Origin: a virus
IMG/VR virus record: IMGVR_UViG_3300037349_000085
Span: 1 to 39,500 of that record
Reading direction: 5' to 3' (one strand)
Length of the DNA: 39,500 bases
Made by a program: the position numbers and the translations under genes. Positions within the stretch are counted from its first letter, which is position 1. Each line of letters opens with the position of its first letter. A model generated the notes under the pieces. That model was not told the origin of the DNA. It worked only from the letters and a program-made list of their open reading frames with translations, and did no database searches. This document shows, piece after piece, positions 1 through 39,500 of the stretch.

Positions 1-127
1 TAGCCATAGCCATAGCCATTGCCATCGCCATAGCCATAGCCATAGCCATAGCAATTGCCATCGCCATAGCCATAGCCATCGCCATAGCCATCGCCATCGC
101 CATTGCCATTGCCATTGCCATAGCCAT
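1..127. repeat. Terminal direct repeat, copy 1 (circular contig overlap)
   Basis: These 127 bases are identical to 39374-39500. The repeat lies inside the hexanucleotide array, but the order of unit variants matches base for base, so it is not just generic array similarity. A 127-nt overlap is what a de Bruijn assembler with k=127 leaves when it closes a circle. The genome is therefore circular, or circularly permuted as expected for a headful-packaging P22-like phage. Confidence 0.9.
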
Positions 128-485
128 TGCCATAGCCATAGCCATAGCCATTGCCATAGCCATTGCCATCGCCATAGCCATAGCCATAGCCATTGCCATA
201 GCCATTGCCATTGCCATTGCCATTGCCATAGCCATTGCCATCGCCATAGCCATCGCCATCGCCATTGCCATTGCCATAGCCATTGCCAGACATAACCCAA
301 AGAGGAAGGCTTACGCCTATAGTATTTTTAATTTCTTCTTGCGTGTATAGCTTTCGGTTTTCCACCCAGATTAAATCATTAGTGGTAAATGATGACAGTT
401 TCTGGCCAACTTTTGGAATACTACCGCTACAAGCTCCGTGCAGTAGAACCCTAAGAACCATGTCTTTGGTTACTACGGCATTCAT
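1..485 (-). CDS. Gly-(Asn/Tyr/Asp) repeat protein, 5' part (gene crosses the contig join)
   Basis: The ATG at 485 directly abuts the TAG of the upstream gene (486-488). Reading leftward gives 66 non-repetitive residues beginning Met-Asn-Ala-Val and ending Leu-Trp-Val-Met-Ser. The frame then enters the hexamer array as GGC-NAT codon pairs, giving Gly-Asn, Gly-Tyr or Gly-Asp. Across the join it continues to a TGA at 39295-39297, for 187 residues in all: 66 unique, 109 of repeat (Gly plus 54 X-Gly pairs) and a 12-residue tail with Phe-Asp-Lys-Phe-Phe-Lys. The variable base is the first position of the second codon, so every variant changes the amino acid. The function is unknown. The Gly-rich tail suggests a flexible or low-complexity segment (inference). 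Confidence 0.75.
   Translation of the reverse strand, partial: MNAVVTKDMVLRVLLHGACSGSIPKVGQKLSSFTTNDLIWVENRKLYTQEEIKNTIGVSLPLWVMSGNGYGNGNGDGDGYGDGNGYGNGNGNGNGYGNGYGYGYGDGNGYGNGYGYGYGNGYGNGNGNGDGDGYGDGYGYGDGNCYGYGYGYGDGNGYGYG
3..287. repeat. Hexanucleotide tandem array, main part (47 of 54 units)
   Basis: Tandem units of gccat followed by a, t or c run from 3 to 284, ending with a final gcc. With the seven units at 39334-39373/2, the unwrapped array has 54 units. By hand count the variable base is a in 24, t in 21, c in 9 and g in none. One unit is imperfect (gcaatt, 51-56). There are longer internal duplications: 129-164 repeats exactly at 171-206, so the array has grown by segmental duplication as well as slippage. 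Confidence 0.95.
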
Positions 486-758
486 CTATGCAGACTCCCA
501 TGCTTTTACTGCTGCGTCCTCAACCGGCGAAACAGAAGTAATTTTGTATAAAGTAAGTTCTGTAACTCTAGCTCCTATTTTACACTCCTTATTCGGCCCG
601 GTAGAAGCAAGCCCCAGAAATCCACCAATGCTTTGGTGCCAATAAAGGCAATTGCGAACACCCGTTAATGTAACTTCGTCTGGAAGTTTTTTATCATTCT
701 TCACATACCCGAAGAAAACTCCGCGAAATTCAGTAGTAACTAATACGGCTTTAGACAT
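486..758 (-). CDS. Small phage protein resembling the DUF6948 family
   Basis: 90 residues. The N-terminal segment Val-Thr-Thr-Glu-Phe-Arg-Gly-Val-Phe-Phe-Gly-Tyr and a central Gly-Gly-Phe-Leu-Gly-Leu-Ala-Ser-Thr-Gly-Pro-Asn-Lys segment resemble a small phage family that I recall as DUF6948; this is from memory and was not searched. No enzymatic role is known to me. The stop TAG is directly followed by the ATG of the repeat gene, and the gene follows the 86-residue gene in the leftward operon. A start at 758 preceded by a GGAGAG-like site fits. Confidence 0.75.
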   Translation of the reverse strand: MSKAVLVTTEFRGVFFGYVKNDKKLPDEVTLTGVRNCLYWHQSIGGFLGLASTGPNKECKIGARVTELTLYKITSVSPVEDAAVKAWESA

Positions 759-780
759 TTAGACTCTCCTTTGGTTGGTT

Positions 781-1041
781 TTAATAATAGGTTGATTCAC
801 TACGTTCATGAGCGCGTTGTTCTTTATTCTCGTACTCGTCACGTATACGTTTGGCTTCCTCAATAATGCGGTGGAAAGCCTCATCATATCCTTCAGCGAT
901 ATATTCCCGCAGAACTTCTGCTTCTTTGGATGTAAGGCCATTGGTGTAAGCAGAATCTATGAGGTCTTGTTTGTTCTTTTTGTGCTTGGCCAGCTCCTCA
1001 CAGGCTTGCTCGTATTCGTAATCTAAACGTGACTGGTACAT
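781..1041 (-). CDS. Conserved charged helical protein, first gene of the leftward operon (paralogue A)
   Basis: 86 residues, rich in Glu, Lys and Arg and predicted mostly helical. A strong ribosome site (AAGGAGG) sits just before the ATG at 1041. It is paralogous to the 86-residue gene at 37801-38061: the first 16 and last 34 residues are nearly identical, while the middle (about residues 20-50) has diverged. It is the first gene after the leftward promoter, so probably an early product. Function unknown. Confidence 0.85.
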   Translation of the reverse strand: MYQSRLDYEYEQACEELAKHKKNKQDLIDSAYTNGLTSKEAEVLREYIAEGYDEAFHRIIEEAKRIRDEYENKEQRAHERSESTYY

Positions 1042-1051
1042 AAATCCTCCT
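995..1051. repeat. 57-bp direct repeat, copy A
   Basis: Positions 995-1051 match 38015-38071 base for base in the same orientation. They cover the ribosome-binding site and the first roughly 15 codons of the two 86-residue paralogues. This is enough identity for homologous recombination between the two modules. Confidence 0.9.
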
Positions 1052-1060
1052 TAGTTGCCG

Positions 1061-1089
1061 TTGACTTATTCAATACAAATAGTTATAGT
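1061..1089 (+). promoter_or_regulatory. Rightward early promoter (sigma70-like)
   Basis: TTGACT (1061-1066) and TATAGT (1084-1089) are separated by exactly 17 bp, and the predicted start is about 1096. It would drive the Cro-like gene at 1131. Its -10 box overlaps that of the opposing leftward promoter. Confidence 0.75.
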
Positions 1090-1110
1090 ACAGGAAGTAT
1101 CCAAGGTCAA
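1082..1110 (-). promoter_or_regulatory. Leftward early promoter (sigma70-like)
   Basis: On the minus strand TTGACC (1110-1105) is followed after 17 bp by TATAAC (1087-1082). Transcription would start near 1075 and enter the gene at 1041 and the long leftward operon. The -10 boxes of the two promoters share 1084-1087, so the two polymerases cannot bind at once. A direct repeat ACAGGAA lies at 1090-1096 and 1110-1116, exactly 20 bp (two helical turns) apart, and is a candidate operator. Confidence 0.75.
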
Positions 1111-1130
1111 CAGGAAAAGTACATAAAGTT

Positions 1131-1316
1131 ATGAAATTATCTGAATACTTGAAAAAACAGGGACTTAGCCAGCAAGATTTAGCAGAAATGCTAGGCATTA
1201 CGCAGGCAGCGGTAGGTAGGTATATTACAAAAGGCAGTATTCCGCGCAGGCCTATATTGCGCAAACTGGCTGAGATTACAGGTAATGAAGTGACCTTTCA
1301 GGATTTCTACCAATGA
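1131..1316 (+). CDS. Cro/CI-like helix-turn-helix repressor
   Basis: 61 residues, about the size of lambdoid Cro. The helix-turn-helix is clear at residues 10-32: Leu-Ser-Gln-Gln-Asp-Leu-Ala-Glu-Met-Leu-Gly-Ile-Thr-Gln-Ala-Ala-Val-Gly-Arg. It has no C-terminal peptidase or dimerisation domain as in CI. It is the first gene of the rightward transcript and faces the leftward operon across overlapping promoters, so it probably represses one or both of them (inference). Its stop overlaps the next gene's start as ATGA. The ribosome site is weak (GGAAAA, about 1113). Confidence 0.85.
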   Translation: MKLSEYLKKQGLSQQDLAEMLGITQAAVGRYITKGSIPRRPILRKLAEITGNEVTFQDFYQ

Positions 1317-1672
1317 ATGAATACATAATCACCATTCCCGATTGGATGCCAACTCCATTGAATAAGCTATTATCCGCACATTGGGCCAAACGCAGCAAAA
1401 TGAAAAACGCAGACTATAAGGTCATAGACCATTATGTGCGTCTTGCCCGCATACCCATTAAATCGGTTAAGAAGCGAGTACAGATAACTTTATGCTATCC
1501 AAAGGGCGAAAGGATGCTTGACCCCGATGCGTGCCTTAAAAGCCTTCTTGATGGATTGGTGAAGGCTTACGCCTTATGGAATGACAGCCCTAAGTTTTGT
1601 GAAATCATGCCGGTGGAATCTGTCCGGGGTGAGAAGAAGTCTACTACCATACGCATCACCGAGATAGTTTAA
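1313..1672 (+). CDS. rusA: RusA-like Holliday junction resolvase
   Basis: 119 residues, matching the usual length of RusA (about 120). Near residues 64-85 it carries the RusA-type acidic core: an Asp-Pro-Asp motif, then Lys-Ser-Leu-Leu-Asp-Gly-Leu, and Asn-Asp-Ser. In the known family these aspartates bind metal in a homodimer that cuts four-way junctions. The start overlaps the Cro-like stop by 4 nt, so the two are translationally coupled. A 43-bp piece of this gene (1376-1418) is duplicated at 39000-39042. Confidence 0.8.
   Translation: MNEYIITIPDWMPTPLNKLLSAHWAKRSKMKNADYKVIDHYVRLARIPIKSVKKRVQITLCYPKGERMLDPDACLKSLLDGLVKAYALWNDSPKFCEIMPVESVRGEKKSTTIRITEIV
1376..1418. repeat. 43-bp direct repeat inside rusA (source copy)
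   Basis: Identical to 39000-39042 in the same orientation. Here it lies in frame within the resolvase gene. The other copy interrupts unrelated minus-strand genes, so this one is the likely source. Confidence 0.9.
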
Positions 1673-1858
1673 GTTGATGATTCTGATCCTGACATTGTCA
1701 GAGCCATAAGCTCTATAAAAAAGAGACCCACCAAATCTTAGGTTTTCTGCGGCAGTGACGCTAATTCGCGGAATTGTGAAGGCCAGTTTCGCTGGATGAT
1801 TTCTGCCTGATTATGTTACTTTGTATTTCATTTAACAACATGAGCAACGAGGCAACGG
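1673..1858. other. Intergenic region with two small inverted repeats
   Basis: No gene of convincing quality is visible. A perfect 5+3+5 palindrome CTGAC-ATT-GTCAG lies at 1689-1701, directly followed by a hairpin AGAGC-CATAA-GCTCT at 1700-1714. There is no T-run after it, so these look more like an operator or RNA structure than a terminator. The AlpA-like gene follows, with a GAGG ribosome site. Confidence 0.4.
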
Positions 1859-2080
1859 ATGGAAAAAGAGCCACTTGAATACGAGCGTCCTTCAAAAGTT
1901 TGTGAACGTAGGAAATGTTCTCGCACAACTCTTTGGAGAGATATTAGAAAGGGGTTGTTTCCAGCGCCCCGGCAACTTGGTGGTAATGCAATCGGTTTCA
2001 TTAAAAGTGAAGTCGATGAATGGCTCGCTAACCGTCCGCGTGTGACATATGCACCGGAGGCACCAAATGCAGCCTCTTAG
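1859..2080 (+). CDS. AlpA/MerR-type helix-turn-helix regulator
   Basis: 73 residues with the AlpA/excisionase pattern: Cys-Ser-Arg-Thr-Thr-Leu-Trp-Arg-Asp-Ile (recognition helix), then Gly-Leu-Phe-Pro-Ala-Pro, and Phe-Ile-Lys-Ser-Glu-Val-Asp-Glu-Trp-Leu near residue 50. AlpA-type proteins are small DNA-binding regulators or directionality factors. There is no integrase, so a transcription role is more likely here (inference). A GAGG ribosome site lies about 7 nt before the ATG. It overlaps the next gene by 14 nt. Confidence 0.8.
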   Translation: MEKEPLEYERPSKVCERRKCSRTTLWRDIRKGLFPAPRQLGGNAIGFIKSEVDEWLANRPRVTYAPEAPNAAS

Positions 2081-2291
2081 CACATCACTTCATAAAAAAA
2101 CAATCAAGTTTAAGAAGCTTAACAGCGTCAGAGTTTGGCAGGTGCTGATTGACGCAGCGCAACGCTCACCGAGTGAAGCAAAGCAGTCCATTCTTGCCAT
2201 GCGTACTATCAGGGCATTGCTGCGCAATGCAGTAAGATTCCGTCAGAATCCGATAGACGAGAATATGGCTACTACAGCGCTCTGTTGGTAG
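2067..2291 (+). CDS. Hypothetical basic protein
   Basis: 74 residues from the ATG at 2067. This start is preferred over 2049 because GGAGG lies at 2055-2059, 7 nt upstream. The product is basic (many Arg and Lys in the middle) and probably helical, with no recognised domain. Its 3' end, including the stop codon, is embedded in a strong inverted repeat (2259-2308), so translation termination and RNA folding may interact. Confidence 0.6.
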   Translation: MQPLSTSLHKKTIKFKKLNSVRVWQVLIDAAQRSPSEAKQSILAMRTIRALLRNAVRFRQNPIDENMATTALCW

Positions 2292-2308
2292 CGCGTAGCC
2301 ATATTCTC
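2259..2308 (+). terminator. Long hairpin over the end of the preceding gene
   Basis: Perfect 14-bp arms GAGAATATGGCTAC (2259-2272) and GTAGCCATATTCTC (2295-2308) enclose a further 5-bp stem GCGCT/AGCGC (2277-2281, 2290-2294). No clear U-tract follows, so it may be a factor-dependent terminator, an RNA stabiliser or a regulatory structure. Confidence 0.5.
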
Positions 2309-2324
2309 TTAGTGCCATAAATCA

Positions 2325-2356
2325 AAGAGGCTCACCAACTTAATGATGAGCCTCTT
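2325..2356 (+). terminator. Second hairpin, 10-bp stem
   Basis: AAGAGGCTCA (2325-2334) pairs perfectly with TGAGCCTCTT (2347-2356) around a 12-nt loop. It follows the larger hairpin by 16 nt. It has no U-run and overlaps the start of a possible Cys-rich gene at 2343. Confidence 0.45.
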
Positions 2357-2570
2357 GACAGGAAGTCCTTGTGTGGACTATGAATGCAGTTGTATGGACT
2401 GCGGTAGTAACAGGGTATGTTTACCCTACACATATTTCCCCGCATGTCAATACTGCGTTGCAGCTTTCTTAAGCCAAGGACGCCTGTTTGACTGTTCGGG
2501 ATTACCAAAAACAGTAGAAGACCAAACGGCGCTCTTTACCTCAGCGGGTGAGGGTTTCCGGCGCTACTAA
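2343..2570 (+). CDS. Possible small zinc-ribbon-like protein
   Basis: 75 residues with an N-terminal Cys-Met-Asp-Cys pair and, about 15 residues later, a Cys-Gln-Tyr-Cys pair, a spacing compatible with a zinc ribbon. Against it: the start lies inside a hairpin, the nearest purine-rich site (AAAGAGG) is about 12 nt upstream, and no neighbour supports its role. It could also be a chance ORF in a structured region. Confidence 0.4.
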   Translation: MMSLLTGSPCVDYECSCMDCGSNRVCLPYTYFPACQYCVAAFLSQGRLFDCSGLPKTVEDQTALFTSAGEGFRRY

Positions 2571-2874
2571 AGGGTTATGCAGCCTGATAGTGATATACAA
2601 GCAAGCTAAATAACACGTGGGCGGGGTTAGGGTTCCCTGTTGGGTATAGTCCAGAACAAAAACTAGCTTGGTAAACGTTTGGTGGCAGATTGCATACAGG
2701 TATTAGTGGACAACCTCTAGCCCTGTCCAGCGTTGCAGCCTTAGGGTTAGGGTTGCACGGAAAGCGAACTATTGCCCAAAATACTCTCCCCGCTTATGCA
2801 GCAGGAAGAGTCAAGTTTGGGGAGGGGTAGGACCACATTAAACAATAACACATAAATAATTCATTATGATTAAT
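2571..2874. other. Structured non-coding gap
   Basis: No ORF, tRNA or known riboswitch is recognised. It holds pairing potential (CAAGCTA near 2603 with TAGCTTG near 2667; CTCCCC near 2785 with GGGGAG near 2819). It also has a repeated 10-mer GTTAGGGTTN near 2627 and 2742. It could encode a small RNA or a long leader. Nothing firmer can be said. Confidence 0.4.
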
Positions 2875-2903
2875 ATTGATAAATATCAATGGTAAGGTAG
2901 AAT
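2875..2903 (+). promoter_or_regulatory. Promoter with palindromic operator before the Ref-like/terminase genes
   Basis: TTGATA (2876-2881) and TAGAAT (2898-2903) are 16 bp apart, each one mismatch from consensus. A perfect inverted repeat ATTGATA-AA-TATCAAT (2875-2890) covers the -35 box. The predicted start (about 2910) coincides with the ATG at 2909. Confidence 0.55.
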
Positions 2904-2908
2904 AGATT

Positions 2909-3160
2909 ATGGCGTGGAACCCCAATGAGTGCCTGAGCGTGACGACTAGAAACCGATGGTATGTTGAGAATCTCTTCACGCCACCACGCAATGCATTTAG
3001 GTTGGTGGATTTTAATTATTCCCGTATGGTTCATGCTGTAAGCCTGTGCCGCATAGCCCCAGTGGAAGAATTTATGGAACATTACGAAGGTGTAAACAGG
3101 TTATGGCGAGCAACGGCTGGTGAGAAATGGGACAAGCGTGGCAAAGAAACCAACCCGTGA
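2909..3160 (+). CDS. Hypothetical protein, possibly leaderless
   Basis: 83 residues rich in aromatic residues and Arg (Met-Ala-Trp-Asn-Pro start). No recognised domain. There is no good Shine-Dalgarno site, and the predicted transcription start falls at the ATG, which would make a leaderless mRNA. It overlaps the following Ref-like gene by about 40 nt. Moderately likely to be real. Confidence 0.5.
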   Translation: MAWNPNECLSVTTRNRWYVENLFTPPRNAFRLVDFNYSRMVHAVSLCRIAPVEEFMEHYEGVNRLWRATAGEKWDKRGKETNP

Positions 3161-3455
3161 AGAACAGTTGCATTATGAACGCGTCCGTACTATCGATTGC
3201 ATAATAAACAATTCTGATTGCGGGGGCATCGGTCTTGAACTACATCATCCAACCGGCGCAGGAATGGGGCTTAGGGCATCCAACATGGATGTCATCCCAC
3301 TCTGTTTCAATCACCACAGCGCCCAAACATCCCTCAAATTCGGCCACTCCGTTCACAAAGGCACTAAATCTTTTGAATCACGATATGGAACTCAGGAATC
3401 ACTTCTTGCACGAGTCAGGGATTTGCTGAATGAGCGCACAACGCAGACAACGTGA
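3120..3455 (+). CDS. Ref/HNH-like nuclease
   Basis: 111 residues (or 105 from the GTG at 3138). The pattern fits the HNH-type recombination-enhancement family typified by phage P1 Ref: two Cys (about residues 27 and 34), Leu-His-His-Pro-Thr, Met-Gly-Leu-Arg-Ala-Ser, Val-Ile-Pro-Leu-Cys-x-x-His-His, a later His-Ser-x-His-x-Gly and Phe-Glu-x-Arg-Tyr-Gly-Thr-Gln. Ref-like proteins bind DNA and, with RecA, cut D-loops. A general HNH role is also possible. It overlaps both neighbours. Confidence 0.7.
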   Translation: MRNGTSVAKKPTREEQLHYERVRTIDCIINNSDCGGIGLELHHPTGAGMGLRASNMDVIPLCFNHHSAQTSLKFGHSVHKGTKSFESRYGTQESLLARVRDLLNERTTQTT

Positions 3456-3585
3456 AGGTTACAAGCGTGCGGGGGAAGCCCCCACGCCGCCAAAATTGAT
3501 TACTGAATATTTTGACGAGCAGCTTAAGAAAATCATCCGCGTATACGAGAGACGCTTTGCAGAGGGCTATAATGGAAGCAATTGA
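3430..3585 (+). CDS. Small hypothetical protein
   Basis: 51 residues from the ATG at 3430, overlapping the Ref-like gene by 26 nt and the next gene by 14 nt. The N-terminus is basic (Arg-Arg-Gln-Arg-Glu), followed by a helical segment with Glu-Gln-Leu-Lys-Lys-Ile-Ile and Tyr-Glu-Arg-Arg-Phe. The close packing fits a real gene between its neighbours. No function is inferred. Confidence 0.5.
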   Translation: MSAQRRQREGYKRAGEAPTPPKLITEYFDEQLKKIIRVYERRFAEGYNGSN

Positions 3586-4078
3586 TACCAGCCAGTGGTT
3601 ACCCAAGGACATACCCGTTATCAACGCTTACCGGGCCTCCAAAGGCGATATAAAGCGCAATAGTGATGATAAGCTACAAAGTATAACATGGTTACCCCAT
3701 ATCCTTCACGACATGAACAGAATCACCAAGGAGCATTTAGATACTGCCAAGAGCTTCGAACGCATCCTTATCCATGCCAAGCGTACTTTAGGCATATGCG
3801 ACATACGGGGGGTATTGTATGATAAGCATCCCGCAGGTCAAAGCCATGACACAGATGTATTTCTAGAGATTATCCGCGTCATTCCCAAGCCAGAATCAAA
3901 CATTATCGTCTGGTTGGTATGGGATGATTACAACCGGGGAAACTCAATTCTGGCCCTGAAAGTAATAGGAACTATCCAGCATGGATTAGAAAACGCACAG
4001 AAAGTGCTAGACAATATTGCTGAAAAACGTAATAATGCATTATCCACCTTGCCAGAGGTGCGCCCAGATTTACCTTAG
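3572..4078 (+). CDS. Hypothetical protein upstream of terminase
   Basis: 168 residues from the ATG at 3572, which has AGAGGG about 5 nt upstream. A longer TTG-started form (3512) is possible but has no site. The product mixes hydrophobic and charged residues, with Ile-Ile-Val-Trp-Leu-Val-Trp-Asp-Asp-Tyr near residue 115. I recognise no domain. Its position just before the small terminase suggests a packaging or late-regulation role, but this is inference only. Confidence 0.65.
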   Translation: MEAIDTSQWLPKDIPVINAYRASKGDIKRNSDDKLQSITWLPHILHDMNRITKEHLDTAKSFERILIHAKRTLGICDIRGVLYDKHPAGQSHDTDVFLEIIRVIPKPESNIIVWLVWDDYNRGNSILALKVIGTIQHGLENAQKVLDNIAEKRNNALSTLPEVRPDLP

Positions 4079-4114
4079 GGCATCAATAAATCATCAGGAT
4101 TTTACATCTATCTC

Positions 4115-4531
4115 ATGAAAGAATATACGCAGGAACTAGCTGATATCGTCTGCGATTACATCATGGAAGGACTGAGCCTCAGAAAGATAGAGGCAATAGA
4201 AGGAATGCCTAATAGACGTAGCATTCTCAGATGGTTAAGGGAATCACCGCAATTTCAGACCCAATACGCGCATGCCCGCGAAGAACAAGCAGATTTTTAC
4301 GCAGATGAAATGATAGAGATTGCAGACACAGAGCCTGACTCTGCAAAGGCCCGTGTGAGGGTTGATACCCGTAAATGGATAGCTTCCAAGCTTAAGTCTA
4401 AGAAGTATGGTGAAGCTACACAGATTAAGCACGCTGACGCAGATGGTAATAAATTCTCTCTAGGTTCAATCCTGAATGTCATTAACGGAACAACAGCGAA
4501 TCTCCCAAGACCTGACGAAATGCCTGAATAA
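4115..4531 (+). CDS. terS: Terminase small subunit
   Basis: 138 residues. An N-terminal helix-turn-helix (Gly-Leu-Ser-Leu-Arg-Lys-Ile, then Arg-Ser-Ile-Leu-Arg-Trp-Leu) is followed by the helical Tyr-Ala-His-Ala-Arg-Glu-Glu-Gln-Ala segment. Then comes a conserved Val-Asp-Thr-Arg-Lys-Trp-Ile-Ala-Ser-Lys-Leu block and Lys-Lys-Tyr-Gly. This matches the small-terminase family found beside P22- and Bcep22-like packaging genes. It should recognise the packaging start site on DNA and recruit the large subunit, which starts within this gene (56-nt overlap). Confidence 0.85.
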   Translation: MKEYTQELADIVCDYIMEGLSLRKIEAIEGMPNRRSILRWLRESPQFQTQYAHAREEQADFYADEMIEIADTEPDSAKARVRVDTRKWIASKLKSKKYGEATQIKHADADGNKFSLGSILNVINGTTANLPRPDEMPE

Positions 4532-6011
4532 CCGCTGGCTAAGGTTAAACAGCCTTTACTTCATTAAGAACAAGCAGGGAAAGAAGATTCCTTTCCGAAT
4601 GAACTGGGCGCAGGTAAACTTCTACAAGGCGCTGCATTACTTTAATGTAATATTGAAGGCCCGACAGCTTGGGTTTACTACATTCATCCTCATATACTTT
4701 CTGGACTGCTGTTTATTCAACGACAACCAATCCGCAGGCGTGATAGCCCATACTAGGGAAGATGCGGAAGACCTATTCGATAACAAGGTTAAGTTCGCTT
4801 ACGACAACCTCCCTGAAGATGTTAAAGTTTGGCGTCCTGCCAACACAGACACCGCTAAGAAACTGGTGTTCAATAATGGATCATCGTTCAATGTTGGGAC
4901 CTCATTGCGTTCCGGTACCTATCAGAAGCTACTCATATCGGAATTTGGTAAGATAAGCGCTAAGTTTCCTGCTAAGGCTATGGAAATCAAGACCGGCGCA
5001 CTTAATACTGTTGAGGCCGGCCAGCAGATATTCATAGAATCCACGGCTGAGGGTAAAACGGGCGAGTTCTTTGATTTGGTAGCCCTTGCTCGTAACCTGA
5101 AGGCACAGGATAAGACATTGACTAACCTAGAGCCGAGATTCCACTTCTATGCATGGTTTGATAATCCGGAATATAAGCTCAATGACGAAGACACCGCTAA
5201 CACCACAATCCCCCAAGAGATTTCCACTTATCTAAGCGCCTTCACCCTGACACCTAATCAGAAAGCATGGTATGCGGCTAAGGCCAATATCATGGGTGAT
5301 GAGATGAGGCGTGAGTATCCTTCCACCCCGGATGAAGCATTTGAAGGCAGTATTGAGGGCGCATTCTATGCCGAGGAAATGCTAAGGCTCAGGCAGTCCG
5401 GTGGCATAGGACGAGTACCCTATGACGCCTCCCGCCCGGTAATGACATTCTGGGATTTAGGTGGCGCAAGAGACCAGTTTAGTATCTGGTTTTACCAGTA
5501 TGTTAACAAAGAACACCGATTCATAGATTACCATGAATCAAACGGGCAGGGGTGGGCATTCTATGCCAACCTGCTCAACGCCAAGGGTTACGCCTATAGT
5601 AAACATTACATGCCCCATGACGCCAACACACGCCGCGTGGGTATAAATATCAATACAGGCGTGGAGCTGGCGCAGCAGGTAGGTATAAAGCCTATTGAGG
5701 TCATACCTGTTACAAAGAGTGTCTATGACGATATACGTAATTACTGCAAACCATTCCTTCCGCAATGCAGGTTTGATGAATCCAAATGTGCATTAGGATT
5801 GCAACGTCTTGATAGCTATCGCAAGAAATGGGATGATATCAATGGCATGTGGCTAAACGAGGCCCAGCATGACTCTGCCTCCCATGGCGCAGACGGGTTT
5901 AGAACCGCTGCTGTAGCCTTGAAGGATGGAAACTTAAACACAGCCAAGCCTGCGCCTTTATTCAGATACAGCACGCAATCACGTTCTGAAAACTCATGGA
6001 TGGCTGGTTAA
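4476..6011 (+). CDS. terL: Terminase large subunit
   Basis: 511 residues, typical for the family. The ATPase half carries an adenine-motif-like Gln, a deviant Walker A (Lys-Ala-Arg-Gln-Leu-Gly-Phe-Thr-Thr, 61-69), a Walker B ending in Glu156 (Leu-Leu-Ile-Ser-Glu) and a coupling motif Glu-Ser-Thr-Ala-Glu-Gly (188-193). The C-terminal RNase H-like nuclease shows Asp327 (Phe-Trp-Asp-Leu-Gly), Asp333 and a late His-Gly-Ala-Asp-Gly-Phe-Arg. It pumps DNA through the portal and cuts the concatemer. Headful cutting is inferred from the circular map. Confidence 0.92.
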   Translation: MSLTEQQRISQDLTKCLNNRWLRLNSLYFIKNKQGKKIPFRMNWAQVNFYKALHYFNVILKARQLGFTTFILIYFLDCCLFNDNQSAGVIAHTREDAEDLFDNKVKFAYDNLPEDVKVWRPANTDTAKKLVFNNGSSFNVGTSLRSGTYQKLLISEFGKISAKFPAKAMEIKTGALNTVEAGQQIFIESTAEGKTGEFFDLVALARNLKAQDKTLTNLEPRFHFYAWFDNPEYKLNDEDTANTTIPQEISTYLSAFTLTPNQKAWYAAKANIMGDEMRREYPSTPDEAFEGSIEGAFYAEEMLRLRQSGGIGRVPYDASRPVMTFWDLGGARDQFSIWFYQYVNKEHRFIDYHESNGQGWAFYANLLNAKGYAYSKHYMPHDANTRRVGININTGVELAQQVGIKPIEVIPVTKSVYDDIRNYCKPFLPQCRFDESKCALGLQRLDSYRKKWDDINGMWLNEAQHDSASHGADGFRTAAVALKDGNLNTAKPAPLFRYSTQSRSENSWMAG

Positions 6012-6122
6012 TACAACCTGTAATTACATCTATACGGTGGGGCATTAGCATTTTAACCGCATAATTGCTCGCTGATGCCAAAATGGCACAAATCAACCAT
6101 ATACAACTTATGATATATATAA
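6012..6122. other. Short intergenic region before the portal gene
   Basis: A near-perfect inverted repeat GGCATTAGC/GCTGATGCC (one G-T pair) lies within about 6042-6080. The bases before the portal ATG are AU-rich (atatataa) with no clear Shine-Dalgarno site, which is unusual for a highly expressed gene. Confidence 0.35.
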
Positions 6123-8444
6123 ATGTCACTTATAGGAACCGGAAGCCCAATAGGCCGCCCTGCCGGCGTTGGTGAGGGAAATTCAAGCGCAGACACCTCA
6201 AAGGATGATGACATCCTTTCTACCATGCGCAAGCGATTTGCCCATTGCTCACAGGCAGAAGATGAAGACCGCCAGAATTATGTTAAATGCACCCGTATCA
6301 GCTCCACTAATAATCAATGGGATGAGGAAGTAAAGAAGAAGCGTGGCTCTAACCGTCCTGCTCTTACTTTCAATTTACTTAATCTGGTGGTTAAGCAGAT
6401 AATCGGAGACTACCGCCAAAATAAGATGTCCATCAAGGTATCCCCGGCGGGTGGTGCAGCAACAGAAGAGATGGCGGATATTGTTGCCGGACTCATTCGT
6501 CACATAGAACGCGATAGCAATGCAGATGAGGCTTATACAAACGCATTAGAATGCTCAGCGCGTGGTGGGATAGGATGGATTCGCATCCTGCCTGAATATG
6601 AGGCAGATGATGCATTCAACCAGACACTCGTTATAAAACCTGTTAAAAACCCCCTAACAGTTTACTGCGACCCCTCAGCCAAGCTCATTACACGCAAAGA
6701 CGCTGAATATATGCTTGTTACTGAAAAAATGAGCAAGGATACATTCAAATCCCTTTATCCCAAGGCCGAACAATACGGATGGGATATTGTAAACATAAAC
6801 GAAGACTCAGCAGGTGACTGGGCGGATGATGACCAAATACGTCTGTGTGAGTATTTTTCAAAGGAACGCATTCAGGCCCGACTGGTAGCATTGAACAACG
6901 GTTCAGTTATCCAGATTGAAGGTGATGAAGAAATACACGCTCTTGAGTCTTTGGGATTTAAGGTGGTAAAGGAGCGCCAAGCAGAACGGATTAATATCCG
7001 GTGGCGTAAATGTACGGGTTCGACGGTTTTGGAAGAGCGTTTATTCAAGACCAAATACATCCCATTGATTCCGGTATTAGGGGAAGAGGTGAATATTGAA
7101 GGCAAGACCTGCCTTCGTTCGGCGGTGTATTACGCGATAGATGCACAGCATTCTTACAACTATGAACGTTCTACGGCGATTGAGAATAGTGCGTTAACTG
7201 CCAAGGCCCCTTGGAAAGTAACGCATAAGATGATTGAGATGTACCGTGAACAATGGGACAATGCTAATAATACCCCACAACCTTATCTAGTCTATACCCC
7301 GGACCCAGCACAGCCTAACGGCCCAGAGAGAATAGACCCTGCTACGCCTTCCACCGCAGCCTTACAAAATGCCCAGCTTGCCGCTCAGGATGTACAACGC
7401 ACAACGGGCGTTTTTAATTCTCAGATTGGAGAGCAATCTAATATCGTCTCCGGAGTAGGACTCAGTGAACAGCAGCATCAAGGCGTAACAAGCACCTTCC
7501 TGTTTGTAGATAATTTGCGTGCCGGTATTGAACATACGGGATGTGTAATTGAGGATTGGAAGGGTGAGTTTTACGATACCGAAAGGCTTCTTAAGATAGT
7601 TAACTCCGAAGATGATATTGAGACCATTAAGGTCAACGAGAAGAAAGAAAACCCCTTACTTGGTGTGACGGAAGTCTTAAACGACATCACGGTAGGTAAT
7701 TATGATATCGTTGTAACAGCAGGCAAGGCCTTTGCATCGCGTCGCCGTGAAGCAGTAGACGGTATGCTTAAGTTCGCTCAAGCATTCCCGCAACAAGCAC
7801 CGCTTATTGCCGACCTTATGATTGATAACATGGATGTGCCGGGTGGCGAAGTGATGGCGGAGCGCATTAAACGCTCACTGCCTCCTCAAGTAGTAAACGA
7901 TCCCGACAGCCCAGAAGGCCAACAAGCCGCCCAACAGGCTAAACAGCAGCAGCAAATGCAACAGCAACTCATCCAGAGTAAGGTTCAGGTAGAACAAGGC
8001 AAGAACCAAGCTTCGATGACTAAATCTCAAGCAGATGTTATTAAAGCCAACGCCGAGGTTGAAAAAGCCAAAGCATCTGTTATCCAAACCGCTATTGATA
8101 CCAAGAGCAAACAAGCTGAACATGTTGCTGAGCAATTCGACCGCAGTCGCATGGAATCCAATCCCCAAGCTGCTCCATCGCGGAAAGAAGATATCGATGG
8201 TTTCCAAAAAGAACATCAAGCCAATTCACAGATTCTATCGACATTGGCTCAGCATTTAATGAACCGTGATTCAACTCAGGACAAACAGCATCAACAGCTA
8301 GCTGAATTAATGGGGCATGTAGCGCAGGGAAATCAGATGTTAGGTCAACATATGGCCAATGCGAACAAGATTGCCTCTGCACCCACGGAAGCAGTGAGAG
8401 ATAAATCCGGTAGAATAGTAGGAAGTCGAAAGAACATTCAATAA
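6123..8444 (+). CDS. Portal protein, P22 gp1-like
   Basis: 773 residues, close to P22 gp1 (725). The N-terminal third carries the family signature: Asn-Arg-Pro-Ala-Leu-Thr-Phe-Asn, then Gln-Ile-Ile-Gly-Asp-Tyr-Arg-Gln-Asn and a Gly-Gly-Ile-Gly-Trp segment near residue 150. The last 180 residues are rich in Gln, Ala and Lys and strongly helical, like the long C-terminal barrel of P22 portals. The dodecamer forms the DNA channel at the head vertex and binds terminase and the tail adaptors. The stop overlaps the next ATG by one base. Confidence 0.92.
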   Translation: MSLIGTGSPIGRPAGVGEGNSSADTSKDDDILSTMRKRFAHCSQAEDEDRQNYVKCTRISSTNNQWDEEVKKKRGSNRPALTFNLLNLVVKQIIGDYRQNKMSIKVSPAGGAATEEMADIVAGLIRHIERDSNADEAYTNALECSARGGIGWIRILPEYEADDAFNQTLVIKPVKNPLTVYCDPSAKLITRKDAEYMLVTEKMSKDTFKSLYPKAEQYGWDIVNINEDSAGDWADDDQIRLCEYFSKERIQARLVALNNGSVIQIEGDEEIHALESLGFKVVKERQAERINIRWRKCTGSTVLEERLFKTKYIPLIPVLGEEVNIEGKTCLRSAVYYAIDAQHSYNYERSTAIENSALTAKAPWKVTHKMIEMYREQWDNANNTPQPYLVYTPDPAQPNGPERIDPATPSTAALQNAQLAAQDVQRTTGVFNSQIGEQSNIVSGVGLSEQQHQGVTSTFLFVDNLRAGIEHTGCVIEDWKGEFYDTERLLKIVNSEDDIETIKVNEKKENPLLGVTEVLNDITVGNYDIVVTAGKAFASRRREAVDGMLKFAQAFPQQAPLIADLMIDNMDVPGGEVMAERIKRSLPPQVVNDPDSPEGQQAAQQAKQQQQMQQQLIQSKVQVEQGKNQASMTKSQADVIKANAEVEKAKASVIQTAIDTKSKQAEHVAEQFDRSRMESNPQAAPSRKEDIDGFQKEHQANSQILSTLAQHLMNRDSTQDKQHQQLAELMGHVAQGNQMLGQHMANANKIASAPTEAVRDKSGRIVGSRKNIQ

Positions 8445-8821
8445 TGTATCCATTGACCTTTCAACAGACTCCCTATGCGATGTATGGGAGTCCAAGGTCT
8501 TTTTATGGAAACATTCAATTAGGTTCTGCTGCCGAATACTTTCAAATATATGGTGCATGGCCTGAGCTGCGTCCTTCTCAAAAGGGTATGCTGATAAGTG
8601 ATTGGCAAGAACCTATCGAGGTTCCCAATTATCAGGAAGAAATTGATAATAGAATTTCCCTTATTCATGCGTTGAAAGAGTCTATCGACCATGAGCAGAA
8701 CCTTATGGTGAAAAATGCTCTGCGTGAGCAGTTAAGAAGACATCGTGAAGAAAAAGAAAATCTATTCCGCCTGAAGGCGAAAGTAGAGGAAGAAGAAATA
8801 GTATTTATCCTTTTACATTAG
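8444..8821 (+). CDS. Hypothetical coiled-coil protein
   Basis: 125 residues. A Tyr/Phe-rich N-terminus is followed from about residue 65 by a long charged helix with heptad character (Ile-Asp-Asn-Arg-Ile-Ser-Leu-Ile through Arg-Leu-Lys-Ala-Lys-Val-Glu-Glu). TAATG overlap with the portal gene. Possibly a minor head or assembly factor. No family recognised. Confidence 0.65.
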   Translation: MYPLTFQQTPYAMYGSPRSFYGNIQLGSAAEYFQIYGAWPELRPSQKGMLISDWQEPIEVPNYQEEIDNRISLIHALKESIDHEQNLMVKNALREQLRRHREEKENLFRLKAKVEEEEIVFILLH

Positions 8822-8828
8822 GAATTAT

Positions 8829-9197
8829 ATGTCACGTCCCGCATTTCCCAAGATTCAGTGGAATAACGTTGGAACCGTATCCGGCCCCTTCAAACTAGAT
8901 GGCAACCAGATAGTGGGATTTTATTTGCCCAATACCACTGTATCCACTTCAATTACATTCAATGCTGCAACTACCGAATCCATCGCTTCAGGAGGTATTG
9001 TTTGGTATCCTGTTAAGGATTCAACCGGAGCTGCAATATCATTCACCGTTACCGCATCTGCCTATGGCTATTATGGTTTCAGCCAAGACCAGATAGCTAA
9101 ATTTACTGGCGTTGAATTACTTCAAATGGTGGCCGGAAGTTCCGAAGCCGCCAATCAGAATATCCTAGTTTCTATTATCCCCCGTCCCTCCATTTAA
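8829..9197 (+). CDS. Hypothetical virion-associated beta-rich protein
   Basis: 122 residues, rich in Thr, Ser, Gly and aromatics, with a predicted beta-sandwich-like composition and no signal peptide. It lies between portal and scaffold, where decoration or head-fibre proteins often lie. That role is only a guess from position and composition. Confidence 0.65.
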   Translation: MSRPAFPKIQWNNVGTVSGPFKLDGNQIVGFYLPNTTVSTSITFNAATTESIASGGIVWYPVKDSTGAAISFTVTASAYGYYGFSQDQIAKFTGVELLQMVAGSSEAANQNILVSIIPRPSI

Positions 9198-9209
9198 GAA
9201 AGGTTAATT

Positions 9210-9416
9210 ATGGCTAAAGATAAACTTCCCAAGATTATAGATGCTGCCAAAGAACAGCCCCTTCATACCAGTAAAGATACAGATTCTGCTGTTACCGGAA
9301 CCATTGATGGCGGTAAGTCCCGCATGATGGGTATGGCAGGCCTCCCCCACAAACAAGGCGGAGAGAAGATGCCGCATGAGCATTTTCAGGATAAAATGAC
9401 TAAGGGCCTTTGCTAG
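9210..9416 (+). CDS. Small hypothetical protein of the head region
   Basis: 68 residues, hydrophilic and Lys/Gly/His-rich, probably disordered. GAAAGG lies just before the ATG. Its TAG shares one base with the GTG of the next small gene. Function unknown. Confidence 0.65.
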   Translation: MAKDKLPKIIDAAKEQPLHTSKDTDSAVTGTIDGGKSRMMGMAGLPHKQGGEKMPHEHFQDKMTKGLC

Positions 9417-9550
9417 TGAGCGAGAAGGATCTCAATCTATGGCAGAAGGCAGTTGATAAAGAGTATCAGTGCCTAGAAAAACGTCCCATATACGACCATT
9501 GTTATCAAGATATTAAGCAAACCATTGATAGCCTAAGAAAGAACTCATGA
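9416..9550 (+). CDS. Small hypothetical protein, GTG start
   Basis: 44 residues from a GTG that overlaps the preceding stop by one base. The stop overlaps the scaffold ATG as ATGA. The product is helical and charged with two or three Cys (Tyr-Gln-Cys-Leu-Glu; His-Cys-Tyr). The tight coupling on both sides is the main argument that it is translated. Confidence 0.65.
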   Translation: MSEKDLNLWQKAVDKEYQCLEKRPIYDHCYQDIKQTIDSLRKNS

Positions 9551-10422
9551 CTGATGAAATAACCGTCCCGCCGGCAGCACCAGCGCCTGCAGGGGGAATG
9601 ACTGACGTTAAAATTGAAACCAATTACACTGAATCTGCCCCTGTTGAGCAGCAATCAACGGAAACCCCTCTGGCAATTGAGTCGCCAGAGCCAGCGCCTG
9701 TCGCCCCCGAAGCTCCCATTGCTCCTACTGCAGAAGATAAAGCTGCAACGACCGCACGGGAAGCTATACGGGATAGATTGCGTGCGGAAGATGCCGAGCG
9801 TCGTTTGCAGGAACTGCAGCCCAAACACACTGCACCCTCCAAACAGCCCGATATCAACGACCAGAAGTCATGGGGAGATAAATATAAGGATTCTCCTAAT
9901 GAATATGAAACTTTCCTCAAAGCTCATGCTGATTGGGCTATGGATGAAGGCAGGCGTTTAGAGCGTCAGGCTTACAGCCAAGCACAAACCCAGAAAGAGC
10001 AGCTTGCTATTCGTACGGAGGTAGCAAAGAAGGAACAGGATTCCCGGGGAAAACATTCGGATTACGACACCGTTGTGACGCCGATTGCCCCCATTATCGG
10101 TAGAATTCCCATCATTAAAGACTTTATTGCCCGCAATGCCATGGGTACTGAGGTCGCTTATGAGCTGGGGAAAAATCCAGTTGTTTTAGAGCAACTCATG
10201 CGCAGTAACGTATGGGAAGCAGGCGAACAACTATTAAGCATGGCAGCTAGGCTTAAAGCGCCCAAGACTGTCGAAATCACCAAAGCCCCCGAACCCATTA
10301 CCCCTGTTGGTGCACGCGAAACAGTGCGTCCACGTCTGGCAGAACTCGCCGCTAAAGACGTAGGTGCTTATATCGCGCAGCAAAACAAAAAGGAATTGGA
10401 TAGGAAGCGGCGTATTAATTAG
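9547..10422 (+). CDS. Head scaffolding protein, P22 gp8-like
   Basis: 291 residues (P22 gp8 has 303). A Pro/Ala/Glu-rich, probably unstructured N-terminus (1-60) is followed by charged helices and ends in a basic helix (Gln-Gln-Asn-Lys-Lys-Glu-Leu-Asp-Arg-Lys-Arg-Arg). In P22 the basic C-terminal helix-loop-helix binds coat. Its place directly before the coat gene supports the call. It should be present only in procapsids. Confidence 0.8.
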   Translation: MTDEITVPPAAPAPAGGMTDVKIETNYTESAPVEQQSTETPLAIESPEPAPVAPEAPIAPTAEDKAATTAREAIRDRLRAEDAERRLQELQPKHTAPSKQPDINDQKSWGDKYKDSPNEYETFLKAHADWAMDEGRRLERQAYSQAQTQKEQLAIRTEVAKKEQDSRGKHSDYDTVVTPIAPIIGRIPIIKDFIARNAMGTEVAYELGKNPVVLEQLMRSNVWEAGEQLLSMAARLKAPKTVEITKAPEPITPVGARETVRPRLAELAAKDVGAYIAQQNKKELDRKRRIN

Positions 10423-10432
10423 GAGCTAACAC

Positions 10433-11677
10433 ATGGCTAATACCGACCTTACTCAATCGCTCGTCGCGGCAGAATCCCTCCGCGTACTGAGCAACGAACT
10501 CGTTCTCACAAACAAAGTAAACCGTGCCTACGAAGACAAATATGACCTGTTTGTCGAAGACCATCGTATTGGTACGACCATTAACATTCCGCTACCAATG
10601 CGCAATTCCATCCGCTCAGGCTGGACGATGCAGACGCAGAACGTGGTGGAAACTTCCATTCCGCTGACGATTAATACCATTCGTGGCGTGGATTTGGCTT
10701 TCACTGAAAGTGAGTTGGCCCTTCTGGTTCCAGACCCCAATAAGAACATGGAGGCATGGTCTAAGCGTTTCCTTAAACCCCGCGTGACGCGTCTTGCCAA
10801 TGAAATCGACCGTCTGAATTTTGCGGCTGCTTATGTGCAGGTAGCAAATCAGGTAGGTACGGCTGGCACCGTCCCGCAGACCTTCGGTGTTATTGGCGAT
10901 GCAATGCAGAAACTGGATGAGAATTTGTCCCCGCAGAGCGACCGTATTGTCATCATGAATCCGGCAATGCGTAACAAGATGTCCGATGCTCTGAAGGGTA
11001 CCTTTGTTCGTGAAGTATCTGAGAAAGCCCTTCTTCGTGGGTTTATCAGTGAATTGGCCGATATGGAATTCTTTGAATCCCAGCTCGTCCCCGTGCAGAC
11101 TGTAGGTGCTCAGGGTGGGACTCCTCTGGTTAACGGCGCATCACAGGTGGGATCTTCTGTTATAACCAATGGATGGACAGCTTCTACACAGGTGCTTAAT
11201 GCGGGTGATATTATTACGTTTGCTGGTTCTTATGCAGTAAACTACGTCACCCAGACGCCGCTTATCAACCTGCAACAATTTGTTGTGACTGCTAACGTCA
11301 CTTCAGATGGCTCGGGCAATGCAACGATTCCGATTTCCACCGGTATCGGTGCATATAACGGCATCATCACATCAGGCCCCACGCAGAACGTTTCTGCTTC
11401 GCCCACCACAGGCGGCGCTGTGACGGTAACGGGTTCGGCTTCCACTGGCTACGCACAGAACATGGCATTTCATAAAGATGCATTCACGGTAGCATTTGCC
11501 AAGCTCTCGGTTCCCAAAGAACAGGGCGTGAAGGTTGCTCAGGCTTCGTATGATGGATTCACCATGCGCTATATGCGTGGCTACGACATCGTCAATGCCC
11601 AGCAGCTTGACCGTCTGGATGCTTATTGGGGATTCACTGGTCTTTATACCCAACATGCTGTCCGTATCACCGCTTAA
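10433..11677 (+). CDS. Major coat protein, P22 gp5-like
   Basis: 414 residues (P22 gp5 has 430). The N-terminus (Met-Ala-Asn-Thr-Asp-Leu-Thr-Gln) and the segment Val-Asn-Arg-Ala-Tyr-Glu-Asp-Lys-Tyr-Asp match the P22 coat family, as does Ile-Asn-Ile-Pro-Leu-Pro. A Gly/Thr/Val-rich stretch around residues 225-340 is an inserted beta domain that breaks the HK97-like fold. It forms the icosahedral shell. A GGAG ribosome site precedes the ATG. Confidence 0.9.
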   Translation: MANTDLTQSLVAAESLRVLSNELVLTNKVNRAYEDKYDLFVEDHRIGTTINIPLPMRNSIRSGWTMQTQNVVETSIPLTINTIRGVDLAFTESELALLVPDPNKNMEAWSKRFLKPRVTRLANEIDRLNFAAAYVQVANQVGTAGTVPQTFGVIGDAMQKLDENLSPQSDRIVIMNPAMRNKMSDALKGTFVREVSEKALLRGFISELADMEFFESQLVPVQTVGAQGGTPLVNGASQVGSSVITNGWTASTQVLNAGDIITFAGSYAVNYVTQTPLINLQQFVVTANVTSDGSGNATIPISTGIGAYNGIITSGPTQNVSASPTTGGAVTVTGSASTGYAQNMAFHKDAFTVAFAKLSVPKEQGVKVAQASYDGFTMRYMRGYDIVNAQQLDRLDAYWGFTGLYTQHAVRITA

Positions 11678-11686
11678 GGAGTATTT

Positions 11687-12064
11687 ATGCAAGAAGTATT
11701 AATGTTTAATCGAAAAACTCGTGAGCAGCGGTATATGAGCTCCGCTAATCATCAGGAAATCGAACGGTTGCGTGAGGAAGGTTGGCTCAATAACCCCAAG
11801 ATGATTCATATGCATCATCCTCTCTTGAGAAAAGATGAGAGCATTCCTATTGATGAAAGAAAGCAATGGGAAGAAAAGGGTTATTTTGCAGAACCGACTA
11901 TTATCTATCACCCCAACCAAGGTGGAAGCCCCAAAACAGAAATGGTGTCTTCTGAAGACGCAAAGCGAGCGTTAAAAAACGGTTGGTATGCTTCTCCCGC
12001 ACAGTTCCCCGGAAATGATATCGGCAAGATTAAAACTGCCGGTATTATGAAGGAGGCCTCATGA
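11687..12064 (+). CDS. Hypothetical protein with three short repeats
   Basis: 125 residues built around three copies of a short motif: Glu-Gly-Trp-Leu-Asn-Asn-Pro (about 30-36), Lys-Gly-Tyr-Phe-Ala-Glu-Pro (about 66-72) and Asn-Gly-Trp-Tyr-Ala-Ser-Pro (about 96-102). Each follows a charged helix. Such Gly-Trp-Tyr-x-x-Pro repeats occur in small phage head-region proteins. Function unknown. The end overlaps the next ATG as ATGA. Confidence 0.65.
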   Translation: MQEVLMFNRKTREQRYMSSANHQEIERLREEGWLNNPKMIHMHHPLLRKDESIPIDERKQWEEKGYFAEPTIIYHPNQGGSPKTEMVSSEDAKRALKNGWYASPAQFPGNDIGKIKTAGIMKEAS

Positions 12065-12402
12065 GTGGTGGTGGCATAGGTTCATTTGACAGATTCTGTT
12101 CGGGGACGGTTTCGGTAACGCCGGGAGCAATAGCAGCAAATACCTCTGCGGAGGTGGCAGTTACTATTACGGGTATTTTACCGGGAGACTTAGTGATTAA
12201 CTTTGTAAAACCAACATTAACGGCTGGTATTGACATTGGTAATTTTCGGGTCTTTGGTGCCAATAGTATTCGGGTAACTTACCAGAATTCTACAGGAAGC
12301 CCCGTTACTCCCCCGACAGAGATTTATTCATATTATATCGTTCGTCCTGAGAAGACATTGGGTGGCCCCGATGCGCTTGTTGGTACGGCGGTATTTAACT
12401 AA
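12061..12402 (+). CDS. Hypothetical virion protein, beta-rich
   Basis: 113 residues, rich in Gly, Thr and Val, with a strong AAGGAGG site before the ATG. The composition suggests a beta-sandwich structural protein. It lies between coat and the gp4-like adaptor, so a head-decoration or fibre role is possible. Confidence 0.65.
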   Translation: MSGGGIGSFDRFCSGTVSVTPGAIAANTSAEVAVTITGILPGDLVINFVKPTLTAGIDIGNFRVFGANSIRVTYQNSTGSPVTPPTEIYSYYIVRPEKTLGGPDALVGTAVFN

Positions 12403-12412
12403 GGAGATAAAC

Positions 12413-12925
12413 ATGCCTACGCAAACCGGCGCTCAGATTGGCTCATGTTATACCAATGCTGGTCCCGATAACCCCATAAATGCTGGCTCTACGCTAGTGA
12501 TTACTGGAGATTATGGCCAAAAAACTATTGCACTCAACTCAGCCACTGGTTCAGCTATTACGCTTCCGCCGGCGACTGGTTCTGGCGATTGGTTTCGTTT
12601 CCTGACAACGGTTGCAGCCCCCTCTTCGCCGCATACTATCAAAGTATCTGCAAGTACCAATGGAAACATTGGAGGCACGCAGGATTACATGATTGGTGTT
12701 ATTTCCACAGTAGACGTTGCAACAGTCACAGGTTATGTGGCAGTTAACTCAGGCACGGTAGCTACGAACTCTGACACTATCACCTTAAGTGCTACCACAA
12801 CAGGTGGTCTTAACGTCGGCGCATGGATTGATATGCAGGATATCGCAAACAATACATGGTCTGTTCGTGGCATGACCATTTCGAGCGGAACTGCTGCAAC
12901 GCCATTCAGCGCAACAGTTTCTTAA
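12413..12925 (+). CDS. Hypothetical virion protein
   Basis: 170 residues from the ATG at 12413, chosen because AAGGAG lies 8 nt upstream and because an in-frame start at 12362 would overlap the previous gene. Gly/Thr/Ser-rich and beta-like, with a segment Leu-Pro-Pro-Ala-Thr-Gly-Ser-Gly seen in repetitive surface proteins. Probably a surface or decoration protein. Confidence 0.65.
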   Translation: MPTQTGAQIGSCYTNAGPDNPINAGSTLVITGDYGQKTIALNSATGSAITLPPATGSGDWFRFLTTVAAPSSPHTIKVSASTNGNIGGTQDYMIGVISTVDVATVTGYVAVNSGTVATNSDTITLSATTTGGLNVGAWIDMQDIANNTWSVRGMTISSGTAATPFSATVS

Positions 12926-12942
12926 CATTCATCGATTAATTT

Positions 12943-12976
12943 GGGGCTGCCTTCGGGTAGCCCCATTCTTTTAGGA
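12943..12976 (+). terminator. Intrinsic terminator or attenuator inside the virion operon
   Basis: A 9-bp stem GGGGCTGCC/GGTAGCCCC (one G-U pair) closes a TTCG tetraloop (12943-12964). It is followed by ATTCTTTTAG. It stands between two structural genes, so read-through would set their relative expression. Confidence 0.7.
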
Positions 12977-12982
12977 GATAAT

Positions 12983-13873
12983 ATGCCAACACAACAAGGT
13001 ATTTCCCTTAACCGTCAATTATCTAATGATAATCCAGATGGAACGACCATTGGTCAAAACTCATCTGATACAACTTTTGTCAATGGAACGCTTTCCTTTC
13101 TGAATGGGGCAGTTATTCAGAATGCAGTGATATCCCCGGCCCCATTTGTATTTATATCTTCTACAATAACCAATGCAACAGGCATAACATTAGCTGCAGC
13201 ATCTATAGCTGGTGGTTATATTACTAGAAGTGGACCAGTGGCAGCATTTACCGATACAACAGATACTGCAGTCAATATAATTGCTGCATATAATGGATAT
13301 GGTGGGGTTCCTGTTGGTACAGTGTCTAATTTGATTATTAAAAATACCACTAATTTTAATGAAACGTTGACTGGAGGGACTGGGGTAACATTTCCGACAG
13401 GAAATATTGTTCCCCCTAACTCGACAGCCTATTTTCAGGTTGCCCCCACATCTACCACCGCTGTTACAATTTCCCTATCGAATGTTTCTAACGGCTCAGT
13501 TTATCTTGGAAATACACAATATACGGCTGCGGTTAATACCACATCATTTACCGCAACTGCTCCCCAAGTCGCGGGGGCTGTGCTTACTACATTAAATCTC
13601 ACAGGAACACTTGCAGGAGCCGCTAGTATTACACTTCCAACAGCGGCAAATTTAATTGCCGGTATTCCTAATGCAGGATTGGGAACCAGTTATCGTTTGC
13701 GTATTATTAATAGTTCAGGCGGCGCGTTTGTGTGGACAGTTGTTACTAATACTGGCCTTACATTAAGTGGTACTTTGACTATTGCTCAAAATACATGGCG
13801 AGATTTCGATGTAATTATAGGTTCTGCTAGCACGGTGACAGTTCAAGCTGTGGGTACAGGCACACAATCCTAA
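12983..13873 (+). CDS. Hypothetical virion surface protein
   Basis: 296 residues from the ATG at 12983, preceded by AGGAG at the edge of the terminator-like hairpin. An in-frame upstream TTG inside the hairpin is rejected. Thr/Ala/Gly/Asn-rich, beta-type, with repeated Leu-Thr-Gly-Thr-Leu and Thr-Ala-Ala-Val-type strands. Possibly a head fibre or decoration protein. No specific family seen. Confidence 0.65.
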   Translation: MPTQQGISLNRQLSNDNPDGTTIGQNSSDTTFVNGTLSFLNGAVIQNAVISPAPFVFISSTITNATGITLAAASIAGGYITRSGPVAAFTDTTDTAVNIIAAYNGYGGVPVGTVSNLIIKNTTNFNETLTGGTGVTFPTGNIVPPNSTAYFQVAPTSTTAVTISLSNVSNGSVYLGNTQYTAAVNTTSFTATAPQVAGAVLTTLNLTGTLAGAASITLPTAANLIAGIPNAGLGTSYRLRIINSSGGAFVWTVVTNTGLTLSGTLTIAQNTWRDFDVIIGSASTVTVQAVGTGTQS

Positions 13874-13874
13874 T

Positions 13875-14606
13875 ATGGCAACCACCGGGCAAGATATCGT
13901 TTACGGGGCCTTGCGCCAAGTAAGCTCTGTTACGCCCGGTGAGCCCATAGACGGAACCGAAGCATCTAATGCTCTTACCGTTCTCAATCGGATGCTGGCA
14001 GCATTTAGTCAGGAGTGGGGGCTTATTAATGTTCCCACTGTGGAATTCTTTCCGCTCGTTGTGGGGCAAGGAAATAGGTTGAATCCTTATACCATAGGTA
14101 CGGGTGGAAACTTTAATACCGTCCGTCCTGATTCCATATTCAATCAATGGATATACGACACGCAGGCATTGATTAAATACCCTTTGAAACAGGTGGCGGA
14201 TAATCAGTATAATTCTATTACACTGGATACGATTCCATCTATCCCAAAAAGCCTTTATTATGACCCGCAATATCCCTTGGGGAATATATTTTTATACCCC
14301 ACGCCCGGGTTAACAACGTATCAGCTCTGGATTGAATCCTATAAGCCGATGGCTCAGTTTTCTGCCCTTACCTCCACAATGAATTTGCCGGGGGAATATT
14401 TCCAAGACCTGATATATCTTTTGACCGAACAACTAGCCCCGGAATACGGCTATGAACTTAGCCAGCAACAAATGCAGAATATTGCCAATTCAAAGATGTA
14501 TCTAAAGGCTAGAAACTTTAGACGTTCGGTTGCTAACTTCGACCCCGGTATCAATGGTCAAGGAAGGGTAGTGGGGGGAACCATTTTAGATGGTTTTATT
14601 AGTTAG
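13875..14606 (+). CDS. Tail accessory factor, P22 gp4-like (head-to-tail adaptor)
   Basis: 243 residues. The N-terminus (Ile-Val-Tyr-Gly-Ala-Leu-Arg-Gln-Val, then Glu-Ala-Ser-Asn-Ala-Leu-Thr-Val-Leu-Asn-Arg-Met) and the centre (Tyr-Tyr-Asp-Pro-Gln-Tyr-Pro-Leu-Gly) fit the gp4 adaptor family of P22-like phages. It binds under the portal and helps keep DNA in the head. The next gene, gp10-like, starts at its stop codon, the same order as in P22. Confidence 0.8.
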   Translation: MATTGQDIVYGALRQVSSVTPGEPIDGTEASNALTVLNRMLAAFSQEWGLINVPTVEFFPLVVGQGNRLNPYTIGTGGNFNTVRPDSIFNQWIYDTQALIKYPLKQVADNQYNSITLDTIPSIPKSLYYDPQYPLGNIFLYPTPGLTTYQLWIESYKPMAQFSALTSTMNLPGEYFQDLIYLLTEQLAPEYGYELSQQQMQNIANSKMYLKARNFRRSVANFDPGINGQGRVVGGTILDGFIS

Positions 14607-16129
14607 TGCCTAGCGTTGAAATAAATTTCTGCGGACAAACATATGTTGATAAAACATTAAATGCCAATGCGCAGGATAGCATCAACCTTTACCCGATGCG
14701 GACGGAAATAGCTTCCAGCACCAAAGCACAGGCTAAGAATCCCGAAAAGATTATCATGTACCCCACGCCGGGGTATAAGTGGCAACGAAGCTGCGGAACG
14801 GGCCAGATTCGCGGTCTGTATGTTATCAACGCCACGCTATATATCATATGCGGCAATCAGTTCCTGAGCTACACTCCTCAAGGCGGCCCATCAGACTTAA
14901 TCAATGGCAGCACCACTGTTTTGGGAACGCTTAATACCTCAACGGGCATTTGTTCCATTACCTGTAATACAGTGCAAATTGCCATTAGTGACGGCCAATA
15001 TGGTTATACTTACACCATATCAAGCAATACGTTCGCCCAGATAGGAAGCTCAGGCAGTTTCCCGGCAAGCGGCGGATGCACGAATTTCACCTATTTCGAT
15101 TCTTATGTGATAGCGGCTGAGAATAATTCCAAGACGGTTATTCAATCGAATGTGCTGGATGCGACCACATGGGGTGCGCAGGCTTTCGATACGGTCGTTA
15201 CCTTCCCTGATAACATTGTCGGGGTATTCTCCGATGAATTGCAGTTATACATATTTGGGCCGAAGATTACAGAAGTTCAGGCCGACGCCGGAACCATCCC
15301 CTATGCCTTTCAGAAAGTCCCCAACGTTCTGATTCAGGCTGGATGCGCGGCGGTTAATACCATCTGCAAGATAGGAAACACCGTGATGTTTCTGGCGGCA
15401 GATATCGCAGGTAAAAGTTACGTTGCGGCATTGGAAGGATATGGAACTAAAGTTCTGTCTACTCCTCCTATTAACGAAGCGATGGAGCGTTACTCCGTTA
15501 TCAATGATGCCTTTGCGTATGTATACCGTGAAGGCGATAATATGTTTTATGTCATCACATTTCCCACCGCTAAAGCGACGTGGGCATATGATGTCAAAAT
15601 GGATATGTGGCATAAGCGGTCAATCGGAGGCGGTGCCGACCTTCCTTCCTGTTGTGTGCAATGGCAGGGCATTCAGATTGTAGGTGATTACAATGGTAAT
15701 CTTTACCAGATGTCCCAAAACTACAGCACCTACTCAACTTATAACCAAGCAACCCAAGTCGTTACCGATACACCCCTTACAAGGACACGAACGACCGCCC
15801 ATGTGAACGCGGAATATATGACGATGTTTATCAATGAATTAGTCATCCACATGCAGATGGGGAGTGGTTTTCAGACGGACAGTAATCTATCTCCGCAGCC
15901 AACAGCAGCCGCACCGCTTGTTACCCTTCAAGTTTCAAGGGATTTCGGCAATGTATGGTATACGGTAGGCACACGAAGTATGGGAACAGTAGGACAATAT
16001 GGCAGACGCTTACGCTGGCCGACACTAGGTAGGTTCAGACAGAACTGTACCTTTAGGATTATCATCACCGACCCGGTAGGAGTCTATATTATCGGGGCAA
16101 GCGCTACGGTTAAGAAGGGGACTAAGTAA
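14606..16129 (+). CDS. Packaged-DNA stabilisation protein, P22 gp10-like
   Basis: 507 residues (P22 gp10 has 472), GTG start overlapping the previous TAG by one base. The N-terminal segment Asp-Ser-Ile-Asn-Leu-Tyr-Pro and the Tyr-Pro-Thr-Pro-Gly motif are typical of the phage stabilisation family. Repeated beta strands suggest a propeller-like fold. In P22 it plugs the tail hub and is the platform for tailspikes. TAATG overlap with the next gene. Confidence 0.85.
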   Translation: MPSVEINFCGQTYVDKTLNANAQDSINLYPMRTEIASSTKAQAKNPEKIIMYPTPGYKWQRSCGTGQIRGLYVINATLYIICGNQFLSYTPQGGPSDLINGSTTVLGTLNTSTGICSITCNTVQIAISDGQYGYTYTISSNTFAQIGSSGSFPASGGCTNFTYFDSYVIAAENNSKTVIQSNVLDATTWGAQAFDTVVTFPDNIVGVFSDELQLYIFGPKITEVQADAGTIPYAFQKVPNVLIQAGCAAVNTICKIGNTVMFLAADIAGKSYVAALEGYGTKVLSTPPINEAMERYSVINDAFAYVYREGDNMFYVITFPTAKATWAYDVKMDMWHKRSIGGGADLPSCCVQWQGIQIVGDYNGNLYQMSQNYSTYSTYNQATQVVTDTPLTRTRTTAHVNAEYMTMFINELVIHMQMGSGFQTDSNLSPQPTAAAPLVTLQVSRDFGNVWYTVGTRSMGTVGQYGRRLRWPTLGRFRQNCTFRIIITDPVGVYIIGASATVKKGTK

Positions 16130-16575
16130 TGCCCAGTTCGATATTTCCCCCCGTTGCAACCGCGCCATTTTGCAATCCGGATGGTACGTTAACTTCACAA
16201 GGTATATTATTTCTTAATCAGCTTTTGAATAGGTCTGGCGGGATTGTGGGGGGGAGCTATACATCTCTTCCTGTGAACTCCAGCACTATTTTATGGAATG
16301 TGGGCTCAACACCTGTAGTAGTCGTGCAGCTAACGAATGGCTCTAATATCCTTACGGTATCGGGAATAGTAGCAGGTGCGCCGCCTTATAGAATTACGTT
16401 TATCCAGCCTTCTTCTGGCGCGCCCGGGACAGTAAGTTATCCTTCCAACTTCGCCTATCCCGGTGGGGTAGTTCCGACACTTTCAACAGCTAATAATGCG
16501 GTGGATTTGTTTAGTTACGTGAGTGATGGCACTAACATGTATCTTATGACCCAGGGCCTGAACTATCTAACTTAG
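16129..16575 (+). CDS. Hypothetical tail-region protein
   Basis: 148 residues, Pro/Ser/Gly/Val-rich, beginning Met-Pro-Ser-Ser-Ile-Phe-Pro-Pro. It is beta-like, directly downstream of the gp10-like gene and coupled to it by a one-base overlap. It may be a small tail component. Its end meets, tail to tail, the opposite-strand lipoprotein gene. Confidence 0.6.
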   Translation: MPSSIFPPVATAPFCNPDGTLTSQGILFLNQLLNRSGGIVGGSYTSLPVNSSTILWNVGSTPVVVVQLTNGSNILTVSGIVAGAPPYRITFIQPSSGAPGTVSYPSNFAYPGGVVPTLSTANNAVDLFSYVSDGTNMYLMTQGLNYLT

Positions 16576-16787
16576 TTTCCAGAAGTAATCTTATAGCCCT
16601 GATTGAGATGATTTACTATGCAGTTAGAGTCATCTGATTTCTGCATGTAATAACCTACGGCGCCCATAAGAATAGAGCTGGATGTGTTTCCCCCACAAGT
16701 GACGGTCTGGCCATGACTATCCACCAACGAAGTTTGGGGAGTGGTGCAGCCGCAAAGGGCAAGAAGTATAATGAGTGAGTAACGCAT
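16572..16787 (-). CDS. Small lipoprotein on the opposite strand (moron-like)
   Basis: 71 residues from the ATG at 16787. The N-terminus Met-Arg-Tyr-Ser-Leu-Ile-Ile-Leu-Leu-Ala-Leu-Cys-Gly-Cys is a lipoprotein signal with a usable lipobox (cleavage before the second Cys most likely). Three more residues are polar Thr/Gln. It is the only minus-strand gene in the 30-kb late block and has its own promoter, the usual arrangement of a moron that may be expressed in a lysogen and alter the envelope (inference). Two further Cys could form a disulfide in the periplasm. Confidence 0.7.
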   Translation of the reverse strand: MRYSLIILLALCGCTTPQTSLVDSHGQTVTCGGNTSSSILMGAVGYYMQKSDDSNCIVNHLNQGYKITSGN

Positions 16788-16822
16788 GTGGTAATTCTGC
16801 CACATGACAAGATATGAGTCAA
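16785..16822 (-). promoter_or_regulatory. Promoter and inverted-repeat operator of the lipoprotein gene
   Basis: On the minus strand TTGACT (16822-16817) and CAGAAT (16799-16794) are 17 bp apart. A perfect 7-bp inverted repeat CATGTGG (16785-16791) / CCACATG (16800-16806) brackets the -10 box and includes the ATG. The expected start falls on the A of the ATG, so the mRNA may be leaderless. Confidence 0.5.
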
Positions 16823-16823
16823 C

Positions 16824-17222
16824 ATGATTTATGGCATGGTGCCGATTCAGGACATTTCTAAAGAATGGCCGGAGGCGCTCCCATGGATTGAGGCGGCATG
16901 TGATTACAACAATAATAGGTATAAAGCTCAAGACCATTTAGAGCAAATACTTAAGAATAACAGTCAGTTGTGGCTAGTCAAAGACCCCCATATAATAGGG
17001 GTTATTATTACATCTTTAGTGCCATTCCCCCAGAAGCTTTGTTGCACAATTACCATATGCACAGGCGAGAGGGGGGGGGAATGGATAAGGAATGTTTCTT
17101 TTATTGAGTCATGGGCCAAGGCACAGGGATGTCAGCAAATGCTGCTTCCGGCTCGCTTGGGCATGTCTAAGATTCTTAAGGATTACAGGAAAACACATAT
17201 AATTTTAGAGAAAGATTTATAA
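16824..17222 (+). CDS. GNAT-like protein of the tail region
   Basis: 132 residues. A central beta section (Gln-Leu-Trp-Leu-Val, Gly-Val-Ile-Ile-Thr, Cys-Thr-Ile-Thr-Ile-Cys-Thr-Gly) leads to Trp-Ala-Lys-Ala-Gln-Gly-Cys and an ending Asp-Tyr-Arg-Lys-Thr-His-Ile-Ile-Leu-Glu-Lys-Asp-Leu. This resembles small GNAT-fold proteins found between adaptor and ejection genes in podoviruses. The acetyl-CoA loop is not obvious, so enzymatic activity is uncertain. TAATG overlap with the next gene. Confidence 0.55.
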   Translation: MIYGMVPIQDISKEWPEALPWIEAACDYNNNRYKAQDHLEQILKNNSQLWLVKDPHIIGVIITSLVPFPQKLCCTITICTGERGGEWIRNVSFIESWAKAQGCQQMLLPARLGMSKILKDYRKTHIILEKDL

Positions 17223-18871
17223 TGGGTGAAGTTCTCCAGCCTATTGAAAATATTGCCAAGGGGTTAACCTTTCAGAATGGCTTCACGGGCTTTCGGGATG
17301 CCATAGAGACAGGAGACGACATAGGGTTAAACTACCTTATCCCCGGAAGTTCATTGCTTACGGATAATTTGGTAAGCAAGGGGTCTCAAGCTCAATTAAA
17401 TACCCCCTTGGGGGAATTGGCCCAATTAGGCAGTGGTGCAGCTGGAGGCGGCGCATTTGGGCAGGGCCTTCAATCTGTAGGGGGAGCCGCTGAGCAAGCA
17501 GGTCTTAACAACCTCATAAGCGGGGTTAGCAATGGATTTTCAGGCTTATCCAATGGTATTTCTAATCTTTATAATGGCGCATCGGATATCGGAACTGCGG
17601 CGCAAGATGGAAGCAGTCTAGCTGAGTTTGGCAATCCGAGCGGATATTCAACATTTCTAGGTGGAACTGCAGCACCTGATACGAATTTAGAAGCAAATTT
17701 CACAGGATTCCAAAATAGCCCCGGTAGCGCTGATTTTGCAGGCTCGGCAGGAACTCCGGGATTAGGCGGGGCAATCAATGCTTCTCCCGTAAGCTCTACC
17801 GTAGCTGCTGGTGGAGGTGGAAACCTTGCCGGATTTGGTGGAACGGGTAGTATAGGAAGTGATTTAAGCGGCGGTCTATCCAGTACTTCAGTAGGCCAAC
17901 AAGGCGCTCTGGGTGCTGTAAATAATTCAGATTTTCCCGCATTTAGCAGTTCTGCTCCTGTAAGCAATCTTGATACGGGTGCCAGCTCATTCACGCAGAA
18001 TTCTGGTGATGTTCTCAATGGCGGTTCAAATCCATTGGCTGGGACGGGCGGAACGCAACAGGCAAATGGCATTTCTGGTCTATTTGGCCAGTCAGGTGCA
18101 CCCTCTGGAACATTCAATTACGATATTAGTGGAAACCCCGTAGGCGCATCTGCCTTAGGACCGTCTTCACCCGATTACGCAACAGCATCATACGATGCAA
18201 CAGGAGGAAATAAAATGGGAGCATTAGCAGGTCTATTTGGCAATGGAGCCACAGCAACAGGAACTACAGGAGGAGCAGGTAATAACATATTAAACGGCCT
18301 TCTGCGTGGTGGTCTTGGTTATCTCCTTAATTCCAAAACCTCTAATGATGGCATTGCTAATGCTACGCAGGCAGCACAACAGCAATTTGCTCCCTATACG
18401 CAGGCTGGAACCAATGCGGAGAATACTCTGGCCAGCCTTTACGGGACGAATGGTACGGCGGCTCAGCAGTCAGCACAGCAGGGGTTCCAAAACACCCCCG
18501 GTTATCAGTTTGCTGAGAATCAAGGCATCAATGCAGTGAACGCAAATGCCGCAGCTATGGGAAGCCCACTTTCCGGCAATAACCAGCAGGCTGTAAATAA
18601 CTATGCTCAGGGTACGGCTAACCAAACTTATAACAATTACGTCAATCAGCTTCAGAATCTTGCATCTGGTGGCCTAAGTGCTGCGGGAGCATCAGGAACG
18701 GCTGGCCTTACCGGAGCAAGCGCCGCGGCACAGAATTCACAGAATAACGCCAATGCCAAAAATACTGCTATTGGAGCGGGTTTGTCAGGGCTATTTCCTT
18801 CTGGTATAAACTTACAGCAGTTGCTAGGCGGAACGAATTCGCAAGGTTTACTTTCTTTATTTGGGTCATAA
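17222..18871 (+). CDS. Putative DNA-ejection/internal virion protein, Gly/Ala/Ser-rich
   Basis: 549 residues. The first 350 are Gly/Ser/Ala/Asn-rich with low complexity. The last 200 form Ala/Gln-rich helices with the segment Pro-Gly-Tyr-Gln-Phe-Ala-Glu-Asn-Gln-Gly and a series of Ala-Ala-x-Gly repeats. Similar C-terminal segments occur in podovirus internal or tail proteins that leave the head with DNA. It begins a run of three large genes in the position of P22 genes 7-20-16. No enzymatic domain is seen. Confidence 0.6.
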   Translation: MGEVLQPIENIAKGLTFQNGFTGFRDAIETGDDIGLNYLIPGSSLLTDNLVSKGSQAQLNTPLGELAQLGSGAAGGGAFGQGLQSVGGAAEQAGLNNLISGVSNGFSGLSNGISNLYNGASDIGTAAQDGSSLAEFGNPSGYSTFLGGTAAPDTNLEANFTGFQNSPGSADFAGSAGTPGLGGAINASPVSSTVAAGGGGNLAGFGGTGSIGSDLSGGLSSTSVGQQGALGAVNNSDFPAFSSSAPVSNLDTGASSFTQNSGDVLNGGSNPLAGTGGTQQANGISGLFGQSGAPSGTFNYDISGNPVGASALGPSSPDYATASYDATGGNKMGALAGLFGNGATATGTTGGAGNNILNGLLRGGLGYLLNSKTSNDGIANATQAAQQQFAPYTQAGTNAENTLASLYGTNGTAAQQSAQQGFQNTPGYQFAENQGINAVNANAAAMGSPLSGNNQQAVNNYAQGTANQTYNNYVNQLQNLASGGLSAAGASGTAGLTGASAAAQNSQNNANAKNTAIGAGLSGLFPSGINLQQLLGGTNSQGLLSLFGS

Positions 18872-18875
18872 TTAA

Positions 18876-20060
18876 ATGGCTACTATTGGCAGCAATTCTC
18901 AAGTCACTATCCCAGAACAAACACCCATTGGAAAAGCATCGTGGGATGTTGGATTTAATCCATCAGCCTATATTCCCCCTAATAATGACCGCACGCCCGT
19001 AAATCCTATTAATGCTGCTTTATCCCAAGAGGGCCAGCAAGCTCAGATTGGTTTGCAACAGGGACAGGCTGCTAATGCAATAAGCGAAGTACAGCAACGC
19101 CAGCGGGCCATGCAGGCTTCTATTCTCGGTGCCTGGGCAAAAGCCCCACCAGAACAGGCGGAAGCCTCGCGCAGTATGATTATGCGTATGGTAAATGGTA
19201 TAAATCCATCTTATCAGATTGACCCCAATATTGACCAAAAAACAGGAGGTATGGTTGCGATGAGTTCTGTGCCGGTTCAGGAGCAGCCGCAATATAATAT
19301 TACACAAACGCGAGCTAATATTTTATCTGGTATCGGTGGTGGACAAGGAATGTCAGATGCAGAGCGTTTGGCAATAGCCAGTCCCGAATCTAGCAATGCT
19401 ATTTATAATACTCCTGAGGGAGCGGCACAAAAGGTTACTGCAGAGAAAAATGCTAATAACCAAGTAGAAGCTAATAAGAATGCTATTGAGTCACAAGAGG
19501 GCTATGGACAGTTAGAGCCCACTATAAATGCCCTAAAGACGCTTGCCGCCGACCCCAATTTACCCCAGCAACGCGCTGGAATGAGCGCAGAACAGCGAGC
19601 TGCATTCTCCCAGAACTTTGGAAATCAACAAACAGCGGATACCTATAATACATTTAATAAGATTAACGAATCAGATGGAATAAAGGCAATCCAGTCTTTA
19701 GCTTCCAATGGTCAAATTAAAATGACCAAAGCATTAGAAAATATGGTCAATCGTGGCTACCTGATTGATCCCAACGCCTCGCCTACAAGTAAAGTAGAGC
19801 AAGCAAATGCTGTTGACGCTGAATTAAAGAATTCCATGATAGCCGCTCAAAATGTAAGCGCCAAGATGAATGGAGGTAAAACCCAGCCATACGCATCTCC
19901 CTATTCTGGAATTCCTGCCTCTATGCGGCCACAACAGAGCAATACTCCTATTCCGGCTGGTGCGGTTGCCTTTTTAAAATCTAACCCCAATTTTGCTGCA
20001 GCATTTGAGCAAAAATATGGTGTTAAGGCTGATAAATATCTAGGTTCAAATGGGAACTAA
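18876..20060 (+). CDS. Putative ejection/internal virion protein
   Basis: 394 residues, Gln/Ala/Asn-rich and mainly helical in the middle (Gln-Gln-Gly-Gln-Ala-Ala-Asn-Ala-Ile, Gln-Gln-Arg-Gln-Arg-Ala). No signal peptide or domain. It sits between two other ejection-type genes and overlaps the next gene start by 11 nt, so it is probably the second of three internal proteins. The assignment rests on position. Confidence 0.55.
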   Translation: MATIGSNSQVTIPEQTPIGKASWDVGFNPSAYIPPNNDRTPVNPINAALSQEGQQAQIGLQQGQAANAISEVQQRQRAMQASILGAWAKAPPEQAEASRSMIMRMVNGINPSYQIDPNIDQKTGGMVAMSSVPVQEQPQYNITQTRANILSGIGGGQGMSDAERLAIASPESSNAIYNTPEGAAQKVTAEKNANNQVEANKNAIESQEGYGQLEPTINALKTLAADPNLPQQRAGMSAEQRAAFSQNFGNQQTADTYNTFNKINESDGIKAIQSLASNGQIKMTKALENMVNRGYLIDPNASPTSKVEQANAVDAELKNSMIAAQNVSAKMNGGKTQPYASPYSGIPASMRPQQSNTPIPAGAVAFLKSNPNFAAAFEQKYGVKADKYLGSNGN

Positions 20061-22647
20061 TCCTTTTGACCAATTCGATACCCCCGCACCAAATTCAGCA
20101 AGCGGTAATCCCTTTGACCAGTTTGATAAACAGCCCCTTCCTAATGAAGGGTTCTGGCCGTATCAAAGACGGCAATTGGGCAATACTTATGATGATGTAT
20201 CTAAATATGGCGGTAAAGTACTCGATTCTGCCAAGCAAGGTCTATCCAGTTTAGCCGACCTTGGTGATGCTAAAATATGGACAGGTGAAAACGATCCCAA
20301 TCAGTATGGTTCAAAACTAACCACGGATGTATCGCAGGGGAATTGGGGCGACGTTCCCAAAGACATTGCTGGCCGTATAAATGAAGGTTTTTCTGCCAGC
20401 CCTCCCGGTAAACTTATTGGTGGTGTAGGGGCTATAGTTGGTGCGCCAGTGGCTCCCGCCATTCAAGAAGGGGTACAGAAACTAGAAGAAGCAGGCGTAC
20501 CCCACGAATTCAGCCAGCTAGCCCTAAATGCATCCCCCTTGCTTGCTAAAGGGATGGGCGGCGATACGGCCACGGCAGGTGAAGCGCCGGTATCAAAGGC
20601 CTACCAAGGCGTAGCAGATACGGCCTTAAAGAATGGCGCTTCACCTGAGCAGGTAATGGAAACTGCGGGAGGCCTCAAGCCGGAAGGCCAGCCCGCGATG
20701 ACGTTGCCAGAAGCATTAGGCGACCCTACCCTTCTAGCCAAGCAAAGGGTGCTTGGTGAGCAGGGAAATAAAGCAGGTGCTGATTTTCAAGAGTTTAATA
20801 ATAACCGCTTACAGAACGATTTACCTGCTTCTAAGCAGGGCATTGTTGAACAAGCTGGTGAGGGCAATGTTTCTACTCTTCATGATGCCGGTACGGATCT
20901 GCAAGATACAGCCAAGGGAATTATAAACGATGCCGTTAAGGCCCGAACCGAATCAGTCAAGCCGCAATATGAAGCTATAAAGAACAATCCTATCGCAGAT
21001 AGTGATGCATATAGCCTGAGGGCTAATCCCATCATTGAGAATGAATACAATAAGGTTATCAATAATGATGCCCTGATGGAGCGTCAGAATAAATTTACGC
21101 CTGAAATCCCTCCGCAATTAAAAGATTTGCCGCCTGCTATTCAACAACAGGCCATGGCACAGCTTCCTAACGCCAAAATGGTAAAATCTACAGTTGGCGG
21201 TCTAGACCCCAACAGCATAGGCGCATGGGATGCAGTTAAAAAGAATCTTGCTGCGCAGATAGATTCCATGGCAGCGCAAGGGCGTACACAGGAAAAGCTT
21301 TATGGCTTACTCAATGAGGCCAGAAATAATGTTAGAGATACATTGAGCCAATCAGAACCTAAATACGCTACCGCTAATGATGAATATGCAGCGCAATCGC
21401 CTGAAATAACCGCCATGCAGAAAGGCCCATTGGGTACGCTTGCCAAAGCGCAAACGGGTGAAAACGCAGCGCGTGCTTTCATGAATATGACACGGGAACA
21501 GAAACAGCAGGTAGTTCCACAATTAAAAGAAAGTAACCCCGAAGTAATGCCAAAGATAGCATCAGCGGTATTGCGTGAAGCCACGGATAAAACATCCGAT
21601 AGGGGAATTGGCGCTTATATTAAGGCTTTAAGCGGTGATAAAACCGTTAGAGATTCTATGGAATCCATGCTTTCACCTGAAGCATTCGAGGGACAAAAAG
21701 CGCTGGTAGAAACCTTGCAAAAAATACAAAAAGGCCAGCCCGTCAATTCCACCACTCAAAGCAAACTTGCTACCATGGAGGGAATAAACAACGAAAGCGC
21801 ATCAGGGTTTAATATCAAAAATGTTCCACTCACTAAACATGGTTTAATAGGGACTGCGCTTGATAAGACCCAGCAATTAGTTAATTCTATTGTGCAGAAA
21901 CTACAAGAAAAGCATCAAACGGAGCTGATGAAAGTATTTACCGACCCTGATTTAGAACAATTAGGACGCGCCCTGAAAAATGCCAAAGACCCACAAGCGC
22001 GAAGCAACGCTTCTATGGGGTGGTTAGCTAAGAAGCTAGGAATATTGTCTAATACATCCTCTATCGTGACGCCAGCCGGCGCTGCCAATAATGGAGATTC
22101 AGCATCAAATGGTGCTAATTCTTTCATCGGTGATGCAAATGCTTCCGAACCTGTAAACCCCATCATGCGTGATAAAATGATGGAAGGCTTTGCCAAGGCT
22201 GAATCCAATAATAATCCCAATGCTAAGAACCCCAATTCCAGCGCTTCAGGTCTCATGCAGTTCACCAATAGAACGTGGGCTGATATGGTTCAAAAATACG
22301 GCAAACAAACCGGCATAACCATGGCTGATAAATCTAATCCCCAATCACAACAAGTTATGGCCCGTCTTTACGCCAATGATAATGTTAAGGAAATGACACC
22401 AATGATAGGCCGTTCTCCGAATGTCACAGAATTATATATGGCCCATGTATTAGGAGCGCACGGTGCCGCTCCCATAGTCAATGCGGCCAAAACCAATCCC
22501 AACCAAGAAGCGTTAATGCTCGCCTCAAGACCGGCCATAGATGCTAACCGCTCATTATTCTTCCATACGAATAAAGATGACCCCAAATATCGCCAACCAA
22601 GAACGATAAGCGAATTTTACAATGAATTACAAAGAAGGATAAGCTAA
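20050..22647 (+). CDS. Internal virion/ejection protein with lytic transglycosylase domain
   Basis: 865 residues. The N-terminus carries two copies of Asn-Pro-Phe-Asp-Gln-Phe-Asp (4-10 and 20-26), a motif common in phage ejection proteins. A long helical middle section follows. The C-terminal SLT-type domain has the catalytic Glu near residue 718 (Ala-Glu-Ser-Asn-Asn-Asn-Pro) and the hallmark Ser-Gly-Leu-Met-Gln-Phe near 734. It should open the peptidoglycan locally while the genome passes through the periplasm. TAATG overlap with the first fibre gene. Confidence 0.85.
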   Translation: MGTNPFDQFDTPAPNSASGNPFDQFDKQPLPNEGFWPYQRRQLGNTYDDVSKYGGKVLDSAKQGLSSLADLGDAKIWTGENDPNQYGSKLTTDVSQGNWGDVPKDIAGRINEGFSASPPGKLIGGVGAIVGAPVAPAIQEGVQKLEEAGVPHEFSQLALNASPLLAKGMGGDTATAGEAPVSKAYQGVADTALKNGASPEQVMETAGGLKPEGQPAMTLPEALGDPTLLAKQRVLGEQGNKAGADFQEFNNNRLQNDLPASKQGIVEQAGEGNVSTLHDAGTDLQDTAKGIINDAVKARTESVKPQYEAIKNNPIADSDAYSLRANPIIENEYNKVINNDALMERQNKFTPEIPPQLKDLPPAIQQQAMAQLPNAKMVKSTVGGLDPNSIGAWDAVKKNLAAQIDSMAAQGRTQEKLYGLLNEARNNVRDTLSQSEPKYATANDEYAAQSPEITAMQKGPLGTLAKAQTGENAARAFMNMTREQKQQVVPQLKESNPEVMPKIASAVLREATDKTSDRGIGAYIKALSGDKTVRDSMESMLSPEAFEGQKALVETLQKIQKGQPVNSTTQSKLATMEGINNESASGFNIKNVPLTKHGLIGTALDKTQQLVNSIVQKLQEKHQTELMKVFTDPDLEQLGRALKNAKDPQARSNASMGWLAKKLGILSNTSSIVTPAGAANNGDSASNGANSFIGDANASEPVNPIMRDKMMEGFAKAESNNNPNAKNPNSSASGLMQFTNRTWADMVQKYGKQTGITMADKSNPQSQQVMARLYANDNVKEMTPMIGRSPNVTELYMAHVLGAHGAAPIVNAAKTNPNQEALMLASRPAIDANRSLFFHTNKDDPKYRQPRTISEFYNELQRRIS

Positions 22648-23960
22648 TGGCAGGTTATTCCGTCCCAGATTTTACATGGCTCTATCAGGGTTTACCTGCT
22701 TCGGGTGGTTCACTTTACGTTTATCAAACTGGTACAACGACACCCGTTACCATATATTCCGATGGCGGCCTGACGACACCTATTACCAACCCCGGTACTT
22801 TAGATGCTAATGGTGCGCTTAAATTCTATGTTTCTGGCTCGGTAAATCTTCGTCTGGATGCTTATACCTCTACAGGGCAATTCATTCAAAGCATTGACCC
22901 TGTTTATCCAGTAAGTGGTTCATCTGGCTCTACTGGACAGGTGGTATATGAAGGAAGCAACATAACGCTTTCTACAACAAACAACGTAAATAACATTATT
23001 TCCACCGCTGCCATTAATATAGCACTTCCCATCACGACTGGATTTACTAACTCATTTCAAGTTGAATTAAATGCACAAGGTGGCGCAATAACGCTTATCC
23101 CCAATGCGACCGATAAAATAAATGGAGGAACCGCAGGAGCTTCTTTTGTCATTTCCAAGGGTAGCAGTGCTGTATTATGGACGGATGCGGCAGGAAATTG
23201 GGGAACAAACTTTCTGACTAATGCAAATCCGACTAAACGCTCTTTTGCAAATCTTCAAGCGGGATGGGTATCAAATACTACATTTTCAGTTTATTGTGAA
23301 GAGGCAGTTTTAGAAAATGCATCAGGACAAACTATTAAAGTCGTGCTGCCTTCTGGAGCCACAAATACTATTACTAATACTGGGGTAAATGGAATAGATA
23401 CCGCATCTGTTGTTATTAATACTAATTACTCATGTTTTATTATTTCTAATGGGACAACAGTTGCAAGTCTCATATCTCTAAGCGCCACACCTGCGTTGCC
23501 TTCTGGATATACTTATTATGCTGCTTATGGAACTATATCATTAGATGGAGGTGCGCATATCAGAGGTTTCCAACAATTCGGAAACAGAATGACATTCACT
23601 GTAGGAAGCAATTTATCGGCGCTTCCCTCATTTGCTAGCGGTGCGGCGGGAAATGTATCAACTCCGACTTTTGTAACATTCAATGCTTTATCATTCTCTA
23701 CTGCCACAACACCCGTCCCGGTCGTTCGCTCAACGGGAATACTTGCATCTTCTCCTTCGGGTCAAACCATCCTTATAGCACCCAATAATTCCTATTCTCT
23801 CGCTACTGGAAACTTTCCCCCTATTTATACAGCTATAAATGGAGGAAGTGGCTTATCAGTATGTAGCTATTGGTTCCCTGTTGAAAATGCTAATTTATAT
23901 TATGCCACTGCCAATGCTAACTGCAATATTCAGTGTATTGGCTATGAATACAATTGGTAG
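22647..23960 (+). CDS. Tail fibre or tailspike protein
   Basis: 437 residues. The N-terminal 75 residues match the widespread phage adsorption-protein module: Gly-Gly-Ser-Leu-Tyr-Val-Tyr-Gln-Thr-Gly-Thr-Thr-Thr-Pro, then Ile-Tyr-Ser-Asp-Gly-Gly-Leu-Thr-Thr-Pro and Leu-Asp-Ala-Asn-Gly. The rest is Thr/Ser/Asn/Ala-rich beta structure with a C-terminus containing several Cys and aromatics. It should attach to the tail hub and contact the host surface. No depolymerase site is visible. Confidence 0.75.
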   Translation: MAGYSVPDFTWLYQGLPASGGSLYVYQTGTTTPVTIYSDGGLTTPITNPGTLDANGALKFYVSGSVNLRLDAYTSTGQFIQSIDPVYPVSGSSGSTGQVVYEGSNITLSTTNNVNNIISTAAINIALPITTGFTNSFQVELNAQGGAITLIPNATDKINGGTAGASFVISKGSSAVLWTDAAGNWGTNFLTNANPTKRSFANLQAGWVSNTTFSVYCEEAVLENASGQTIKVVLPSGATNTITNTGVNGIDTASVVINTNYSCFIISNGTTVASLISLSATPALPSGYTYYAAYGTISLDGGAHIRGFQQFGNRMTFTVGSNLSALPSFASGAAGNVSTPTFVTFNALSFSTATTPVPVVRSTGILASSPSGQTILIAPNNSYSLATGNFPPIYTAINGGSGLSVCSYWFPVENANLYYATANANCNIQCIGYEYNW

Positions 23961-23963
23961 GAA

Positions 23964-25631
23964 ATGACAGAAGTATTTAGCAATTTTGCAATTGGCACCT
24001 TAGGTGCGCCGATTACTGCATCTCAAACTACCATAAGCATATCCCCCATAACTCAAAGCAACGTTCCAAGTGGATCTCCTACTTTTCCTGCAACAGGCAA
24101 CTTTCGTATAGTTGTTCAAAGCTTTGATGTTACGACTCAAATTCCAACATCTTCCCCAGAAATAATGTTGGTGACGGCGGTTAATGGGAAACAGTTTACT
24201 GTTCAACGAGCAGCAGAAAGCTCAACCTTATTCCCTGCAAGAGCCTTTCCCTCCGGTGCCCAAGTTGTCCATATCATCACCGCCGGTGTGATGACTGCTT
24301 TAGAAGCAGGAGGAGGCGGAGGAGTTTCATCTTTTAATGGAACGACAGGGGCTATTACTCTTAATGCAGGGACAGGGGCTTCAATAACGCAATCCGGATT
24401 AGGAACTTATACTATTTCAGCGACAGGGGGAACAGGAGCAGTTTCCTCCGTATCTAATTCTGATGGCACATTGACTATTTCCCCCACTACTGGCGCTGTA
24501 GTTGCTGGTATTAACCTAGCAAATCCTAACATATGGACTGCCCAACAGGAAATTCAGCTTAGCACGTTTGGCGGCACTCCAACTTTTGCAAGTTCTGCCC
24601 TATACCTTCAAAACCCAACTTCAGCGGCTTTGGGTGCACAACAAATATCTCCCCCCCTCGTTATGGAAGGCCAAGACTGGCTTACCACGTCATCTGTTTC
24701 TACTTCTACACGTTTTTATCAATATGTTCTACCTGTTCAAGGCACTACTACAGCGACAGGTGATTTAACATTTGCATTTCAAGCCGGTAATGGAACTATT
24801 GCCGTTGTTGCAGAAATCACTAGTGGTGGCTCAATATTAGCCATAGGAGCGCTCGGCTCTAATCAGACTACAAACGGCAATTTCTATATGGTTGCCTCCA
24901 TTACTTCTGCCTCACAAGTTACGGCGCAATCGCTTTTTGCAGGAGCAAGCGGCGTCAATCTGAGGACGCAGTTTTATGGTTCTACTTCTACCTTATTAAC
25001 GGCAGGTAACAGTTATGGGGGTGTAGTATTTGCCAATGCACCCACTACCACGGCGGCAAGTGGTACACATGCGATGCTGGCAAACGTTGTTATCAAAGCG
25101 ATTGGCACTATTACCCAAGGTGCTTCAACCGTCACACGTACCGCATCTCTATATATTGATGGCCCTCCAACAGCGACCGTTACAGACCGAAATTATGCCG
25201 CTTATTATTCTAGTGGAGCTGTATCTGTAAATGGAACTCTATGTTTGAACCTCAGTGGCCTCATGAAGGCCAATGGTTCAAACAATGATATAACAACCGC
25301 AGTTCCCGGTACGGATTACGGCACCGGTTCTCAGGTAGTAACTACAACTCCATTCACTGCACCCGCTACGGCTTTGCCCACTTACTATGCCATAAAGAAT
25401 AGTACAGGAGGCGCTTTTACCTTCAATCTGCCAGCCTCCCCTGCCACAGGACAATTAGCTTCTATCGTGGATGCACTTAACAACGCAGGTACAAACAACA
25501 TAACAGTCAGCGGCAACGGCAAAACCATAAGCGCCTACGGTAGTACGCAGGCAAGCGTTACAATCGCCAGCAATGGTGGTTCCCTTAACCCCTTAGTATA
25601 TGATGGGACACAATGGAATTGTTTCGGATAA
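23964..25631 (+). CDS. Tail fibre-like protein
   Basis: 555 residues. The N-terminal part (Thr-Gln-Ile-Pro-Thr-Ser-Ser-Pro-Glu-Ile-Met-Leu-Val-Thr) resembles tail-attachment modules. The remainder is low-complexity Thr/Ser/Gly/Ala beta repeats, ending with a beta segment Asn-Ile-Thr-Val-Ser-Gly-Asn-Gly-Lys-Thr-Ile. It starts 4 nt after the previous fibre gene and overlaps the next by 19 nt, so the fibres are probably co-translated. Confidence 0.7.
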   Translation: MTEVFSNFAIGTLGAPITASQTTISISPITQSNVPSGSPTFPATGNFRIVVQSFDVTTQIPTSSPEIMLVTAVNGKQFTVQRAAESSTLFPARAFPSGAQVVHIITAGVMTALEAGGGGGVSSFNGTTGAITLNAGTGASITQSGLGTYTISATGGTGAVSSVSNSDGTLTISPTTGAVVAGINLANPNIWTAQQEIQLSTFGGTPTFASSALYLQNPTSAALGAQQISPPLVMEGQDWLTTSSVSTSTRFYQYVLPVQGTTTATGDLTFAFQAGNGTIAVVAEITSGGSILAIGALGSNQTTNGNFYMVASITSASQVTAQSLFAGASGVNLRTQFYGSTSTLLTAGNSYGGVVFANAPTTTAASGTHAMLANVVIKAIGTITQGASTVTRTASLYIDGPPTATVTDRNYAAYYSSGAVSVNGTLCLNLSGLMKANGSNNDITTAVPGTDYGTGSQVVTTTPFTAPATALPTYYAIKNSTGGAFTFNLPASPATGQLASIVDALNNAGTNNITVSGNGKTISAYGSTQASVTIASNGGSLNPLVYDGTQWNCFG

Positions 25632-26578
25632 ACATATTAATCGTTATTTTGGCATTATTTGGTGCCAATGCATATGGGGCTACACCTCTCATCAATTGCA
25701 GTGGGTCAAGCTATCTGCAATCCACTGCGAGTAATCAGACCTTTGGATGCGGAACACCTTCGGGTGGCGTTACGATTACTTCTCCTAATTCTACATTAAC
25801 TGTAGGTGGAACATCTTCATCCCCCACGCTAGATTTTAATTTGGCCAAATCTAACGCATGGACAGTCCCCCAATCTATAACTACTTCCAGTAATTATACT
25901 TTTCCATTTACCGTTAATTCTAGCGCCACTTATCCGACACAGGTATCGGGTATGAATATTCTTCTATCCAGCGGCCAGATAGGTGATATATTTGCAACGG
26001 ATTCTGGTGGAAACCATATTGAAATAGATGCTGTTTCTGGGAATTATTCCGCTATTAATGCGGTAGGGACATCCTTTGTGTATGAACCCGGTTCGTTTGT
26101 AAATTGCAGCCCAAACGCCCAGATTGATGTGATGGATAGCAATTGTAATTCATCCGTTCGTTTCTCCGCGACAACAAACGCTGCTAATTATTTATCTCTA
26201 GCGGGTGGAACAACTGGAAATGCCGCAACAATTACGGCAACGGGAAGTGATACGAATGTTTCCCTTAATTTGCTTACAAAAGGTACCGGGGTAACAAAGT
26301 TTGTTTCTGATGTTCAGTTTGCGGGTAATGCGCCAGCCGTCACTTCGTGCGGAAGCGGAACATTAACTACTGGCTCAAAAGACCACAAAGGAAGCGTAAC
26401 AGGCATCACCGCAGCAACAGCATGCACTATTACGTTTTCTCAGGCTTTAGCAACGGCGCCGGCATGTACTTTTAGCGACAGCGCCGGAACGGCAGTTGGG
26501 ATTTCCAGCATTAGTACGGCAGCCGTTACCACCACTATGACCGCTCTTACTGGATCATTATATTATATCTGTTTTTAA
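25613..26578 (+). CDS. Fibre-like protein with apparent signal peptide
   Basis: 321 residues. Residues 1-23 form a hydrophobic segment ending Gly-Ala-Asn-Ala-Tyr-Gly-Ala, with a plausible signal-peptidase site. After this come fibre-type beta repeats (Leu-Thr-Val-Gly-Gly-Thr; Asn-Leu-Leu-Thr-Lys-Gly-Thr-Gly-Val) and seven or more Cys. An exported, disulfide-bearing fibre-like protein is odd for a virion part that assembles in the cytoplasm. It may instead be released to, or displayed at, the host envelope (inference). Confidence 0.65.
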   Translation: MELFRINILIVILALFGANAYGATPLINCSGSSYLQSTASNQTFGCGTPSGGVTITSPNSTLTVGGTSSSPTLDFNLAKSNAWTVPQSITTSSNYTFPFTVNSSATYPTQVSGMNILLSSGQIGDIFATDSGGNHIEIDAVSGNYSAINAVGTSFVYEPGSFVNCSPNAQIDVMDSNCNSSVRFSATTNAANYLSLAGGTTGNAATITATGSDTNVSLNLLTKGTGVTKFVSDVQFAGNAPAVTSCGSGTLTTGSKDHKGSVTGITAATACTITFSQALATAPACTFSDSAGTAVGISSISTAAVTTTMTALTGSLYYICF

Positions 26579-26586
26579 GGAATTAT

Positions 26587-26895
26587 ATGAAAAAACTACT
26601 TATTGCATTTTTGCTAATTTCCTCGCCTGCGTATGCTCAAAGCACACCTACTGTTGTTGACACCGTTAATGATGATGGAAGTGTTACGCGGGTTACAACC
26701 ATCACTTATTCAGCTTCGCAATATCAAAACATTGTATCTGCTCAGCAATACCAATTACAGCAACTACAGACAGCCGCAGCATCTATAAATGCCCAGATAG
26801 GCGCATTGACCCCGCAGGTAAATAACGCGCAGACTGTTATTCAGCAGTCCCAATCAGCAATAGCCGCGCCGTCAAGCGCATTTTCGATACGATAA
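26587..26895 (+). CDS. Secreted coiled-coil protein
   Basis: 102 residues. Met-Lys-Lys-Leu-Leu-Ile-Ala-Phe-Leu-Leu followed by Pro-Ala-Tyr-Ala-Gln is a textbook Sec signal peptide (cleavage after residue 17). The mature part is Gln/Ala-rich and helical (about residues 50-95). A good ribosome site (AAGGAA) precedes it. It directly follows another signal-peptide gene. Its role in the periplasm is unknown. A spanin-like role is possible but not shown. Confidence 0.65.
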   Translation: MKKLLIAFLLISSPAYAQSTPTVVDTVNDDGSVTRVTTITYSASQYQNIVSAQQYQLQQLQTAAASINAQIGALTPQVNNAQTVIQQSQSAIAAPSSAFSIR

Positions 26896-26918
26896 CATAT
26901 AGAAATTTTAGGGAGAGA

Positions 26919-26948
26919 ATGATGAACTCACGGGACACAAATGGATGA
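26919..26948 (+). CDS. Nine-codon leader ORF
   Basis: ATG-ATG with an excellent GGGAGAG site 1-6 nt upstream encodes nine residues and ends in a TGA at 26946-26948, just inside the next gene (ATG at 26941). The next gene has no ribosome site of its own, so it may depend on reinitiation from this leader. Confidence 0.4.
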   Translation: MMNSRDTNG

Positions 26949-27219
26949 ACAGGACGTGAAAATAGCAGTCTTAGAGCGTGAAGTTGCCGGTTTACGGGAA
27001 CAACACAAAGACCATAAGACAGAAATGGTGAACTCGCTTAACAAGCTCACTGATGCTGTTTTTGATGCCATAAAAACATTACGTGAAGACGTAAAAGATA
27101 TCTATGAATTCATCAATAAGTCGAAAGGATATGTAGTCGCCATGATGCTGGTTTGCAGCGTTGTCGGCGGTAGTGTAGCTGCGATATTACCCGTAATAAT
27201 CACGCATTACTGGAAGTAA
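26941..27219 (+). CDS. Small coiled-coil protein with C-terminal membrane anchor
   Basis: 92 residues. A charged coiled coil (1-65) is followed by one hydrophobic segment (about 68-88, Val-Val-Ala-Met-Met-Leu-Val through Ala-Ile-Leu-Pro-Val-Ile-Ile). This architecture resembles XhlA-type lysis-associated or holin-accessory proteins. The downstream gene has the same layout, so they may form a pair. Not a confirmed holin. Confidence 0.65.
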   Translation: MDEQDVKIAVLEREVAGLREQHKDHKTEMVNSLNKLTDAVFDAIKTLREDVKDIYEFINKSKGYVVAMMLVCSVVGGSVAAILPVIITHYWK

Positions 27220-27221
27220 AA

Positions 27222-27629
27222 ATGACGGGGTGGACGCTGGAAACACTCAAATCCCTCTTAGATGAAAGGGAGGGAAGGGCGTTAGAGCGTAGGGCGGCAG
27301 ACAAAGAAAACATTTCCATAGCTATGAGTGCCGCAGAAAAAGCCATCACAAAAGCAGATTCGGCTTTAGAGAAGAGGCTTGACGGAATGAATGAATTTCG
27401 GGCATCTCTTAATGACCAAAATGCGCAGTTCCTTCCCCGCGCTGAATATGGTGTACAGCACAAAGCATTGGATGAAAAAGTAGTGGATATAAGCCAGCGT
27501 CTTCTTACCATAGAAGCTAGAAAAAGCGGGGTTGGTTCCGTCGGCAATATTGTGCTTGGTTCCCTTTTGGCCTTAGCTGCTATCGCGGCAATCTTTGATT
27601 TAATTCTTACAGTTGGGCATAAGCCATGA
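27222..27629 (+). CDS. Coiled-coil protein with C-terminal membrane segment
   Basis: 135 residues. The long helical N-terminal part has the phage motif Asn-Glu-Phe-Arg-Ala-Ser-Leu-Asn-Asp-Gln, then Phe-Leu-Pro-Arg-Ala-Glu-Tyr. A hydrophobic segment at about 109-130 ends the protein. The motif recurs in a common family of small phage proteins of unknown function near tail or lysis genes. The stop overlaps the next gene as ATGA. Confidence 0.65.
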   Translation: MTGWTLETLKSLLDEREGRALERRAADKENISIAMSAAEKAITKADSALEKRLDGMNEFRASLNDQNAQFLPRAEYGVQHKALDEKVVDISQRLLTIEARKSGVGSVGNIVLGSLLALAAIAAIFDLILTVGHKP

Positions 27630-28402
27630 TTCTACCTGTGGATTTGGAATCCTTAAAACGATTTGTAAAGACTGGTAAGATTACGCCTGCGTCATTATTT
27701 GAAGAGATAATTAACGATATTGAAGACCTTGAGAGTTATAAGCTGCGAAAAATCCTCATTAAGCTCACGGCGGCCATAATCGCCATGAAATCGGTACGAC
27801 ATCTTTATGTGAATGGGAATAGCGTCGCGCCTTACCTAAAGAAGGTTATTCCCATGTCTAAGCATAAACACAAAAAGAACCCATTAACATTCAAATCTTT
27901 GGAGAAATTAATCATGGCTCAATCACAATGGCTTACCACCGTTCTTGCCGCAATCCAGACGATTGCATCAAGCAACGTTAACGACACCAAAACTCAGGCC
28001 GCAGTAACTGCTTTGACTGCACAGCTTGGCACTGATGAAGGTAATCAGGCTGCAACGAACGCGGAATTTCAGACGGCGATTTCCACGCTTGTTAAACAGC
28101 TTGCCGCTGCTCCGGCTACCGGTACGACTGGCACGACTGGTGCAACTACTGTCACGGGCGCACCTGCTACTCTTTCAGCTTCCAGTGGTTCTATCAATGG
28201 TGGGGAGACTATCACCATTAATGGCACTGGCTTTACTGGCGCTACAGCAGTGAATTTTGGCTCAGTGGCAGGTACAAGCCTCTCTGTCCAGAACGATACT
28301 ACCTTAACGGTGGTTTCGCCTGCTCAGGGCGCTGGAACTGTACCGGTTAGCATTGTAACCCCTTCGGCCACAATAGCCGCAGGAAACTACGCGCTTTCCT
28401 AA
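27626..28402 (+). CDS. IPT/TIG-domain protein with possible internal starts
   Basis: 258 residues from 27626. The last 77 residues form an IPT/TIG immunoglobulin-like domain (Gly-Gly-Glu-Thr-Ile-Thr-Ile-Asn-Gly-Thr-Gly-Phe, then Ala-Val-Asn-Phe-Gly). The first 80 residues are charged and helical. In-frame ATGs at 27854 and 27914 exist. The latter has GGAG at 27901-27904 and would give a 162-residue product starting Met-Ala-Gln-Ser-Gln-Trp. Ig-like domains often decorate phage surfaces and bind host glycans. Confidence 0.65.
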   Translation: MILPVDLESLKRFVKTGKITPASLFEEIINDIEDLESYKLRKILIKLTAAIIAMKSVRHLYVNGNSVAPYLKKVIPMSKHKHKKNPLTFKSLEKLIMAQSQWLTTVLAAIQTIASSNVNDTKTQAAVTALTAQLGTDEGNQAATNAEFQTAISTLVKQLAAAPATGTTGTTGATTVTGAPATLSASSGSINGGETITINGTGFTGATAVNFGSVAGTSLSVQNDTTLTVVSPAQGAGTVPVSIVTPSATIAAGNYALS

Positions 28403-28428
28403 TATTTAACCATTAAAGGAGAAACCCC

Positions 28429-28530
28429 ATGACTTTCCAACCCAAAAACCCACAGCCCAACCAGACTCCGACGAAGCCGCAGCCTGCCAACCCGCAGCCC
28501 AATAAGCCGCTTCCGCAGGATAATCGCTAA
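28429..28530 (+). CDS. Small Pro/Gln/Asn-rich protein
   Basis: 33 residues, about one third Pro, with Pro-Gln-Pro-Asn-type repeats. It has a strong AAAGGAGA ribosome site 6 nt before the ATG, which argues that it is translated. It ends just before a strong terminator, so it closes the tail-gene transcript. Function unknown. Confidence 0.6.
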   Translation: MTFQPKNPQPNQTPTKPQPANPQPNKPLPQDNR

Positions 28531-28557
28531 ATCCTTGTCTAAATATCAGGCTATGTT

Positions 28558-28600
28558 AAACTCTTGAAGGATTAATTTCTTTCAAGAGTTTTTCTTTTTT
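28558..28600 (+). terminator. Strong rho-independent terminator
   Basis: A perfect 11-bp stem AAACTCTTGAA (28558-28568) / TTCAAGAGTTT (28581-28591) is followed by TTCTTTTTT. It separates the virion block from the lysis genes. Confidence 0.85.
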
Positions 28601-28606
28601 GTGGTC

Positions 28607-29035
28607 ATGAGCATGTCTGAAGTGAACGATAGGAAATTAAGCGATTTAGACCCTTTATTGCAGCCATTATGCCAGCAATTTCTGGATGCTTGCCAAGCGG
28701 CTGGTATATCTGTTATAATCACACAAACATACCGTTCCTCTGCAGAACAGGATGCCGATTATGCTCAAGGTCGTACCCTTCCCGGCAAGATTATCACCAA
28801 CGCCAGAGGTGGCCAAAGCCCGCATAACTGCACTCTTTCGGATGGGACACCTGCTGCGAGAGCTTTCGATTTTACAATACAAGATGCTAACCGAACTCTG
28901 GACTGGAATCTATCAGACCCATTATGGATTAAGGCTATCGCAATCGGAGAGGGACTTGGACTTGTGAGCGGAAGCACTTTTAATATTAAGGATTATGACC
29001 ATTTTCAAATGGCGGCATGGCGTGAAAATGGTTAA
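28607..29035 (+). CDS. M15-type peptidase endolysin
   Basis: 142 residues from the ATG at 28607 (GTG at 28601 also possible). The zinc-site pattern of VanY/L-alanyl-D-glutamate peptidases is present: Ser-Pro-His-Asn, Ala-Phe-Asp-Phe, and a final Asp-Tyr-Asp-His-Phe-Gln. These enzymes cut the peptide stems of peptidoglycan. There is no signal peptide, so export needs a holin. The gene follows a terminator by only 6 nt and has no clear Shine-Dalgarno site. The homing endonuclease gene starts inside its last codons. Confidence 0.85.
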   Translation: MSMSEVNDRKLSDLDPLLQPLCQQFLDACQAAGISVIITQTYRSSAEQDADYAQGRTLPGKIITNARGGQSPHNCTLSDGTPAARAFDFTIQDANRTLDWNLSDPLWIKAIAIGEGLGLVSGSTFNIKDYDHFQMAAWRENG

Positions 29036-29561
29036 AAATATAGAATTAACCCAAGGACAGTTTGCTATTGTAGATGATGAAGATTTCGCAATGTTATCAG
29101 CATATAAATGGCATGCGCATAAGGGAAAAGGTAAGATATATTATGCAATTTCCAATATAGATATTGGAGAAAGAGCAGAACGTAAATTTTTCAATGGTCG
29201 ATTATATAATGCTCGAAAAATAACAACATGCATTAAGATGCATAGACTAATTATGAAGCCTCCGAAAAATATGGTTATCGACCATATCAATGGTAATGGT
29301 CTAGATAACAGGAAAGAGAATCTTAGGGTTTGTTCCCCTGCGCAAAATAATCTTAATTCAACGAAAAAAGCCCAAGCTAGTTCCAAATATAAGGGTGTTA
29401 GAAAACACCAAGGAAAGTGGGATGCAAGAATATCAATAAATAAAGAAACAATATATTTGGGTAGATTTAATTCTGTGATTAATGCCGCAACTGCTTATAA
29501 TATTGGGGCAGCGATATATCATAAACAATTTGCAAAATTCAACGATTGGAAAACAGTATGA
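29028..29561 (+). CDS. HNH homing endonuclease with AP2-like DNA-binding domain
   Basis: 177 residues from the ATG at 29028. The HNH core is visible: Met-His-Arg-Leu-Ile, then Val-Ile-Asp-His-Ile-Asn-Gly-Asn-Gly-Leu-Asp-Asn-Arg and Asn-Leu-Arg. The C-terminal AP2-like part has Lys-Tyr-Lys-Gly-Val-Arg-Lys-His and Trp-Asp-Ala-Arg-Ile, then Ile-Tyr-Leu-Gly-Arg-Phe. Such free-standing enzymes spread by cutting phages that lack them. It lies between endolysin and holin-like genes and looks more A/T-rich than its neighbours, consistent with insertion. Confidence 0.9.
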   Translation: MVKNIELTQGQFAIVDDEDFAMLSAYKWHAHKGKGKIYYAISNIDIGERAERKFFNGRLYNARKITTCIKMHRLIMKPPKNMVIDHINGNGLDNRKENLRVCSPAQNNLNSTKKAQASSKYKGVRKHQGKWDARISINKETIYLGRFNSVINAATAYNIGAAIYHKQFAKFNDWKTV

Positions 29562-29749
29562 GCGGATTTATTATATTTCTGGCATACGCCCTTATATTTC
29601 TTGTTTTACTAGGGCTTTTATACTGGGGCTTGCAGAGCGTTAACTTGCCTCAGCCTGTCAAAACAGCAATTATTGTTATATTGGTGTGCGTGGGCATCAT
29701 TTATTTCGTTTCCAGCGGTGAATTTCCAACAACATTTCATAGGGGATAA
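29558..29749 (+). CDS. Holin-like small membrane protein
   Basis: 63 residues from the ATG at 29558, which overlaps the homing endonuclease stop as ATGA. It has two hydrophobic segments (about 3-25 and 33-52) joined by a short Asn-Leu-Pro-Gln-Pro-Val-Lys turn, plus a short polar C-terminus. Size, topology and position after the endolysin fit a two-span (class II) holin. No sequence family is recognised. Confidence 0.65.
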   Translation: MSGFIIFLAYALIFLVLLGLLYWGLQSVNLPQPVKTAIIVILVCVGIIYFVSSGEFPTTFHRG

Positions 29750-29753
29750 AAAC

Positions 29754-30101
29754 ATGAGCATTTCTACAGTATGGACTGAATTTAAAGCTTGGTGGGAAGG
29801 TACTACCATTGGACAGGAAATTGACGCAGCAGCAGCGGCTGCTCTTAAAGAGCTTGAGGTTCTTGCTCCTTCCATTCTTCTTTCGGTAACTGAAAGCACT
29901 GCATCCCCTATCCTTGCGGGCCTTACAGCGGGCAATAGCACGGCTGAAATCATTTCGGCTGGCATATCTGCGGCTGAGGCAGCTTTCGCATCTGCTGGTT
30001 CCTCCGTTGCCTCTACAACGGTTTCAACCTTTGTATCAACTCTGCACAATTCTATTTCTGCTCAAGTATCGGCAGGTGCGGTAACTCCTACTACAGTATA
30101 A
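29754..30101 (+). CDS. Hypothetical Ala/Ser-rich helical protein
   Basis: 115 residues. An N-terminal Trp-rich segment (Val-Trp-Thr-Glu-Phe-Lys-Ala-Trp-Trp-Glu) is followed by Ala-rich helices and Ser/Thr-rich ends. It is moderately hydrophobic without a clear membrane span. It lies in the lysis block, with TAATG coupling to the next gene. Function unknown. Confidence 0.55.
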   Translation: MSISTVWTEFKAWWEGTTIGQEIDAAAAAALKELEVLAPSILLSVTESTASPILAGLTAGNSTAEIISAGISAAEAAFASAGSSVASTTVSTFVSTLHNSISAQVSAGAVTPTTV

Positions 30102-30286
30102 TGGTAGTATGGCTCTTAAAGGCTATTGCTTCCTATGTATTCAACCAGCTTATGGCTCGTATTGGCCATACAGCAGCCGCTGACCACTTCAAGGAAATTA
30201 TTGCTAGCCGGCAGCCGCTAAAGCCTGATTTACCCCCTGCTGAGTCTAGAAATCCAAATCTAGGCTCCGGCCATTACGGTGGTTGA
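30101..30286 (+). CDS. Small hypothetical protein of the lysis block
   Basis: 61 residues. A mildly hydrophobic N-terminus (Val-Val-Trp-Leu-Leu-Lys-Ala-Ile-Ala) leads to a Pro-rich polar C-terminus. The start overlaps the previous stop by one base. No domain recognised. Confidence 0.55.
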   Translation: MVVWLLKAIASYVFNQLMARIGHTAAADHFKEIIASRQPLKPDLPPAESRNPNLGSGHYGG

Positions 30287-30288
30287 CT

Positions 30289-30441
30289 ATGCAAGAGAAG
30301 CAATCCTATTGCTGGTTGTTTCTAATATGCTCCTTGCTGTTACTATCGTTACCATCATGTTCACCAAATTATGAAGGCGATTTTTGTAACGCCTATTATG
30401 CCTATAACGTAGCTGTGCCTTCTAAGGCAGGTGGAAAATGA
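30289..30441 (+). CDS. Small lipoprotein, candidate outer-membrane spanin
   Basis: 50 residues from the ATG at 30289. A hydrophobic stretch ends Leu-Pro-Ser-Cys, a typical lipobox, leaving a mature part of about 27 residues. Size, lipid anchor and location after endolysin and holin-like genes resemble Rz1-type spanins. A matching inner-membrane Rz partner is not evident. It is the last gene of the rightward block and converges on the leftward operon with one base between them. Confidence 0.55.
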   Translation: MQEKQSYCWLFLICSLLLLSLPSCSPNYEGDFCNAYYAYNVAVPSKAGGK

Positions 30442-30442
30442 T

Positions 30443-30631
30443 TTAATTGCCGCCGGGCGTGTCACTGGGGGTAAAATCTCCCGGCGATCCGGCTGCGCAA
30501 CACATGTCGTTAACCTGAGACACCAGATTATCCCCATAATCATCGTCATCATCCGCATACGCAGGAAGACCGATGAGCATCAGAAGCAGGCATATCATGA
30601 CAGGTTCTATTAGAGGGTGATACCGCATCAT
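30443..30631 (-). CDS. Secreted acidic small protein, last gene of the leftward operon
   Basis: 62 residues from the ATG at 30631, whose ATG overlaps the upstream TGA. A signal peptide (Met-Ile-Cys-Leu-Leu-Leu-Met-Leu-Ile-Gly-Leu-Pro-Ala-Tyr-Ala) is followed by five Asp and a Gly/Pro-rich tail with a Cys-Cys pair. Probably periplasmic. Function unknown. Confidence 0.6.
   Translation of the reverse strand: MMRYHPLIEPVMICLLLMLIGLPAYADDDDDYGDNLVSQVNDMCCAAGSPGDFTPSDTPGGN
30451..30486. terminator. Possible hairpin between convergent operons
   Basis: A perfect 7-bp GC-rich inverted repeat CGCCGGG (30451-30457) / CCCGGCG (30480-30486) encloses 22 nt, just past the end of the rightward genes. No T-run follows. 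It could stop rightward transcripts, with low certainty. Confidence 0.3.
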
Positions 30632-30828
30632 ACATCCGTATTGATAGGGGTTGATTTCCACGTCCCATAGGTCTGCTGCAATACATCCCAGAAAGCCGTA
30701 CTGGCAGCATCTTCTGTGATAAATGCTTCGCCTTTAGTAAGCGTACCGTCGCTGCCTAAGCTGAACAGCAACCCATCATTGGTATAGAAGCTAAAGCTGC
30801 CGTCATCGTTCGTTGATATCATAGCCAT
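30628..30828 (-). CDS. Hypothetical protein
   Basis: 66 residues with AAAGGA 9 nt before the ATG. The first half is Gly/Asp/Ser-rich beta hairpins (Asp-Gly-Ser-Phe-Ser-Phe-Tyr-Thr-Asn-Asp-Gly). The second half is helical with Phe-Trp-Asp-Val-Leu-Gln-Gln-Thr-Tyr. ATGA coupling to the secreted protein gene downstream. No family recognised. Confidence 0.65.
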   Translation of the reverse strand: MAMISTNDDGSFSFYTNDGLLFSLGSDGTLTKGEAFITEDAASTAFWDVLQQTYGTWKSTPINTDV

Positions 30829-31042
30829 GGTTTATTTTCCTTTGGTTAATGGTGTCTTTAGTTGGTATACCTCGCATGCAATCAGTAATAACAGGTTTAT
30901 GTGCCTCGCAAAATTCATGTGAATCTACACAATCTTGGCAATAGACGTTAGCTGATTGCTTGTATGAGTTAACTGCATCAATAGCACTATTATGTCTGCC
31001 ATATCTACACTCTAGTCCATATCCAGAAACACTACGCCACAA
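30803..31042 (-). CDS. Possible Cys/His-rich hypothetical protein (TTG start)
   Basis: 79 residues if it starts at the TTG at 31042. There is no ATG until residue 58. It contains Cys-Gln-Asp-Cys, then His-Glu-Phe-Cys-Glu-Ala-His, a possible metal site. It overlaps both neighbours (31 and 26 nt). The unusual start lowers confidence. Confidence 0.4.
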   Translation of the reverse strand: MWRSVSGYGLECRYGRHNSAIDAVNSYKQSANVYCQDCVDSHEFCEAHKPVITDCMRGIPTKDTINQRKINHGYDINER

Positions 31043-31167
31043 TCACGCTTAATTTGATTGGCAAATTCTATTAAGGCTATTTTGATTCCATCAGCCCTAC
31101 CCCCTGCTACAGCGGTTTCGTAAATCTCATTCGCAACGTCGGCGGCCTTATCTTCTAATGTATCCAT
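31012..31167 (-). CDS. Small helical hypothetical protein
   Basis: 51 residues from the ATG at 31167, two bases after the preceding TGA. Acidic N-terminal helix (Met-Asp-Thr-Leu-Glu-Asp-Lys-Ala-Ala-Asp) and a C-terminus Gly-Val-Val-Phe-Leu-Asp-Met-Asp. Close spacing in the operon supports it. Function unknown. Confidence 0.6.
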   Translation of the reverse strand: MDTLEDKAADVANEIYETAVAGGRADGIKIALIEFANQIKRDCGVVFLDMD

Positions 31168-31168
31168 T

Positions 31169-31390
31169 TCATTCCCCATCTGGTGTTACAGAACCCTTCA
31201 ATGGCATAGGTTTTCTTAATTCCCTCTCCATTATAGACCATAGTTTTGAATATCGCTCGTAGCTTTCGTCGTCGCTTTTTGTTCTATCTCTTCCAAAACG
31301 ATAATGACTTTTCATAGGTTGGCGGCAATATGGGTTAGCACATTTGTCATCTTCTTTTGTGTTAACTGGTATAGGGCAAAACTCCATCAT
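31169..31390 (-). CDS. Small hypothetical protein with Cys pair
   Basis: 73 residues. GGAG lies just before the ATG-ATG start. The segment Cys-Ala-Asn-Pro-Tyr-Cys-Arg-Gln-Pro-Met-Lys-Ser-His could hold half a zinc site. The rest is charged. The TAG of the preceding gene (31391-31393) directly abuts its ATG. Confidence 0.6.
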   Translation of the reverse strand: MMEFCPIPVNTKEDDKCANPYCRQPMKSHYRFGRDRTKSDDESYERYSKLWSIMERELRKPMPLKGSVTPDGE

Positions 31391-31606
31391 CTACTCCAAA
31401 TTATCAGTCCGTTGTTTTTGGTTGTCCGGCGCACGCCAAAGTTCATTTTCCTTACGAAAGACTGGGTATCCTGAATGATCGGCTCTAATACCATAAGTCC
31501 ATTTGTCATTTTCTACTGTGATAACAATCTCTATAATACCAGTCCGCAATTTTCCACCTGACTTGTATTCTATTCGCAGTCCCGGCCAGTACCTACTAAT
31601 CCCCAT
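31391..31606 (-). CDS. Hypothetical beta-rich protein
   Basis: 71 residues from the ATG at 31606, preferred because a start at 31678 would read over another small ORF. Aromatic and charged residues alternate in beta pattern (Tyr-Trp-Pro-Gly-Leu-Arg-Ile-Glu-Tyr; Trp-Thr-Tyr-Gly-Ile-Arg). No family recognised. Confidence 0.55.
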   Translation of the reverse strand: MGISRYWPGLRIEYKSGGKLRTGIIEIVITVENDKWTYGIRADHSGYPVFRKENELWRAPDNQKQRTDNLE

Positions 31607-31614
31607 GTTTCTGC

Positions 31615-31710
31615 CTATCCAAAACACATCATTAGCATAAACACGATAGAGAAAATTCCCCACCAGCGCATGCACCACAAAACATCTTCAACATCCTTAT
31701 CGTTTGCCAT
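31615..31710 (-). CDS. Possible 31-residue membrane peptide
   Basis: From the ATG at 31710: an acidic head (Asn-Asp-Lys-Asp-Val-Glu-Asp) and then one membrane span with Trp-Trp-Gly-Ile-Phe-Ser-Ile-Val-Phe-Met-Leu-Met-Met. It ends 9 nt before the next gene. The ribosome site is weak, so this remains tentative. Confidence 0.4.
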   Translation of the reverse strand: MANDKDVEDVLWCMRWWGIFSIVFMLMMCFG

Positions 31711-31760
31711 AATCAACATATAGTCTATAGCTCTTCAAATTGACGCATAAAATATCCTTA

Positions 31761-31943
31761 TCAGTTATCGGTTAAAGATTGAGTTTCGTCTGGGGCAATC
31801 GTTTCGTACCACTCCCGATAAGACGGCGCGGCTTTACGATATGGGACATCAAACCAGCCAGAGTTTTCGCTATTCTGAGCCTTGTGATAGCATTGAAGAA
31901 TGCATCTTCCGAACCATGTTCTTCTTACTCTATAAAGATTCAT
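31761..31943 (-). CDS. Small basic/aromatic hypothetical protein
   Basis: 60 residues. A basic N-terminus (Tyr-Arg-Val-Arg-Arg-Thr-Trp-Phe-Gly-Arg) is followed by Gly-Trp-Phe-Asp-Val-Pro-Tyr-Arg-Lys and an acidic C-terminus. A TAGGGAT-like site lies close before the ATG. Function unknown. Confidence 0.55.
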   Translation of the reverse strand: MNLYRVRRTWFGRCILQCYHKAQNSENSGWFDVPYRKAAPSYREWYETIAPDETQSLTDN

Positions 31944-31954
31944 ATCCCTACCAG

Positions 31955-32143
31955 TTATCCGTTTAATAGGCCGATTTTAGCAACTGTTATTTCGCTCAGG
32001 TCTGCGTAATCTCTGCGCTCGTGAGAAATTTTATGCCGGGCAATATCCGCTGCGTCCTCTTCAGAATGTGCATACACCTCGTAAGAAGTAGCGTCTGCCA
32101 CCTTGTACTTTAAGACCACATTGTACTTATTTACCTTTGCCAT
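31955..32143 (-). CDS. Small hypothetical protein
   Basis: 62 residues from the ATG at 32143, which has GAGGGAAG just upstream. A longer in-frame ORF to 32245 overlaps the next gene and is rejected. Pattern: beta strand (Tyr-Asn-Val-Val-Leu-Lys-Tyr-Lys-Val), then a helix with Ser-Glu-Glu-Asp-Ala-Ala-Asp-Ile-Ala, similar to small phage proteins that bind or sense ligands. No proof of role. Confidence 0.6.
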   Translation of the reverse strand: MAKVNKYNVVLKYKVADATSYEVYAHSEEDAADIARHKISHERRDYADLSEITVAKIGLLNG

Positions 32144-32162
32144 GCTTCCCTCATCAGTTGCT

Positions 32163-32423
32163 CTAAGCGTGTTGCAGGGTGTCGGCCACCAGTTTGGTGT
32201 ACCCAACAATATCGTGCCACGAGTCATGGAACTCAGGATCACCATTCAGTATGCGGCCTATCTTGTGTACCACCATCTCTAGAGCCTCCTTCTTGTCGTG
32301 CGACAGCTTGCCCCAGCCTGGGTAGCTTTGCATTACCTCCTTGAGACGCTGGGTTATCTCGGCATGGGTCTTGAAGTCACCGTACCGCTTGCCGCGTTCA
32401 GCTAGTGTTGCGTCTATTTCCAT
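32163..32423 (-). CDS. DUF6378-like protein
   Basis: 86 residues. Arg-Gly-Lys-Arg-Tyr-Gly-Asp-Phe near the start, then Lys-Lys-Glu-Ala-Leu-Glu-Met-Val and Lys-Ile-Gly-Arg-Ile-Leu-Asn-Gly-Asp-Pro, and Asp-Ser-Trp-His-Asp-Ile-Val-Gly-Tyr. This is the pattern of a common small phage family that I recall as DUF6378. An all-helical fold is likely. Glu and Asp positions resemble MazG-like nucleotide hydrolases, but that link is unproven. GAGG precedes the ATG. Confidence 0.75.
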   Translation of the reverse strand: MEIDATLAERGKRYGDFKTHAEITQRLKEVMQSYPGWGKLSHDKKEALEMVVHKIGRILNGDPEFHDSWHDIVGYTKLVADTLQHA

Positions 32424-32489
32424 TATATTTCCTCAGATTGATTGTTGTTTAAAGTCGGATTTGATTAAGAATATTAAAAGCCTTCTCTT
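32424..32489. other. Gap after the truncated methyltransferase
   Basis: No gene is visible. The rest of a cytosine methyltransferase would be expected here or beyond, but no frame continues it. Confidence 0.4.
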
Positions 32490-32678
32490 TCAGAAAGTCT
32501 CGCAGATTTGGAACGCGGGTCGGAGAATCCAGCCCCTTGGCCTGCCGTGGTTTTTCTTTGCTACCTGGATAGCGTGCTTGTCTATCTCGAAGGCATGATA
32601 CTCCGTCACTGGCACCCCGGCGCGTTTCAGCGCCTCGTACCCGCAAGCCATACCGTCAAATAAGCTTAATACTTTCAT
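32490..32678 (-). pseudogene. N-terminal fragment of a C5 cytosine methyltransferase
   Basis: 62 residues. The first 46 are a clear SAM-binding start: motif I Leu-Ser-Leu-Phe-Asp-Gly-Met-Ala-Cys-Gly, then Ala-Leu-Lys-Arg-Ala-Gly and motif II Ala-Phe-Glu-Ile-Asp-Lys. Active enzymes have about 300 residues or more, with a catalytic Pro-Cys in motif IV. Here homology stops near His44 and the protein ends 18 residues later. It cannot methylate DNA alone. It is a deletion remnant, or possibly retained as a small binding protein. ATGA coupling with the gene upstream. Confidence 0.8.
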
Positions 32679-32863
32679 TTCTTCTTTGCCTTTACAGAAT
32701 CGTATTCACCGAAATTGTATTTCCAATCCTCTATCGCTTCAACCTCCGTGCGCCCCCACCCGTAACACATAGATTCTTCATCATGCTCAGGGTAAGCGCA
32801 CCAATCGAAATAACGCGTGCCAATCGGTGGGTGGATAAATTGCGTTACTAATATCACTTTCAC
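32675..32863 (-). CDS. Small hypothetical protein, GTG start
   Basis: 62 residues from a GTG that overlaps the previous TGA (GTGA). GGGGGA lies about 3 nt upstream. It contains Thr-Arg-Tyr-Phe-Asp-Trp-Cys-Ala-Tyr-Pro, then Gly-Trp-Gly-Arg-Thr-Glu-Val-Glu-Ala-Ile, an alpha/beta pattern seen in many small phage proteins. Function unknown. Confidence 0.65.
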   Translation of the reverse strand: MKVILVTQFIHPPIGTRYFDWCAYPEHDEESMCYGWGRTEVEAIEDWKYNFGEYDSVKAKKK

Positions 32864-33138
32864 AAATCCCCCAGCAATCTTATTGGTTCAATTTTATTAG
32901 TTAACTTTTGTTTGAGTGCGTCTGTGGATATCCTCTGCATTCCCCAAGCTCTTCGTTCGTGCCAGTTCTTTTTAGGAATATTGAGAGCAGCCGCCTGCGA
33001 ATACGTGTAATTAGCTATTTTCTCCAATGCCTCGTGATATAATTCTAGTGCACTAGCTGCATCATCCATTAAGTCTGCATTATCTTGAGAACGTTCGGCA
33101 TTGCGTAATAAATAAACTATCTGATCGATTTTGTTCAT
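32860..33138 (-). CDS. Hypothetical helical protein
   Basis: 92 residues, mostly helix (Met-Asp-Asp-Ala-Ala-Ser-Ala-Leu-Glu-Leu-Tyr-His-Glu-Ala-Leu-Glu). Start overlaps the upstream TGA as ATGA and the end overlaps the next start as GTGA. No family recognised. Confidence 0.65.
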   Translation of the reverse strand: MNKIDQIVYLLRNAERSQDNADLMDDAASALELYHEALEKIANYTYSQAAALNIPKKNWHERRAWGMQRISTDALKQKLTNKIEPIRLLGDL

Positions 33139-33299
33139 TTTTCGTTATCCCTATATTCGTTATAGGCATCAATCGCTACTTTTGCCTTCTCATAGTAATC
33201 CTCTTTAAGAAGCGACCATTTCACCGCCAATACCTCATTTAATCGGCTTTCGTGTTCCCAGTTCCAAATAGCCTTTGCAACATACTCTATGGCGCTCAT
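33135..33299 (-). CDS. Small helical hypothetical protein
   Basis: 54 residues with ATGA overlaps at both ends, the best argument that it is real. Aromatic/acidic helix (Ala-Ile-Trp-Asn-Trp-Glu-His-Glu-Ser-Arg), then Asp-Tyr-Tyr-Glu-Lys-Ala-Lys. Function unknown. Confidence 0.7.
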   Translation of the reverse strand: MSAIEYVAKAIWNWEHESRLNEVLAVKWSLLKEDYYEKAKVAIDAYNEYRDNEK

Positions 33300-33631
33300 T
33301 TCGTTTCCTCGACGGTTGATTCGTTGCTAGGTTCTGGTCTGCGGTCTCGAATAAAAACACGACCTATCTTCTTTCGACGATGGGGACGACTCATAGGTAA
33401 TAACTCTTTGCCCGCCATCACCGTCTCGTAGGAAGAGAAATAGGCACTTGCCTCATGTACTGACTGGCAGAGTTTGGAAACCGTCCCCCGGACGTTGGCC
33501 ATCTCCTGAATGGGGGCGTTGCCATTCTTTATCCTGTCCAGCAGAACAATAAGCGTCTGCGCCTCTTTAATGGCATGTTTCATCCGCGTATAAGATGCTT
33601 TGCGTAATACCTCTGCTGCTGTTTCGCTCAT
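33296..33631 (-). CDS. Hypothetical helical protein with basic C-terminus
   Basis: 111 residues. The first 80 are helical. The C-terminus is strongly basic (Arg-Pro-His-Arg-Arg-Lys-Lys-Ile-Gly-Arg) and may contact nucleic acid. GGAGGAAC lies just before the ATG, and the start overlaps the upstream TGA. No family recognised. Confidence 0.65.
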   Translation of the reverse strand: MSETAAEVLRKASYTRMKHAIKEAQTLIVLLDRIKNGNAPIQEMANVRGTVSKLCQSVHEASAYFSSYETVMAGKELLPMSRPHRRKKIGRVFIRDRRPEPSNESTVEETK

Positions 33632-33798
33632 TTTGTTCCTCCGTTTGTTGGTCTGGGCAACATGGCCATTACTATTGAATGAGCATCATTGATGTTTACA
33701 TCGGGAATTACGAGGTGCCCAAAACAATCAACTACTCTTGCTCTCCATCGGTCGCTTCGTTTCGGAACAACTTGCCACGGTTGATTTGCTGAAAACAT
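33628..33798 (-). CDS. Small hypothetical protein
   Basis: 56 residues with TAATG overlap upstream and ATGA overlap downstream. Trp/Arg-rich N-terminus (Gln-Pro-Trp-Gln-Val-Val-Pro-Lys-Arg-Ser-Asp-Arg-Trp), a beta pattern like many short phage proteins. Function unknown. Confidence 0.65.
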   Translation of the reverse strand: MFSANQPWQVVPKRSDRWRARVVDCFGHLVIPDVNINDAHSIVMAMLPRPTNGGTK

Positions 33799-34769
33799 TA
33801 TTTACCTCCTGCATCTTCTATTTCTGGCGGGTTGCACTTCGGACAATTTTCTGTTGGATTTAAGTTTCCTACCCACCTATGACCACAGACACACTGATAT
33901 TGCACATTCCCGGATTCCCGCTTCGGCTGAGTTGCATCAAGAAATGCCTCTACTAATTTAGTGAGGCTCTTAAATTTCCAGCGTTTCTTTGTCCGTTCAC
34001 AGGTAAAATCAATCTCCATCTCGTGTAACGAAATCTCTCTGTGTTCCCGCACCGGAACACGAGCAGAATGATCAAACGGCAAGAGTGAGGCTAAGATAGC
34101 AGCAGCCTGATGTCTTGGCTCTTCGTTTATCCACCACGCATTTGTCTCCGATGCTTTATCAAGCATGATTTTTATGCGCTCGTTAAACGGAATCTCACTC
34201 GAACCTACAAGCGGTTTTGCTGTAAGCTCATCCCAGAAAGGGCGGCAAAGCGAATGAGCATTATTAACAGCTTCTTTTATGGAAGCATGGTCACGAGTAT
34301 AAACTGCGTGTTTAGCTGATTCTATCTTTTTCCAAATATCGGAAAACAACCCTATCAATGTGCTTGAGGAAATCTCACGCTGAGCGTGTTTTTCTGCGAC
34401 CATGATTGCGTGTTCCACTCCATTATTAAAAGCAATTTCATCGCGGCTATGTTCGTAGCCTAGATTGTCGTCAATCTTAAACTTCTTGGCTCGCATTTTC
34501 GCTATCAATGTATCAGATGACCCGCCTGCGACCATGCGTCCATGGCCCTCACGTGTTGATTCACGTTCCCGGTTTGCAGTCTCAGTTTCCTGAGAGCCTG
34601 AGGTGGCGGTATTCTGCTCTGCTTCTCTGATGAATATCGGCTCAATCCTATTCCACACATTCATCACGGCAAGCTTGTAATTGCGGCCTATACGGTCATC
34701 TGCACAGCGAGAGACTTCGGAGTCTATAACGGCTTTTATTTGCCCTATCAGCGATTCAGGGGAGTTCAT
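33798..34769 (-). CDS. Hypothetical protein with C-terminal zinc ribbon
   Basis: 323 residues, the largest gene of the leftward operon. Mostly helical and charged. The last 40 residues form a zinc ribbon: Cys-Val-Cys-Gly-His-Arg-Trp, then Cys-Pro-Lys-Cys about 13 residues later. A Ser/Thr/Glu/Arg-rich segment at 50-85 looks disordered. It may bind DNA or a protein partner. GGAGGAAAT precedes the ATG. Confidence 0.65.
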   Translation of the reverse strand: MNSPESLIGQIKAVIDSEVSRCADDRIGRNYKLAVMNVWNRIEPIFIREAEQNTATSGSQETETANRERESTREGHGRMVAGGSSDTLIAKMRAKKFKIDDNLGYEHSRDEIAFNNGVEHAIMVAEKHAQREISSSTLIGLFSDIWKKIESAKHAVYTRDHASIKEAVNNAHSLCRPFWDELTAKPLVGSSEIPFNERIKIMLDKASETNAWWINEEPRHQAAAILASLLPFDHSARVPVREHREISLHEMEIDFTCERTKKRWKFKSLTKLVEAFLDATQPKRESGNVQYQCVCGHRWVGNLNPTENCPKCNPPEIEDAGGK

Positions 34770-34779
34770 ATTTCCTCCA

Positions 34780-34974
34780 CTACGGGCGTGACTTCATGGC
34801 GCATCCCCTATCCCTTCGCTGTTGCTCATTGTTCTTTTCCACTATTTCATATAGTCCATATGAGAATAGATAATTCTGGGCGAATATTCTTTCCCCAGTT
34901 CCTGCGGGCGCGAAACGATGAGCGATAATGGCGAGCTGTATGTCATCGCCCTTGGGTAATTCCAATTTTTCCAT
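34780..34974 (-). CDS. Small hypothetical protein
   Basis: 64 residues with AGGGGA upstream of the ATG. It contains Asp-Ile-Gln-Leu-Ala-Ile-Ile-Ala-His-Arg-Phe-Ala and a Tyr/Phe-rich helix, ending in a basic tail (Gln-Gln-Arg-Arg-Asp-Arg-Gly). No family recognised. Confidence 0.6.
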   Translation of the reverse strand: MEKLELPKGDDIQLAIIAHRFAPAGTGERIFAQNYLFSYGLYEIVEKNNEQQRRDRGCAMKSRP

Positions 34975-35058
34975 AACAATCCCCTACATTTATTTGGTTT
35001 CTAATAGTTTATTTATCTTCTCACCTATATTTGCGTGATGCCGCATTGAATATTTACT

Positions 35059-35322
35059 TCAGATAAGTTTCTTTAACGCCTCAGTTGAACGCACAAGATA
35101 GGAAATCACAGACCAAGCCTCATCGCCTTTAACGCTATTACGCATAGCATTGGGCATGATATGTTCGTAAGCTTTCTGTATTCCCTCTTGTACCTGCATG
35201 GCAATTTGCATCCTCTGTTGCTGTGCCTGATTCTTCATTTCAGCCATGATTCTCAGTTTTGCCTCGTCCTCTACCTGATTAATGGTTTGTTTGAGTCCTT
35301 TGATAATTTTCTTTCTACTCAT
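35059..35322 (-). CDS. Hypothetical coiled-coil protein
   Basis: 87 residues. A basic start (Ser-Arg-Lys-Lys-Ile-Ile-Lys-Gly-Leu-Lys) is followed by a Gln/Met/Glu-rich helix (about 20-55). GGAGG lies 6 nt before the ATG. It stands alone with about 25 nt before the next gene and an 84-nt gap after. Function unknown. Confidence 0.6.
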   Translation of the reverse strand: MSRKKIIKGLKQTINQVEDEAKLRIMAEMKNQAQQQRMQIAMQVQEGIQKAYEHIMPNAMRNSVKGDEAWSVISYLVRSTEALKKLI

Positions 35323-35346
35323 AAACTTCCTCCATCCGTTAAATCG

Positions 35347-35550
35347 TTACTTCGGTTCGCCTGTTAATACATATCGCTTGTAATTATATCCCTCAGTTCG
35401 TTCAGATATCCTTGCAATCGAGTATCCCATTTCTATCAATTCACATACGCGCTTTGGCAGCGACCTTGACCACATAACAGAGTGGAAACTTATCCCCTTA
35501 GATTTCGATTGTCTCAGGGCTGTTAGTACTTTTGCTGTCTGCGGGTACAT
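35347..35550 (-). CDS. Winged-helix-like DNA-binding protein
   Basis: 67 residues from the ATG at 35550 (GGAG 5 nt upstream). It has the pattern Gln-Thr-Ala-Lys-Val-Leu-Thr-Ala-Leu-Arg, Leu-Pro-Lys-Arg-Val-Cys-Glu-Leu-Ile-Glu-Met-Gly-Tyr, then a beta wing ending Tyr-Lys-Arg-Tyr-Val-Leu. This resembles small phage winged-helix proteins that recognise DNA. It overlaps the NinB-like gene by 53 nt. Confidence 0.65.
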   Translation of the reverse strand: MYPQTAKVLTALRQSKSKGISFHSVMWSRSLPKRVCELIEMGYSIARISERTEGYNYKRYVLTGEPK

Positions 35551-35995
35551 AAGAACTCCTTTCTTGATAAATAAGCTCCCCCGGCAAGGGGACTTGAATA
35601 TTAAACGGGGCGGCAAAGGCACGTATTCTTTCCATCCATTCTTCAAATTCCATCGTGCTTAGTGAAGAGCTAGACCTAAGCACTGTCCGGGACTCACCGT
35701 TTGCATCCACTATTTCCTTGGTTAGTTTGCCTACATGTTCTTTCAGATATTGGTGCACGTCTTCTTTGGTTACATCGTTTCCCCAGTCATCCCTGAAAGC
35801 AGAGTACATAAGCGGGAGCACAACTCCCCAGTAGTATGAGTTTTGCGGATGTGAGCGGTGTTTCTTTTCACTTTCCAAGGTAATAGTTACTTTCTTTCCT
35901 TCTTGTGTTTGTAGTATTTCCCTCACCTTATCCACGATATGCTGAGGGAACTTATGGTCTTTAATGACCGCTATGGTTTTGAGGAATATGGGCAT
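35498..35995 (-). CDS. NinB-like recombination protein
   Basis: 165 residues. The block Arg-Ser-His-Pro-Gln-Asn-Ser-Tyr-Tyr-Trp-Gly-Val-Val, then a helix with His-Gln-Tyr-Leu-Lys-Glu-His and a Ser-Ser-Leu-Ser-Thr-Met-Glu-Phe-Glu-Glu-Trp-Met-Glu-Arg-Ile segment, match NinB/Orf-type phage proteins that bind ssDNA or assist recombination mediators. It sits right after the SSB-like gene (one-base overlap), which fits a recombination pair. RusA would act on the resulting junctions. Confidence 0.65.
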   Translation of the reverse strand: MPIFLKTIAVIKDHKFPQHIVDKVREILQTQEGKKVTITLESEKKHRSHPQNSYYWGVVLPLMYSAFRDDWGNDVTKEDVHQYLKEHVGKLTKEIVDANGESRTVLRSSSSLSTMEFEEWMERIRAFAAPFNIQVPLPGELIYQERSSYVPADSKSTNSPETIEI

Positions 35996-36627
35996 TAGAA
36001 GGGGATTTCATCGTCAAAAGTTGCATTTGCGGGCGCAAACTCACGCCCATCCTCTGCTGTGTTCGGCTCTGTTTTATGACCGCCTTTCAATTCCTGATAT
36101 TCCGGTGATTTGGCAATAGTGGCTTTAAGCCCATCTCCAAAACTATCGTAAATCTCTTGGTCAAACTCCGATAAACTGAATTTGACCGGGGCGTTAACCA
36201 GCGAATCCGCTTCTACCCCTTTAGGAAGCCGTAGGAGAGAGCTGATGTTGGAATAGGTCTTACTGTCCTTATGGTCGTGAACTATGCCCATAAGGCAGGA
36301 TTTGCCCAACAGGACGGCAATATCAAACTTACCAAAGTCCTCGTCCTTGAAGGCAACGCCACGCCATGATTCAAGGTCGATGCGTAAGGTAGCCTTATCA
36401 GAAGAAGAAAGGGTATAGCGCTTGTGGATGCTAAAGGGGCGACCGTCTTTCATTTTCTCCGTTGTTAGCTCCCATGAAAGCATGATTTTCTTCTGGCGCT
36501 TTACTTTTCCCTGCCATTCAATTTGCTGTGTACCAAGGTCTATGACCCGGTAACAGGTAGCTATGAACGTCCCTGCGGGACATAGCTCAAAATCTCCGCC
36601 TGAATCTTTAGGTAAAATGGTGCTCAT
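35995..36627 (-). CDS. Probable single-stranded DNA-binding protein
   Basis: 210 residues. It shares the pattern of a common phage family: Cys-Pro-Ala-Gly-Thr-Phe, Lys-Lys-Ile-Met-Leu-Ser-Trp-Glu-Leu, Lys-Arg-Tyr-Thr, then Leu-Glu-Ser-Trp-Arg-Gly. It ends in Phe-Asp-Asp-Glu-Ile-Pro-Phe, the acidic tip that SSB proteins use to recruit partners. The core looks OB-fold-like. With the NinB-like and RusA-like genes it makes a small recombination set. TAATG coupled to the gene upstream. Confidence 0.75.
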   Translation of the reverse strand: MSTILPKDSGGDFELCPAGTFIATCYRVIDLGTQQIEWQGKVKRQKKIMLSWELTTEKMKDGRPFSIHKRYTLSSSDKATLRIDLESWRGVAFKDEDFGKFDIAVLLGKSCLMGIVHDHKDSKTYSNISSLLRLPKGVEADSLVNAPVKFSLSEFDQEIYDSFGDGLKATIAKSPEYQELKGGHKTEPNTAEDGREFAPANATFDDEIPF

Positions 36628-36797
36628 TAAAATATCCTTTCAAGTTCGTATGTTCGTCTTTCAGGGAAAAACAGTTTATTCCTGAATTTCTTTGCTTCTT
36701 TGGTAGCTTCTTCTTTTGTGCCATTACGGTAAATATACAATTCCGGGTAAGACTTTTTCCCATCCATGAAGTAATTTATCCGCCATCCTTCAGTCAT
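36627..36797 (-). CDS. Small basic hypothetical protein
   Basis: 56 residues from the ATG at 36797, overlapping the previous gene by 8 nt and the SSB-like start by one base. Basic and aromatic (Lys-Lys-Ser-Tyr-Pro-Glu-Leu-Tyr-Ile-Tyr-Arg-Asn-Gly), ending in a charged helix. Function unknown. Confidence 0.65.
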   Translation of the reverse strand: MTEGWRINYFMDGKKSYPELYIYRNGTKEEATKEAKKFRNKLFFPERRTYELERIF

Positions 36798-36930
36798 GGT
36801 AATTCCTTAAAATGCGTTCATCCTGTTGTAGTAATTCCGCCTGATGCTTTGAACCTTCCATGTAACTGCAATACCCAATGGTTGATATTGCCGGGACAAG
36901 GAAGGCAAGAAGCCATAATTTATTTCTCAT
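36790..36930 (-). CDS. Small single-span membrane protein (intact copy)
   Basis: 46 residues from the ATG at 36930. One membrane span near the start (Leu-Trp-Leu-Leu-Ala-Phe-Leu-Val-Pro-Ala-Ile-Ser-Thr-Ile) and a charged helical tail. A truncated, chimeric copy exists at 38926-39117: the span is shared but the tail is replaced. It overlaps the gene upstream by 11 nt and that downstream by 8 nt. Confidence 0.6.
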   Translation of the reverse strand: MRNKLWLLAFLVPAISTIGYCSYMEGSKHQAELLQQDERILRNYHD

Positions 36931-37117
36931 CTAACATCCCCATTATACGTGATGAACTTGGTGCGCGGTGCTGGTTTGGGATTTTTCGGATAACTGAAAA
37001 ATCCACAAGCCTGTCATTCCACCGATCAACAGTAGAGTGCATTTCGGGTTCTTTGATTTTATCTATAGTCATTTTACCGTCAGCGGCTATTTTTTTCATT
37101 TCAGGCGTTATGTTCAT
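36920..37117 (-). CDS. Small conserved protein, paralogue B
   Basis: 65 residues. It starts Met-Asn-Ile-Thr-Pro-Glu-Met-Lys-Lys-Ile-Ala-Ala-Asp-Gly-Lys and ends His-Arg-Ala-Pro-Ser-Ser-Ser-Arg-Ile-Met-Gly-Met-Leu-Asp-Glu-Lys. The paralogue at 39107-39298 has the same ends with a different middle. Probably helical. Function unknown. ATGA overlap with the gene before it. Confidence 0.7.
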   Translation of the reverse strand: MNITPEMKKIAADGKMTIDKIKEPEMHSTVDRWNDRLVDFSVIRKIPNQHRAPSSSRIMGMLDEK

Positions 37118-37305
37118 ACTAACTCCAATAAAAATTTTGCATTTTTTATAGCCTCTTCGTCGCCTTCAATTTTTCCTCCGCATCCAACGGCAGATTCAAA
37201 ACGCGACAAAATATCTTGCAGAGAATCTCTCAGTTTTTCCCTCTCTATTCGTACATTGAGGTAATCCTTGTTATTTTGCTGGGTGATTGCACTGTTCATA
37301 CTCAT
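37114..37305 (-). CDS. Small helical hypothetical protein
   Basis: 63 residues with AAAGGA 7 nt before the ATG at 37305. Charged helix (Arg-Ile-Glu-Arg-Glu-Lys-Leu-Arg-Asp-Ser-Leu) and a Gly-rich turn (Gly-Cys-Gly-Gly-Lys-Ile-Glu-Gly). It has no counterpart in module A. ATGA overlap downstream. Confidence 0.65.
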   Translation of the reverse strand: MSMNSAITQQNNKDYLNVRIEREKLRDSLQDILSRFESAVGCGGKIEGDEEAIKNAKFLLELV

Positions 37306-37318
37306 CCGAATGTCCTTT

Positions 37319-37435
37319 CTAAATTTTTCCCGACCCCGACCCCGACCACGACCGCGACCCCGACCACGACCGCGACCCCGACCCCGACCCCGACCCCGAC
37401 CGATCCCAACCTAATCTAAGTCCTACCGCGTTCAT
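37319..37435 (-). CDS. Ser-(Gly/Arg/Trp) repeat peptide, second hexamer gene
   Basis: 38 residues from the ATG at 37435, directly abutting the preceding TAA (37436-37438). It begins Met-Asn-Ala-Val, as does the large repeat gene at 485. After 12 residues it becomes Ser-Gly, Ser-Arg and Ser-Trp pairs encoded by TCG-NGG hexamers, ending Gly-Lys-Ile. It is probably a short or decayed relative of the 187-residue repeat gene, at the same place in the module. Whether it is made as protein is uncertain. Confidence 0.5.
   Translation of the reverse strand: MNAVGLRLGWDRSGSGSGSGSRSWSGSRSWSGSGSGKI
37330..37401. repeat. Second hexanucleotide tandem array (12 units)
   Basis: Twelve units of [c/a/g]cgacc: c-type in eight, a-type in two, g-type in two, none with t. 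Unlike the first array in sequence and GC-rich, but alike in unit length, in having one variable base per unit and in lacking one of the four bases there. Confidence 0.9.
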
Positions 37436-37792
37436 TTACTTTTGCTCTTTAGGAAGTTTGTGTGTCCAAATGGTAGCGTCTATGATTGAACCGCGCCCGA
37501 TTATTACATCAGTAAGGAATGGTTCAATTTCATTTAAAGTTCCTTTTTTAAGTGCATCATGAAAACGTCCTGTATCTGCAATCCATGCAGCAGATGAAAG
37601 CACAAGTTCTTGTGGCCCTACTGACTCCAATCTTCCAATCTGAATCATTGTTACAGTGCGAATAAGATAGTTTTCACCAACCTTATAAGGGCAAGGATAT
37701 TCTTCTTTCCCTTTTCCTAAAAGACATTGGAGGTCACGCACTTGTTTTACAGTAAGGTTATCAATATCTAGATTATCCACTTTATTCTCCAT
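37436..37792 (-). CDS. Conserved small phage protein
   Basis: 118 residues. The core Tyr-Leu-Ile-Arg-Thr-Val-Thr-Met, then Ile-Gly-Arg-Leu, Ala-Ala-Trp-Ile-Ala-Asp-Thr-Gly-Arg-Phe-His-Asp-Ala-Leu and Ile-Asp-Ala-Thr-Ile-Trp-Thr-His-Lys-Leu-Pro recurs in many phages as a protein of unknown role. It takes the same place in module B as the DUF6948-like gene in module A. Their patterns are loosely similar (Thr-x-x-x-Gly strands, then Trp-Ile or Tyr-Trp), so a shared fold is possible. Confidence 0.7.
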   Translation of the reverse strand: MENKVDNLDIDNLTVKQVRDLQCLLGKGKEEYPCPYKVGENYLIRTVTMIQIGRLESVGPQELVLSSAAWIADTGRFHDALKKGTLNEIEPFLTDVIIGRGSIIDATIWTHKLPKEQK

Positions 37793-37800
37793 TGTTGAAA

Positions 37801-38061
37801 TTAAAAATAGGTTGATTCACTACGTTCATGGGCGCGTTGTTCTTTGTTTTCGTAATCATCACGTATACGCTTTGCTTCCTCAATAATACGATGGAATGCG
37901 TTGTCGTATGTTTCCTCTGCTTCTGCTTTGAAACGCTCTATTTCCTTTGCGGTAAGATGGTGCACGGGAACGGTATCAATGAATTCCTGTTTGCGTTTTT
38001 CATGTTTAGCGATTTCCTCACAGGCTTGCTCGTATTCGTAATCTAAACGTGACTGGTACAT
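37801..38061 (-). CDS. Conserved charged helical protein (paralogue B)
   Basis: 86 residues, the same length as the gene at 781-1041. The start (16 of 17 residues) and the last 34 residues are nearly identical to it. Residues about 20-50 differ strongly. GGAGG lies 6 nt before the ATG, in a 57-bp stretch shared exactly with copy A. Function unknown. Confidence 0.85.
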   Translation of the reverse strand: MYQSRLDYEYEQACEEIAKHEKRKQEFIDTVPVHHLTAKEIERFKAEAEETYDNAFHRIIEEAKRIRDDYENKEQRAHERSESTYF

Positions 38062-38071
38062 AAATCCTCCT
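38015..38071. repeat. 57-bp direct repeat, copy B
   Basis: Identical to 995-1051, same orientation. Recombination between the copies would remove about 2.35 kb of the circle, including the 54-unit hexamer gene and the Ala-rich gene. Confidence 0.9.
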
Positions 38072-38096
38072 GTTAAATGGTATTTCTGTTTGTTAA

Positions 38097-38897
<801 letters not shown>

Positions 38898-38908
38898 ATT
38901 CCTGTTGG

Positions 38909-38998
38909 TTAATCTTCGTAATTTTCTAGCAGTCCCTTAAGGGCTTCCAAAGGCGTAGAGCCGAATCCGTCTTTTCCTTCTTCCTCTCGCCCCTTATA
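38909..38998 (-). pseudogene. C-terminal remnant of a lost gene
   Basis: In the frame ending with TAA at 38909-38911 the sequence reads Gly-Arg-Glu-Glu-Glu-Gly-Lys-Asp-Gly-Phe-Gly, then Thr-Pro-Leu-Glu-Ala-Leu-Lys-Gly-Leu-Leu-Glu-Asn. This looks like a true protein C-terminus of the Thr-Pro-Leu-Glu-Ala-Leu type common in small phage proteins. Upstream it runs into the 43-bp rusA insert and has no start codon, so its N-terminus was lost in the rearrangement. Confidence 0.45.
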
Positions 38999-39117
38999 GG
39001 CACATTGGGCCAAACGCAGCAAAATGAAAAACGCAGACTATACCCAATGGTTGATATTGCCGGGATAAGGAAGGCAAGAAGCCAAACATAAGTAGGAATC
39101 CAAAAACTATTTCTCAT
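38926..39117 (-). CDS. Chimeric small membrane protein (rearranged copy)
   Basis: 63 residues from the ATG at 39117. The N-terminal span (Trp-Leu-Leu-Ala-Phe-Leu-Ile-Pro-Ala-Ile-Ser-Thr-Ile-Gly-Tyr) matches the intact gene at 36790-36930. From position 39042 leftward the reading frame runs antisense through the 43-bp rusA fragment and then, out of frame, through the remnant of another gene. The tail is therefore novel sequence and may be non-functional. Confidence 0.5.
   Translation of the reverse strand: MRNSFWIPTYVWLLAFLIPAISTIGYSLRFSFCCVWPNVPIRGERKKEKTDSALRLWKPLRDC
39000..39042. repeat. 43-bp rusA fragment inserted in the leftward operon
   Basis: Identical to 1376-1418 in rusA, same orientation, hence antisense to the genes it interrupts. 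At its right edge it joins sequence homologous to 36872 onward. Both parents share ATA at the junction, a 3-bp microhomology typical of illegitimate recombination. Confidence 0.9.
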
Positions 39118-39298
39118 CCAACATCCCCAATATACGTGATGAACTGGGTGCGCGATGTGGATTAGGGGTATAAGCCCTGATATCCTTAAGGCTGTCTTCC
39201 CAGCGTTGCACATTAGAATGCATTTCAGGTTCTTTGAGTTTATCTGCAATCATTTTTCCATCCGCTGCAATCTTGCGCATTTCAGGGGTTATTTTCAT
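39107..39298 (-). CDS. Small conserved protein, paralogue A
   Basis: 63 residues starting Met-Lys-Ile-Thr-Pro-Glu-Met-Arg-Lys-Ile-Ala-Ala-Asp-Gly-Lys and ending Ser-Ser-Ser-Arg-Ile-Leu-Gly-Met-Leu-Asp-Glu-Lys, paralogous to 36920-37117. Its ATG overlaps the TGA of the Gly-repeat gene (ATGA), so it depends on translation through the repeat array. It overlaps the chimeric membrane gene by 11 nt, as in module B. Confidence 0.7.
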   Translation of the reverse strand: MKITPEMRKIAADGKMIADKLKEPEMHSNVQRWEDSLKDIRAYTPNPHRAPSSSRILGMLDEK

Positions 39299-39500
39299 AC
39301 AAGAACTAACATTTTAAAAAATTTATCAAATAAGCCATAGCCATTGCCATTGCCATAGCCATTGCCATTGCCATAGCCATAGCCATAGCCATTGCCATCG
39401 CCATAGCCATAGCCATAGCCATAGCAATTGCCATCGCCATAGCCATAGCCATCGCCATAGCCATCGCCATCGCCATTGCCATTGCCATTGCCATAGCCAT
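39295..39500 (-). CDS. Gly-(Asn/Tyr/Asp) repeat protein, 3' part (continuation across the join)
   Basis: This is the 3' end of the gene that starts at 485. After the last Gly codon at 39334-39336 the frame encodes a short hydrophobic/basic tail and stops at TGA 39295-39297. That TGA overlaps the ATG (39296-39298) of the next gene as ATGA, a standard sign of translational coupling. A Met-Ala frame in the same stretch is longer within the linear window, but it has no independent start signal or context and is taken as a shadow. Confidence 0.75.
   Translation of the reverse strand, partial: GYGNGNGNGDGDGYGDGYGYGDGNCYGYGYGYGDGNGYGYGYGNGNGYGNGNGYGLFDKFFKMLVLV
39334..39500. repeat. Hexanucleotide tandem array, other end
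   Basis: The same gccat[a/t/c] hexamer starts at 39334 and runs to the window end. Its last 127 bases duplicate the window start. Only seven units (39334 to the join) are additional to those counted at the left end. Confidence 0.95.
39374..39500. repeat. Terminal direct repeat, copy 2 (circular contig overlap)
   Basis: Exact copy of positions 1-127. Joining 39373 to 1 keeps both the hexamer phase and the minus-strand reading frame of the repeat gene, which supports true circularity. Confidence 0.9.

Follow-up and report, generated by a model that had tools for sequence, protein, structure and literature searches.

A circular viral genome from IMG/VR carries, directly behind the stop codon of a 118-residue gene, a 38-residue open reading frame (ORF) built largely from a six-base repeat, and a larger array of a different hexamer, GGC-NAT, follows the equivalent gene of a second module. 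Do the two arrays mark a locus with a bias towards 6-bp repeats, or a peptide of alternating small and variable residues that is under selection? Here the window is the whole stretch of DNA analysed, 39,500 nucleotides, which codes for terminase, portal and DNA-ejection-type proteins.

Two paralogous modules in the window

One gene order is present twice on the minus strand: an 86-aa gene, a predicted Sm-like gene, an array gene, and small genes including one of 63 or 65 aa. The two copies, modules A and B, comprise the following features.

37801..38061, minus strand: B86, 86-aa gene, first of module B, paralogue of A86 (72% identity).
37436..37792, minus strand: B118, 118-aa protein, predicted Sm/LSm fold, distant DUF6948 relative (AF2, Foldseek, BFVD).
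37319..37435, minus strand: 38-aa S-[G/R/W] dipeptide-repeat ORF, array gene of module B (translation; same pattern after 72/80 relatives of the upstream gene).
37114..37305, minus strand: 63-aa gene immediately downstream of the S-array ORF (no family match).
36920..37117, minus strand: 65-aa gene downstream of module B, paralogue of the gene at 39107-39298 (sequence comparison).
781..1041, minus strand: A86, 86-aa gene, first of module A, adjoining a divergent HTH regulator gene at 1131-1316 (plus strand).
486..758, minus strand: A90, 90-aa DUF6948 (PF22253) protein, predicted Sm/LSm fold (Pfam, AF2, Foldseek).
1..485, minus strand: first part of the module A array gene, with an N-terminal domain of ~65 aa and a G-[Y/D/N] array; its start abuts the A90 stop, and the gene crosses the circle junction.
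39306..39500, minus strand: end part of the module A array gene; its last 127 bp repeat window positions 1-127.
39107..39298, minus strand: 63-aa gene downstream of module A, paralogue of the gene at 36920-37117 (sequence comparison).

An earlier, sequence-only reading had described the 38-aa ORF as a hexamer array starting directly after the preceding stop codon, and this is real. The 118-aa gene (37792-37436) and the ORF meet with zero gap at AAG TAA ATG, and 11 successive hexamers have at least five of their six bases in common, compared with a maximum of 2 in 50 shuffles (9.3-kb stretch). The minus-strand translation of 37435-37319 is MNAVGLRLGWDRSGSGSGSGSRSWSGSRSWSGSGSGKI, ending at the stop codon. 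It starts with MNAVGLRLGWDR (M-N-A-V-G-L-R-L-G-W-D-R) and continues with twelve Ser-X units, in which Ser is always TCG (12/12) and X is GGG (seven units), CGG (two), TGG (two) or GGA (one). The ORF had been read as consisting of hexamers whose one variable base always changes the residue; the repeat accounts for about 24 of the 38 residues but not for the remainder, and the rule holds for eleven units but not for the last (GGA).

The large GGC-NAT array of module A was also borne out, with 54 units in which N is T (24), A (21) or G (9) and never C. Its length is uncertain and it may be mis-assembled, because an exact 127-bp terminal repeat of the circular genome (1-127 = 39374-39500) lies inside it; 127 bp is a common assembler k-mer size. 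Many contigs with a B118 gene likewise terminate within their own array.

The modules are paralogous, as had been proposed: the 86-aa genes are 72% identical, and the upstream proteins share a predicted fold and, via an intermediate, a profile family. No relatives of B86 were found in a search of viral contigs. The Met-Asn-Ala-Val start, taken as a common feature of both array genes, is literally shared but does not hold as homology, since the N-terminal consensus differs between the array families: S-type starts read MN(A/Q)AxLRxGxD, and the module A start is part of an N-terminal domain of the GAC..PLW kind. Judged from these sequences, the shared start is probably a coincidence.

A NinB/Orf recombination gene lies downstream of the modules, and the operon points away from the HTH regulator gene. 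Because of these two neighbours, a putative early role for the predicted Sm/array module is likely. Between the modules lies a third low-complexity gene, P0002 (38897-38097, minus strand), whose 266-aa product contains an Ala/Tyr/Asp run of 62 residues encoded only by NNT codons (GCT 48, TAT 7, GAT 5, AAT 1, TCT 1). P0002 had no family match, and no Sm-like gene was seen immediately upstream of it.

The upstream proteins have a predicted Sm/LSm fold

AF2 models of B118 and A90 reached pLDDT values of 91.4 and 96.5, respectively. Both follow the order strand-strand-strand-helix-strands and form a predicted five-stranded SH3-like Sm barrel. Foldseek searches against the PDB with B118 and A90 returned nearly all Sm/LSm proteins, with probability 1.00 and E values of 1e-3 to 2e-2 (best 1e-3 to 5e-3); the best matches to B118 were LSM14, SmF/G, Lsm1-7 and SmAP1. 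In the BFVD viral library, the top match to B118 was a DUF6948 protein (E 2.8e-4), and a Barba phage protein ranked fifth.

By sequence, A90 is a member of DUF6948 (PF22253), scoring 71.3 bits against a gathering cut-off of 27. B118 had no Pfam match, reaching the gathering cut-off of neither LSM nor DUF6948, and is therefore not assigned to DUF6948, to which it is related only at the level of profile and predicted fold. The profile link runs through ARRLW-type DUF6948 proteins, which matched B118 with E 4.9e-12 and the A90 family with E 1.3e-15; the direct match between B118 and the window's own DUF6948 family was weak (E 0.047). When aligned by hhalign with 31 archaeal LSM sequences, B118 gave E 0.05 and the ARRLW type 0.04 (reversed controls, 0.46 and 0.33). 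This LSM profile match is only suggestive; the assignment to the Sm proteins therefore depends on the predicted structure.

The likeness to spliceosomal Sm, Lsm1-7 and archaeal SmAP proteins lies in the predicted SH3-like barrel, with target-length TM values reaching 0.7-0.8. The phage proteins differ from them in lacking a significant sequence match and in having an extra helix between strands 3 and 4. A sequence search of the PDB returned no relatives, and PADLOC anti-phage defence models matched neither the Sm-like nor the array proteins. The models and their Foldseek matches predict an Sm/LSm fold for both upstream families.

Array genes follow both families of Sm-like genes

The sequence-only reading had suggested listing what follows homologues of both upstream genes, and when this was done, hexamer arrays were found to be the rule. 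A scan of viral contigs with B118 gave 142 relatives. We retained 80 of them; each scan's 80 loci are a sample, with some near-copies among them. An ORF of Ser alternating mostly with Gly, Arg or Trp, hereafter an S-[GRW] array, lay directly after 72 of the 80 (two degenerate). In the other 8 the array was absent or only a remnant, and the Sm-like protein can therefore exist without an array. The S array also followed all four B118 relatives detected in MAG contigs of bacteria or archaea, and it is present in the single GenBank phage record with a B118 relative (UOF78857.1/UOF78858.1).

The reverse test was made independently of the gene, by scanning DNA for six TCGNGG or AGCNGG units, which yielded 71 and 11 S-[GRW] loci, respectively. 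Among those with enough upstream sequence, a B118-family gene lay at most 1 kb upstream in 36/46 TCG loci and 7/8 AGC loci; random control segments contained such a gene in 11/435 and 0/216 cases. The start and stop codons overlap as ATGA in 54 of 70 S-array ORFs, with an offset of -1 in 6 more, and translational coupling was inferred from this overlap. Loci L336, L339, L323, L273, L289 and L313 have another subtype of S array, whose N-terminus is basic (e.g. MRSSKQKYR); the B118-like gene that precedes it is more divergent, with E about 1e-4 to 1e-6.

Nearly all of the 42 DUF6948 relatives of A90 had a hexamer array close downstream. A blind scan for Gly arrays placed a gene of the superfamily upstream in 43 of 46 loci with leave-one-out profiles, a figure given because genes upstream of the arrays had served to build the ARRLW and QRGW profiles; with only the two profiles not built from those loci, the count was 34/46. 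A DUF6948-type gene is present in 115 Rheinheimera Barba isolates and in Pectobacterium/Dickeya phages, and also in Iodobacter phiPLPE, Rhodobacter RcapNL, Vibrio IKEMa6-1 and Chlorobiaceae CV-1-33. Wherever the sequence was inspected (nine Barba isolates, 8/8 Pectobacterium/Dickeya phages and the other single representatives), a Gly array stood behind it. These results indicate that a predicted Sm-like gene and a dipeptide-repeat gene form a widespread phage pair, conserved far beyond its annotation.

Several loci depart from the usual annotation or layout. The CV-1-33 array (L252, MT192033.1, gene 25) is mis-framed in its annotation (MAMALAM...), and its Sm-coupled frame reads MDGINYGYGDGDGSG. 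At L272 (MW202748.1, UOF81530.1), a Gly-Tyr/Asp array protein bears the label 'lamprin', the name of a cartilage protein of animals, which is a low-complexity mis-annotation. A C-terminal domain with a motif like VYxIDxxPTIIxxVKG follows some Gly arrays (L144, L169, L172, L176, L198, L201, L202 and L255), and at L097 the DUF6948 gene is followed by a pentapeptide-repeat-like protein with no dipeptide array. We found no description of DUF6948 or of the array pairing in open-licence papers, although an account may exist elsewhere, and the main text of the Rheinheimera phage papers does not name the genes by number. The gene pair is apparently undescribed so far.

The type of array matches the Sm subfamily

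Across unrelated phages, S-[GRW] arrays follow the B118 family and G-[YDSN] arrays follow the DUF6948 types. That each Sm subfamily has its own array chemistry speaks against the proposal that the locus is prone to building 6-bp repeats. Nor is there support for the suggestion that the same locus acquired an array twice, since the arrays are subfamily-specific and only 3 of 50 B118 phages also carry DUF6948. Together with the overlap of the genes, the subfamily-specific array type makes a physical partnership of the two proteins the simplest reading, and we regard this putative partnership as fairly probable.

Alternatively, the array protein might act by itself, as a free cationic/aromatic or anionic/aromatic polymer with host nucleic acid, enzymes or membrane as its binding target; the Sm-like gene would then be a mere operon neighbour. 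This would fit arrays that are separate ORFs and that come in two types of opposite net charge (per 100 residues, +18.6 for S arrays and -13.3 for G arrays). However, the adjacency is very tight and subfamily-specific and includes start/stop overlap across unrelated phages, and such a neighbour is rare beside random control segments; we therefore consider an array acting alone unlikely. The Sm cores also differ in charge, with a mean of -2.1 for partners of S arrays and about +0.5 for partners of G arrays (p 2e-9), a contrast of one clade with three that is confounded by ancestry. Within pairs, the charges of Sm core and array showed no correlation (rho 0.10). Coacervation of cationic with anionic arrays was rejected as a necessary mechanism, because only 3/50 B118 phages carry DUF6948.

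Selection acts on the peptide while the arrays turn over

The variation within units was then compared with the array consensus. Among 1833 S units, deviations amounted to 0.3/0.3/3.1% at the three bases of the Ser codon and 52/8/6% at those of the X codon; among 4998 G units, they were 0/0/3% at the Gly codon and 32/27/1.5% at the X codon. The Ser codon is near-uniform inside one array and varies between phages, roughly tracking genome GC. On the B118 tree, TCN and AGY codons were exchanged at least 12 times with no clustering, and at least 4 of these switches are forced by well-supported branches; the arrays at L016 and L027, for example, use AGC and TCT, and their Sm-like proteins are 86% identical. 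The unit variation and the codon switching strongly support selection on the peptide and not on the DNA, and hence the selection for alternating small/variable dipeptides that the sequence-only reading had offered as its second explanation. We are close to certain of the anatomy of the pair and of this protein-level selection.

Given the composition, the order of units is random (mean z -0.12 and -0.33). The composition itself is conserved, Y and D both occurring in 205/209 G arrays and G, R and W all in 90/97 S arrays. The arrays turn over fast, by whole hexamers. In Taid, Ymer and Amona, three phages of Pectobacterium, the Sm-like genes are 1 nt from Taid's, yet the arrays, of 85, 73 and 67 aa, are reordered and differ in length by whole hexamers. 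Such indels and reordering are unlike the template-copied substitutions of a diversity-generating retroelement. The window's S array is among the shorter members of its type.

Different arrays in near-identical phages, and nonsynonymous variation far above synonymous variation, could mean that variation itself is selected, the array serving, in an arms race with hosts, as a surface for recognition or decoy that changes quickly. We judge this improbable, since random order with a fixed alphabet is expected if composition matters and order drifts, and since most of the Barba isolates sampled have nearly one array in common.

The arrays might also form a structural material of the silk or amyloid kind, perhaps as part of the virion. 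Their G-Y/G-S repeats resemble silk-type low-complexity sequence (one is annotated as 'lamprin'), and the alternation of small and large residues suits beta-strands. No single gene neighbour recurs across the loci. The neighbours are early, recombination and regulatory genes (NinB, HTH, RusA; Erf/SSB, RecE/Bet), mostly not structural ones, and the S type is strongly cationic, which leaves a structural role with little to recommend it.

Neutral slippage without function would expand simple repeats and change them by whole hexamers, as seen here; it is very improbable, however, because the same few residues out of all codons recur across distant phages despite repeated codon switches, and identical neighbouring units are not in excess. 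A role of the repeat as DNA or RNA, through binding sites, a recombination hot spot or ribosome stalling, would agree with the six-base periodicity and with the assembly breaks and rearrangement within arrays, but is scarcely credible, as the word changes freely (TCG, TCA, TCT, AGC, AGT; CGG or AGG) and the codon family has switched repeatedly with the peptide kept constant.

A proposed coupling of an Sm-like protein and a low-complexity tail

The putative partnership of the two proteins suggests a mechanism. The first gene encodes a small protein of predicted Sm/LSm fold (B118 family or DUF6948), and the second, translationally coupled as judged from the overlap, a short N-terminal segment followed by a strictly alternating dipeptide array. 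The array protein would attach to the Sm-like protein, which may be a ring should it assemble as other Sm proteins do. The attached chain would serve in trans as a multivalent tail, in which the aromatic and charged residues act as stickers and Ser or Gly as spacers. Such a tail could concentrate nucleic acid or host or phage factors early in infection. Taken as a whole, this explanation of a coupled Sm-like protein and low-complexity tail in trans is plausible, and we stop short of calling it probable. A putative role in condensates or with RNA is a more tentative part of it.

RG-rich C-terminal tails are present on SmD1, SmD3 and SmB (PMC10578488). They are the nearest analogy, combining an Sm fold with a dipeptide-repeat low-complexity tail, and the array might act in a like manner from a separate chain; the phage loci read here have separate ORFs with S-[GRW] or G-[YDSN] repeats in place of a fused RG repeat. 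To our knowledge, the PRMT5/SMN pathway is absent from bacteria. Stickers-and-spacers models predict alternating spacers and aromatic or charged residues in free order (PMC7865556). The phage arrays resemble prion-like domains of this kind in alternating aromatic or charged residues with Ser or Gly and in the precedence of composition over order, and they differ in their strict period-2 alternation and hexamer turnover.

Phages with very different hosts thus share a two-gene module whose members are annotated as unrelated hypotheticals and are sometimes mis-framed. The arrays amount to a natural evolution experiment: in hundreds of low-complexity domains, the DNA was rewritten often and the residue alphabet stayed fixed. 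For this reason, the selected features of low-complexity domains can be tested directly, and cultured phages offer the material. Should the Sm-like part bind RNA, the pair would be a phage RNP system, of which we found none described. A phage Sm-type RNP with a separate, reshuffled dipeptide-repeat tail, building an early RNA- or DNA-rich compartment, is a rather doubtful extension of the coupled-pair explanation; if true, viruses would have a two-chain equivalent of the Sm proteins with RG tails.
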